The notes below the pieces were generated by a model, which was given only the letters and a program-made list of their open reading frames with translations, made no database searches and was not told where the DNA came from. A stretch of DNA of 64,000 bases, taken from the NCBI RefSeq assembly GCF_963855985.1, contig NC_087093.1:7385501-7449500 (forward strand). The letters run 5' to 3'. Numbering within the stretch: the first letter of the stretch is position 1; the number at the start of each line of letters is the position of its first letter. Of the stretch, positions 1 to 64,000 are shown in pieces. The position numbers and the translations under genes are program-made. This stretch comes from Ostrinia nubilalis (Eukaryota > Arthropoda > Insecta > Lepidoptera > Crambidae).

Positions 1-394
1 CGCTGTCACTGGGAGACGATTGATTGCGTTGGACATGGACAATGTATGGAGCCGTATCAGAGTCATTGTAGAATTTCCGTCCAATAGTGGCGGGAGCAGA
101 GCCCGAATTTGGCAAATCCTGGTCAATTGGAGTGGGAGTAGGAGGATCTACTGAAGGAGTTTTATCATCAGCGTTACTCGTACGACCATCAACCTTTTTC
201 TTTTCCTGTCCATGAAGTTTTCTTTTCTTGTGGCTACGTTTGAGAGCGGGGGGAGCAGTAAATGAATTTTCGGAATCTGTATCATTAGTTACCGTCACAT
301 AAAACCCTACTGAAGGAGAAGAGTGTCCAGGTGAGCTGATAGGCTCATCAAAAACAGGGGGAACTGATCCCCCTGGGTCAGGAGGATCGTTCAT
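1..394 (-). CDS. LINE ORF1 (gag-like) N-terminal part, partial
   Basis: Starts at the ATG read on the minus strand at 394-392 and stays open to the window edge (131 codons seen). It begins MNDPPDPGGS like ORF1 at 24268. This part is Ser/Pro/Asp-rich and probably disordered, with a basic stretch near residue 50 (KRSHKKRK). The family's RNA-binding CCHC knuckles would lie outside the window. It is a transposon protein, not a host gene. Confidence 0.85.
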   Translation of the reverse strand, partial: MNDPPDPGGSVPPVFDEPISSPGHSSPSVGFYVTVTNDTDSENSFTAPPALKRSHKKRKLHGQEKKKVDGRTSNADDKTPSVDPPTPTPIDQDLPNSGSAPATIGRKFYNDSDTAPYIVHVQRNQSSPSDS

Positions 395-584
395 GGTGAG
401 AGACGAAAATGAAAAAAAACTTACCGAATATCAGCTCAAATAACACTATCTACACAAAATATACGTACACAATAATAAATATTTACACTAACACTACTTT
501 CCTGATCACAATTACGCGAAAATTTATAAATAAAATCGGAAAGTTAAAAAAGACACCCGCCAAGTTTAACGTTTCCCGCGCTTT
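1..584 (-). mobile_element. 5' end of an I-group LINE, cut by the window edge
   Basis: On the minus strand this matches the first ~580 bp of the full-length LINE at 24074-29633 almost base for base: the 5' UTR beginning near AAAGCGCGGGAAACG and the start of ORF1. Similarity stops at 584, which is therefore the 5' end of the insertion. The rest of the element lies beyond base 1. The near identity means the family moved recently. Confidence 0.9.
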
Positions 585-1191
585 CCCATTATCCATTTAT
601 TACCTACCTACTATGTACCTACTTGGTGTAAAAAAACAGACTAAGCTGAAAATAACCCCCGACTGAGACAATAATTCTCATCAAAATAAATAGGTTCCGA
701 TAAATTCCCACATGCTAGTTAGGTACTGTCTGTACTTAGATCAGCCAATTTGTTCGCAAGCAAACGTAACTCCCAAAACAATTAGAAAGGATTGAATTTA
801 GTTCGATTGAAAATGCCAACAACAGACATCCGCTAATCATCCAAATGGATGAGGTACACGACGCTTTGACTTAATTTATAGCGTTTAATGAATCAGAACC
901 GAAGCTTAGGGAAAAGCCAAGCCGGAGAATATAGGTACTTCCTAATTGAGAGCCTTCTCCAGATGACAGCTGTTTCAGCGATCAATGGCGCTTTTCATTC
1001 TTGGGAAACTTCGAAATATCCCGTCTACCTCGAACGCTAGACAGCCTCCGAGACTTAAAGTTCCTACTTTATAGTACCCATCTACAATCTAATTGGATGA
1101 ATCGCGAATCGATTAGCAACAACGTTTTGTTTGTTTCACTTCTCTTGTAGCTTCAACGAAACTTCTAAAAATAAATGTTTCATTATTAGTT
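585..1191. other. intergenic, nothing recognised
   Basis: AT-rich sequence without a convincing ORF or repeat boundary. Confidence 0.5.
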
Positions 1192-1680
1192 TACTAGCGG
1201 CCGCCCGCGACTTCGTACGCGTGGATCTCGTTTCACCCCCCCTTCATCTATCTTACGCGGTTCAGATTTTTTCATACAAATGTTTTTTCCCGCTAACTCC
1301 CGTTCCCGTGGGAATTTTGCAATATCCTGTTGTAACTAAGCTTTAAGTTTACTAAGGTACCTGCATGCCAAATTTCAAGCGTCTATCTTACGCGGTTTAG
1401 ATTTTTTCATACAAATGTTTTTTCCCGCTAACTCCCGTTCCCGTGGGAATTTTGCAATATCCTGTTGTAACTAAGCTTTAAGTTTACTAAGGTACCTGCA
1501 TGCCAAATTTTAAGCGTCTAACTTAAGCGGTTTAGATTTTTCATTCAAAAGGATTTTCCCGCTAATTCCCGTTCCCGTGGGAATTCCTAAGTATCCTATA
1601 ACCTGCCCAGGAGTATGAAAAATAATGGTACCAAGTTTCGTTAAAATCCGTCGAGTAGTTTTTGTTTCTATAAGGAACAT

Positions 1681-1721
<41 letters not shown>

Positions 1722-1722
1722 A
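1192..1722 (+). repeat. dispersed repeat with internal tandem module and CAGA tail
   Basis: Opens with a GC-rich head (GCGGCCGCCCGCGACTTCG), then a ~138-bp module repeated (anchor TAACTAAGCTTTAAGTTTAC at about 1333 and 1471; a third copy is partial), then a unique 3' part (GTTAAAATCCGTCGAGTAG) and a (CAGA)n run at 1681-1718. The same module and 3' part recur at 47090-48195. Polarity and microsatellite tail look like a retrotransposon 3' end, but I see no coding sequence and cannot name the family. Confidence 0.7.
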
Positions 1723-3958
1723 ATTTTACTGATTGCATTTTTGGCATCAGTATCGATCACTAATCACCCCCTAATAGTTATTTTGGAAATATATTTCATG
1801 TACAGAATTGACCTCTCTACAGATTTATTATAAGTATAGAGTATAGATGAAAATTGTTTGCTCTAGTGAGAAATCTGTACAGAAATAAGAAAGCATCAAG
1901 GCTAGCCATCTACCTACGAGCATTAGGTACTTGCAGTAGAACATCATAGTTTAAATAATTAACTATTAAAATATTTATCGCAGTCCGCCGTTCCCTTCCA
2001 GTTTTATGGAGACATTTAAGTAGGTACCTAATTGCAAACTGCTGGCAGCAAAAGTTTTAAATGACATGAAAGATAGATAAGAAGTACCTACCTATGTGGC
2101 TGGTTCGCAGTAAGGTGGTTCAAGAAGTAATAATATAAATGGTAAATCTAATGACGTACCGTACCTATACATAAATTACAAAACCTTACGTATAGTTTTG
2201 TACTAGACACATTAAGGCAGGTAGGTAAACAATGTCTCTATTCTTCAAGACAGGTAACATCGAAAAGCTTCTTAGCGAATCAGAGCGCTTTACTTTTTGC
2301 ATCTTTGCACAGTATGCTTTATAAAAGTACATTGTAGGTAATAGCATTTTTCTTATAGACGCGAAACAATGGCCTAGCTAGACACAGGGCAATGTTAAGC
2401 ACGACTGCATGGAGATAGCTGCCAAAAGTCAGGTCGGTAGAGTTTAAAATCCTTTAGAGTTTCCTAGAATAACAGTAGCCGTATAGGTAAGTAATGAGCC
2501 GACTATTGGAGAGCGCAGCTAAGGGCCCTCGGTAGGACAGCGCCCCTGCGAAGTCGCCACTCGACCTAATGTAACGTGACTTCGGCAGAGCAATACGATT
2601 CAGATCGAGGCTCTGACATTCCTGAGGTCGGATGCATTCTGACCGGCATCGCGGCACATTGCTCGTAGGATATCAGCTTATCTCAATTAGAGACACACTC
2701 AACGTACTGCATTTTGTGGTACTGCGAATATTAAACCAAATACAGTTTATTTAAATGTAAGCTATATTCCTAAAGCAGTATTGCACCTGTTCATTATGCT
2801 AAAATCTAATTATTTCTAACGAATATGGGAAGGTATCATTGAATTAAAACAAACCATTTTCTTCGTTGTTTTTATTGTATGATAATGAGTTAATGACAGT
2901 TCTTTAACTACCGATGTTAGTGATATACCTAACCATGGATCCAAATAAATATTAAAACCACCCCTATGAGATAAAATATTAAAATGTTATTTTATAAATT
3001 TTGGTTACACACATTAAAGTAAATTGCCAATATAGAGCCGCACACCGCAAAATGTATCAAAATAACAATATTAAATGTCTGTTACAATAGTTTATTTGTT
3101 TTCAAGAGTAAATTTTTACCTACTTACGTAGTTAAAAATAAACTAAAAAAATACTTTTTAGAGTACCTAAATTGAAATAATTTAAATAATTATAGTACTT
3201 ACTTATTATATTATTGTCAAAGGAATATTTGTTTTTTTTTATGTTTGTCATGTTGATACAGAGTAGAGAGTAGGTAAATTATAATTTTAGTAAGTAGGAT
3301 TGTAATAATTATATTACTGTCAAACCAATATTCAAAGTAATGTTTGTCATGTTGATACATTTATTATGCGCAATGCCTTGTAACTCTTATTAATTGAAAA
3401 TATCCAAAACTATCGCAAGATTATAAATTGCTAAATATACTACTTCCAATATAACAGTAAATATTATAATAACACTCCCCGATCCGATTAACATCTTTAA
3501 CAATAAAACAATAATTTCGTTAAATAAACAATAATACGTTTCTAGCGTATGAACGAATAGGTACAAGTTTTATTTAGGTACATGCATACATAAAAGTACT
3601 AAAAATATACCATTAACACAATAACATAACCATAACTGCCTGTTATTCATAATAATTAAACTACATTCAAAACATCATATAAGATTTTAAATAAATCTTC
3701 TAGCCTGTATGTCTTTTTTAAGCTTCTCAAAATTAAGATATTTTTTGAAATAATAACACTATGCAACAAATTTTAAAAAAAAATCACTGGGTTCACAGTA
3801 TGTAATTATGATTTACCACCTTAATACTGTTTGAAATATTGAAATAAAATTGTTGTATCACATCAAGTTTATTAGTGAAACGCATTTATTGATTTTATTT
3901 AAAATTGTGTGAAATATGGACATAGATTGTTATTCTACATTAAAAAATTTTTTTTTTT
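1723..3958. other. intergenic, nothing recognised
   Basis: AT-rich sequence without a supported gene. A GC-richer island at about 2480-2670 contains a 67-codon minus-strand frame with no motif I recognise and no clear splice context, so it is not called. Confidence 0.5.
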
Positions 3959-4323
3959 TTATCGATTGGCTTTCCTCTTATGGTCGGTAGTGTCAGTATC
4001 CCTCTGGAGGCTCCAACAGTAATCTGCAAGCATCGCTGGCTCCCATCTACCTTGGTAACGCTTCTCATACTCTGCTATTTCTTGATGAAATCTTTCTCCG
4101 TGTTCATCACTTACTGAACCCATGTTATCCAGAAAGAAACTTAAATGGGAGTGTAAGAAATGAATTTTCAATGACATAGGTATTGCATCCTAGTTTGTGA
4201 TACGCATCCAGCATCCTGTAAATTTTTTCATGAAAATCTGGTGATTTGTGATTGCCTTTTAGGAGTAAATTGACCACAAACGTAACAAAATAAGTCAGGA
4301 GAATTAACACAAACACGCGGCAT
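3959..4323 (-). pseudogene. decayed copy of the arthropod FCYVCG / SDEHGERFH family
   Basis: Read on the minus strand it starts MPRVCVNSPDLFCYVCGQ at 4323. After a large internal deletion and frame changes it continues with [18 protein letters not shown] and ends with MLADYCWSLQRD. Both ends match the second decayed copy at 9721-10630. I know the pattern as a multicopy arthropod protein family with paired Cys motifs near the N-terminus; its function is unknown to me. No intron is visible, so it may be a processed copy or spread by a transposon. It is clearly broken. Confidence 0.65.
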
Positions 4324-7300
4324 TTTGTAGATTTATGAGTAATCTAAATGTTCTGATGACTTTTGTACACATCAATGATAACTACCCTCAACCAAATGTT
4401 GCGGAACGTAAATAAAGTAAGATTTCTATTATTTATGTTTTGGGACGTGATACAAAGTTATGAATTTCTTTTCTGTTGTTTACTAAGTATACCTAATACG
4501 AATCATCACTCGGGGTATCAGTGATTTTTTTGGTGTTGCATAGTGTAATAAGACCACTACAAATATGAATCACGATGTGGTATAATTGTAAATTATCTAA
4601 ACTTCACGAAACCTTAGAATAAATGATGAAATAATTTGGTGTGCAATTCAAGAAGGGCTTTGAAAAAACAATCAATGTTGAGAATAAAACATTAATTGAT
4701 CCACAGAGGCGTATCTAATTGTAAACAATTTCATAATTAACAATACAATAAAAGGGGGCATTTTGGTGGCATAATTTTAGTATTTATTCCATTAATAGAA
4801 AATTTAATCGAAATTATGCCACAATATGTCGCATCTAAATTTATGAGACCTATCGTTGATCCATATTATGATAGACATATTATAATGATTCATAGAGCAT
4901 AAGAAGGAATGTCATCAGTAGAAATTCTATGAGATTACACAATATTAAGTCTTACTGTTAGTATAAATTTACATTACACTGATATGGCAACATCATCAAG
5001 TTATAAGAAAGTGTATGGTAACAAATGTCGTCTCATAAGATAAAAGCCTAATTCCGAAAGATTTTAAAATACGGTAACAAAGTTTAGAGTAAAAAGTCTT
5101 CGTGTTATGTGTAAGTACTTACAACTAACGACTGATCGCTTGTGATGAAAGAGCACAATAACACCACGAATATTACACACTGCGTATCACTCCGACTTAA
5201 CTATCCATATAAAGAAGGGCAACACATTTATTTGAAACATGCAACATTTTTTATCGGCACCGACATCGGCAAATTTTTATTTATGATAAATCTTGCACGT
5301 TCCAAAGATTAAATGGAAATAGTAAGTAGGGAACTATATTTATAACCATTGCCAGAATGCAACTCTGATTTATATAGAAGCAGCATTTTTTATAGTCTAA
5401 ACGAGTTTTATAAATTATACAGTAATTTGCTTTTTGACATAATTATAAAACGCTGTAAAAAATAACTGATTTCTTGGTAAAAGTTGGGAACTACATTTGT
5501 TCCAGCCAGCCAATGTACAGCTTAGTGATCGTAATCTGGTTGACTACTTTTGGGTAGTCGCCGATCAATGACGCAAAAATGATAACTTTCCACAATTCTC
5601 CACATTTTAACATTGTTTATAAATATAGGAATAGATATTTATGAACAACAACTGTTCGTTAAATTATAACGGTATCATCTACAAATATCTATCACCTATT
5701 AATAACCTGACCATGACCTCTTAAAGCAAACTTGTATATTTCTGGTACTAAAATAAATATTTCTAACATGTAAAAATTTATCACTTTAAATATTGCCCGT
5801 CCTTAGTTGTATAATTACGCTATTAGCAACACAATATACAGTTATTATTGAAATCTTACTCTAACTTATTCGAGATAAAACACTACTATTATATTTAAAG
5901 CAACTCTAATGTACTACATTCTGGGAATGTTGTAATTATAATAATAATCAATAGGCATAACTACGAATATATACATAACACAAATTATACAAATACACTG
6001 TGATTACAATTCATAATGCTAACATTAAAAGTGAAATCGCGTTCTATTAAGAATATAACAAAAATATATTAAGAGATTCGTTCTTTGGAAGATTGTTGTT
6101 AGTCTTATATACGGATTAAATAATCCGCAATAAATAGTAAAAGTGCCTTCAAAGATCACTGAGAAAATGAGATACCTACGTCTTAAACGACAACCCACAA
6201 TGTAAACCAATGAAATATAAATGTAACATTATACACAATATAAATACTCCATAAGGCGAAGGCAATAATTTGCTACATGATTCTTTCGAATGCGTCAGTT
6301 CAAAGATGCTAGCGATTTTACTGAAATTTCGTTGAGTTTTAGAGCGCTCTATTTTACCGAAATAAGTCTCTATCACTACTCGCAATGCTAACGAAACTTA
6401 CTGTCGATATACATCTTAGAAGAATTAATAGTAAAAATTAACCTAATTTCACAAGATATTCTCTCTCCAGGGTGGCGTTTATAACGTGTAATATTTAGGA
6501 TGTAGTATGCTCATCGTAACTAACACCTTTCATTATCGGAGAAACATCAAATTCTTGAAAAAATACAACTAGTCATACGACAAGGTAGTTGAGCATAGTC
6601 ACCGTTTTAAATATTACAGCTTCTAAACCACCACTAGTATATTTGGTATTTCATAACGGAGAAAGAGTAGTCCGCATGACAACTGTTAAATTAGCTCGCT
6701 CGATTACTAGCCCTGGACTGGAATGTAATCCTCGTCTTAAATGTACTTGTCAAATGTTAAAAAATATACATTCATGATTTAGCATTTACAAAATTCGATA
6801 TGGAAAGATTATCCTCATGATAGAGATGTGAATCATCACAGATTGACGTCGTTCAATGATAAACACGACGACACACGAAGTTCACGAACTACATTGACCT
6901 CAATACATTTCGTTACTTAATTATAAGACTTTCGTAATCAGAATTTAAAATAGCCTTTACAACTTTACCTTTACAAGAGTACACATCTAATGTCGTCATT
7001 GAAGCAGGACATTTAGCTAGCTCCGCATAACCTACAGAACCTATTTACTTCACCAGTAAAGCCTTGGACTTTAACAAAGCCAAAGCAAACTTATCTATCA
7101 TGTTTTAAGACCGCGCCGCGCCGGTTCGCTTATTTTTTGCACATTTATCCTAATCATGTTCATTTCTTGCTTATCTCAGACACTAATCTCAATAAACAGA
7201 TCTTAGATAACTTCAGAGGTATTTCGACAAAATAGCTTAATAATACGTTTACATTTTATTTAACCATTCAGCTACACCGAAATCTTTGAATCAGCGGATT

Positions 7301-7480
7301 TTTGTAGGAATAATAAAATAACTAAATACACAAAAATATTTGATCGTAGTATATTAAATTAAACCACTGACAAATAAACGGCGTTGATACGTTACCAATC
7401 TAACAAAAAAATTGTGATGAAAAAAACATATAGCGACGTCATGTGCGAACGTAGCGTTTGAGGGATTATACTTCCGACAT
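4324..7480. other. gene-poor AT-rich region, nothing recognised
   Basis: No ORF with family features on either strand. The last part lies downstream of the syntrophin stop and may be its 3' UTR; a minus-strand AATAAA is at 7260-7255. Confidence 0.4.
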
Positions 7481-7732
7481 TCATACTAAAAACGTCGAAT
7501 CCCGGTTGTCACAATCGACGTGAATCACGTCCGATACGCCTCGGCTGTCGCGATCAAAATGACCGACGTCCGACACGGGTCGAACGTCGCGATCAAAATG
7601 GCCGGCGTCTAACACTCGTCGGGGGTTATGATCTATGTAGCCAGTAACCGATGCGTCTAAGACATCGCGCTCAGTGTAACCGGCGTCGGACGCGCGTCTA
7701 CGGCCACGAGCGTCGGGCGCGTCGGAGGCGGG
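7481..7732 (-). other. in-frame 83-codon ORF directly after the syntrophin stop, 39-bp repeats
   Basis: The frame of syntrophin stays open for 83 codons after its TAA (7735-7733), to a TGA at 7483-7481. The DNA is a degenerate tandem repeat of period 39 bp, about five units (about 7506-7700), which encodes 13-residue units such as VSDVGHFDRDSRG and VLDAGHFDRDVRP. It could be a stop-readthrough extension, a remnant of a longer C-terminus, or a 3'-UTR minisatellite that is open only because 39 is a multiple of 3. Confidence 0.45.
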
Positions 7733-10700
7733 TTATAGCGGCTGCGCGGCGGCGTCGGGCGGGAGCGCGTGCACGCGCGCAGACAGCAGGTTGTGCAGGA
7801 TGAACACCGCCGGCTTCGGGCTGCCCTCCATGTCCAGCTCCTAGTTGAGGCATTAGGGTTAATAACCTATTCTGTCCCACTGACCAACTACAATATCCCT
7901 TCAAAGCCCCGCGAATCAAGACGCAATAGGTAACATGAATAGGGTATTTTTATTTGTCAATTTAACAAATAATTACATAGTTATGGTGCGTTGAAGTTCC
8001 GCGAGACGTCACAAAGTGCGGCACTTTTATGCACTCATTGACGTCACGGGCCTCTTCTTATGAACTTTGGCGCGCTTTATCTCTTTAAATTTTCATTAGT
8101 TTGAAAAAGTGAAAAATACGTGTAGAGTATTTTTTGATAAGTTAACTGACGGACTAATTAAAACTCTTGCTTTTTGACCCAGGAAACATCCCTATTGTTA
8201 CTTGGGGATTGATGGGCTATGCCACGGAAATCATGCAACAAGTGTCCACTCGGCACTGCATAATGTGTCACTCAGTAGAGGTGTTTACTATACAGGGGAA
8301 ACGATAAGTCATCATCATCATCTCAGCCATAGAACGTCCACTGCTGAACATAGGCCTCCCCCAATGCTTTCCATGTTGCCCGGTTGGTAGCGGCCTGCGT
8401 CCAGCGCCTAAACGAACTAAAGTCGCTGACATAGCCCGATGGATTAGCAAGCTGAAGTGGCAATGGGCAGGGCACATAGTACGCAGAACTGACGGCCGAT
8501 GGGGCAGCAAGGTTCTGCGTACCGGAAAACGCAGCGTGGGACGTCCACCCACAAGGTGGACCGACAACATCCTGTATATTGGTAAGATAACAACCGATTC
8601 TAGACATAGTGAAAATTATTTTATTTAAATAGAATTTGGGTTTTCAATAAATAAATGATTTCCGATTTGTCTGTTTACAACAAAATTCACGAGGTATCGT
8701 CTTAAGGTAGTGACTCACCAGCGTGTCGGGGTCGGCGAAGTGAAGCCAGAGCGCGGCGCGGTCGTCGTCGGCGGAGGCGCGCAGCGCGTGCAGCGGCCGC
8801 CGGAACAGCGCGCGCGCGCCGCCGCGGCCCAGCGAGCCCGCCGCCTCCCACACGCACACGCCGCCCGCGCCCAGCGACAGCCGCGCGCACGCGCCGCGGA
8901 AGCGGCAGCCTGGGGGCGCAACCGAACTTAATGGCGGTTATCACACTGCGCCGCGCTCCGCCGCGGAGCGCAGGACGACATATTTAATCATTGTATGCAA
9001 GTATCTCAGTTTGTATAGAAAACACGCGCTCTTACGTAAAATCTGAAAATATCTCAGAGTTCCAATTTTCAGCGTGACAATAAGTGCCTCCGTACTGTCA
9101 AATAGTTGCTAAAAACGGTTCTGTTTGACGTGACAGAGAAGGCATCACGCATCTCTTTTTATCAAACAGTGTTGCTGCTAGTGTCATTTTACTCGCTCAG
9201 TTCTTCTTTGTTGTTCTATTCCGCTAGGTATATTAACTTAACGAGCCGAACATGGCTGCGTGTACTCACGGAAGATTAACTCGGGCTGCGCGCGCATAGC
9301 ATGGTGCGTCCCGTCGACTAACGCGGCCAGTAGGCCTAGGATACACGCTACGATAAACTTTTGTCGAAGCATTTTATCGATTTTAAACTAAATCGATAAA
9401 ATGCTTCGACAACGTCAACTTTGTACGATATACATTTGTCGTCTAAAATCGTCGATAAGATTTTACCACGGCACGCATCCTAGCCCGGCAGGTATTGCGG
9501 CGTGTCTTCATTCCTCGATAATAACACTGGTCAACAAAATTTTAACTTTATCGTGCCACACGGACTTTTGTGATATTTTTTACTTTAATTGGTGATTGTA
9601 AGAAAAAATAAACAGTTAAAAAAAATTTGCTAGACAAGGATTTTATTATATTGAATAATTTAAAATATTAAGAAAAAACACAGATCTCGTATATCAAAAG
9701 CTTATTTTTTTATAAATGACTTAATAATCTAAGATTTTCTTGATATATTTAGCTTCTGGTTGGTCCCTCTTAATTGTCCAGCAGTAATCTGCGAACATAA
9801 TTGGGCTCCATAATGCCCTGGTACCGCTTTTCCATATTAGAAATGACCTGATGAACCTCTCACCGTGCTCGTCGCTGACAGCCCCTAAATTTTCAGAAAA
9901 ATATCCAGGTGCGAGTCTAAAAAATGGATCTGAAGTGACATGTTGCAATCCAACGCTTGATATGACAATACTAGCTCGCTAACCAACTCTCTGTAGCTGT
10001 CACTCTTGTGGTTATCCAAAAAATTTACAACAACATTTTTAAAAGCCTTCCCTATGCAGATTTTTCTAAATCGCTTAATTTTTCTTCAAATCTTGAATCA
10101 TTCATTAACACCCTAATTTGAGGGCCAACAAAATTAGCCTCTTTTATCTTTGCATCAATTTTTACGGACAACAGATTGACCTGAAGTGGACGGTTGTGAA
10201 TTGTCGTTCTCAACAGAGACGTAGTTGCAACTGGTATTAGTTCTGGCAATTTTTTACAATGAGAGACTGGTCTGAAAGCCGAAGATAAGTTAGGGTAAAT
10301 AACTGTGTTTTTTTTTTCTTGTAATTTATACCTTTTATGTCAGTGAGACAAAAATAGCAATCAGAAACGTGATCTCGCTGTTCAGTCCATATCATAAGTC
10401 AGCAAACGGCATAGATCGTGCACCTTTGTTCAAGACATGAGGGGATATTATGCAACAGACATGAGGGGCCCCCAGGATTTGTCTTGATAACTACAGAAAA
10501 ACCAAAACATTGGTGATAACTGATAACACTCCAACACAAGATTCGTAAAATTTCGTTTTTGTTTTTTGAATGTAAGTTCTCCGCAAACATAACAAAAAGA
10601 GTTAGGATCATTATTACACTTCCTCGACATGTTCACAGGGTTAATAAATCCAAAAAAGTGTTCAAATTCAACGACAATTTTTTTTTATAACGATTTACTT

Positions 10701-13700
10701 GTAAGCGTTTCTGTTAATTTACTGCCGTAGTGCTAGTTATGAGTATTACCGTATCACAACAAAGATGAGGCTAATTGACATATGACAACTGTGTTTTAAT
10801 AATGAGAGTAGATTGATAAAACAAAATTAGCTATCAAAGTTCGTGTGGCAAAACCAGTGTTGACCAGTGTAATATGCAACATCTACTCACGGAAGGTGAA
10901 CTCGGGCTGCGCGCGCACAGCATGATGCGCGCCGTCCACCAGCGCGCCGGCCACGGCGGCCAGGTCGTGCGGCGTGTCGGCGCGCAGCGCGCGCACGCAC
11001 AGGCCGGCCGGCGTGCCCGCGCGCACGCCCAGCGCGGCCGCCTGCGCGCCGCCGCGCCGCCACCACGCCAGCCGCGTGGCCGCCAGGCTGAAGCTCTCGC
11101 TGGGCGCGCACCACGCCTCGCCCGACCACGGCGCCGCCTCGTACAGCCTGCGTCAACCAGCGCAACTTGCATTATGTAGTAGTAGTAGAGTAGATGTTTT
11201 TAACCGCCTCTGTGGTCTAGTGGTAAAACCACCTGCTTCAGACGCAGAGGTCCCGGGTTCGATTCCCAGTGGGGGCAGATTTTTCTGTTCGGTTTGGTTG
11301 GTGGTAGGGCTTGTTCTAAGTCCGCCTGGCTAGCTACCACCATCTTACCTAAGTCTGTCGCCATAACAACAATGTTAACAGCATTGTTGTGTTCCGGCAG
11401 TTAGAGGTAAGATAGGCAATTCCTCCGTGGTTGAGGATTCCGGGTGAAGCTCGCTTCCACCTTCGGCCTGATCGTCACTTACCATCAGGTGAGATACAGG
11501 CCAAGAGCTTCCTCGTTGTGGATAAAAAAAAATTATACTTGTCAATTTGAACATAAATTATTGTAATGCAAGTTATCGTCGCTAGTGAGCCTCAACAATA
11601 GTTTCTACAATGTCTAATGTAGGTCTGGCGTTCACTATACTCGGCGCAGACTCGTGGCAGGCGGTGTCAAAACGTGTCAAGTGACAAGCCCCGCCCACCA
11701 ACTTGACAGAAAAATTAAATAAAAATTTAGTTACCTGCTTATCTACTTAACAAACACGTGTAAATCAGCCTTAAGACTTTGATAATATGGTACTTGCGTC
11801 ATTTGTTTGTTAAAAATACAGGTAAAATTACGTACCTCAACTCTCTGTCCGTTATAGCCACAAAGGTCGGCTGCCAGCCTTCTGCTTCATCGGAACTGTC
11901 TGACCCGCCAGATGCACTTATCTGAAAAAAAAAGATTCTTGACTAAGTCAAAGTCAACTAACAATTGCAATATGTAATAGCATGTGTCGTTCCTAATGCA
12001 GAAGTGTAGTTACGATTCATAAGGCCAATCTTATTTAATTTTTATTTCGCAGTAAGCAAATCATGGTTTTTTTTTATGTGTGGGAGGCAAACGAGCATGC
12101 AGATCACCTGATGGTAAGTGATTACCGTCGCCCATAGATACCCGCAGTCCCAGGGGCGTTACAGGTGCGTTGCCGGCCTTTTAAGATGAAGATACGCTCT
12201 CTTCTTGAAAGCTTGCACGTCGTATCGGTCCGTAAATTAATTCAAACATGATAATTACAATATCAAAATTCTATTTAGTCCATCAGACAGATAATAAAAA
12301 ATGTTGGACAATATTTTTAATTTTTTTTCATAATCGAATAATTACAGTTTTACATTGAGTTGAAATGTCGCGTGACGTCACTTTTGAGTAAAAAATCTAC
12401 TCAAGCGTGACGTAACAAAAAAGAAAATAAAAAATATGAGTCTTGTATTTTCTAATTATCTGTCTGATGGACAAATAGTTGAAATTTTGTCATCTTGACT
12501 ATTATCTCACATGATCCTGCGGCGGGCGGCGGGCCAGCCAGCCGGCGTAGCGCACGTCGCCGACGAGCGGGCGCAGGCGCGGGCGCGCGCGGGCCAGCGC
12601 GGCGCGGGCGGCGCGGCGCGCGGCGGCGTGCAGCGCGCGGTGCCAGCCCGCCGCCGTGCCCGCCGACCCCGCCCGCAGCGCCAGCGCGTGCACCCCGTCC
12701 GGAGAGTACACCTCGATCGTGCGCTCCTCTGCGACAAGAGATTGGAACATTTTCATACATTTTTCACAAAATAGGTAACAAAGAAATAGTTTATTTCATT
12801 TTCAAACGTTCATAATTTTTTTTTGCGTCCATTTTGTGGTTGGGGCGTTCGTATAGCTGGAGATAGAACCTCCCTAAATTCATTCCGTTAGTTAACGTAT
12901 TGTGACTCCGCTTGCGTAGCGAGATACACAGGCTTCAAATTAAAACGGGTCATTATGACCCGGCGTCATCGGTGGCGCGGTGATTTTGTGACTTACTACT
13001 TTATTCGCTTATTTTGTGTTTAGTGCTAGCTCATGTTGTTCTTTTTTAAGTTTTAGTCAAAATGTCTTTGTTAAATGATCCAGCAAGAATGTAGCGTTGC
13101 TGGAAGAGTCGGATTCCGAGATTGAAGAATTTCAGGCTGTAATAGCCAGAACTTAAAAATGGCAACGAATGTGAAAAAGACGCAAGTAATGGGACTCAGT
13201 CTTCGGATAATCTCGAACTTGCATTAGTACGACGCCGGCAAGTGCGTCATGCCACATTTACATGCCCAGACCATTTGATTACATACTGCACCAGTTGCAG
13301 CAGTTCCATGGCTCTGAATGATGAAGTAGAAGACTGATCTCATTGTATCTGCATATAAAAAGTTGATTTTATCTCTTTTTCACTATATAACATTGTTGAT
13401 TCCTATTAATATTAAAAATCTTTACCAAAAACAAAAAATATAGACTCAAATGTGTTTCTATATAGCCTGACCAGGAACATAAAAACCCTGGCATAGAGGC
13501 GCGTCAATTGCATTTGATAGTGCAACACTGAGTACAGTCGTACCTGTGTTAAATTAATAGGCTAACTTTATGTATCAGGATTCAGGATTACGCGCTAATT
13601 TGTTATTTTCATAAATTAACGAAAAAATATTATTATAGGTAACCTGATTTAAATAAATTAAATGAAACCATCAATCGAGCTAGTAGAATTTATTTTATTA

Positions 13701-15475
13701 TTCATCAATAATCAAATTCAGAACTTGAATACTCAACTGCAATGTCTGCTCATGAACGCTTCAAACTCGGTACTTCTTTCCCAATCCCATAAAATTCAAC
13801 ACTTAGAAAGTGACAAAAAAATTTAAAATAGGTAGTTGAAACAAACCACAGCTAATTTTCGTAGTGGACTGTACTATACGATAAACATGTCAGACAATTT
13901 GACAACCTTTGTCGGAAACATTATTCAATGAAAATATTGTCCGAACCCTTAGTATTTCTCTTCGACAAATACTTTTAACACATTGTGAACCACTTTTCTT
14001 TCACGACTATAAAAATATTTTAGCAATTTAATTCATAAAACCAATTGCGCACATTTAAAATAAAGTTTGTTTACACTTTGACAGCAATAGACTGACATGC
14101 AAGGTGACATGTCAATGAAGTTTTCAGTTACTGTTGCCATTAAAAGAAATTAGTACCATTAGTTTTCCGCAACATGGCGAGGGTTTTTATGTTCCTGGTC
14201 AGGCTATACATGATTTTTTCATGTTTTGTTTAAAAATTCATAAAAAAATATTCATTTCATGTATTCGTTTTATTTTTGTTTAATTAGCTCAGTAAAGAAC
14301 CCTATATACATAGACAGTAATTAAAATTAAGATTACTTGTACAATTTCCTGAAAAATGATCTATGAAATGTGGGTCAATATGACCCGGGGTCATCGTCTT
14401 TGCAATTATTTTCACGTCATTGGCGCCGGGTTAAACATTAACACAGAATTAAAAATTAATTTTCCCTTCTTTAATGCATAACTATGGAGACTATGGTAAT
14501 GGAGTGCCTACCTGGGTCATGGTGGCGAAGGTTTTTGGCTACGCAGGCCATCAATAATGGCACGTATCTCGTGTCGGCGCGGCGGCGGCGCGGTGACGGC
14601 GGCGACGGCGGCGCCTCCGCCATGTAGCCGCGCTGCAGCTCCCACCCCACCTCACTGATGATCGACGCCTTCCGAAAGTATGGAGTCACTTCTCTCAAAT
14701 ATTTCACTGGAAAATAATTTTTAAACATATAATATGGCAATATAGGCAGGACAAACAAGAACTTACAAAACAGCAGTGTAGCAAAATGCCATCTACAATG
14801 TTAATTATTAGAAGCCAAGAGTCAATTGAGAGACAAGATATTATGATGCTTAATTAAGAGTCAAAAGTCAACTGGTGACTGCTTAAATGTTCAAATGGTT
14901 TAAAAATATGTTAAAATTAAGATCACACAAAACTTCACACTTATAAAAAGCTTAGAAACAATTAGCAGATGCAACAAACCTTCAAGTTGGACCATTTTTC
15001 CAGCTCTCTTCAAAGCTTTGACTGCTTCTTCATGTGTAGCATCTTTCAAGTCTTCCCCGTTGACTGACAATATTGCATCACCAACATACAACTGTTCTGT
15101 AAGATCTGCAGCCATTCCTTTAAATATTTTTGATATTAATATAGGCATATTGTTTTCTATTCCACCTTTTATTGATATACCTAAACCATTATTGTCTGAT
15201 TTCACTACTTGTACTAAACGTTTCTGGTTTGCAATAGCTTCTGGAACTTCTGTGAAATCACTATTTGGAGTCTCAACGTTGTTGTTATTAATCGTCCCGT
15301 TTAGAGTTGTGGTAGCGTCGTATCCATCATCCAAACAAACACTAAAATAATCATCTTCCAGTGTACAATGTACGCGGTACCAAACACCACGCACCAAAGT
15401 CTCCAAAAGCCCAGATCTTGCACAAGTTGCGCTTGGGCTATCACTGCCCCCACTGGAGGCACCGTTTTCTACCAT
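7733..15475 (-). CDS. syntrophin (beta-1 type), 7 coding exons, complete
   Basis: Cytoplasmic adaptor of the dystrophin complex: the PDZ domain binds C-terminal peptides of channels and enzymes, and the C-terminal SU region helps bind dystrophin. Exons: 15475-14980, 14706-14512, 12728-12511, 11921-11836, 11147-10891, 8909-8719, 7840-7733. Every junction is GT/AG, phases agree and the total is 1551 nt (516 aa), a usual syntrophin length. First half of split PH1 about residues 21-50; PDZ about 86-168 with the GLGI loop at 97-100 and an [13 protein letters not shown] core; second half of PH1 about 225-300 (EVYSPDG); PH2 about 305-415; SU about 417-510 ([13 protein letters not shown]). Exon 1 is AT-rich, whereas exons 3, 5 and 6 are extremely GC-rich and Ala/Arg-rich. 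The start of exon 7 is the least sure (weak pyrimidine tract). Introns carry several transposons. Head to head with NDUFC2. Confidence 0.9.
8309..8566. mobile_element. 5'-inverted (twin-primed) RTE LINE fragment
   Basis: 8309-8408 is the RTE 3' end on the minus strand, with the CATCATCATC tail on the left. 8409-8566 is the adjoining upstream RTE segment in plus orientation (compare 62998-63165). Order and inversion fit twin priming. A 17-bp deletion lies in the plus part near 8518. It sits in syntrophin intron 6. TSD not clear. Confidence 0.8.
9270..9372 (-). other. exon-like partial duplicate of syntrophin exon 5 with its donor site
   Basis: The DNA at about 9262-9330 closely matches the 3' end of syntrophin exon 5 plus its GTGAGT donor (10885-10960). 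Read on the minus strand from an ATG at 9372, 34 codons run to the donor: a hydrophobic signal-like start ([20 protein letters not shown]) that joins the exon-5-like [13 protein letters not shown]. It ends in phase 1, the phase exon 6 accepts. It could be an alternative first exon, a cassette, or a dead duplicate; transcription is unknown. Confidence 0.5.
9363..9410. repeat. perfect 21-bp inverted repeat
   Basis: Arms 9363-9383 and 9390-9410 are exact reverse complements with a 6-bp spacer. The ATG of the exon-like duplicate lies in the left arm. Confidence 0.85.
9721..10630 (-). pseudogene. decayed second copy of the FCYVCG / SDEHGERFH family
   Basis: Inside syntrophin intron 5. The minus strand starts at 10630 with [18 protein letters not shown]. 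Successive segments in shifting frames show [20 protein letters not shown] and a [14 protein letters not shown] stretch, and the end reads [12 protein letters not shown] and [12 protein letters not shown] (9948-9721). Order and spacing fit one intronless ~300-residue protein broken by frameshifts and stops. Same family as 3959-4323, but this copy keeps the middle. The paired Cys motifs look metal-binding; function unknown to me. Confidence 0.7.
11206..11532 (+). repeat. tRNA-derived SINE in syntrophin intron 4
   Basis: The head is tRNA-like, with A box TGGTCTAGTGG and B box GGTTCGATTCC, but its acceptor stem does not pair. A ~200-bp body and the tail CACTTACCATCAGGTGAGATA follow, then an A-run. 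The CACTTACCATCAGGTGA motif is shared with the repeat at 12066-12222, as expected if the SINE borrowed a LINE 3' end. Confidence 0.8.
12066..12222 (-). repeat. retroelement 3' end in syntrophin intron 3
   Basis: On the minus strand it reads CACTTACCATCAGGTGATCT, then GCATGCTCGTTTGCCTCCC and an A-run. I know this as a very common lepidopteran SINE/LINE tail. Confidence 0.65.
12262..12490. repeat. MITE with ~35-bp terminal inverted repeats
   Basis: Ends share GTCCATCAGACAGATAAT in inverted orientation (12275-12296 and 12456-12474), extending outward with few mismatches. It holds a small internal palindrome around GCGTGACGT. It lies 20 bp from syntrophin exon 3. Confidence 0.75.
12944..14430. 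mobile_element. decayed piggyBac-like element
   Basis: Flanked by TTAA on both sides (12940-12943 and 14431-14434), the piggyBac target. Both ends carry a GGGTCAWTATGACCCGG motif followed by GTCATCG (12947 and 14371). A relic frame near 13064-13340 reads NDPARM, then [13 protein letters not shown], like piggyBac transposase N-termini, but has stops and frameshifts. It is interrupted by the Z element at 13466-14203. It fills most of syntrophin intron 2. Confidence 0.6.
13466..14203. mobile_element. Z element, uninterrupted copy (738 bp)
   Basis: TIR CCTGACCAGGAACATAAAA at both ends. Flanks CTATATAG and CTATACAT fit a decayed 8-bp TSD. There is no ORF. The second copy at 52696-59213 carries three nested insertions, and this copy shows the uninterrupted sequence at each of the three sites. 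Confidence 0.8.
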
Positions 15476-15959
15476 AATTTCAGCAACGGAGATAAAATTT
15501 GTAATTCAAAGTAATAAGAGAAAATTAGTTAATTTCACTAAACCACCATATCTTACACGTTCAATTCATTTTTGGATTGAAAAGTAAATATTTTAGATAG
15601 TATAACAATCAAAAATAGGTGATCTTATAGCGAATAATGCTAATTATTTAAATAAAAATATGAATCCATTTCACAATCAATAAACAAAATTGACAGAAAT
15701 TTGACATTGTCATGTCCGCCCATGGCAGCACAGATTATGTTTAGATTTGTTGTCTATTGTGAATTTGTGATATTTTCAGTCGCAGGGTGACTAGGAGTAA
15801 ATAAAACACACTATAATGTAGATAGACAATAGCCCTGGTGTTCTATGAAGATGCCTTATAATATCTTTGGTTTGTCAAACTGCTGTCAAACTAACGTCAG
15901 TCTGCAGTCAATCATTTTTTTTAGATTTCCGAGACGTGCATGAATTCTTCGCTATAAAA
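15476..15959. promoter_or_regulatory. shared 484-bp syntrophin / NDUFC2 promoter region
   Basis: The two start codons are 484 bp apart and divergent, so both promoters and 5' UTRs must lie here unless upstream non-coding exons exist. No TATA box at a convincing place; no transcription-factor site is claimed. Confidence 0.6.
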
Positions 15960-16670
15960 ATGTCGTCTCAAATGTCCGCTATTGAACTCCTAAATTTAGG
16001 AGATCAAGGAAGACAAAAACCATTCCTTAATAAATTTTGGCCAGAAATTATAGGTGTTGCATTCGGCATTGGCTCAGCAGCGGCAGTTAACTTCGGCACG
16101 AGACGTCCCATTTTCAGCGGTAATAATTACATAATAACAATATTAAAGCATGTAAACAAATGTACCTACCTAGTAGGTACGAGTTAAATTATGCACCTAT
16201 TTTTCTTTCAGGAATTCAAAAACATATTATTGGTGTAGCTGGTTGGGTGGCTGTGTTATCATATGTTCAAAAGAAACGTGATGCATATCTGGCTGAAAAA
16301 GATGCAGTGTTGAGACACTATGTAGAGTTACATCCAGAAGATTTTGCTGTACCAGGTATATATATCAATATCAATATTTGATAATAAGAACAATCAAGTC
16401 AAACTCAATCCATTATAACACTTTATTTTTTGGTAAAAATGACAATAATGTTTAATTATTAAACTTATTAAAATAAATGGTCTTGTTGCTTGTAGTCAGT
16501 GGCAAAAAATTGCATGCAAGGTTAGCAGTGACACTGAAATTCTTTTCACTAAACATGTTATTAGTTACTATACCAATTTTTTTAATAATTGCACTAATTT
16601 ATTTTCTTTGTTTTTTCCAGAAAGAAAGAAAATAGGTGATATTTTGGAGCCTTGGATTCCAATTCGTTAA
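15960..16670 (+). CDS. NDUFC2: NADH dehydrogenase [ubiquinone] 1 subunit C2 (complex I B14.5b)
   Basis: Accessory subunit of the membrane arm of mitochondrial complex I; structural, not catalytic. Exons 15960-16119, 16212-16355 and 16621-16670, with GT/AG junctions and matching phases, give 117 aa, the normal size. Two hydrophobic segments lie at about residues 25-45 (EIIGVAFGIGSAAAVNFG) and 56-70 (GVAGWVAVLSY). The family C-terminus HPEDF...PERKK...DILEPWIPIR is present and ends on TAA. The ATG at 15960 is chosen as the first in frame; a second ATG follows four codons later. Poly(A) signal at 16719. Head to head with syntrophin, tail to tail with the ZAD gene. Confidence 0.93.
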
Positions 16671-16718
16671 TGAAGATAATGGTAAATTGTAATTATATTA
16701 TATTAACTTGGTAGTGCA

Positions 16719-16724
16719 AATAAA
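16719..16724 (+). terminator. poly(A) signal of NDUFC2
   Basis: AATAAA 49 bp after the stop codon. Confidence 0.75.
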
Positions 16725-16874
16725 ACAGGTTTTAAGTTTAAGCTTGTTTTAATTTTTAAACTACAACTACAGACACTACAGTTCACAAAGTTTACTATAA
16801 TTATTACTAGGTATGCATTTGCACATCATATTAATTTATGCATAGATAGAAATATCTTATTAAATGTTTAATAA

Positions 16875-16880
16875 TTTATT
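16875..16880 (-). terminator. poly(A) signal of the ZAD zinc-finger gene
   Basis: AATAAA on the minus strand, 10 bp after the stop; a very short 3' UTR if used. Confidence 0.55.
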
Positions 16881-16890
16881 GGAATAGTAT

Positions 16891-19800
16891 TTACTGTAGG
16901 GCACTGTAAGTTTTTGTATTATTTAAAGAATCATAACCCTTATTATGATTGTGTAGGTAATGTTGGGCTAATTCATTTAAATAATTAAAACTTTCACCAC
17001 AAATAGCACAGTTGTGGCCTCCAACAATTTCTTTAGGTAAGACATATGGATGATGTGGAAAAGTATCTTTAACATCTTTATTTTCATATCCAGAATTTAG
17101 TGATAGTACATTTGGATTGTGTACAGATGAAGAACTGGCATTGTGTTGAGGTTTATCATTAATCAAATGTTGTATGTGATGGTTGATCTCTTTGTGCTCA
17201 CCCATGGACATCTGTGACACATCTTTACCTACATCTATGCCAATAATATCTATATTGGCATTATTGTTATAATTTTCATTTTGCGCATTTAAATTTTTTA
17301 TACAAACTTGATGTTTTTTCATTTTATGTAATTTCTGAAACAAATCAAAACAAATAATTTATCATTACAATTTATTCACACCTAAAAGCCTCAAAAGGCG
17401 CTCCATCGACATGAGTTAATAATAATAATCCAATTTTATTTGTTTTAGCAGATCTTTTATACTTACTACTACTACATTAAAATAAATCAATAGTACTTAC
17501 AAAGTCTCTTGAGTGTATGTAAGCAGCTCCACATAAATCACATTTGAAATTTTTAACACCTCTATGTTTATTCATATGCCGTGTAAGCTCACTGGATGTA
17601 ATAAAAGATTTGCTACATAATGTGCATGTCTGAAAGATAATTATTATTATAAAGTATTTTTATGGTAAAAAGGCCAATGTATTTTCTTGGTAAACTATAA
17701 GCTTACATGATCTCTTTGTCCAGTATGAATTTTCAAATGTGCTTGAAGATTTCCTTGAGCAGAAAATCTTTTACTGAAAACAAATATTAGTTTCTGTTAT
17801 TAAACTTTATAACCCAAAATATCTATTTAATATATTTTTTTTTTTCATTTCATTTCATAGATTGATTGGTAAAAAATAAAAATGTATATTACCTGCAGAC
17901 TTCGCATTGAAATGGTTTCTCACCAGTGTGAACACGAAGATGAATTGTCAAATTGTGTTTTTGAGTAAAACGTCGCGGGCAATACATACAAACAAAGGGT
18001 TTATCTCCAGTGTGAGTTCTGAAAAATGCATAATAAATTGTTATATACATATATTGAAAGTAAAACAGTAATATTTGTTTAAATGACTATCACTAAATTC
18101 TAAACATTGTTATAGTGGTTTTATTTATAATTTAAAGACTGAAATATAAAGAAATACATAATACCTTACATGCATGTCCAACTGTGCCTGGCATCTAAAT
18201 TGTTTGTCACATTGGTAACAGCTATGAACTTGCTTGGGTTTTGGTTTTGGGCCTCGTTTCAATTTCTCAGTTTCCAACTTTCGTTTGTAGTTTGTACTAC
18301 TTTTACGTTGTCCCTGCTGGCATTTACTAGAGTGCACAAATTCAAAAATAAGAAAATTAATTAATTTATTAAACTGGCATAATAATATAGCCACGATAGG
18401 GAACAGTGAAGGGGTCGGAGTGGCCGACTCGAAATCCGAGGAACGCGGGTTCGAATCCCACCGCCGCTCGACTATTGTGGTGAGCCCACTCGTAACACAA
18501 GCTTATTTAGCTTACCACGAGGGGCTAACGGGACTACCCAAGTAACATTTTACTCCATTTAAGAGTTCAATAGTCGTTCACATGTACTCCACAAGCTGTG
18601 TATGTCAGCTGTATACGAGCTGTATAGCTTGCTATAATGCTTTTATAGAACCAGTTTGGGCACAAATTAGACAGCTTTAAGTTCACTATGGCTGTACATT
18701 AGCAGTATAATAGCATTATAATAGCAGTTTAAGTAGTAACATCGTACTTAAGGCTGACTTACGGCACTATATGGGACGCAGTGTGAACCATACAACGTAC
18801 GTGAGGACAATAAAGAGTAACAAGTGGCTAAATGCACAGCTTTCAAAGTTATAAAGTCCGACAAAAGTACCTACTCCAATGCTACCTAAAGTTCACGTGT
18901 GTCTTAAATTATTTCCACATTTTAATATTAGTTTGGTATTTGTACGTGAGTGCCAAGAGGGAAACAACTCGGGCGGATAATCATTTATGCAAATAATAAC
19001 ACGGGTTTTAAATACTTAATAATGTTAATGCCATTGGGAATGCAACTTTATCGTGAAATGTATACATATTTACAGCTAAAATATTTACGCGCCTCTGTAA
19101 AAACGCGATATTCATTTTAAAATATTTAAAACTGGCTGAGAGGAAATCTACAATTTTCAGTTTTTGATATTGGATTGGCATTATAATTATATTACGGTAA
19201 TTAATTATAACATGAAACCAAAACTCAATCGCTCTATCTGCGAATTTTGTGATAAATCTGCATTAATTTTGGAGATTTATTTGGTAAATATTTTAGGTTA
19301 TGTAGAACAAAATGGTGGAAATGAAATACGGCTATGTGAACTGTTATAACTCCAATTTAATGCGGTGAGCGTATATTAGGTTCACATGGTGTTCTGTTAG
19401 AATGCTGTTATCTATATGAAGTTCCACATTTGTACTACTACAGCGCTAATGTCTATAAATTTATTCTAATGTGAACTTATGTACAGCTTTAAGATGTTCC
19501 TAGTTCAGGTCAATTGTGTATCTTTAATTCTTTCAAATACTGAAATTTTAGAGATCCGCAATAAAAATTATTAATGTCCGTTAAATCGCCTAGCCCAGGT
19601 ACTAATAGTCAAGTATGAATACCTAAAGCATCAGACGGTAGTGTTCCCGGTTTAAATTCGTTTATTATGCTTGATAATTTATTCAAAGCGGAATGAGGAA
19701 TACGATTTTCAATAGCCCATGTTCTTATTTTTTTTTGCGAAAGGTTAAATAATTGTCCAAATCAAAATGGTATTCACTATCACAAGAACTGCAATCATCA

Positions 19801-21610
19801 CACTCTGATATCTGGTATATTTTGAAGGGAAATTTCAGGTTCAGGCATAATATTTTCCTCTGCATCATGTACAGAACCACCATGAACAACTAAAAACAGG
19901 CTTGGGGAAATGTGTAATAGAATATCACATTCACATTCGTGTTCAGCTTAAAGCAAATAAGAGTAGTACTTGTGGACAAATAAACTGCTATTGATGTTAA
20001 TGGACAACACATATAGTCCTTTTAACAGCCTACAGTGTACATGCGAACCATTGAAACACTTTTGTACAGATAGTAAAAAAAGGTTATTTTAATTATCACA
20101 AACAAGTCCTACTACAGCTACTAGCTGTATAACAGTCTAAAACAAGTAAACATAACAGCCTTTGGCTTTATAAATGACCACGTGTGTTCTATTAAAATGC
20201 TAGCTCTATAACATCGTACAAGTAGGCCGTTAAACAGCGGTTGCCGTATCTCTACCCTCCTATAATGCTCTTAGTCAGATGGCTGACTAAAGGATAGTTG
20301 TTAGAGTATTATAACACCAACAATCGTATAAAAGTATAACTCTACACTAGTCTACACTCCTATAAGTCCCTTAGACAGGTGTATAGGTGTAATTAATTGC
20401 AATAATACAGCTTATACATCACGAGTGAACTGTACTAATGCTTTAAGTACACATTGGAACTAAATGTGAACTCTTAAATGGAGTAAAATGTTACTTGGGT
20501 ATTAGTAATTTGGGCAATACAAATTGCTAATAATCTTTTATTGAAAAAATAAATAATAATATTGGCCCTCTCACCAAGGAGTTGGGAGGATATTTTGTCC
20601 AGCAAGTTAAGGAAACAAAACTTTTGAAGATTCTTACCATTTTTTTATGATTGTAGCGTGAGTTGTGACCTGATAAAATGCACAATACGTTATTCATAAT
20701 TCAAAACAATCATAATTAAAATACTTGTTACTCTACTTGATTGTAAGGTTTGTTTTGGCATTGCCTATGTTACATGCCTGAGAGCAGTAAAGCAAGCAAG
20801 TGTTAAAATTGAAAATACCATTGCATGTTTATCATTCATGGAAATAACTTATGTATTGATAAGCAAAAAATTGCATGGATAGATCTAATAAATCTGATAA
20901 AATACATACAATTGGATCTGTCATCACAGCCACATCAGTACGCCTGAAAATCATTAGAAATAAAATAAATAAATTATTTACTGACATAGGAGTGCTACAC
21001 TTAAAACATACAACACAGTAATGCATTAGTAAGTCTATAAAACATAATGATGATATCAATGTTAATAATTATTATTAGACTAATAGATTACTTACTTTTC
21101 AGGAGTCTGTAGTCCTAAATATTGCCTCAGTCGCATGTCAGCACTCTCACAAGTTTGCTTAAAATGATATGCAATACCCAATTTGTAAATACAGTTGCTG
21201 CACATCTGTTCAGGCAAACCATCATTTTTTCCAATCTGAATTAGAAAAATTAAACATTACCTATCAAAAGCCCTTTCCACTATATAACTAATGAGAGGTT
21301 TAGACTAGTAATAAAACTTGCAGAAGTTGACTTCCGCAAGCATACAAGCAAGTACAATATTGGTACAGATATTAGTCCTCCAACACCATGTTATTATATT
21401 TTGTTTGCCCACCACGTTGATTGAATACCTACAAAGCAATTTCAGAAATTATAAGCCATTAGTCTTTATACTAACTTAGATTTGATGATTTTAAATTACC
21501 TTTAGGTTGCAACAATATTCAATCATGTCACTTAGAGACAAATTAAAATTCTTAGTAAAAATTGATGATAGTACACCTTCTTCTAAGCATATTCTACATA
21601 TTTTATTCAT
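16891..21610 (-). CDS. ZAD-type C2H2 zinc-finger protein, at least 8 exons
   Basis: Probable nuclear DNA-binding regulator; ZAD domains dimerise these insect proteins. Exons: 21610-21500, 21235-21096, 20943-20910, 18326-18165, 18018-17893, 17773-17707, 17629-17501, 17334-16891. ZAD is encoded by exons 1-2: [12 protein letters not shown], then [18 protein letters not shown], giving the CxxC...CxxC zinc ligands. A basic linker (RGPKPKPK) follows, then six C2H2 fingers: [40 protein letters not shown] (H-x4-H, split by an intron) and CAICGESF. An Asn/His-rich spacer separates the last two. Summed length is 1213 nt, one over a multiple of 3: exon 3 ends in phase 0 but exon 4 needs two incoming bases, so a short exon of length 3n+2 is probably missing from the large intron, which also holds a SINE and a transposon. 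Orthologue not identified. Confidence 0.85.
18398..18536 (+). repeat. tRNA-derived SINE, interrupted
   Basis: tRNA-like head with B box GGTTCGAATCC at about 18449, then a body ending CACGAGGGGCTAACGGGACTA. The body resumes after the TA-element at 20500 (ATTAGTAATTTGGGCAAT, to about 20560). Not a tRNA gene. Confidence 0.75.
18537..20499. mobile_element. 1.96-kb non-autonomous element, TA target
   Basis: TIR CCCAAGTAACATTTTACTCC continues to about 33 bp and is repeated inverted at the right end. TA lies at both ends. It interrupts the SINE, whose two halves rejoin cleanly. The interior has many short AGCTGTATA / GCTGTAYA-like motifs and no transposase frame. It sits in the large ZAD-gene intron. 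Confidence 0.85.
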
Positions 21611-22055
21611 GTTTGTTTTAACAATGACAATTATTTATACATAAAGAACGACACACATGAACGACAGTGCCTCGCACAGATCACAGACGACGAAACGAAT
21701 TTTAAATTAAAATAAACCTCCCTATCACAGATATGGATTAGAGTAGATACAGCAAGTTGATCGTCAAAGCGTGCCATTCCGATATGTCCAAATGGACATA
21801 CATGGTCGAGTGATGTTCATGTAATCCGATTACAACAATCGGTTACGATGATTTTACGAGGACAGTAGTTCGAACACGGTAGAAAGAAGAAATTATTTAC
21901 GGATTGAGAATTGTAATTAACAGCACAAGTAACAAATAATTAATTAGAATAAAGTAGCAGTAGAAGAAGTATAAAGTAGCATTGTTTTTAATACATATCC
22001 TGCGATGTACTCTTAAGAGTTAAAACCATGGTCCCTGTATGTGGTGCACTCATAC
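21611..22055. other. 5' flank of the ZAD gene
   Basis: Upstream region of the zinc-finger gene (5' UTR and promoter expected). It ends at ACTCATAC (22048-22055), the TSD of the next element. Confidence 0.4.
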
Positions 22056-22209
22056 CATAGAGTTATTAACCCAGGAGTGGAACTGACAGGCAATCCCCTC
22101 TAGCAATGTGAGTAGACCAGTGGTTCACTCAGTTTATAAAAACTAGTTGCAGCGCCACCAATGACATATTCCAAATGTCACTATTGATGAGTAACGTGCT
22201 GAGACAAAA

Positions 22210-22289
22210 ATGGTGAATTGCAGTGTATTTTATTGTAAAAAGAGATCTGAAACTTCAAATCTTGAAAAGGACAATATTACCTTCCATCA
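22210..22289 (+). pseudogene. THAP-domain first exon of a P-like element
   Basis: MVNCSVFYCKKRSETSN...ITFH ends at CA|GTAAAT in phase 2, the same form and phase as exon 1 of the P transposase at 30172. It has the first two Cys ligands of a THAP zinc module. No downstream exon is found. A second relic at 23888 (MPNFCVFSCK then a stop) is similar. Confidence 0.65.
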
Positions 22290-22847
22290 GTAAATATTAT
22301 TTTATTTATTTTACATTAATTAATACACTAAATTTGCAAAAAAACTAAATTTCAAGAAGTGTTGCCACTGGAAAGCACAAATTCCTAATTTTGTAATATT
22401 TTTAAGAATTGTGTACTTACGAATATAATCGAAATTCTATGTTAAAAATTTGATACTGCCTACCTATTGGCAGGAAGTAAGTATTTGGAAAATAATTGTT
22501 TTTTTTTTTATTTGGTCAATATACTAATTAATTAATGTAAATAAATCCTATGTCCAAACGTTTGTAATAATACAATAAAACAATGTTCGTCGAATCTGCC
22601 TATTTCATTATTACATACGGTCAGTGTTTGGTAACCCAAAAGTGTACATTTTTATTTCAATACGCTGGCCACCCAGCGGAAATTTTAGTGTGGTACAGCA
22701 CAATATGAAATATCGATATCGACATCGACTTGGTGATTGTATTGTTAGAAAAATGTAAGAATCTCACTTCTCCTGTAAATAATTTTACGTATAAACCGAA
22801 CAAAAGAAAATTGAAACAGAGTTCCATACCATCTTTTAAAGTTCAAT

Positions 22848-22895
22848 TTCGACGTTGAGCTACCCTTCTCAACGTCGAAATTCAATATTGAATAT
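22848..22895. repeat. hairpin with TTCGACGTTGAG arms
   Basis: TTCAATTTCGACGTTGAG and its near-perfect reverse complement are separated by ~8 bp. Also present in copy B near 63700-63740. Confidence 0.75.
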
Positions 22896-24267
22896 TGAAA
22901 GAGAATTAATACTCCAAATACCACCTCCTGTTCATCCTCTAAGGTCCGGTTTACACTAAGGCAGAGCGGAGCAGAAAAGTTTTTGAATAACCAATCAGAT
23001 TCCCTTATTTGCTCATCGCCACTCCGCTCCCATGAAGCTAAAGATAAAAATGGAGGCCAGACTTGGAACAAAAACTTGAGTCAAATACCTACTTATCTCT
23101 ATCTCGCTCTCTGTGGGCCGACCTCTCTTTTTAGTGTGGACTGTAGTATTGCTATCTCCTGATTTAAATCTCCTAGTAAATTCTTCGAAATAGCTAATTC
23201 ACAAACCAAATCAGAAGTTAAACATATAAATAATTAAATATTTCTTTTTGACATCCCATAACTCTAGGGTATTAATACGACCACATAATAGGATCGAATG
23301 GCATATTTAATATGTTTCAATTCATTATTTCTTTTTCATTTTTCATGCAAATTCATTCGCCAAAAATACGACTATTATGTAAAACACCGTTACATTTCTT
23401 TTAAATTATGAATAATACAAACGAAGAATAAACCTCACGACATGTTGACTTAAAAATCGTCTTTATCTCCTACAAAATAAAAGCGCATATTGCATTGGAA
23501 CGGTTACACTTACTGTACTGTGGTCTGTACTAGTGTAATTATTTAAACGTCGCAATTATAAAAACCAGTCATAGCGGTGACAGTTTAAGAACTAAAAATG
23601 ATGATATCTTCGAAAATATGCATTTTGGGACACATGATTCTTGGACATTATAAATTATTTTTATGTACAGAATAAACCCTTAAAGTAATGGGATATCAAA
23701 AGGTTACACGTTGTATAAATATTAGGTACCTATTTCATGGGTAGTAGGGTAATGGTGGTAGGGTTAATACTGGGACGTTTTAAATTGCTTTTTAAAAGCC
23801 CTACTTGCATAAATAAATGGCTTGTTAGTTTTTTTTTTTTTCATGTAACTCATAAACTTCACAATTCGTATTGGTGCTAAGGAAGAAATGCCAAACTTCT
23901 GCGTATTTTCCTGTAAATAGAGATCTGAAACATTGAATCTTCCTTATGATAATAAATTAATTCATATTATTTAAAACAAAAACCATAGACTATGAACCAT
24001 AGAGCAATGATTCTCATCGACAAAAATATCGATAGTGTCCCAGCGCCATCAGCTGTTACACAAATGTCATTACGAAAAAAGCGCGGGAAACGTTAAACTT
24101 GGCGGGTGTCTTTTTTAACTTTCCGATTTTATTTATAAATTTTCGCGTAATTGTGATCAGGAAAGTAGTGTTAGTGTAAATATTTATTATTGTGTACGTA
24201 TATTTTGTGTAGATAGTGTTATTTGAGCTGATATTTGGTAAGTTTTTTTTCATTTTCGTCTCTCACC

Positions 24268-25804
24268 ATGAACGATCCTCCTGACCCAGGGGGATCAGTT
24301 CCCCCTGTTTTTGATGAGCCTATCAGCTCTCCTGGACACTCTTCTCCTTCAGTAGGGTTTTATGTAACGGTAACTAATGATACAGATTCCGAAAATTCAT
24401 TTACTGCTCCCCCCGCTCTCAAACGTAGCCACAAGAAAAGAAAACTTCATGGACAGGAAAAGAAAAAGGTTGATGGTCGTACGAGTAACGCTGATGATAA
24501 AACTCCTTCAGTAGATCCTCCTACTCCCACTCCAATTGACCAGGATTTGCCAAATTCGGGCTCTGCTCCCGCCACTATTGGACGGAAATTCTACAATGAC
24601 TCTGATACGGCTCCATACATTGTCCATGTCCAACGCAATCAATCGTCTCCCAGTGACAACGTTTATTTGCATCCGGTGACTTTTGGGAACTTTCTAAAGA
24701 GACATAACTTTCACAACATTATTGATGGAAGTGTAAAGAGAATTGGACGAAACAAATGTTCAGTCTCATTTTCAGATTTCTCTCAAGCTAATTCATTTAT
24801 GAGTCATCCTAAACTGGACTCCAATGATTATAAGGCTTTTATCCCCACATTTAACGTTACTAGGATGGGACTAGTTCGAGGAGTTCCAGCAGAATGGTCC
24901 CCTGAGGAAGTCGTAGAAAACATGACAGTTCCATTAGGTGGTGGCAAAATAATAAAAGTTCGTAGATTGAATTTTAAGTCTTATATTAATGGTACAGTTT
25001 CTTGGAAACCCTCCCAATCAGTCGTAGTAACATTTGACGGACAATCTTTACCTAAACGAGTTTTTGTATGCTATAATGCTTTGTCAGTGGAATTGTACAT
25101 TTTTCCTACAATTCAATGTTTTAATTGTTGCCGATTTGGTCATACTAAGGCCCAATGTAGGTCCCAGCCCCGCTGTTTTAAATGTGGGCAAGCCCACATT
25201 GGTGATTCTTGCTCCATCCATGAAGACCAAGCCTCCTGCTGTCTTTGTTCTGGTTTCCACTATGCAACTAGTAAGTCATGCCCAGAATTTGTCCGCCAAA
25301 AGAAAATCAAGGCTTATATGGCTGAAAATTCCATCTCGTATGCAGAGGCATCCAAGCTCCACCCTCCAGTCTCCAAGTCCTACGCAGACGCTCTGTCCTC
25401 TAGTCCTGTAAAACAAAGTACACCTATTAAAAATATGCCTTACTATTACTAATTCTGGTTCCTCAAAGTCAACCTCAAGTTCTTACAAAAAGACTGTCTT
25501 CCTTCCACCCCGTCCCTCTCCTTCACATTCAAAAGGCTATGATAAGGTAGCCCATAATAATTTAATCCGTGACTACTCTTTCCCTTCCCCAAGGGATGGA
25601 TGTGCTATCAATAACCAACCTAAAGAAGACTCAACAACAAATTTATCTAGCCTTATAATGACTTTGATTAATGTTTTTTCTCAGTGTAATCTCAAATCAC
25701 CGTCCAACGTTGCCCCTTTAATTGAAAGTCTAATTAGATTCCTGCAAAATGGCTGCGAAGGCAATGCAATGGAACTGCCGGAGTATCATCAGCAAAAAGA
25801 GTGA
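24268..25804 (+). pseudogene. LINE ORF1 (gag-like, three CCHC knuckles), one frameshift
   Basis: RNA-binding nucleocapsid-like protein of the LINE. ATG at 24268 (MNDPPDPGGS). Disordered N-terminus, an RRM-like middle around residues 120-270, then three zinc knuckles starting CFNCCRFGH, CFKCGQAH and CCLCSGFH. The frame breaks at about 25440 and ends at 25452. In the +1 frame it stays open to TGA 25802-25804, so the ancestral ORF1 was about 60 codons longer past the ORF2 start and overlapped ORF2 by 56 nt. Confidence 0.85.
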
Positions 25805-28800
25805 CTTTTTTCATATGATTAATAAGATTGAGCCTTTTGTTTTTGCTCTGGCAGAAACTTGGCTTAAACCCAATCAAAAATTTAAAGTTAATGGTTATAA
25901 TTCTATCAGGGAAGACAGAATTGATGGATATGGTGGAGTAGCCATATTTATCAACAAATCTGTCTCTTTTAGTCCAATTCCAATCCCTAATCATAGTAAC
26001 GAATTTTCTATTATAGCAATAAATATTTATAATTTTTGTTTAGTGTCTATGTACATACCTCACCCCTCTTCTTCTATCTTAAGTGAAATTGATCAATTAA
26101 TCTCAACTCTCCCTAAACCTCTGATCATCTTAGGAGATTTTAACTGTCATCATCGTGCATGGGGCAGTTCTATTTCAAATAACTATGGGGAAATGTTATT
26201 AGATATAATTGACACTCATAACTTATGTACATTAAATACAGGATCTCCTACCCGTTTTACCAGTCCAGGCCAAAGTCAAAGTGCTGTTGATTTGTCAATA
26301 TGTTCCCCTAGCCTAGCCTCTCTGTTATCTTGGCAAACTCTACCTTCATCATATGGCAGTGACCACTTCCCCATATTAATTACTTTTCCATTTAATAGTC
26401 CTATAACATCTAAGTATGTTCCATTACTTAAACACAGATTACCAGACAAAACTAGTAATGCTTGGAATACTTTTAAAGAAGGTGTTGAGAACTATCTATC
26501 GTCTCTCCCAATTGTCTCTTCAGGAAATGAATCCACTTGTGCCTTGTCCTTTATTTACCAATATATTAGTTGAATCTGCGAACAGAGCTTTTCCGTTAAA
26601 AGTACCTAATCGTAAGCTTCCCCCACAACCATGGTGGGACAGTGACTGTACAGAGGCCATCAAAAAAAGAAAGGCTGCTGAGCGCAACTATAAAGCAAAT
26701 ATGACAAATGAAAATTATTCAGAATTGGGTAAAGTTATTGAAGAAACTCGAGAACTTTTTAAAAAGAAAAAGTTTGAGAGCTGGAGAAAGTTTTGCTTAT
26801 CAATTTCCCCTGAAACGCCATCTTCGATAGTATGGCAAAACATTCGTCGATTTAAATCTGCAATGACAGATTCTTCCCATCCATTTATCCCGTTAGAAAT
26901 TGCTTGTCCATTTGTTGATAAACTGGCTCCTCCATGGGTCCCTGAAAAACTAATTATAACTCCATCGCCAGTCGCTGTGTCTGTTATTGAACAGCCATTT
27001 ACACTGTTTGAACTCAAGGGAATCATCCAAAATGTAACTGATTCGTCTCCAGGTGTAGATGGTATTCCGTACTCCTTCTTTCATAATTTAAATGATCATG
27101 TTCTCTCTTATTATTTACAAATTATCAATTCTATTGCGTTGACAGGTAATTGTGTCCCTCTGTCATGGAAGTCCCAAAAAGTGTTGCCAGTTCTTAAACC
27201 AAATAAGTCCCCATCTGACCCATCTTCATACCGTCCAATAGTTCTGTCCTCAGTATTATTGAAATTAGCTGAACATCTGGTAAAGAATCGGCTTGAATGG
27301 TTTTTTGAGAGTAATGATTTACTGGCTGTTAACCAGTTTGGATTCAGAAAGGGAAAAAGTACTATGGACAATATTAGTTTATTTATCACCGATATTAGGC
27401 TTGCATTCTCTGATAACCAGTCAGTTGTTGCAACTTTTTTAGATATAAATTCCGCTTATGATAACGTGATAATCCCAATATTGCTTAAAAAACTCTACGC
27501 CTTAAAAGTTCCCACAATGCTTAGTAACTTTATCATTAACATCTTATATGAAAGGTGTCTAGAACTTTCACAGGATGGCTCCACGTTTAGTCGCACTTGT
27601 TGGAAAGGACTTCCACAAGGCTCTGTTCTTAGCCCTTTGTTATATAACGCTTACACTCACGATTTGGCATCATCAATTTCCAATAATAATACAAAAGTTT
27701 TACAATATGCTGATGACTTGCTGTTTTATAATATTGATAAGAAAATAGAAGTTGCTGCGTCAGCACTTACTTCTTCACTATCTAATTTAAAATCCTGGCT
27801 TGATAATAATGGATTAAACTTATCTGCTAATAAAAGTGCCACAGTAATTTTTTCAAGATTGAGAAATCCACCTCCTGTCCAAATTTCTTATGATAATGAT
27901 TTGATTCCTGTAAAACCTCATCACAAATTTCTGGGAGTAATTCTAGACTCAAAACTGACTGGAAATCAACACTGCGAGTATATTGCAGAAAAGTGTGAAA
28001 AAAGAATAAATATTCTCAGATGTTTATCTGGAGTTTGGTGGGGAGCTCACCCTTTTTCAATGAAGCTTATATACAATGCTCTCATCAGAAGTGTTCTGGA
28101 CTACGGCATGTTTCTTCTCGAGCCAGGCAATAAATCTGCTTTTAAAAAATTAGATCTGATACAGTCAAAAGCTCTCAGAATTGTAACAGGAGCCATGAAA
28201 AGTAGTCCAGTAAATGCGCTTCAAGTTGAATGTTGTGATCCTCCTCTCAAATTTAGACGGCAGTTTCTGTGTGATAAATTCCTCTTTCGTACATTCAATT
28301 TCTCAAATCATCAACTTTTCCCAAAACTTCACTGCTTATCAGAAAAAGTTCCCATTTCAGACTATTGGAAACATAAAACTATTCCTTGTCTTTTGCACAG
28401 CTACAATAAATTAATGTCTCTGTCCTCTCCCATATTCCGTTCAAAACACTTACCATTGTTTCATTGCAGTATTGAATCTCTCTTAGTCCCTATAAATATT
28501 TGTTTTCTCCCAATTGATAAGCAAGATCTAAACATTGTATCCAAATTTAATGAAATTTTAGACACAGATTATAATGGTTTTCATCACATATATACAGACA
28601 TCTAAACATTCTTGCACAGAAATTACTGGAGTCGGGGTTTTCCACTCGCAGTATAAAATTGTCCAAAAAGTCAAATTACCTCCAGAATCCTCCGTCTTTA
28701 CGGGGGAATGCTTTGGCCTTTTTAGAGCAATAGAATATGCAAAATTATATAGACTTAAAAATGTTGTCATTTTTACGGATTCCATGAGCGCACTTCAAGC

Positions 28801-29449
28801 TTTAAATCAATTTCCTTTTAAATCCAGAAACCAGTACCCTGTAATATATGACATTAGAAAGTTATTTTATGAATGTATTTCACTTGGCCTGAATGTTTGT
28901 TTCGCCTGGATTCCTAGTCACTGTGGGATAAGAGGTAACGAAATTGCAGATCGTCTTGCCAATGAGGCGGTCTCCTGTGGAGATTTGTTTCCCTATCAGA
29001 GTTATTGTCATGATCTCCTAGCATTGCCCAAACTTTCTTTAAACTCTTCCTGGCAATCGGATTGGGAAATTAGTTGCAAATCAAAAGGCTTTCTTTTTTC
29101 ACTTCTTCAGCCACAAATACCTACAAAGCCTTGGTTTTTCAAGTTGAAATTTGATAAGAGAGTTTCTTCATCTATCATACGCATGAGGTTGGGTCACACG
29201 TGTACACCCACTCACCTCGCAAGACTCCATATCATTAATGATGATTCTTGTGAGTGTGGCACCGATTCAGGCACTATCAACCATATTTTCTTCTCCTGTC
29301 CTAGTTTTGACCGCTCTGCTTTCCTTCGGGAACTCTCTTCCTTACACATTCCTTTCCCGTCTTCTATAATGTCTCTCCTTTTCCATAAAGATCCTGTTGT
29401 ATATAATTGTATAGCCAAGTTTATAACTGTAAATAATATAAAGCTTTGA
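25749..29449 (+). pseudogene. LINE ORF2 (endonuclease, RT, RNase H), two frameshifts
   Basis: Starts MAAKAMQWNCRSI. AP-endonuclease motifs AETWLKP, GDFNCHHRAWGSS, SAVDLSI and GSDHFPI; RT with GFRKGKSTMD, GLPQGSVLSPLL and YADDLLF; RNase H with FTGECFG, FTDSMSAL, WIPSHCG and ADRLANEA; a Cys/His motif near the C-terminus (CECG...HIFFSC). Frameshifts lie near 26555-26570, between endonuclease and RT, and near 28595, exactly in the first RNase H motif, where the bases after TACACAGAC are short by two. All other catalytic residues are kept, so the copy is young but cannot make a full ORF2 protein. Confidence 0.9.
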
Positions 29450-29706
29450 TTTTTGTATAAACGTATGTATCTTATTATATAAATATCTCCTGTATATTCC
29501 TCATTTTCCTGATCATTAATTCCTTTCCAAATTCCGAAAGTAGGCATTTTTCCTTTTAATTCCCGTTTCCCCGTTTTTAACTCGACACTGACAAGAGGCA
29601 TAGCATAGCCATAATAAAAAAAAAAAAAAAAAAATGTCATTACCTCGTCCCCCTCAGGAAATGGCGAAATTTTTTGTATGGAAATAAACGCGCGCTGCTA
29701 CTCCTG

Positions 29707-29872
29707 AGCCCCGATTACGGTAACTTTTAACGTCAACAATCCAGACACGCTTCTCGATTCTGCGATACGATTGGTCGTTCAACAGCGTACAACAGCTGTT
29801 TTGACCAATCATATCGCAGAATCGAGAAGCGTGTCTGGATTGTTGACGTTAAAAGTTACCGTAATCGGGGCT
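29707..29872. repeat. foldback MITE, 166 bp, CTG target
   Basis: Almost a full palindrome, with ends AGCCCCGATTACGGTAAC. TSD CTG (29704-29706 and 29873-29875). The empty site is in copy B near 59230. A second copy is at 45517-45681. Confidence 0.9.
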
Positions 29873-30171
29873 CTGGTTGGTTAATAACTCTATGACTCAT
29901 ACCGATCCCAAGGAACCGTACTTACTCCATAAAGTTAATATTCCTTCGGAATAGAGCAACAAAGAATGAGCGAGCGAGATGTCACTATCTGCAACCCTGT
30001 GTGATAAAAAGAGATGTGTGATGCTATCATCGTCACGTCAATAGAACCATTTTTGCAAAAGATTTGACAGGCAGTGACACATAGAGGCACAAAGCAGAAT
30101 TTCAAATCACAGTTTTTTCTAAAAATTTCGTAAAATCCTGTATAGTTTTGGAATTTTTTTATTGTAATACA

Positions 30172-33100
30172 ATGGTGACCTGTTCCGTCCTGGATTGTGA
30201 TATAAACCAGAGAAATAATCCCGCAAAATATTCATTTCACAGGTAAATTTATTGAAATCGACACCTCCAAACTTTAGCTTTATTTTTGTGAATGCGCTTA
30301 GAATTTTAAGCACTAAGTGTGATAATTATGTTCTTTAAACATTAATTTAAGTTGTAAGCAAAGATTTGATGCACATAATCCAGAATTTATGAATATTTTG
30401 TGTAAAGAAATAATTTTCGTTTTACACTAGGGCTGTACCACAATCGATAAATATATTTTGTGCACTGTCTATCACAGTCACCTGGGAATGTAATAATATG
30501 AGTTTCTGACTATTATAATAGGTACTAATTAGTAAAGTATCTTTCAGATTTCCGACTAACGAAGATGTAAGAAAAACATGGCTCAAATTAATTAATCGTC
30601 CAAATTGGATTCCAACTAAATATGCCACTTTATGTAGCAAACATTTTGATAGTAAATGTTTTCGAAAAATTGGAGCCAGAATCACGTTGAAAAAATGTGC
30701 AATCCCTACAGAGTTTGTTCCGGTAAGTTTAATTAAAATAATACTATTTCTGGCAATAAATATTTTCATTTTCATTTTCTTCTGATGATGTTTCGTTGGT
30801 TAGTAATGTCAATTTATTACCTTGATCTGGTTGTTTTCATTGTTTTGATAAAAAATGTTTAACTATAAGTTATAATTAAACTATGATTTCTATGAAATAG
30901 TCAAACACGGGTCTTAACGCGACGTTTATTAATGAGTTACATTATGTACTCACGGCTTGACGTTTCGGCTGCGATGCTGCAGCCGTAGTCACAAGTAGAC
31001 TGGCGGTTCGCGGCGTTGTCCGTTCGGGTGGGCATGAAGATTTTCAACTACCCTCATAATAATATAAAATCTTATATGATTTCTATAGTCAATTCTTTCT
31101 TTATTTTTCACAGGTGAAAGTAAAGCCAACACGCACAGTTATATGATTTCTATAGTCAATTCTTTCTTTATTTTTCACAGATGAAAGTAAAGCCTACACG
31201 CACAATGTCGTCGTACGTGAACAGAGATATTTTACCAGAGGGATCTACATTATCGTCTAGATCTCCGCCGCCGACACCACAGCTTCAGCCCACACCAGAG
31301 GGATCTACATTATCGTCTAGATCTCCGCCGCCGACACCACAGCTTCAGCCCACACCATCGACCTCTTTCCAAAAACTTAAATCTAAATGCGCAAAATTGC
31401 AAGAAAAAATAAAAAAGAAAACGCAACTCATTAGACACTTAAGATCACAAAATAAACGAACTAAAATTAAAGTTGTAACCTTAGCATCTTTGCTTGATGA
31501 ATTTAAAAAATGTCCTCGGCTTTGTGATAATTTAAATGACATTGCCGCAACATGCAGTAACAAAACTATTCAGGCCTTAAACGACCGAACGAATGCTGTA
31601 GCTCGAGGTGATATATCTCAGTCAACTACATATTGTGACGAATTGAAAAGATTTGCATTAACGGTTCATTTCTATAGCCCGAGATCATACAGTTACATTC
31701 GCGAAAAATTTTCTTTTTGCTTGCCACATGTAAATACTCTGAGAAACTGGTATAAACGCGTAGATTGTGCTCCTGGATTTACGGAAGAATCTTTTAATAC
31801 AATTAAAGAAGTAGCCAAAACAAAAGATCTTCTTGTAAGTTTAACTTTCAATGAAATGAGCATCAAAGAATATACTGAGTTTGTAGGTAAGAATCACTAT
31901 GGCCATGTTAATTTCGGGAACGATTCACATGGGGATGAAATTCCAGTGGCAAATCAAATTCTTGTATTTATTGTCGTAGCAATCAACCACTTTTGGAAAC
32001 TACCCGTAGGTTTCTTTCCAGGGCGGGCTTTTACAGCTACTCAAAAAGAAAACTTGCTGAAAATATGTCTTACTCTTTTAATTGAAACTGGATGTACCGT
32101 TGCTTCAATAACTTTTGATGGCATATCCTCTAATTTAAACATGTGCAAATTATTGGGATGTAAATTTACAACTGAATCCATCATTCCTTATTTTTATCTA
32201 AAAAACAAAAAATATTACGTTTTATTTGATCCGTGTCACCTTTTAAAACTTATAAGAGGTATATTTCATGATAAGAAGACATTTATAGATTGTAACGGAA
32301 AGAGAGTAGAATTTAAATTTGTAACAGAACTATACGACCTTCAAGTAAAAGAAGGCTTGAGACTTGCCAATAAGTTAACTTTCAGACATATAAATTTCAT
32401 GAAACAAAAAATGAAAGTTAAATTAGCCGTACAATTGTTATCGGAGTCTGTTGCCACAGCCATAGAATATTGCCAAAACTTTTTGAATTTACGCCAATTT
32501 CAGAACTCAGAAGCCACTGTTAGATTCATACGCATGGTTAACGAATTATTTGATATTTTTAATTCACGGAATTTCCTTTCATACGGTTATAAAAAACCGT
32601 TATTTGAAAGGAACAAGGAAATTATATTTCAAAAACTTGATGAAGTTTACGACTATTTCTGTAACTTAAAATACGAAGATGGTACTTTAATAATAAATTC
32701 AGCAAGACATCTCGGATTTTCTGGATTCTTAGTTAATATTAAAGCTTTGAAAGGGCTGTATGTAGATTATATCGAGAAAGGTCCTTTGAAATTTTTGCCT
32801 TTATACAAACTTTCACAGGACCACGTAGAAACTTATTTTAGTGCAATTAGATCTATGGGTGGTTTTAACAACAATCCTACAGTAAGAAATTTTGTATCAG
32901 CTTATAAGAGATTGCTTTGTCACACTGAGGTCAAGCTTAGTGAATGTGGAAATTGCTTAGAGCTGGAAAAAGTAACTTTACTTAATGGTGCAACTTCTAC
33001 GACAGACAGAATTAATTGCTCTATAATATTTAACAAAATGAAACAAGAATTTGAAATACAAGATCCTTTAGAAAAAGACCAGGAATATATATCAGAAATA

Positions 33101-33634
33101 TCAGAATTAGATAGATTACCAGACTCTTCACAAGATTTTACACAATTTGTTAAGTCAGTCGTACAATACATTGCAGGATTTGTCATTAAAAAAATTCGAA
33201 GGAACATACACTGTGAAGTTTGCTTGGAATCCCTCACACAGGCTCGGGCCGACTCATTAATAAGTAGGAAAGACTTTGATAAAACTGGTGTTGGTTTTTT
33301 AATATATCCTTCTGAAGATGTGATAAATGTTTGCTTAAAGTGTGAAAAATATTTTCGAGAAAAATTAAAAACAAATTTTAATTTTGATGAAAACAAATTT
33401 GATAAGACGGTTCTAGATATCATTCGTCATATTGATTTGCAAAATCATTTTGATTCTTTGGTTGTCCATTCATTCGATCAAGATCCACTTAACAGTCACA
33501 GATATCTTATTATCAAATGTATCATTGAAACATATTTGCCTGTAAGATTGAGGTACGAAACAAAATTAAAAAATGTATCAAAGTTGACTTTGAGAAATTA
33601 CTTAAACAAAATAATACTTTTCCGAGGGCAATGA
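30172..33634 (+). CDS. P-element / THAP9-type transposase, open but with Asn at the expected first catalytic Asp
   Basis: Cut-and-paste DNA transposase acting in the nucleus on the element's TIRs. Exons 30172-30242, 30548-30722 and 31181-33634 join in frame to 899 aa, close to THAP9 (about 900). THAP zinc domain residues 1-82: CSVLDC, then CSKHF and AIPTEF. A basic coiled-coil-like region follows at about 145-170. RNase H-fold motifs: FNEMSIKE, where the family has DEM, so the first catalytic Asp appears changed to Asn; TFDGISSN (second Asp); FDPCHLLKLIRG; SQDHVETYFSAIRS (Asp and catalytic Glu kept). The C-terminal YIAGFVIKK...CEVCLESL is family-typical. The exon 3 acceptor is duplicated: using the upstream copy (31114) meets a stop, using the downstream one (31181) is in frame. 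A 60-bp in-frame duplication lies at 31235-31354. Probably inactive in catalysis, yet otherwise uninterrupted. Confidence 0.88.
30900..31035. repeat. dispersed repeat in P-element intron 2
   Basis: GACGTTTCGGCTGCGATGCT and CAGCCGTAGTCAC resemble a common lepidopteran dispersed repeat. Family not named. Confidence 0.5.
31072..31205 (+). repeat. 67-bp tandem duplication covering a splice acceptor
   Basis: Copies start at 31072 and 31139. Each holds the pyrimidine tract, CACAG acceptor and first codons of exon 3. Only the second gives an open reading frame. Confidence 0.9.
31235..31354 (+). repeat. 60-bp in-frame tandem duplication
   Basis: Two identical copies (31235-31294, 31295-31354), each encoding 20 residues rich in Ser/Pro (TLSSRSPPPTPQLQPTP), between the THAP domain and coiled coil. 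Confidence 0.95.
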
Positions 33635-33664
33635 GAAGTGCCCTTGGAAAAGTATTATTTTGTT
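33605..33664. repeat. inverted repeat centred on the transposase stop codon
   Basis: Arms 33605-33630 and 33639-33664 pair with one mismatch; loop ATGAGAAG contains the TGA. Confidence 0.9.
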
Positions 33665-33699
33665 ATTACCTGTTAGTTAACATACTAAACATAATAATA

Positions 33700-33794
33700 A
33701 AATGTTCATGCACACAAATGTTTGTACTGTGCGGGAATCGAACCCGCTACCTCCGGAATAGTAGTCCGTTTCGAACCACTACGCCAAACGGCCG
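33700..33794 (-). repeat. tRNA-derived SINE inside the P element
   Basis: The tRNA-like part runs 33793 to 33726 on the minus strand: GGCCGTTTGGCGTAGTGG and B box GGTTCGATTCC. The same family in plus orientation lies at 46389. Confidence 0.75.
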
Positions 33795-33876
33795 ACAACG
33801 ATAATTTAATAAATTTAACATTTAAATGAATAGACAAAGAATCAATAATGATAAATGAATAGCTGTCCTATCAAAT

Positions 33877-34397
33877 GGCAATGCCAGATTTTGTATGGAA
33901 GGTGGCGTCTTTTTTTTTTCGCGCGGCCATCGACCAAACTTTGTTTTTTGATTACAAAATAGTGGAATAAACCAAACTTACTATGGCATGTATACCTCTA
34001 AACTCAGTCTGAACTGAGTTACGAGCATTAGAAGTTTAATGATTTTCATACTAGATTTGCTTTTTGCCCGCAAGTTTTGTAAGAAATTGTAACAAAATAT
34101 TGCGCTATTTTTTTATTGCGCTGCTGCACACTGATGTCTGGATCCTTTAATGGATGGTATTGTTTGTTTACACATACAATGTCATTATTTTGTTGCAATT
34201 TCTTACAAAACTTGCGCGCAAATAGCAAATCTAGTATGAAAATCATCAAACTTCTGATGCTCGTAACTCATTTCAGACTGAGTTTAGAGGTATACATGTC
34301 ATAGTAAGTTTGGTTTATTACACTATTTTGTAATCAAAAACCAAGGTTTGGTCGATGGCCGCGCGAAAAAAAAAAGACGCCAATTTCCGGCATTGTC
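33877..34397. repeat. ~520-bp foldback element in the P-element 3' region
   Basis: The two halves are nearly reverse complements (for example CGCGCGGCCATCGACCAAAC at about 33920 and its complement at about 34350), with outer ends CAATGCC/GGCATTG. No ORF. Confidence 0.85.
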
Positions 34398-34832
34398 TTT
34401 TATTATTACATCGCATTCGTTAGAATCCTATTTTTTACATTATCGTCAGAATTATCATTTTTAATTATTGACTTACTCTTACTAATTAGAAATCAGAAAG
34501 TTTGTATGGATGTCTTGATGTTTGTTGCTCTTTCAATTAAATCAGTTAAATCATTTTAATCTTCTGAGTTTTATTTTTATTTTCCACTCTCCCATATACG
34601 GATTGTATATGGACATTCTATCCTATTTTAGTTCCATTAATATTACTACTGTTAGGTGTTAATTAATATAAATCGATATCGATATTCATGTGAAAAGTAA
34701 CGACATACATACATCACTAGCATGCACACATATTTATATTTACACACACAAATGACATCTCATTTTTGGTTTCGTTTGACAGCTCGTGATTGTTGCTCTA
34801 TTCCGAAGGAATATTAACTTTATGACTTACTC

Positions 34833-35045
34833 ATAACAATAAGACACACACTGATCCATGTATTCATGCACTTGACAAATTTTTATCTTGAAACGCTGGT
34901 AGGGTAAAAAAAATAACGAGATTTGACGATTTGTAAGAATTAATTTATTTAAAAAGGTAAATAAAGATGTTTTTGATTTTGTATTTAACAAATTATCAGT
35001 TTTATCGGAATTAATTAATTTTCGATTCGAGTCACACGATATCTC
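34833..35045. other. spacer, nothing recognised
   Basis: Unique-looking AT-rich sequence between the P element and the next element. Confidence 0.4.
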
Positions 35046-38000
35046 TGTACCCCCAGTGAAAAGGGAGTTAAGTCGAAAATGGTGATTTTTGGGAAATCGC
35101 ATTTGAAGTTAAAAAAAATCCTGCTTCGTCGCTATTAGAGATAACTTGGTGAAATATTTTTTAGGTGAAAGGTAATGTTAGATATAATTAGGCAGTGTGC
35201 CAGTTTGGGAAATATAGCATGTGGTTTTTTCGTAATTAAATAAAAACCTAGTTATATCACCATGCACGACAACTTTACATTCGTGTAAAGTGATGTAATG
35301 GGATATAAATCATTTTACACCACACTGAATTAACCACACGCTAACAAGTGTAAAGTGATACATTTTCCACCATTTCTGTTGATAATTTTTTTGTTTCTTC
35401 AATTTTAGAAAAAGTTGTAAAACAAACATAAGTAATTACACTATGAGGAATCATTATTTCAGGTTATTTAGGGTAAATCGTCCAAAAATTGTTACTTATA
35501 TTAATATACACCAATTTTGTGGAGAGAAAAAAAATGTGTAAACTGATCTAACTAACATAATAGCGATCTAAGTATCCTAATAATTTTGTGTAAAGTGATA
35601 TAAGTGGCGACTGTAAAGGAATAAGGCTAGAATTTGAGACTGAACTCTAATTATTTACTCCTTAAATGTTTATTCTGATCTGAAACTACAATTTTATTCA
35701 TTATTACACCATATACCATGAATGATATCGGCCTAAATCACATACATTATCTCCTATTATAAAGTAAGTATAGCTGAGCAATTGTGTAGTAAAGACCAGA
35801 AACAACAATGGTTTCACATGAACTAATTAGACAGGAGACAGAGAAAAGTTTGTTTTCTACAATTACCCTTTTAGGAATCAAACCCTGGACCAGAGATGGT
35901 GATGTCAAGGTATATTGATTGCCTTTTGGCTACAGAAGGATAATATAAAAGTAAATTCATAAAATGCATTTGTTTTCAACAAAGAGGCTTTTAAACAGCT
36001 CTTTAACACGTCCTAGTATTACTTGAACCCTACAATAATTTTGGGACATAAATGGACCAGTGCTGAGAAGAAGCAGCGCAAGAAATTTAGCCACCCTTGT
36101 CAGACTCTTCTTAAATAATAAATAACTTGAAAAAAAACCGAACTGCCTAGGGCGGGAATCCTCTTAAATCAATAGAGACATGAATTAACAAGACATGTTA
36201 TACTTACGAGCTAAGCAGGTAAAGTCCAGCAACACATGCCATTTACATAATTATTTACTTTACACATAGTATCCATTCATAAGGACTTTCGTAGATAGTT
36301 TCTCAGGGCAATCAAATATTGCACTTAGCCTCTTGATTAGACCATTGTGTGCTATTTGTAGTTTTTCTTCCTATTCCAATCGCTCCAGATCCCCCCAAGT
36401 AGCAGCAGCCTATCTAGGTCGCTACAGGCCTTCTGCAGCGACCCTGGTGATTGGAGAATTTGAGCCTGTTGATCTGCTACGCTTGTGCACTACTTGCGCA
36501 CGTGCTGCGGTTTTTCTTCTGCCTCCATGCATATTCTACACAGTAGGCTGTCTGTAACAGCTATATTGTGTAGGTGTTTGTTTAACATACCTGTTATTAC
36601 ACTTAGGACCTTGTGGATGTTGTCCCTGTTTAGTCTTATGAGGCTGCGGGAGAACTTTTTCGATATATCCACAACTGCATCTTTTGTTTGCCTGCATCTT
36701 TCACAATCTTTCCATTCTGTGTGGTGTTATTTTTCTATTTTGGAGCGCAGCCAGGTCTTGATCTGTGCTTATGGTATCGGCATTATAGGTAATTGTTCCG
36801 GACCAAATACCGTCGTGTACGATCCCTTTCTGGCCAGTTCATCTGCTGCGTCGTTGCCCAAGGAGTTACTGTGCCCTTTGATCTACTTCAGGAGTGCAGG
36901 GTAACGCCATTTGCGTCTGCAATGACTTAGGAGCGCGTCATGGCATTCCAATATAAGTATTATAATGTAGTATATTAAGTTGCTTTGTATTGCTTGCACT
37001 ATCTGAGATTATTTTTATATTCAGACCTCGGATGTCTATGGTTGCAACCGCCTGTGCTGCTCTGATTGCATTCTGCTTGGAAAATTGTATTGTGTTTATC
37101 TAGTGTTGTAGATATTCTTAGTATATTTAGGTAATTCGAGAAGACACCAGCTCCTGTACCTTTTTGGGTTTTGGAGCCATTAGTGTATATCCTAAGTTCA
37201 TTGATTCCAGAGCAATCTTGCGTTTCCGCTGTAAGCTGGATATTATATCTTCAGTCGAAGATTTGAACACAGGGAATTCTGTCGATGGGTGCCTCGATGA
37301 GAGGTATTTCTTTTATTAGGGTTTTGTGCAGGATCGTGGAATGTCCTGTCTCCTTGTTTTGCTTCTTATATTATGTCCTTGACCTTTAAGTCTTAGAGCG
37401 GCTGCTTGCGCTTCCTCCTGAATGAAGAGGTCTAAAGATCTAAGATTCAGAAGGTACTCAAGTGATGTCGATGGAGTGGTTCTCAAACAACTAGTGGCCG
37501 CTATGCTTACTAGGCGTTGCAGGCTTTGGAGTTTTGATCTTTCTGTGGATAGTTGTGTTCTATGCCACCATACAAGTGATCCATAATAATATGTGTAAGA
37601 GGGCCATATAACCGACGTGTACGTACAGCCAAAGTGTTATCTTTGGGTTGAGACATCATCTACTACCAATGAGTCTCTTGCACTGATGGAATGCTATACA
37701 GGTCATTTTTATTTTGTTCTCGACATGACTCGCCCAGTTCAATTTGTTGTCAAAGGTGATGAGTTTTGTTTATAAAGAGTTCTGGTAGTTGGAGCTCTTG
37801 TAAATTCTATAATGCACTTATTAAGTACTTTTATTGACAACGTTAGGCACTTTGAATTCAATTATATGTTTTACTAGTAGATGTTCACCATTATTTATTA
37901 AAACTATTAACTAAAGTTCTTTGATTTATAAACTACGACATTATTTTTTCCTTTAATCTGACGTTTGGGCTAAGTTATAATATCATTTTACACCAAATAA

Positions 38001-38557
38001 TTAACCAAATTATTAGTTGCGATTTTCAAATGTTTCTGATCTAAGTAACTTATAACATTTTACACATGTACGAAACTTTTGTGGTTAATGGTATTAGTCT
38101 AATTGAATCATTATACACAAAAAAAATTACCTTTTGTTTTTTACTTTTTGTGATATAAATTAAGTTACATTCTTTTTCACCAACCAACAATACATAGTTT
38201 TTTTTGTGTATATTAATATGAGTCATCTTATATTGTTAATCACAAATTCAATCTGAACAACTTCAATCGTGTAAAAAGTAGTAACACGAGTCATACCTCT
38301 TGACACAATAAAAAATTGAAAGAAGCCTCCGGTACACTTTGTTAAAAGTAGACATGTATCAATATACACGAAAGAAAACTCAAAATTGGTTCACAAAGCC
38401 TTACTTGTATCATTTGGCACAACATTATTTTCTTTTCTATACGTCGTAGAAACATACCGATTAGATACAAAAATAGCTAATTTTTCAGAGATTCACATTA
38501 TGTTATAAAGTCAATTTTGATCTAAGTCGAGTTAGATCCCTTTTCACTGGGGGTACA
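35046..38557. mobile_element. 3.5-kb element, TIR TGTACCCCCAGTGAAAAGGG, with LINE relic inside
   Basis: TIR identical for 22 bp at both ends. Flanks GATATCTC and GATCTTTC fit a decayed 8-bp TSD. GTGTAAARTGATA-like motifs repeat near the left end (35288, 35349, 35538, 35586) and mostly inverted near the right (37983, 38047, 38110, 38408), as transposase-binding subterminal repeats often are. No transposase frame. Confidence 0.75.
36300..37800 (-). pseudogene. decayed LINE ORF2 C-terminus (RNase H)
   Basis: Minus-strand scraps in several frames: GNDAADELARKG (RNase H end, about 36840) and LNKHLHNIAVTDSLLCRICM (about 36560), typical of insect non-LTR elements. Older than the other LINEs here. 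Limits are approximate. Confidence 0.65.
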
Positions 38558-38713
38558 GATCTTTCGATGACTTTGCGAATGCAGTACGATGATACGATTA
38601 TTTTTACGTTGCGGCAATCACTAAAATTCGCTAAAATGACACTAATGACGTTTAAAAAGTGGCACGCTCGGCTTCATACAATTTTTTTCACATGCTGCAT
38701 CTATCCATATCTG

Positions 38714-38843
38714 CCCCCCTAGACAAAACGCACTTTTTGATCGAATCGAAAATCGAATCCGTCAAAACTCCATACAAAAAAGGGGGCTTTTCGACCACTT
38801 TGCGACTGGTTTGCGATTATAATTTGCACTTTGTCTAGACCCA
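38714..38843 (-). repeat. S MITE, 130 bp, CTG target
   Basis: Reverse-complement copy of 52705-52833. Ends CCCCCCTAGACAAAACGC and GCACTTTGTCTAGACCCA. TSD CTG at 38711-38713 and 38844-38846. Confidence 0.85.
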
Positions 38844-38924
38844 CTGTGCTCCCTATCGTTTCGTCTGCTGTCGGTCGTCGGTCGGCACCATGAAGGTCGG
38901 CACTCGGCGGTCCCACACGACTAG

Positions 38925-40192
38925 TGTTGCCCTTGCCGATCGATAGTCTATCGATAGCCAAACTATCGCAAGACTATCGATTGGCCTATCGATAGCTCAA
39001 AACGAGGCAATACTATTAAATCGATAGTATTGTTGCTCGTGAAGAATAAACTATAGATAGTTAGATAGCAATAAAAAATTTGAATTTGGTATTGTCGCTT
39101 TTGAATAAAAAGCTATAGATATTACCGATAGTATCGATACTATCGATTGTTCTAGACTATCGATAGTTTGGCAATTTACAATAGTATCGTTTACAATATT
39201 TGAGTATATTTCATTCATTCATACTAGCTTTTGCCCGCGGCTTCACCCGCGTGAAATTTCGTTTGTCACAGATCGTCTTAAATTATAGCCTTTATGTTAT
39301 TCTGGATTTTAAACAATAATACTGCAAAGTTTCATCAAAATCCGTTTAGTAGTTATTGCTCGTCGAATCTAACTCGGATGGGCAGCGTTCGGGAAGCTTC
39401 GCCATATACTCACGTCCGAAATACCGCAGTGTCTCAAGTCAAAAGTCTGACCAGTGTGTGTTGCCAGTGATGGTATACGGATCTGAGACGTGGTCGCTTA
39501 CTATGGGCCTCATAAGAAGGATCAAGGTCACCCAAAGGGCGTTGGAGCGGGCTATGCTCGGAGTTTCCCTGCGTGATCGAATTAGAAATGAGGAGATCCG
39601 CAGGAGAACCAAAGTAACCGACATGGCTCGCAGAATTGCTAAAATCAAGTGGCAGTGGGCGGGGCACATAACTCATAGAGACGATGACCGGACGAGTGGC
39701 AACCACGGGCTGGAAGACGTAGCGTGGGCAGGCCTCCTACTAGGTGGACCGACGATCTGGTAAAGGTTGCGGGAAGAGCCTAGATGCGGGCAGCGCAGGA
39801 CCGTTTATCATGGAAAACTTTGGGGGAGGCCTTTGTCCAGCAGTGGACGTCATTTGGCTGAAACGAACGAATATGTTTAGTTGGTCAGTTTTATAGTGTT
39901 TTTTATCAGATCACTGCACTGTTAAAACATACCCAATACTATTGAAAATTTACAGAATATCGATAGTCTTAAATAATCGATAATATCGATACTATCAATA
40001 GTTTTTTTATTTACTAGCAACAATACTATCGATAGTATCGATACAATCGATAGTTTATTCTTCGCGAGCAGCAATACTATCAATAGTATCGATAGTATTG
40101 CGCTCATCCAATAAAATTGCCTTGTTTTCGAAAGATAAGGCTTTTTCAGATGAAAACTATCGATAGTTTTACTATCGATAGTTCGGCAACGC
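38925..40192. repeat. ATCGATAG-rich element, interrupted
   Basis: Both ends hold clusters of TATCGATAG with GTTGCC/GGCAAC at the outside in inverted orientation (38929 and 40185). The middle contains a common repeat (39220-39355, TTTGCCCGCGGCTTCACCCG ... AAAATCCGTTTAGTAGTTA) and an RTE fragment. Confidence 0.65.
39358..39862 (+). mobile_element. 5'-truncated RTE LINE fragment
   Basis: Matches the last ~500 bp of the RTE at 60086-63303 with many substitutions: [44 protein letters not shown]. It ends near the family stop codon and has no long tail. An older insertion. Confidence 0.9.
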
Positions 40193-41019
40193 TATCCACG
40201 ACTGTCAGTTGTCAAATGTCAAGCAAGACACAGTTGACAGAAAGACAAAGATATCATATTGAATAGGTCTACGCACTGTAACAAGGACAGCAAGCCTAGA
40301 CAGTTGTTGTAACTTGTAATAATAGAGGAATTAATTCCTCTATGCTTATAATGGTATAAAATGTCTAGAAAAAAAGTTGTTAAGAAATTATCAGTGAGTG
40401 AGTAAACAACTAACGTGAAAATTGTGGTTGCAAATCAGTCGGGGCTGCCCTGCCACGCGCCTGTGTACACACGATTTCACGAGTGCCACGCTCGGTCGAT
40501 CATCGTCGCAATCAAGTTTTATTGTTCCAACAGCACTGTTATTCGTCTTTATAATGAAAAATCGTAATATTTAGGATAATTAACTGTAGTAAATCTATAT
40601 TTAAAAAAAACTACATTTTTTAAATTAATTTGAAATACTTATGACAACAAGCTGTAGCAAAAAAATTATTTTAGCTAATTACTTCACCGTGTCTATTTTC
40701 CGACACTACCCCTTTTAAAACTGTTTATCCAATTTCAAATTATCGCAACACTGAAGTTCAATAGTAAGTACAAAATATACAAACAGCACTAGATTAACGT
40801 TTACCAATCGTAAATTACAATCAATGCTTATTAAAATTAAGTTTTTATTTATTTTACTTAAACAACCCTGACGCTTGAGCGGTGAGGTAGATCAGATCTG
40901 AACACAAAAAAATTGGCTCCCCTCTATCTGGCAGAATCTTGTTACGCAGAAATACATTTGGCATAACTGACTTGGCATAATCTTCTTTAACCGAATATTT
41001 ATAAGGCATAAACATTGTT
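40193..41019. other. nothing recognised
   Basis: AT-rich sequence without a supported feature. Confidence 0.4.
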
Positions 41020-41023
41020 AAAT

Positions 41024-42110
41024 GGGTCATTCCACAAAAATATGTCAACTCTTAGTCCGCGCCACATTTCACATGGAATATTTGTTAATATTTTATTCCA
41101 AAATGGTTAAATAACAGCTCGCAATGTGTTTTATTCATCACCCATTTATATTTTTTAAAACTATTTTTCAAACATCTTAAATTCCTTTTAAATGACCCAA
41201 ATCGTCATTCCCTAGGCATGTCCGTTCTCCAAAAGTTTGTATTTTGGAACCCATATTAACAGAAACATCAACTTCATGCTTTGTTTTAAGTAACGAATAA
41301 TCTATTTAAACGTATATTACACCAAATTCTATTAATATTTTGCAGTTTCAATAAACAATAATTTGATTTTCTTTAGTTGAAAAAGAGTCCACAGCTTTTA
41401 GCGTCATTCCCTCGCCACGCACTGATTTTATAATTTTGCGCTTTTATATGTATTTAGAGTGAATGACTTTTAGTTGAGTTTAAAGTACGATACGAAGTTA
41501 TCCTCAGACCATACTGGCTTTGCGGCAGCCGCTTTTTGAATTAGTGCAAACGTGCCAGTTGTTGCGGAAACATGTGTTGATCCAGTCACTTCGTCAGTCC
41601 CTAGTTGAGTAGCTTTATTGATTACAATAGGAAATTGTCTATAATTTAATGGTATTTACTGGTGGTTTTCGGCTATTTTCGGCACATCGTATTAAGCATC
41701 TTATATTATAAAGTTAATCTGCATTTGTGTTAAGTTTTACTCCAAATCGTCAGTCCCTAGACCGTCAGGCCCTAGCTTTAAACGGCGCTAGGGACTAAGT
41801 TACTAGTTAGGAAATGACATTTTTTATATAGTGATAATAACAAAACAACTACATGAAGTATATTAACTTATCTATAAATGTTAAGGTTATAAGTTTTATA
41901 CTTTATTAAAAGTCATATAGGAGTAATGTAGTATGAAAAAATTGAAAGTTATAATTTCTCCTAAAATAAAGCATAAAGTGACTGGCCCTTTTAGACATAA
42001 CATAATTAATAAATAAACTATAATTTACACTAATAAAGTATTCAAAAGCATCTTTAAAAAGTTTGGGACAAAATGACGTCGAAAATATACAGATTTTCAT
42101 GGAATGACCC
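41024..42110. mobile_element. 1.09-kb element, TIR GGGTCATTCCA, AAAT target
   Basis: Ends GGGTCATTCCACAAAAATAT and (inverted) GGGTCATTCCATGAAAATCT. AAAT lies on both sides (41020-41023 and 42111-42114). GTCATTCCCTAG / GTCAGTCCCTAG motifs recur at about 41210, 41403, 41606 and 41750. No transposase. Confidence 0.7.
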
Positions 42111-42122
42111 AAATACATATAG

Positions 42123-42607
42123 ATGTTACGGTCAAAGTGATAAATGTGAAAATTATGAATAATCGCCGGTTATTATGAATAATTACCGCATGATTTGGTA
42201 AATGTGATTAATATGAGGTCATATATGTGTGTATAAAACTAAATAGGCGGCTTAGGGGTGGCCCAAGGGCCACCCCCGCCGCACCTTAACCTATTTTTCA
42301 CTTTAAATCAAAACATTATGTTATAGGCATCATGGAAAAGTAATATTATGCAAGAAACATTCCAAACTCATTTTGCCAAATTATATTAATATATGATATC
42401 AAAACGTTCAAAAGTTTGGCTGTACACGAACACGTACACAAGATGTTGTTCTCTTTTATGAAATTTGTTAGTACCTACTAAGGTTGAATTATTAAATAAT
42501 CACTGTTAAATGTGATTAATTTATCACTTTCACCGCGACTGTCGGGAATTATTCATAATAACCGGTTATTATTAATAATTTTCAATTTATCACATTAACC
42601 GTAACAT
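42123..42607. repeat. 485-bp MITE, first of a neighbouring pair
   Basis: TIR of ~50 bp starting ATGTTACGGTCAAAGTGATA. The middle holds the GC-rich palindrome GGGTGGCCCAAGGGCCACCC. Confidence 0.85.
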
Positions 42608-42630
42608 AATCATCGTTTGGCAGAATGTAT

Positions 42631-43111
42631 ATGTTACGGTCAAAGTGATAAATGTGAAAATTATGAATAATCGCCGGTTATTATGAATAATTACCGCATG
42701 ATTTGGTAAATGTGATTAATATGAGGTCATTTATGTGTGTATAAAACTAAATAGGCGGCTTAGGGGTGGCCCAAGGGCCACCCCCGCCGCACCTTAACCT
42801 ATTTTTCACTTTAAATCAAAACATTATGTTATAGGCATCATGGAAAAGTAATATTATGCAAGAAACATTCCAAACTCATTATGCCAAATTATATTAATAT
42901 ATGATATCAAAACGTTCAAAAGTTTGGCTGTACACGAGCACGTACACAAGATGTTGTTCTCTTTTATGAAATTTGTTAGTACTAAGGTTGAATTATTAAA
43001 TAATCACTGTTAAATGTGATTAATTTATCACTTTTACCGCGACTGTCGGTAATTATTCATAATAACCGGTTATTATTAATAATTTTCAATTTATCACATT
43101 AACCGTAACAT
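42631..43111. repeat. 481-bp MITE, second of the pair
   Basis: Nearly identical to 42123-42607 and in the same orientation, 23 bp away. TA on both sides if the TIR is read from TGTTACGG. Confidence 0.85.
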
Positions 43112-43329
43112 ATATATACCCGAATTTTCAATAGCATACTTTTAAGATAGCAGAATTTTATTGGGCATAATTTCGATTACGGGACTATTCCCATCTCTCG
43201 TTCCCACCACTGCAACTCCTGTGTAGCCAGGATCTACAGCTTGACCGCCACAAAAACCCAACCAATGAAGGTCAAGTTTGTCCCGGGGGAAAGTTAAACT
43301 GTCATTGGACCCGCAACGAAATTAATCAG

Positions 43330-44798
43330 CGGGTCTAGTCAAAACGCACTTTAAAATCGCAAACCCATCGCAAACCAGTCGCAAACAAATAAACAAATCG
43401 CAAAAGAGGTCGATAACAAAAAAGGCTTAGTCAAACGGCAAAAAATCGAATCGCAAAGCCCTACCTATCGATAATCGAAAGACTGGATTGAAATTTCCCA
43501 TACAAAGGCTTAGCCAACATGCATTTAAGACTCAATCAAAATCGAATCGAATCGCAACACCCGCCATTTTCATTGCGATTACTAAAACCCCGGTGATAAG
43601 CTTCCATTTGATCGAAAACCAATAGGGTGAGTTGCACCACCTAACTTTGACCGTAACTATGACGTTAACCGGTGTTTTTTGTATGGAGTTTGACAGATTT
43701 TAGACGTTTGTCAAAGTTAAACTAAGATGGTGCAACCCATCCTAAGGCTGTTTTGACAAATCCGTATCGCGATGTCGTTTTGACAGTTAGTTTGACGGCG
43801 AAGCATAGACGTAAACAGAGAGCAGTGGGTCTAGTCAAAATGCCATCGCAAACCAATATGAAGTTTTCACTAATGTCAGTCGCCGCGTCACCAGTAATTC
43901 GATTCGATCGGAAAATGGCAGCCAAAATGCACATTGAACCACCAACGACGCGGCGACATAAAAGTTCATTCAAAATCGAATAAATGTTAAAAAATGTCTA
44001 TGACTTTGCGATTGTTTTTACTTTTTTTAGCTTTTTTTTTTTAAATTAGTTTCTTCCTTCTTTCTGCTCTCTGTTTACGTCTATGCTTCGCTGTCAAATT
44101 AGCTGTCAAAACGACATCGCGATACGGATTTGTCAAAACAGCCTTAGGGTGGGTTGCACCATCTTAGTTTAACTTTGACAAACGTCTAAAATCTGTCAAA
44201 CTCTATACAAAAAACACCGGTTAACGTCATAGTTACGGTCAAAGTTAGGTGGTGCAACTCACCCTATTGGTTTTCGATATAATCGAAGCTTATCACCGGG
44301 GTTTAAGTAATCGCAATGAAAATGGCGGGTGTTGCGATTCGATTCGATTTTGATTGAGTCTTAAATGCATGTTGGCTAAGCCTTTGTATGGGAAATTTCA
44401 AACCAGTCTTTCGATTATCGATAGGTAGGGCTTTGCGATTCGATTTTTTGCCGTTTGACTAAGCCTTTTTTGTTATCGACCTCTTTTGCGATTTGTTTGT
44501 TTGTTTGCGACTGGTTTGCGATGGGTTTGCGATTTTAAAGTGCGTTTTGACTAGACCCGCCGAAAGAAGGAAGAAACAAATTAAAAAAAAAAGCTAAAAA
44601 AAGTAAAAACAATCGCAAAGTCATAGACATTTTTTAACTTTTATTCGATTTTGAATGAACTTTTATGTCGCCGCGTCGTTGGTGGTTCAATGTGCATTTT
44701 GGCTGCCATTTTCCGATCGAATCGAATTACTGGTGACGCGGCGACTGACATTAGTGAAAACTTCATATTGGTTTGCGATGGCATTTTGACTAGACCCA
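43330..44798 (-). mobile_element. W MITE copy 1, split by W copy 2
   Basis: Two parts, 43330-43825 and 44563-44798, together ~732 bp. TIR core GGGTCTAGTCAAAA at both ends. Outer TSD CAG at 43327-43329 and 44799-44801. Interrupted exactly at its internal CAG (43823-43825). Confidence 0.88.
43826..44559 (+). mobile_element. W MITE copy 2 (734 bp), nested in copy 1
   Basis: Complete copy in opposite orientation to copy 1. Left TSD CAG; right CCG (one base changed). It includes an inner GGGTGAGTTGCACCACC...GGTGCAACCCACCC inverted-repeat unit flanked by TA, present in every W copy. Confidence 0.88.
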
Positions 44799-44801
44799 CA
44801 G

Positions 44802-44994
44802 AAGAACATAGGAGGAGTTCGAAATTAAGGTTCGACTTCCCTCCATTGCATAGCGGATGACAGGTGACAAACAAAGGTTTAAAACCTTTAAGAAAAGATT
44901 ATGCACCACGGACAATAAATTAAATTAAGGGGGCCTATCTTATGAGCAATTAGCAACTATTTATACCTGCCAATAATATTTTTCACAAAATCGC
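44802..44994. other. nothing recognised
   Basis: Short spacer before the LINE remnant. Confidence 0.4.
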
Positions 44995-46053
44995 TTAAAA
45001 GCACGGAAATTTTTCCTTGTCGCGACAAGATCGGTGTAATAAATTGCGGAAACAGATGTAATGTTGTATTGAATTAAGCATTATATCACGTTCATGTTTC
45101 CGAAGATCACACTCCCACAAGATATGATGGGCAGACTGCTCATGACTGACATCATCAGTGGAACACTCGAAAAAAGGAGACGAAACTAGTTTGAATTCGT
45201 GAAGTTTATGTTTAAAGTTGCCATGTCCCGTGAGGAACTGCGACGAGCAATGGTCGATTTCTAACCATCGCCTAGTTAGACGTTCGCGTACATTCGGGAA
45301 GAATTTATATAAGTGACATCCTTTGACTGACGTATCCCATCTTTTTTGCCATTCATTAAGTAATTCTTCTTCAACGACTTCTCGGGAATCAAATAATCGA
45401 CTTATTTTAGAACGATCGCGGCTATTTAAGAAATCGGAGGTTATATTTTCCCTTGATGCGAAGTACATAGTCGCACGCTTTTGTACCTCTAAGTCGACCG
45501 GCAGTACACCAGCCAGAGCCCCGATTACGGTAACTTTTAACGTCTACAATCCAGACGCGTTTCTGATTCTGCGATACGATTGGTCAAAACAGCTGACGTA
45601 CGCTGTTGAACGACCAATCGTATCGCAGAATCGAGAAGCGTGTCTGGATTGTTGACGTTAAAAATTACCGTAATCGGGGCTCAGGACTGGCAGAGCCTCC
45701 GTGCTCACAGTTCTGTAAGCTTTGCAAAGAAAAATCAATGCAAGGCGTTGACTTTGGAGTAGTTTCCGTCGAGCGGTTCCTATAGTAGCTCTGTCAGCCC
45801 AAACTGGTGCACCATAGCAAATGGAGCTTAAATAAGTGGCCGAATATATTACTCGGAGGATTTTAAACGTTAGACCCCACGTCGAGGCGTCTTTCCGTTC
45901 TATACATGGCCAGAACGCACCCATAGGAAACTGCTCGTGTATATTTTGTAGTGCCCGTTTGTAAATCTGTGACTCCAAACTATACACGAATTTTGCGTAC
46001 TGATCGTGTATAGTTTGGAACAGCTGCAGCTTAGTAAAAGAAGTCATATCCAA
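44995..46053 (-). pseudogene. LINE ORF2 C-terminal remnant split by a MITE
   Basis: The minus strand codes from 46053 to 45685 and from 45513 to 44995 in the same frame once the 165-bp MITE and one CAG are disregarded. Motifs ILRVIYSATY, CKAYRTVSTEALPV, GVLPVDLEVQKRA and HHILWECDLRKHERD match the C-terminal part of R1-like non-LTR elements. RT and endonuclease are missing, so it is 5'-truncated. No other stop interrupts it, which suggests it is not very old. Confidence 0.7.
45517..45681. repeat. foldback MITE, 165 bp, CAG target
   Basis: Second copy of the AGCCCCGATTACGG family (first at 29707). TSD CAG at 45514-45516 and 45682-45684, confirmed by the coding frame it splits. Confidence 0.9.
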
Positions 46054-46388
46054 ACTATACTCGATTAGTTTCTACTACACCACTTACACTTGACTAGTGT
46101 GTTTAGTTGATATTGATTTAGTAAAATATGGAATTATATTTAAAATTACATATTTTATTCGATATTATTACATAAAATATTATTATTTTACTGAATCTAT
46201 AATAAATCTAGATTTTTAACACTATTGTAAGTGGTTTTTGAAATTAAATTGATTAGGTAGATTTCAAATTAAATAACAATTATTAGTGTAATCATAAATT
46301 CATTTAAAATGAGAGAGAGTGAGAAAAGAAAGTTCAACGTGCATTATTAATACATTATGCGAGACTTTAAATGCTAGGTTTGTATTAT

Positions 46389-46560
46389 CGGCCGTTTGGT
46401 GTAGTGGTTCGAAACGGACTACTATTCCGGAGGGAGCGGGTTCGATTCCCGCACAGTAAAAACATTTGTGTGCATGAACATATTTGTTTGTATTGGACTG
46501 GGTGTTTTCTATGTATAGTAAGTATGTATTTACAAAAAAAAAGTATTTAAGTAGGTATGT
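46389..46560 (+). repeat. tRNA-derived SINE
   Basis: Head GGCCGTTTGGTGTAGTGG, B box GGTTCGATTCC, short body ending after an A-run. Same family as 33700-33794. Confidence 0.75.
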
Positions 46561-47089
46561 ATGTTTAATACTTAGTATTATGTACAAGCTTTGCTTAGTT
46601 TGGGACTAGAAGCGCAGTGTAAAATGTCAAAGGATATTTATTTATTATTTAATAATATTATTTATTATTTAAATTCAATGAAAAAGGTGAGTAAACAATC
46701 ATTATTTTCTAAATCCTTCTTATTTTTTTAAATGTTTATGTTAAACCTTAATAAAGAATACACTGTCTAAGTGGTACTAATGATATTTTATCGCTATTTG
46801 TTTATTAAGGGGTTTATGAGAGGTGGCCACTAATGGAGCCAGAATGAATGAATTTTCCCATCTTTGGCCACATGAATGGCCAAAAGTGGTGCACGAAGAA
46901 CCCCACTTTTGGCCATTTAGTTTTTATCGTGATTTTTCAATTTAATTACTTAGCTATTTTGATATAAGTAATCGATTCATTTTCAGAGTTACGATTATAA
47001 TGCCTCCATCGAAACCAAATTAATACTAAAAAAATCGGTGTTGTGAAAAGAAAATTGTTCCAGTATTAGTACTGTTAGTATTAGTTCCC
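46561..47089. other. AT-rich, with TTGGCCA motifs
   Basis: No gene. TGGCCAAAA/TTTTGGCCA motifs cluster at about 46830-46920 and again at 48215-48275 and 50043. Confidence 0.4.
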
Positions 47090-48195
47090 GTTCCCGTGGG
47101 AATTTCGGGAATTCCCGTTCCCGTGGGAATTTCGGGAATTCCTTGTTTGTAACTAAGCTTTAAGTTTACTAAGGTACCTACATACCAAATTTCAAGCGTC
47201 TAACTTAAGCAGTTTAGATTTATCATACAAAAGGATTTACCCGCGAATTCCCGTTTCCGTGGGAATTTCGGGAATTCCCGTTCCCGTGGAATTTTCGGGA
47301 ATTCCCGATGCGGTGGGAATTTCGGGAATTCCCGTTCCCGTGGGAATTTCGGGAATTCCTTGTAACTAAGCTTTAAGTTTACTAAGGTACCTACATACCA
47401 AATTTCAAGCGTCTAACTAAAGCAGTTTAGATTTTTCATACAAAAGGATTTTCCCGCTAATTCCGGTTCCCGTGGGAATTTCGGGAATTCCCGTACCCGT
47501 GGGAAATTCGGGAATTCCTTGTTGTAACTAAGCTTTAAGTTTACTAAGGTACCTACATACCAAATTTCAAGCGTCTAACTTAAGCAGTTTAGATTTTTCA
47601 TACAAAAGGATTTTCCCGCGAATTCCCGTTCCCGTGGGAATTTCGGGAATTCCCGTACCCGTGGGAATTTCGGGAATTCCTTGTTGTAACTAAGCTTTAA
47701 GTTTACTAAGGTACCTACCTACCTACATACCAAATTTCAAGCGTCTAACTTAAGCAGTTTAGATTTTTCATACAAAAGGATTTTCCCGCGAATTCCCGTT
47801 CCCGTGGGAATTTCGGGAATTCCCGTTCCCGTGGGAATTTCGAGAATTCCTTGTTGTAACTAAGCTTTAAGTTTACTAAGGTACCTACCTACCTACATAC
47901 CAAATTTCAAGCGTCTAACTTAAGCAGTTTAGATTTTTCATACAAAAGGATTTTCCCGCTAATTCCCGTTCCCGTGGGAATTTCGGGAATTCCTTGTTGT
48001 AACTAAGCTTTAAGTTTACTAAGGTACCTACATGCCAAATTTCAAGCGTCTAACTTAAGCAGTTTAGATTTTTCATACAAAAGGATTTTCCCGCTAATTC
48101 CTGTTCCCGTGGGAATCCCTAAGTATACTATAACCTGCCCAGGAGTATGAAAAATAATTGTACCAAGTTTCGTTAAAATCCGTCGAGTAGTTTTT
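47090..48195 (+). repeat. tandem-expanded copy of the dispersed repeat at 1192
   Basis: Six copies of the anchor TAACTAAGCTTTAAGTTTAC at about 47150, 47362, 47524, 47685, 47854 and 47998 (spacings 144-212 bp), separated by variable numbers of TCCCGTTCCCGTGGGAATTT units. It ends with the same unique 3' part as 1580-1670 but without the CAGA tail. Confidence 0.8.
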
Positions 48196-48422
48196 GTTTT
48201 TTTTTGATGAATTTTGATGGCCAAAACTGGCACATGACTGTGGCCAGAAATGGGGTAAAGCTGGCCAAAAATGGCACAAATTCCCATTTCTTTTTCTTTT
48301 CTACAGGATTATTTTTCCATTGAATCATTATGAAAAAAAATGTATCCTTAGGCTAGATCTAAATATATTTAATCACTCTTTACAAGAAATAAGTCCGTGA
48401 TAACAAAAACTGTAAAATGATA

Positions 48423-50013
48423 TCGCACACCTAGATCTAAACTGAGACAACTCAAAAAAGGGCATTTTTCAGGAGGCGAAAAAAACGTATTACTACATAT
48501 TTTGTTAGGGAAGTTATGAAACTCAGTTTTATTTTGGATTATTGATAGGCTGTGAAATGATCCTGTGTATTAACTGGGTCAAAAAATCTATCCTTTTTAC
48601 CTTTAATCGCAGTTTTTTTAGTTGTTACATTTTAGGGGAATGACTTTGTATAAATAATAAAGTACATTTAGACTTGAATCAGTTTTTTTTGGACATTTTG
48701 AGATTTGAGTCCTCCTTTTCCACTCTTAAAATTTTTATATCGTGCCATTTAACTTGATTCCGATTTTCGTCTACAACCAAATTAGTTGCCCACATTTTTT
48801 GCAAGATTTTAGTGTCATCAAACTTTTCAAATGTCATCTCTTCCACGTTCTTTGGTCCTCTGTATTTCAAAATTTCAAGATGTGGCTGAGTCCTCTTCCT
48901 GCACTATTAAAGTGTTTTCATTGAATGTTTCGATATCCTTAATCATCAATTTAGGAATTGTTTGAGAAAACAGTTCTTTTTAACACGATTTGGATCAGCA
49001 TAAGAGATATAAATGAAGATTTCATGACATGGTGAACATGATAGGTGTTTGAGTTTCTTCAGCCACTTTTTCTTAGCATCAGCTGATTGATATGTTTATT
49101 TATTATTTATTTACTTATTATAGACCTTTTTTCTACATTATTTTTTATTTCTACATTATAAAGAAGGTTTTATCTCTTGTGCAGACAACAGCATATCAGA
49201 CTATACACTTGTATTACAACTACATTAGTTACTACAGTGTTTAACTTGAAGGGCCGTCGTCTGTACATCGCTATTTTAACTATCTTTACACTGTTCTCTC
49301 AAAATATTTAAAAGAAAACGACCTAGCATATTTTTTTCGGAAAATAAAGAAAATATCCACTGTAATTTTTACTTATCCAACAATAGTAAGTTAACTCAAA
49401 ACACTCTTCTCAAACACAACAGTTGAACAGTTTGAATAAAACTAACTTTATTTAGGAACAGGGATTATCATACTGTACCTGATTTTAGGTGAAACATGCA
49501 AAACTACGCGTTCTGTATAGAAAAACATTGAATTGAAATTTGTTCCAACAAAACTACGCCAACTAGAAATTCACAAGTTGATTCATCAAAACAAACTCAA
49601 CTCAAAATAGTAACAAAATATAAGTTACTTTATCAAACAAAACTGGAACAAGTCAAAATGATCTGGTTGACTATTGCAGAACAATTCATCAATACTGTTA
49701 CTACTCAAATTAACTCATTACATATTTTCTGCTTAACTGTAACAAATCTAAATATCCGCGTTTTCGTTTATTTTAATACGTGCACTCTCTGATACTAGCG
49801 AAGGTCAACTGACAAAACGCTTGTTTAGGTGGAAGGGGTTGACAAGCGTTGATTCAACAAAAGTAAGTTATCGCCATCTAGCGGCAAATGGATCAAGGCT
49901 TTATTAAACCTGTTATGTTGGAAAGATGCGTATGATAACCGAGTATTTGAATACAAGCATAAGTCAAAATTGGCAATTTTTGAGTTGTCTCAGTTTAGAT
50001 CTAGGTGTGCGAT
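48423..50013. mobile_element. 1.59-kb element, TIR TCGCACACCTAGATCTAAAC
   Basis: ~37-bp inverted ends, flanked by TA. The interior is AT-rich. A 63-codon minus frame (48870-48679) has no motif I recognise. Confidence 0.7.
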
Positions 50014-50590
50014 ATAGCCTCAAAGTCTAAAAAATTCTTAAAATGGCCAAAACCGGGTCACCTGCCCTAGTTGATTTCCAATAAAAACTACCCATAAAAC
50101 GCAACTTAACCTAAAAATTTCATTTTCAGTTTTTTCAGAAACTAAGTTTCCGATCTCCCCCGTTCACAGGGGGAGTTTCCCTACCCCCCTCTCTCCCTCC
50201 ACCTCATCCCTACAACCCTTTAATAATGCGATAGAGGAATAAAAATTTAACCTTTAATAGTATGCCAAAAGACGATTCTGACTAAGAACTTTCTGCGATG
50301 ATGGTTCTGCTTTTTAATTATTCGGGATTTTTAAAGTAAGTCATCATCATTTTTAAAATAAGTAAATCATCTTTAAGCCTAAAGATGATTCTGCCTTACA
50401 AAATTATTAGTTTTGAAGGTATGCCAAATGAGTGTATGTATTATGCCTAATGATTTTCTGAATAAAGAAGATTATGCCATCCGTTGTTATGCATAGTAAA
50501 ATTATGATTAAAAAAGTTCTGCGAAAAAAGGTAAAACCAAAAAAATTGCACTCTTGTGAGCGTAGTAGTAAGGTGCGATTTCGAATGCAC
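50014..50590. other. no gene; degenerate GATTCTGCC repeats
   Basis: From about 50262 to 50530 short motifs like GATTCTGCC, ATTATGCC and TTTCTGCG recur irregularly. Confidence 0.45.
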
Positions 50591-50593
50591 CAG

Positions 50594-51921
50594 TGGGTCT
50601 AGTCAAAACGCACTTTAAAATCGCAAACCCATCGCAAACCAGTCGCAAACAAATAAACAAATCGCAAAAGAGGTCGATAACAAAAAAGGCTTAGTCAAAC
50701 GGCAAAAAATCGAATCGCAAAGCCCTACCTATCGATAATCGAAAGACTGGATTGAAATTTCCCATACAAAGGCTTAGCCAACATGCATTTAAGACTCAAT
50801 CAAAATCGAATCGAATCGCAACACCCGCCATTTTCATTGCGATTACTAAAACCCCGGTGATAAGCTTCGATTCGGTCGAAAACCAATAGGGTGAGTTGCA
50901 CCACCTAACTTTGAACGTAACTATGACGTTAACCGGTGTTTTTTGTATGGAGTTTGACAGATTTTAGACGTTTGTCAAAGTTAAACTAAGATGGTGCAAC
51001 CCACCCTAAGGCTGTTTTGACAAATCCGTATCGCGATGTCGTTTTGACAGCTAGTTTGACAGCGAAGCATAGACGTAAACAGAGAGCAGCGGGTCTAGTC
51101 AAAACGCACTTTAAAATCGCAAACCCATCGCAAACCAGTCGCAAACAAATAAACAAATCGCAAAAGAGGTCGATAACAAAAAAGTCTTAGTCAAACGGCA
51201 AAAAATCGAATCGCAAAGCCCTACCTATCGATAATCGAAAGACTGGTTTGAAATTTCCCATACAAAGGCTTAGCCAACATGCATTTAAGACTCAATCAAA
51301 ATCGAATCGAATCGCAACACCCGCCATTTTCATTGCGATTACTAAAACCCCGGTGATAAGCTTGGATTCGATCGAAAACCAATAGGGTGAGTTGCACCAC
51401 CTAACTTTAAACGTAACTATGACGTTAACCGGTGTTTTTTGTATGGAGTTTGACAGATTTTAGACGTTTGTCAAAGTTAAACTAAGATGGTGCAACCCAC
51501 CCTAAGGCTGTTTTGACAAATCCGTATCGCGATGTCGTTTTGACAGCTAGTTTGACAGCGAAGCATAGACGTAAACAGAGAGCAGAAAGAAGGAAGAAAC
51601 TAATTTAAAAAAAAAAGCTAGAAAAAGTAAAAACAATCGCAAAGTCATAGACATTTTTTAACTTTTATTCGATTTTGAATGAACTTTTATATCGCCGCGT
51701 CGTTGGTGGTTCAATGTGCATTTTGGCTGCCATTTTCCGATCGAATCGAATCACTGGTGACGCGGCGACTGACATTAGTGAAAACTTCACATTGGTTTGC
51801 GATGGCATTTTGACTAGACCCACAGAAAGAAGGAAGAAACTAATTTAAAAAAAAAAGCTAGAAAAAGTAAAAACAATCGCAAAGTCATAGACATTTTTTA
51901 ATGGCATTTTGACTAGACCCA
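50594..51921 (-). mobile_element. W MITE copy 3, split by copy 4 and internally deleted
   Basis: Parts 50594-51089 and 51826-51921. TSD CAG at 50591-50593 and 51922-51924. Copy 4 sits at the same internal CAG as in copy 1. The second part lacks ~140 bp (junction near 51900). Confidence 0.85.
51090..51822 (-). mobile_element. W MITE copy 4 (733 bp), nested in copy 3
   Basis: Complete, same orientation as its host copy. TSD CAG at 51087-51089 and 51823-51825. Confidence 0.88.
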
Positions 51922-51924
51922 CAG

Positions 51925-52658
51925 TGGGTCTAGTCAAAATGCCATCGCAAACCGATATGAAGTTTTCACTAATGTCAGTCGCCGCGTCACCAGTAATTCG
52001 ATTCGATCGGAAAATGGCAGCCAAAATGCACATTGAACCACCAACGACGCGGCGATATAAAAGTTCATTCAAAATCGAAAAAAAGTTAAAAAATGTCTAT
52101 GACTTTGCGATTGTTTTTACTTTTTTTAGCTTTTTTTTTTTTAATTTGTTTCTTCCTTCTTTCTGCTCTCTGTTTACGTCTATGCTTCGCCGTCAAACTA
52201 ACTGTCAAAACGACATCGCGATACGGATTTGTCAAAACAGCCTTAGGGTGGGTTGCACCATCTTAGTTTAACGTTGACAAACGTCTTAAATCTGTCAAAC
52301 TCCATACAAAAAACACCGGTTAACGTCATAGTTACGGTCAAAGTTAGGTGGTGCAACTCACCCTATTGGTTTTTGATCGAATCGAAGCTTATCACCGGGG
52401 TTTTAGTAATCGCAATGAAAATGGCGGGTGTTGCGATTCGATTCGATTTTGATTGAGTCTTAAATGCATGTTGGCTAAGCCTTTGTATGGGAAATTTCAA
52501 TCCAGTCTTTCGATTATCGATAGGTAGGGCTTTGCGATTCGATTTTTTGCCGTTTGACTAAGCCTTTTTTGTTATCGACCTCTTTTGCGATTTGTTTATT
52601 TGTTTGCGACTGGTTTGCGATGGGTTTGCGATTTTAAAGTGCGTTTTGACTAGACCCG
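51925..52658 (+). mobile_element. W MITE copy 5 (734 bp)
   Basis: Complete. TSD CAG at 51922-51924, shared with the end of copy 3, and at 52659-52661. Confidence 0.9.
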
Positions 52659-52704
52659 CAGGTTCGTTGGAAATTTTGCATTATTATTATTATAGCCTGA
52701 CCAG

Positions 52705-52833
52705 TGGGTCTAGACAAAGTGCAAATTATAATCGCAAACCAGTCGCAAAGTGGTCGAAAAGCCCCTTTTTTGTATGGAGTTTTGACGGATTCGATTTTCG
52801 ATTCGATCAAAAAGTGCGTTTTGTCTAAGGGGG
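52705..52833 (+). repeat. S MITE, 129 bp, CAG target
   Basis: Ends TGGGTCTAGACAAAGTGC and GCGTTTTGTCTAAGGGGG. TSD CAG (52702-52704, 52834-52836) confirmed by the intact Z copy at 13466. Its end resembles that of W. Confidence 0.88.
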
Positions 52834-52891
52834 CAGGAACATAAAAACCCTGGCATAGAGGCGCGTCAATTGCATTTGATAGTGCAACACT

Positions 52892-53462
52892 CAATGATAT
52901 TATATAAAAACAAAAGCAGATATGTTATAAGCGCTCGCGCTGTGAATACTCAAATACGTCCCAATTGGGACGTCTTGTGTTTAGTCTTCGAGTGGCCTGC
53001 GTCGTGCGCAATCGCGTGCGTACCACACCGTAAGTTCCTGTTCTTACCAAAATAAATAAAAAATGCCATCGTGTGTGTTTCGAAAGTGTACCAATTATGA
53101 CTCTAAAGTAAACAAAATACAAGGGATCTCTTACCACATGTGATTATGCAAAATTATTTAGTATTTATGTTTTCAATTATTTATGCAAACAATCAAGACG
53201 CCATGCGCCATGTTCAAGTTAAGAAAGAGAAAGCGATCTTGTTTTGACGTTAGAGCGATAAGGATGCGTGCGCTACGGACATAGATTAGTTAGTGCAGAA
53301 TCGTTAAAACTATAGCTATCTCTTTCATTTGCGTGCTATTTCGTATCTTTTGTTTCACTTATCAGTTACATTTGTCAATGTGTGCGATTTGGAATAGCTC
53401 GGCACGGATTCAAATCGTAATTTCTATGAACGTAACATATCTATAGTTCTTTAATATCATTG
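52892..53462 (+). mobile_element. 571-bp mini P element with a THAP exon
   Basis: TIR CAATGATATTA; perfect 8-bp TSD GCAACACT (52884-52891, 53463-53470); empty site in Z copy 1 near 13530. A THAP first exon lies at 53063-53139. A third TIR type of the P superfamily in this window. Confidence 0.85.
53063..53139 (+). pseudogene. THAP first exon in the mini P element
   Basis: MPSCVFRKCTNYDSK...ISYH ends AT|GTGATT in phase 2, as in the other two P-like first exons. No downstream exon. Confidence 0.65.
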
Positions 53463-54217
53463 GCAACACTGAGTACAGTCGTACCTGTGTTAAATTAATA
53501 GGCTAACTTTATGTATCAGGATTCAGGATTACGGGCTAATTTGATATTTTCATAAATTAACGAAAAAATATTATTATAGGTTATTATATTATTATATTTA
53601 AATAAATTAAATGAAACCATCAATCGAGCTAGTAGAATTTATTTTATTATTCATCAATAATCAAATTCAGAACTTGAATATTCAACTGCAATGTCTGCTC
53701 ATGAACGCTTCAAACTCGGTACTTCTTTCCCAATTCCATAAAATTCAACACTTAGAAAGTGGCAAAAAATTTTAAAATAGGTAGTTGAAACAAACCACAG
53801 CAAATTTTCATAGTGGACTGTACTATACGATAAACATGTCAGTCAATTTGACAACCTTTGTTTGTCGGAAACATTATTCAATGAAAATATTGTCCGAACC
53901 CTTAGTATTTCTCTTCGTCAAATACTTTAACACATTGTGAACCACTTTTCTTTCACGACTATAAAAAGATTTTAGCAATTTAATTCATAAAACCAATTGC
54001 GCACATTTAAAATAAACTTTGTTTACACTTTGACAGCAATAGACTGACATGCAAGGTTTTTTTTTTTTTTTTTTTTTGAACAGATTTAACGGCTTCGGAT
54101 AGTGTCCTTACGGCCAATTCTTTAGTGAGTTATTTCTTTCTTTGTATTTTCATTCATGAGTACTTTCTGAGTGTTTTCAATGGATTTCTGTTCTTCTGTA
54201 TCTTAGTTGAAATGTCT

Positions 54218-57200
54218 TCATAAATTTATATGTGTATTTACAATGTACTGGTAAATATGTGGGTACGTCTTTTCATTCGCTAGTATGGATGGCAAGAGGC
54301 GGGGAATATTTTCATCTTCTTGATAGATCTTCAGTAAGCCATCCACTAGCAGAAGCCTTTCCAAATTAAAGGCTGGGCACTGAAGAATAAGATGGTCTAA
54401 GTCTGCCGCATCTGCCTGGCAAAATTCACATTTATCTGTAGTGACCATTTTAATCCGTTTAAGGTGGGTTGGAAATTTTGCGTGTCCAAGTCGTAAGCGA
54501 TTCATTGTAGTGATGAAACTTCTTGAGGTAGAACTTTGCGACTTGCAGTACCATGGTTTTCTTGGAAGTTTCTGTTGTATTTGTCCATACCATTTTCCTT
54601 TGGTTAATTTAGTGATATTCCACTCTTCATGCCAATTATCGAACATACGGGTTTTCAAGATGGAGTCATAGTCTGAGATGGGTACAGGGGGCGCTGGATA
54701 CCGTGAATCGCCACTATATGGACTTTCTATCTTCATCAATCTGTCCACTATTTCATTGCCAGTAATCCCAGAATGCGAGGGGACCCACATAAACTCTATT
54801 TGCTTGCAATCATTATTCAATAATATTTCTCTTATTTTCGTTATGTAGATGTTGGTCTTGTAATGAATATGAGTGTTTTGAAGACAAGTGAGGACACTCA
54901 AGGAGTCGGTAACAATCAAGAAAGTATTCTCATCTCTTATTCCTCCAATATATTGCAATGCAGTATATATTGCATAGGCTTCCGCTGTGAAAATTGATGC
55001 GTTCTTATCAAGTGTAAAACATCTCCCAAACTTAACTCTTGAATCATAATACGCTGCTTTAGTGTTTTCCTCAGTTTTAGAACCGTCTGTGTATATCTTC
55101 CGATGCCGAACCTTTTCGCTATTTACAAATTGGACAAACTCATAGTTGTTATTAACTTTCTTCAAGCAAACCATTGGTATCTTAGTCTGAATTTCTAATG
55201 TACTTAGATCCCAATTTACCCTATGGTCTATGCATTTACAAATTTCTTTTAGTTCATTTAAATGCTCACATTGCAAAAGACAATTGTTGTAATACAAATT
55301 AAAGTACATTTTATTACTTAAAATCTTAACATAAAACTTTTCTGTTAAATATCTAAGTCTAACTAAGATTGGTGGAATCCCGGACTCTATTTCTAAGGAA
55401 TTTATTGGAGTTGAACAAAAAGCTCCAGTTATAATTCTTAATCCCTTGTTTTGAATGACTTCTAGCTTACGATACAAAAAATTACTTAGATATCTCCCAT
55501 AAACAATAAGTCCATAGTCATAATGAGATCTAACTATAGCCTTAAAGACCATATTTAAAATTTTTGGGTCCATTCCCCACGTAACACTTGCTAAGTGTCT
55601 CATGATATTTACAGTTTTTTGCATTGTATCTACAATTTTAAGCACATGAGAATGAAAAATTAATTGAGAGTCAAAAATAATACCTAAAAATCTCTTTTCT
55701 TCCACTAATTGAATATTTACAGAATTATATACAATATTTACATGATCACGAGACTGAGAATCATTTTTCTTAGTGAAAATCATGCCCGAGCTTTTAGTGG
55801 GATTTACATCTAGTTTCAACTTAACATTATAATACAAATATAATTGACGTAAAGCTTCATTAATAGTAAATTCGGCAAGTGATAAATTTCTATTAGTAGT
55901 GTACAACACAATATCATCTGCATATTGCAAAACCGATAATCTAGGAACTGAAATAAACCTATGTATTTGAGATGTGTACAGCAAGTAAATCAAGGGTGAT
56001 AAGGTGGCCCCCTGAGGAACCCCTTTATAAACTAATTTTGGACCATGAAGGACATTGTTGAACTTTAAATAAACGGTACGCGAATAAAAAAAATCAAAAA
56101 TCCATTTGCACACTTTACCTGGGATATTGAAGCTATGTAGAATCTCAACAAGGGTTAAAAGATTGACGTTATCAAACGCTCCACTCACATCTAAGAAGGT
56201 ACATAATAAATAGCTGTGATCACAAAAAGATTCTTGAATATCACCTGTGAACTTTACAAGACTATCTAATGTAGAACGGCCTTTACGAAACCCAAATTGA
56301 TCGTGAGGGATAATTAATCTAGATTCCACAAAAAGTTCTAATCTAGTCTTTAACATATTTTCAAAAATTTTCCCTACACAAGAAGATAAAGAAATAGGTC
56401 TGTAAGAATCAGCATATTTAGGATCCTTATCCGGTTTGAGAATAGGAACTACAGCGATAGTTTTCCATGACTTTGGTATTAAGCCAGCGGACCACAAATT
56501 GTTGAAAATATTAAGCAAAATTAATTTAGCTGAAGGGTCTAAGCGTTTAATCAAAATATACGGAATATCATCAAGTCCTGGAGAAGTGTCTTTTTTAGAA
56601 TTTAAAGAAAAATTAAACTCTGTTTCAGTAAAAAGTGAATTCAAATGTATATTAAAATCATTAAAAACAAATAAATTGTTGAGGTGGTCAGTATCTACAG
56701 AATCATGATTAGGAGCTATTTTATCAAAAAAATCTTGTAAAAATTCTTCATCTTTGCTATCAGGCTTTGAAGCTTTTCTATTAAAAACTTTAATGAACTT
56801 CCATATTTTGCTGATTGGTGTACAACGATCAAAGCTAGAACACAATTTTTTCCAACTGATTATCTTTTGTTCTTTAATAATCAATCTTTTAGATGCTTCA
56901 AGTTTTTTATAAATAATGTAATTTTCTATTGTTGGATGACGTCTATACATATGAAGAGCTAATTTAGTTTCCTTAACTGCATTGGAACAAGTTTCATTCC
57001 ACCATGGCATAGGCTTATAAACTTTGCGTCTATTATTACTATCATAAGTGTGTATCGGTATAAAATCTTTTCTCAAAGCATTTAATAAGTCACAAAATTC
57101 TGCATAAGCAAAGAGCGGGTCTGGATAATCAAGAAGATGATTAAAAATCGTTCTAGATTTGATTGTATAGCCTAACCAGTCAGCTTTTTTGTAAATAAAC

Positions 57201-57910
57201 TTTTCAAAACTACAGGAATCTTGGTATATTTCACAATCATAATTTAAGTTAACTAAAGTAGGAAAATGATAGCTACCTAAGGTATCCTCTGTATAAACTG
57301 ACCACTCTGCTGAAGCTGCTAATGAAGGAGATACGAATGCAATGTCGATTGCTGATGCCGAATGATTGGGACGGCTTAGTGTGGTAGGCTGACCATCGTT
57401 TAATATATACAAATTAATTTCATCAAGCATATCATAAATCTGAATACCTCTTGGCTTGTTTGTAGAAGACCCAAATGCTGTATGATGGGCATTGAAGTCG
57501 CCCATTACTAGAACTGGAGAAGGTAAAGAACTAATAATATTTTTTAAATTATTTACTGGAAAACGACCAGGACGTGGAGGACAATACGCACCCAAAACTG
57601 TTATTGAACTATTACGATTTACTTTTACACTAATGGCTAATGTTTGGATTCTATCATTACTTGCTGTAACAATTTCTGATGTTAAAAGAGAGTTTTTACA
57701 AATAATGGCAACACCACCGTAACCAGTGTCACTGTCATTTCTAAATATTTTATAACCTCTAAATTTTACTGAATCTGATGATTTTAACCAAGTTTCATTG
57801 AGAATTAAAATATCAATATTGAGTGTAATTAAAAGCTCACTTACGAAGGGAGTCTTAGGCTTAAGACTCTGAATATTGTGTTGAACAATAACTAAAGATT
57901 TACTATCCAT
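54218..57910 (-). CDS. LINE ORF2: endonuclease, reverse transcriptase, RNase H (1230 aa)
   Basis: Performs target-primed reverse transcription in the nucleus. AP endonuclease at residues 1-230: VQHNIQS, NETWLKS, MGDFNAHHTAFGSS, SAIDIAFVSP; the last motif reads GSYHFP, with Tyr where SDH is usual. RT about 430-720: SYRPISLSS, FGFRKGRSTLD, GVPQGATLSPLIY, YADDIVLY near 660. RNase H about 935-1070 with IYTDGSK, TAEAYAIY, TDSLSVL, WVPSHSG and EIVDRL, so all four acidic residues are present. A C-terminal Cys/His motif CEFC...DHLILQC lies near 1170. The ATG overlaps the end of ORF1. No stop or frameshift. Confidence 0.93.
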   Translation of the reverse strand: MDSKSLVIVQHNIQSLKPKTPFVSELLITLNIDILILNETWLKSSDSVKFRGYKIFRNDSDTGYGGVAIICKNSLLTSEIVTASNDRIQTLAISVKVNRNSSITVLGAYCPPRPGRFPVNNLKNIISSLPSPVLVMGDFNAHHTAFGSSTNKPRGIQIYDMLDEINLYILNDGQPTTLSRPNHSASAIDIAFVSPSLAASAEWSVYTEDTLGSYHFPTLVNLNYDCEIYQDSCSFEKFIYKKADWLGYTIKSRTIFNHLLDYPDPLFAYAEFCDLLNALRKDFIPIHTYDSNNRRKVYKPMPWWNETCSNAVKETKLALHMYRRHPTIENYIIYKKLEASKRLIIKEQKIISWKKLCSSFDRCTPISKIWKFIKVFNRKASKPDSKDEEFLQDFFDKIAPNHDSVDTDHLNNLFVFNDFNIHLNSLFTETEFNFSLNSKKDTSPGLDDIPYILIKRLDPSAKLILLNIFNNLWSAGLIPKSWKTIAVVPILKPDKDPKYADSYRPISLSSCVGKIFENMLKTRLELFVESRLIIPHDQFGFRKGRSTLDSLVKFTGDIQESFCDHSYLLCTFLDVSGAFDNVNLLTLVEILHSFNIPGKVCKWIFDFFYSRTVYLKFNNVLHGPKLVYKGVPQGATLSPLIYLLYTSQIHRFISVPRLSVLQYADDIVLYTTNRNLSLAEFTINEALRQLYLYYNVKLKLDVNPTKSSGMIFTKKNDSQSRDHVNIVYNSVNIQLVEEKRFLGIIFDSQLIFHSHVLKIVDTMQKTVNIMRHLASVTWGMDPKILNMVFKAIVRSHYDYGLIVYGRYLSNFLYRKLEVIQNKGLRIITGAFCSTPINSLEIESGIPPILVRLRYLTEKFYVKILSNKMYFNLYYNNCLLQCEHLNELKEICKCIDHRVNWDLSTLEIQTKIPMVCLKKVNNNYEFVQFVNSEKVRHRKIYTDGSKTEENTKAAYYDSRVKFGRCFTLDKNASIFTAEAYAIYTALQYIGGIRDENTFLIVTDSLSVLTCLQNTHIHYKTNIYITKIREILLNNDCKQIEFMWVPSHSGITGNEIVDRLMKIESPYSGDSRYPAPPVPISDYDSILKTRMFDNWHEEWNITKLTKGKWYGQIQQKLPRKPWYCKSQSSTSRSFITTMNRLRLGHAKFPTHLKRIKMVTTDKCEFCQADAADLDHLILQCPAFNLERLLLVDGLLKIYQEDENIPRLLPSILANEKTYPHIYQYIVNTHINL

Positions 57911-58991
57911 TTTGAGAAACTTTCTTTAAAAACATTTCTTTAATATTAGAGGAATTAATTGGCAAGCTGTTTTCTTTGTCACAAAAAGTTAATAAAGTAT
58001 CAACAATAGCTTTAATAATTAGATCATTATTGATAACATCAGTCAACAAGTTTTTATTTTTAATCTCTTTCGTGTCTTTAACATTTTGTTGTTGAGGTCG
58101 GGAACCTACTGCTTTGGCAAAAGATTTGTTTAAAGTTGGGAAGAAAGAACCCAAAGTAGTTTTGTTCATTATTTTATATTTGTTTTCTTCAATTTTCTGT
58201 TGTTTAACTGGACAAATCCTTGCCACAGCAATATGCTCGCCTTTACAATTGACACATAGAGGTTTGTTTGCGTTAGTACATTCTTTGTATGAGTGAGGTT
58301 GTGAACATATGGAGCATACGATGTTCCTTTTACAAAATTTAGTAGTATGACCAAATGCCATACATTTATAACACTGCATTACAGGCTTAATGTATTCAGT
58401 TACAGGTACAATGCTTAGACCATAGTTAACATGCTCGGGGAGTACATTACCTGCAAAGGTCAGAGATACAGTTTGCAATGGGATGATACCTTCAGGAGTG
58501 CGCTTCGTGAACCTTCTGACTGCCAGGATCTCCTGTGAACTGAGAAGTTTGTCAAATAGATGTTTGCAGCTAAGATCTGTGGGAATGTATCGTATAACTC
58601 CTATGCATTCTGATGTTGCCGCAGGGATGAAGGCTTTGATGTCATGAGAAGACAAGAATGTTGAGTTAAACAGTAACGCATTAGCATTCTTTGCATTATC
58701 AAAAATAACAGCATACCGCATTGCATTCACTCGTTTTATTTCTTTGACTCCCTTGTTGTACCGACTAAAAATGCTATTTAGGTAGATAGGGTCCTTGTTT
58801 CCAAACTTTACAGTGTCATTTGTGCTTTGTATGTATACAGGAAATATACAACCTGGAGAATTATCAGGATAACAACGTATATGGTTCTTCTTGTAGTATG
58901 GTGCATGTATAGACTCATCATCTTGTACTTCATCTACTTTTCTCTTCTTAGTATTATGCTTGGGGTCTTTACCCCCACTGTCAGAACTCAT
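57903..58991 (-). CDS. LINE ORF1: gag-like RNA-binding protein (362 aa)
   Basis: Nucleocapsid-like partner of ORF2. Basic N-terminus (NTKKRKVDE), a central domain about residues 45-200, then three zinc knuckles CYKCMAFGH, CSICSQPH and CVNCKGEH at about 205-265, and a Lys/Asn-rich C-terminus. The start at 58991 is the first ATG, 112 bp inside the element. Its last 8 nt overlap ORF2, suggesting translation reinitiation. Related in plan but not close in sequence to ORF1 at 24268. Confidence 0.92.
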   Translation of the reverse strand: MSSDSGGKDPKHNTKKRKVDEVQDDESIHAPYYKKNHIRCYPDNSPGCIFPVYIQSTNDTVKFGNKDPIYLNSIFSRYNKGVKEIKRVNAMRYAVIFDNAKNANALLFNSTFLSSHDIKAFIPAATSECIGVIRYIPTDLSCKHLFDKLLSSQEILAVRRFTKRTPEGIIPLQTVSLTFAGNVLPEHVNYGLSIVPVTEYIKPVMQCYKCMAFGHTTKFCKRNIVCSICSQPHSYKECTNANKPLCVNCKGEHIAVARICPVKQQKIEENKYKIMNKTTLGSFFPTLNKSFAKAVGSRPQQQNVKDTKEIKNKNLLTDVINNDLIIKAIVDTLLTFCDKENSLPINSSNIKEMFLKKVSQNG

Positions 58992-60085
58992 CTCGCCACT
59001 ATAGCCGCTAATTTACTGTTAGATTAACTATTTAATTAAATTTTATTAAACTCGCAAAGAAAAAGTTGAACCTCCCGCCTCGAGAGCTTCCCGCCAAAAA
59101 AACGACATGCAAGGTGACATATCAATGAAGTTTTCAGTTACTGTTGCCATTAAAAGAAATTAGTACCATTAGTTTTCCGCAACATGGCGAGGGTTTTTAT
59201 GTTCCTGGTCGGGCATAGAGTTATTAACCAACCAGGAGTAGCAGCGCGCGTTTATTTCCATACAAAAAATTTCGCCATTTCCTGAGGGGGACGAGGTAAT
59301 GACATTTGTGTAACAGCTGATGGCGCTGGGACACTATCGATATTTTTGTCGATGAGAATCATTGCTCTATGGTTCATAGTATATGGTTTTTGTTTTAAAT
59401 AATATGAATTAATTTTTATCATAAGGAAGATTCAATGTTTCAGATCTCTATTTACAGGAAAATACGCAGAAGTTTGGCATTTCTTCCTTAGCACCAATAC
59501 GAATTGTGAAGTTTATGAGTTACATGAAAAAAAAAACTAACAAGCCATTTATTTATGCAAGTAGGGCTTTTAAAAAGCAATTTAAAACGTCCCAGTATTA
59601 ACCCTACCACCATTACCCTACTACCCATGAAATAGGTACCTAATATTTATACAGCGTGTAACCTTTTGATATCCCATTACTTTAAGGGTTTATTCTATAA
59701 TGTCCAAGAATCATCATGTATCCCAAAATGCATATTTTCGAAGATATCATCATTTTTAGTTCTTAAACTGTCACCGCTATGACTGGTTTTTATAATTGCG
59801 ACGTTTAAATAATTACACTAGTACAGACCACAGTACAGTAAGTGTAACCGTTCCAATGCAATATGCGCTTTTATTTTGTAGGAGATAAAGACGATTTTTA
59901 AGTCAACATGTCGTGAGGTTTATTCTTCGTTTGTATTATTCATAATTTAAAAGAAATGTAACGGTGTTTTACATAATAGTCGTATTTTTGGCGAATGAAT
60001 TTGCATGAAAAATGAAAAAGAAATAATGAATTGAAAAATATTAAATATGCCATTCGATCCTATTATGTGGTCGTATTAATACCCT

Positions 60086-63000
60086 GCCGTGCCGTGCCGT
60101 GTGGGGACGGCCGTTAAGAATACCATTCCCCACCGCCAACAGGAGGCGTGTCGTAAGAGGCGACTAAATCCTGTAGCACGAGATGGGCAGCAGCGTCTAG
60201 GTGCGAAACCTTATAAAAAACTGCGCTCGCCAACCCGCCTGCCAAGCGTGGCGAGTACTGGCAACTCCCCCCCCCCCCCCCCTGATGAACGGCAGAGCTA
60301 AAACCAGGCCCCCAGTCTCCGGCAGCCCCGTTGTTCCTGACTACGGTAGCGGTTGGGGTGACGACGGGGCGGGGGGTGCTAAGAACCCCCGGAGGAGGAA
60401 TAGCTACCACCACAAACGACAACTGGCCCTCGTAACACACAACATCCGCACCCTGAGGTCCGACGAAAAGATTATAGAGCTGGAAGATGAATTAAGTAGG
60501 TTGCGATGGAGTATTATAGGGCTATCGGAAGTCCGACGAGAGGGCGAGGACACGATAACCCTGAAATCCGGCAACCTGCTTTACTACCGGGAGGGCGAAC
60601 AACTGTCCCAAGGTGGTGTCGGGTTTCTCGTCCACAAGTCCCTCATTAACAACATCATTACCATCGGAAGTGTGTCGAGCAGGGTTGCATACCTGATACT
60701 CAGAGTATCCAAAAGGTACTCGTTGAAGGTAATCCAGGTATACGCACCGACCTCTACACACCCAGATGAAGAAGTGGAAGCTATGTATGAGGACATAAGT
60801 AGGGCCATACATGCAACTAAAACCCACTTCAATGTCGTTATGGGGGACTTCAACGCTAAACTGGGCATGCGAGGTGATGATGAGCTGAGAGTGGGGCAAT
60901 ATGGATATGGGCGACGGAACCCCAGGGGACAGAGGCTGGCCGAGTTCCTGGAAAAGGAGAATCTCTATGCGATGAACTCCTTCTTTCAGAAGCCGCCTCA
61001 CAGGAAGTGGACCTGGATGAGTCCCGATGGTTCCACGAGAAATGAGATCGACTTCATTATGACCACAAGGCGACGAATGTTTAGCGATGTCTCCGTGATC
61101 AACAGGGTGAAAACCGGTAGTGATCACCGGATAGTCAGAGGCATACTAAACATTAACGTCAAGCTGGAGAGGTCCCGTTTGATGAAGTCTACGCTCCGCC
61201 CCTCTAATATGAGCATTAGCATTATTCAATGCCCCGAGAGCTTTCAGCTCGAGTTGTCGAATCGCTTTGCATGCCTGGAAAATTGCGAGTCAGTGGACGA
61301 GATAAATAACAGGTTCGTAGAAACTGTCCAAGCGGTCGGGTCGAAATTTTTTAGACCACGACGTAAAAATAAACCGCAAAAACTATCCGACCGTACCCTC
61401 AAACTCATGGTTGAAAGACGTTCAATGACACTGCAGACCTCCGTTGACGCTAAGGCATATCGGCAGCTCAATAGACAGATATGGAAGTCCTTGCGACATG
61501 ATGTTCGCAACTTTAATACTAATAGTATTAAAGAGGCGATAGAGCGGAACCAAGGCTCCAAAGTGTTTGCAAGAGACAATTCTATTGGGCAAAGCCAGCT
61601 GACGAAGCTGAAGACGGCAGACGGTAGTGTAACGTCAACAAAAGCCGAGGTTCTGGGTGAGATCGAAAGGTTTTATGGACAGTTATTATATACCTCGGTC
61701 ACCAAACCTGTTGATAGCTCAGCCACAGATCCAAGAGCTAAGCTAACCCGACACTATACCGAGGATATCCCGGATATCAGCCTATACGAGATTAGGATGG
61801 CTCTCAAACAACTTAAGAACAACAAGGCACCGGGTGATGACGGAATAACCTCGGAGCTTATGAACGCGGGTGGTACACCGATACTGAAGGTCCTTCAGAG
61901 GCTCTTTAACTCCGTTTTACTCGAGGGAATAACGCCAGAGGCATGGAACAGAAGCGTGGTGGTGCTTTTCTTCAAGAAAGGAGATAACACCTTACTGAAG
62001 AATTACAGACCCATCTCGCTTCTGAGCCATGTTTACAAGCTGTTTTCGAGAGTCATCACGAATCGTCTCGCACGTAGGTTCGATGACTTCCAGCCTCCCG
62101 AACAAGCCGGTTTCCGGAAAGGTTATAGTACCATAGACCACATCCATACGCTGCGGCAGGTTATACAGAAGACTGAGGAGTATAACTTGCCACTATGCTT
62201 GGCGTTCGTGGACTATGAGAGGCCTTTAATTCGATTGAGACGTGGGCAGTGCTGCAGTCTCTCCAGCGGTGCCGTATCGACTATCGGTACATCGAGGTAC
62301 TAAAGTGCTTGTACAAAAACGCCACCATGTCGGTCCGAGTACAGGAGCAAAGCACGAGGGCGATTCCTCTACAGCGAGGCGTAAGACAGGGAGATGTTAT
62401 ATTTCCGAAACTCTTCACCGCGGCATTGGAAGACGCTTTCAAACTCCTGGAATGGAAAGGATACGGCATAAACGTTAACGGCGAGTACATCACTCACCTT
62501 CGGTTTGCCGACGATATCGTGGTCATGGCAGAATCGCTGGAGGACCTCGGCACCATGCTCGAAGACCTTAATCGAGTTTCCCAACAGGTAGGCCTTCGGA
62601 TGAACATGGACAAAACGAAGCTTATGTCGAACGTCCATGTTGCGCCCTACCCGGTGTCGGTTGGGAGCTCGATTCTTGAGATTGTTGACAAGTATGTCTA
62701 CCTCGGACAAATTAACGATCCAGCTAGGTAGGTTCAATTTCGAGAAGGAGGTCAATCGTCGAATCCAACTCGGCTGGGCAGCGTTCGGGAAACTACGCAA
62801 CATCTTTTCGTCCAAAATACCCCAGTGCCTGAAGACGAAAGTCTACAACCAATGTGTGTTACCTGTGATGACTTATGGCTCGGAAACGTGGCCCCTCACT
62901 ATAGGCCTTATACAGAAGCTCAAAGTTGCACAGCGTGCTATGGAGAGGGCTATGCTCGGTGTTTCTTTACGAGATCGAATCAGAAATGAGGAGATCCGTA

Positions 63001-63303
63001 AACGAACTAAAGTCGCTGACATAGCCCGACGGATCAGCAAGCTGAAGTGGCAGTGGGCTGGGCACATAGTACGCAGAACTGACGGCCGATGGGGCAGCAA
63101 GGTTCTGGAATGGAGGCCACGTACCGGAAAACGCAGCGTGGGACGTCCACCCACAAGGTGGACCGATGACCTGATAAAGGTAGCGGGAAGGCGCTGGATG
63201 CAGGCCGCTACCAACCGTGCGATGTGGAAGTCATTGGGGGAGGCCTATGTTCAGCAGTGGACGTCCTGTGGCTGAAATGATGATGATGATGATGATGATG
63301 ATG
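60086..63303 (+). mobile_element. RTE-clade LINE, full length, frameshifted
   Basis: 3.2 kb, starting with GCCGTGCCGTGCCGTGTGGGG and ending in (GATGAT)n. TSD ATTAATACCCT (60075-60085, 63304-63314). The empty site in copy A is at 23265-23275 on the other strand. Single ORF, no RNase H, short 3' UTR with a trinucleotide tail: the RTE plan. Two older fragments are at 8309 and 39358. Confidence 0.93.
60201..63275 (+). pseudogene. RTE endonuclease-reverse transcriptase, two frameshifts
   Basis: Endonuclease motifs VTHNIRTL, GLSEVRR, VYAPTS, VMGDFNAKLG, NEIDFIM and GSDHRIV, then RT: NNKAPGDDGI, YRPISLLSHVYK, GFRKGYSTIDH, FVDYE, GVRQGDVIFP, FADDIVVMAE. The C-terminal part has [21 protein letters not shown] and [10 protein letters not shown]. 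One base is missing near 62220, right after the FVDYE motif, and a second shift is near 62712. The start is uncertain: a run of 16 C (60267-60282) lies near the beginning, and an ATG at 60089 opens a different frame. Most of the protein is conserved, so the copy is young but defective. Confidence 0.88.
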
Positions 63304-64000
63304 ATTAATACCCTAGAGTTATGGGATATCAAAAAGAAATATTTAATTATTTATATGTTTAACTTCTGATTTGGTTTGTGAATTAGCTATTTCGAAGAAT
63401 TTACTAGGAGATTTAAATCAGGAGATAGCAATACTACAGTCCACACTAAAAAGAGAGGTCGGCCCACAGAGAGCGAGATAGAGATAAGTAGGTATTTGAC
63501 TCAAGTTTTTGTTCCAAGTCTGGCCTCCATTTTTATCTTTAGCTTCATGGGAGCGGAGTGGCGATGAGCAAATAAGGGAATCTGATTGGTTATTCAAAAA
63601 CTTTTCTGCTCCGCTCTGCCTTAGTGTAAACCGGACCTTAGAGGATGAACAGGAGGTGGTATTTGGAGTATTAATTCTCTTTCAATATTCAATATTGAAT
63701 TTCGACGTTGAGAAGGGTAGCTCAACGTCGAAATTCAACTTTAAAAGATGGTATGGAACTCTGTTTCAATTTTCTTTTGTTCGGTTTATACGTAAAATTA
63801 TTTACAGGAGAGAAGTGTGACTCTTACATTTTTCTTCAATACAATCACCAAGTCGATGTCGATATCGATATTTCATATTGTGCTGTACCACACTAAAATT
63901 TCCGCTGGGTGGCCAGCGTATTGAAATAAAAATGTACACTTTTGGGTTACCAAACACTGACCGTACTACAGTCCTCTCAACTTAAGCTGAGAATTGCATT

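Follow-up and report, generated by a model that had tools for sequence, protein, structure and literature searches.

Recurrent insertion of a non-coding element of Ostrinia nubilalis into its own copies at one internal CAG

We found that a non-coding repeat of Ostrinia nubilalis, here called W, has received insertions of its own kind again and again at a single internal position, the CAG at W bases 494-496 (the self-site). The family was noticed in a window of 64,000 nucleotides from contig NC_087093.1, the whole stretch of DNA analyzed here, and was followed through the genome assembly. W is probably a CWG-specific MITE resembling the NuwaI group of PIF/Harbinger elements and carrying a strong target for itself, and we favor extended sequence or DNA shape as the source of that strength.

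W is about 733 bp long, with intact copies of 732-734 bp. Its termini, YGGGTCTAGTCAAAAYGC, are 18-bp inverted ends, and the self-site divides it into a left arm of 496 bp and a right arm of 236-238 bp where intact. It duplicates 3 bp of target, mostly CWG. No open reading frame of at least 150 aa overlaps the window copies. W thus has the characters of a MITE: it is short, with inverted ends, a target duplication, no long frame and many similar copies. One copy contains a 3.8-kb insert bearing broken reverse-transcriptase frames. Beyond its own assembly, W had no match in prokaryote contigs; a single hit in viral contigs looks like chance and was set aside. The W features of the window are as follows.

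43327..43329, no strand: left target copy of W copy 1, CAG
43330..43825, + strand: left arm of W copy 1, 496 bp, ending in the self-site CAG (43823-43825)
43826..44559, - strand: W copy 2, 734 bp, inverted within copy 1 at the self-site
44560..44562, no strand: second target copy of copy 2, CCG where CAG is expected
44563..44798, + strand: right arm of W copy 1, 236 bp; right target copy CAG at 44799-44801
50591..50593, no strand: left target copy of W copy 3, CAG
50594..51089, + strand: left arm of W copy 3, 496 bp, ending in the self-site CAG (51087-51089)
51090..51822, + strand: W copy 4, 733 bp, direct within copy 3 at the self-site; second target copy CAG at 51823-51825
51826..51921, + strand: right arm of W copy 3, 96 bp remaining after a 141-bp internal deletion
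51922..51924, no strand: CAG common to copies 3 and 5
51925..52658, - strand: W copy 5, 734 bp, adjoining copy 3; right target copy CAG at 52659-52661
52705..52833, + strand: short W-related element with YGGGTCTAGACAAAG-like ends and CAG on either side, in a host1 repeat site
38714..38843, - strand: second short W-related element with CTG (+ strand) on either side, in a host2 repeat site

Apart from these features, the window encodes a P-element-like transposase with named relatives in Parnassius, Pieris, Arctia, Heliothis, Chilo and other moths. Further relatives of this protein occur in psyllids, a spider, ants and others.

A first-pass annotation had placed copy 2 in copy 1 and copy 4 in copy 3 at the same internal CAG, one of them inverted and the other direct, and we verified both nests and both orientations base by base. 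Each inner copy lies between AGAGCAG and AAAGAAGG. Copy 5 does adjoin copy 3 over one common CAG, as had been noted. The five copies are not all about 733 bp, as had been stated: copy 3 totals 592 bp, its right-arm loss being measured against copy 4. Taken alone, the window offers a weak coincidence. Because W has 10-11 CAG/CTG sites in the copies tested, two nested insertions would coincide at one of them in roughly 1 case of 11 if sites were hit at random, and a weight matrix built from 4-6 window sites ranks the self-site 4th-5th of 11. Genome-wide data make the coincidence at 494-496 strong.

We counted exact pattern matches in the assembly (495,445,069 bases, 52 contigs), taking in the self-site and three other internal CAG sites of W. 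The 551 exact W ends correspond to about 275 W copies. By exact match the self-site is empty in 230 cases and carries an occupied left junction in 16, the window's two included, so that about 6.5% of exact sites (16/246) are filled. None of the three TTTGACAG sites of W (positions 367, 457 and 469, the last absent from some copies) shows an exact left junction, and the reversed form of each of the four exact patterns likewise had 0 matches. All exact counts are lower bounds because exact patterns miss mutated junctions. Random choice among CWG sites, at the CWG density of the window, would put about 0.006 insertions at self-sites. A Fisher test used 690 control sites, an assumed number (3 x 230). 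The excess at 494-496 upholds the earlier proposal that W carries a preferred target for itself; W is not the sole target, however, since three or more other repeats are also hit at fixed positions.

Two samples of loci gave the distribution of insertions within W, which we number by the last base of the target triplet. The similarity sample comprised 37 stretches, two of them overlapping, among the 50 matches listed (2354 first-look candidates, 40 scored). A script recognized 14 interior W-in-W insertions in it, and 8 of the 14 lie at 496 (L015, L022, L026, L031, L032, L033, L042 and L043; binomial p = 8.5e-6 for an expectation of 1/11). The others lie at 489 (L024, L044), 668 (L012), 436 (L027), 271 (L022) and 263 (L044), the last three at the non-CWG triplets CAT, AAG (CTT on the other strand) and CCG. 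The query was the left arm and may favor nests that keep this arm whole, a bias we judged to be two-fold at most because each nest also holds an intact inner arm. The position-ordered sample took all listed W ends on contigs C1, C2 and C3 up to 6.46 Mb. A hand count gave 29 W insertions, with two at the self-site (L047, L070), one at W position 255 (L080) and six with the host1 flank, two of those six with a single matching flank. The self-site therefore receives between a few per cent and about 7% of W insertions.

Over all loci examined, including loci picked through occupied self-site junctions (selected by site and so unfit for rates), we counted 20 self-site events: two in the window and 18 at 16 other loci. 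Thirteen are complete direct nests, four are inverted (window A, L033, L042 and the inner nest of L062), and three are partial nests of L-R-R or L-L-R form (L043, L053, L070), counted as derived from direct nests. Two loci are triple nests: L060 reads L-L-L-R-R-R, three deep at one base, and L062 is three deep with its innermost copy inverted. Seven W-in-W events fall elsewhere, two at 489 and one each at 668, 436, 271, 263 and 255; an apparent site 400 at L011 proved to be a neighboring small repeat rather than W and was removed from the counts. With L070 excluded, direct and inverted events stand at 15:4, which differs from 1:1 (p 0.019) and agrees with the CAG:CTG proportion among matched duplications (33:12; p 0.80). 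At non-W sites the left W end meets CAG in 26 cases and CTG in 13.

We compared the self-site with the other places that W occupies. CAG or CTG is present in 74 of 84 non-W flanks, and the remaining preferences of these 84 ends are weak, with C/T before the CWG in 76% and A/T one base further in 81%. Insertions without CWG exist, at CAT, AAG, CCG and other triplets. A weight matrix from the 84 flanks ranks the self-site 4th, 2nd and 2nd of 10 CWG sites at three widths. Site 668 heads the matrix at every width, yet it holds one insertion. The self-site is not the top site, and local sequence as modelled is therefore an insufficient account. The self-site CAG adjoins a purine run, AGAGAGCAGAAAGAAGGAAGAAA, with an A-tract nearby. 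Among 196 W ends examined, a set enriched for self-site loci, 35 lie at the self-site, 20 at the host1 repeat site (TATAGCCTGAC-CAG-GAACATAAAAACC), and 5 and 2 at two other repeat sites; the rest lie at another W's edge (7), at other W positions (15, two being the dropped L011) or elsewhere (112). The assembly has 2906 empty host1 sites, and many among the 100 places listed are opposite-strand pairs about 717 bp apart, like the ends of another element. The host1 repeat takes more W insertions overall than the self-site but fewer per available site, at about 2% by extrapolation (6/29 of 275 over 2906) against 6.5%.

The nests could in principle descend from one W-in-W composite that arose once and spread as a unit, a reading we consider very improbable. 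Two loci that suggest it are L058 and L060, whose outer left arms differ by 0.4% and inner left arms by 0.6%, and which could be related. This is the only pair among 55, from 11 nested loci, within 1.0% in both left arms. Some inner copies are alike elsewhere, and several are closest to other inner copies within a more mixed set of nearest neighbors. Window copy 4 differs from the inner copy of L033 by just 0.27%, but copy 4 is direct and its near twin is inverted. Six of eight outer copies are nearest to a solitary copy. Mean divergence over both arms is 2.27% between outer copies, 1.95% between inner copies and 2.02% between an inner copy and its own outer copy (0.68% in L022); the value among 26 solitary copies, 1.36%, is biased low because these are the best matches of one query. 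Within the window, no informative site unites copies 1 and 3 alone, and one unites copies 2 and 4. Because of the arm divergence, most nests look like separate insertions, and a few may share an origin. The first-pass annotation had held that differing orientations rule out duplication. Orientation alone does not strictly do so, though the occurrence of nests in both orientations speaks against a spreading composite, and arm divergence argues against duplication at most loci. Misassembly is a familiar hazard of near-identical repeats, and the nests are known here from the assembly alone. As their cause it is scarcely credible: nests occur at 18 places, the two of the window among them, with distinct flanks, the 18 events outside the window include both orientations, and substitutions distinguish inner from outer copies.

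We weighed two other explanations. The main rival to an extended sequence or shape effect is tethering, in which transposase bound to a resident W would capture incoming complexes, whose insertions would then use the most reachable CWG there. The apparently higher use per site in W than in host1 fits this idea, as does the rank of merely 2nd-4th that the local motif gives the self-site. Fixed points in non-W repeats are recurrent targets too, however, and the CAG 7 bp upstream of the self-site holds 2 events against 20. We regard tethering as unlikely, while giving it more weight than local hopping or tolerance, by which insertions would land near their donors or survive best inside transposons, the shared base being coincidental. 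Clusters do occur, with five W copies in 9.3 kb of the window and further clusters at C3:8527678-8532085 and C6:7061212-7061787, and a uniform local model yields at least 2 interior nests in 16% of runs. Such a process selects no single base, whereas 8 of 14 insertions share one site and exact junctions stand at 16 against 0 at three other CAGs. It is disfavored and improbable as a full account, and could contribute.

An extended sequence or shape effect would work as follows. W would be a non-autonomous, cut-and-paste element mobilized by a transposase whose insertions fall mostly at CWG, duplicating those 3 bp. Some extended CWG sites would be strongly preferred, among them W's own CAG at 494-496, made hot by extended sequence or by the shape of the DNA, to which local hopping may add. 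Because W carries this strongly preferred site, new copies would enter older ones at exactly that base, and the near-palindromic CWG would permit either orientation. Every inner copy would supply a fresh site, so that nests could deepen, and insertion into the CAG flanking a copy would leave adjoining copies with one common CAG. The earlier suggestion that W thereby builds clusters follows from the nesting pattern; that clustering serves a function goes beyond what the pattern demonstrates.

The target duplications of W show a second peculiarity. Among 70 copies with both flanks, 45 have matching CWG duplications, 7 match on another triplet, 11 differ solely at the middle base, 2 differ only at an outer base and 5 differ at more than one base (one of these, L018, being a parsing artefact). 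Middle-base changes are in excess among single-base mismatches (11/13, p 2e-4). Nine read CAG on the left and CTG on the right, one the reverse, and one CGG/CTG; L012 and L053, included here, lie next to other parts of W and could have been rearranged. Exchange between distant copies is a poor account for L026, L033 and L051, which lie inside W, and for L038, inside one host repeat. The piggyBac element brings its own overhang along when it moves from donor to target. The middle-base swaps in W may stem from such a carried overhang or from a flipped hairpin. We entertain, tentatively and as a less probable reading, a joint scheme in which an internal docking site of W actively draws the element's own transposition complex while a 3-base overhang is carried from donor to target.

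We compared W to known transposon families. The hAT elements make 8-bp target duplications, and W is ruled out as one of them because the two flanks of each window copy match for no more than 3 bp. Classical PIF/Harbinger (Tourist-like) elements duplicate an AT-rich 3 bp, TWA, and the CWG duplication of W likewise rules out this class. Excerpts of PMC4482050 contrast CWG with TWA duplications and describe the NuwaI group of the PHIS (PIF/Harbinger, ISL2EU, Spy) superfamily, which makes 5'-CWG-3' duplications, has inverted ends of 12-61 bp usually starting GGG, and lives in animals; the hosts named there are fish, a beetle, a crustacean, a mollusc and an anthozoan, with no lepidopteran among them. 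W shares the CWG duplication. The length of its 18-bp ends falls within that range, but C or T precedes GGG if the duplication is taken as 3 bp. Autonomous NuwaI members encode a DDE transposase and a Myb/SANT protein; the W copies known here are non-coding. We infer that the transposase moving W belongs to PIF/Harbinger, NuwaI type. A 14-base W end had no match in the literature text searched, which returned merely shorter or related strings. Parts of PMC3016246 give the target of zebrafish Harbinger3_DR as AAACACCWGGTCTTT, an extended CWG-centred palindrome. W resembles this element in its CWG-centred target and, on the reading favored here, in an extended preferred sequence, but the self-site differs from the published target.

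Nesting within a family has precedents. Jiang and Wessler reportedly described nested and multimeric MITEs of rice and maize in 2001. Excerpts of PMC3695323 and PMC10664404 describe insertion of plant MITEs into their own family members as common, and multimers as well. W nests in its own family as these elements do, and has a single-base self-hotspot, which those excerpts do not give for the rice and maize MITEs. Self-insertions of Helitrons in Fusarium, a few cases in the portions of PMC5148889 consulted, resemble W in nesting within their own kind and in their repeated termini, but Helitrons are rolling-circle elements and differ from W in mechanism. Literature titles and abstracts searched for a one-base self-hotspot yielded general nesting papers and no such case, which is not proof of absence.

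The W family turns the general idea of MITE self-nesting into a countable, single-base case. To our knowledge, target choice by CWG-type PIF/Harbinger transposases has been little studied. The assembly offers about 275 near-identical targets to which one and the same element has had access, with 494-496 filled in about 6.5% of exact copies and three neighboring CAGs in none by exact count; sequence, shape and tethering can therefore be compared directly. If the carried-overhang reading is true, the excess of A/T-swapped middle bases would reflect an overhang brought along by the element, in place of gap filling that makes both target copies. If the docking reading is true, the W family would build nested arrays at one base, each copy being the next target. 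The nests of W also illustrate how the new insertions of an element can be taken up by its existing copies.

The internal CAG of host1, a non-W repeat, is a recurrent insertion target for the W MITE. The host1 site (AGCCTGACCAGGAACATAAAAAC) has 2906 exact occurrences in the source assembly, and the repeat is frequently found as inverted pairs with a spacing of ~717 bp. A short W relative (window 52705-52833) also targeted this same CAG.

Insertions were also found at another position within W itself. Two W copies, at the numbered loci L062 and L067 elsewhere in the assembly, each carry an insert of ~130 bp at W position 261-263 with a 3-bp overlap, and at L044 an entire W is inserted at W position 263. 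Because these inserts share a position, W 261-263 may represent a second, weaker hotspot, or else it may mark a subfamily.

We compared the two target copies flanking individual W elements. In 11 of 70 W copies, including those at L025, L026, L033, L038, L044, L051, L068 and L074, they were unlike at the middle base alone (for example, CAG on one flank and CTG on the other); a mismatch at an outer base alone occurred in 2 of the 70. Ordinary point mutation should not favor the central position.

The window contains further repeats and one long open frame:

29707-29872 and 45517-45681, two copies of a second MITE family
31181-33634, P-element-like transposase, open frame of 817 aa
47088-48155, tandem array of related units at ~135-305 bp spacing
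51385-51502, small element between TA flanks, its inverted ends reading GGGTGRGTTGCACCA, at position 296-413 of W copy 4

The best unnamed relative of the transposase frame is 55% identical, and named lepidopteran relatives match part or most of the frame at 33-59%. Members of the second MITE family have long inverted arms, ends of AGCCCCGATTACGG and CTG or CAG duplications; the empty site is CCWGG for both window copies. Copies resembling the TA-flanked element inside W adjoin some W loci, such as L011.
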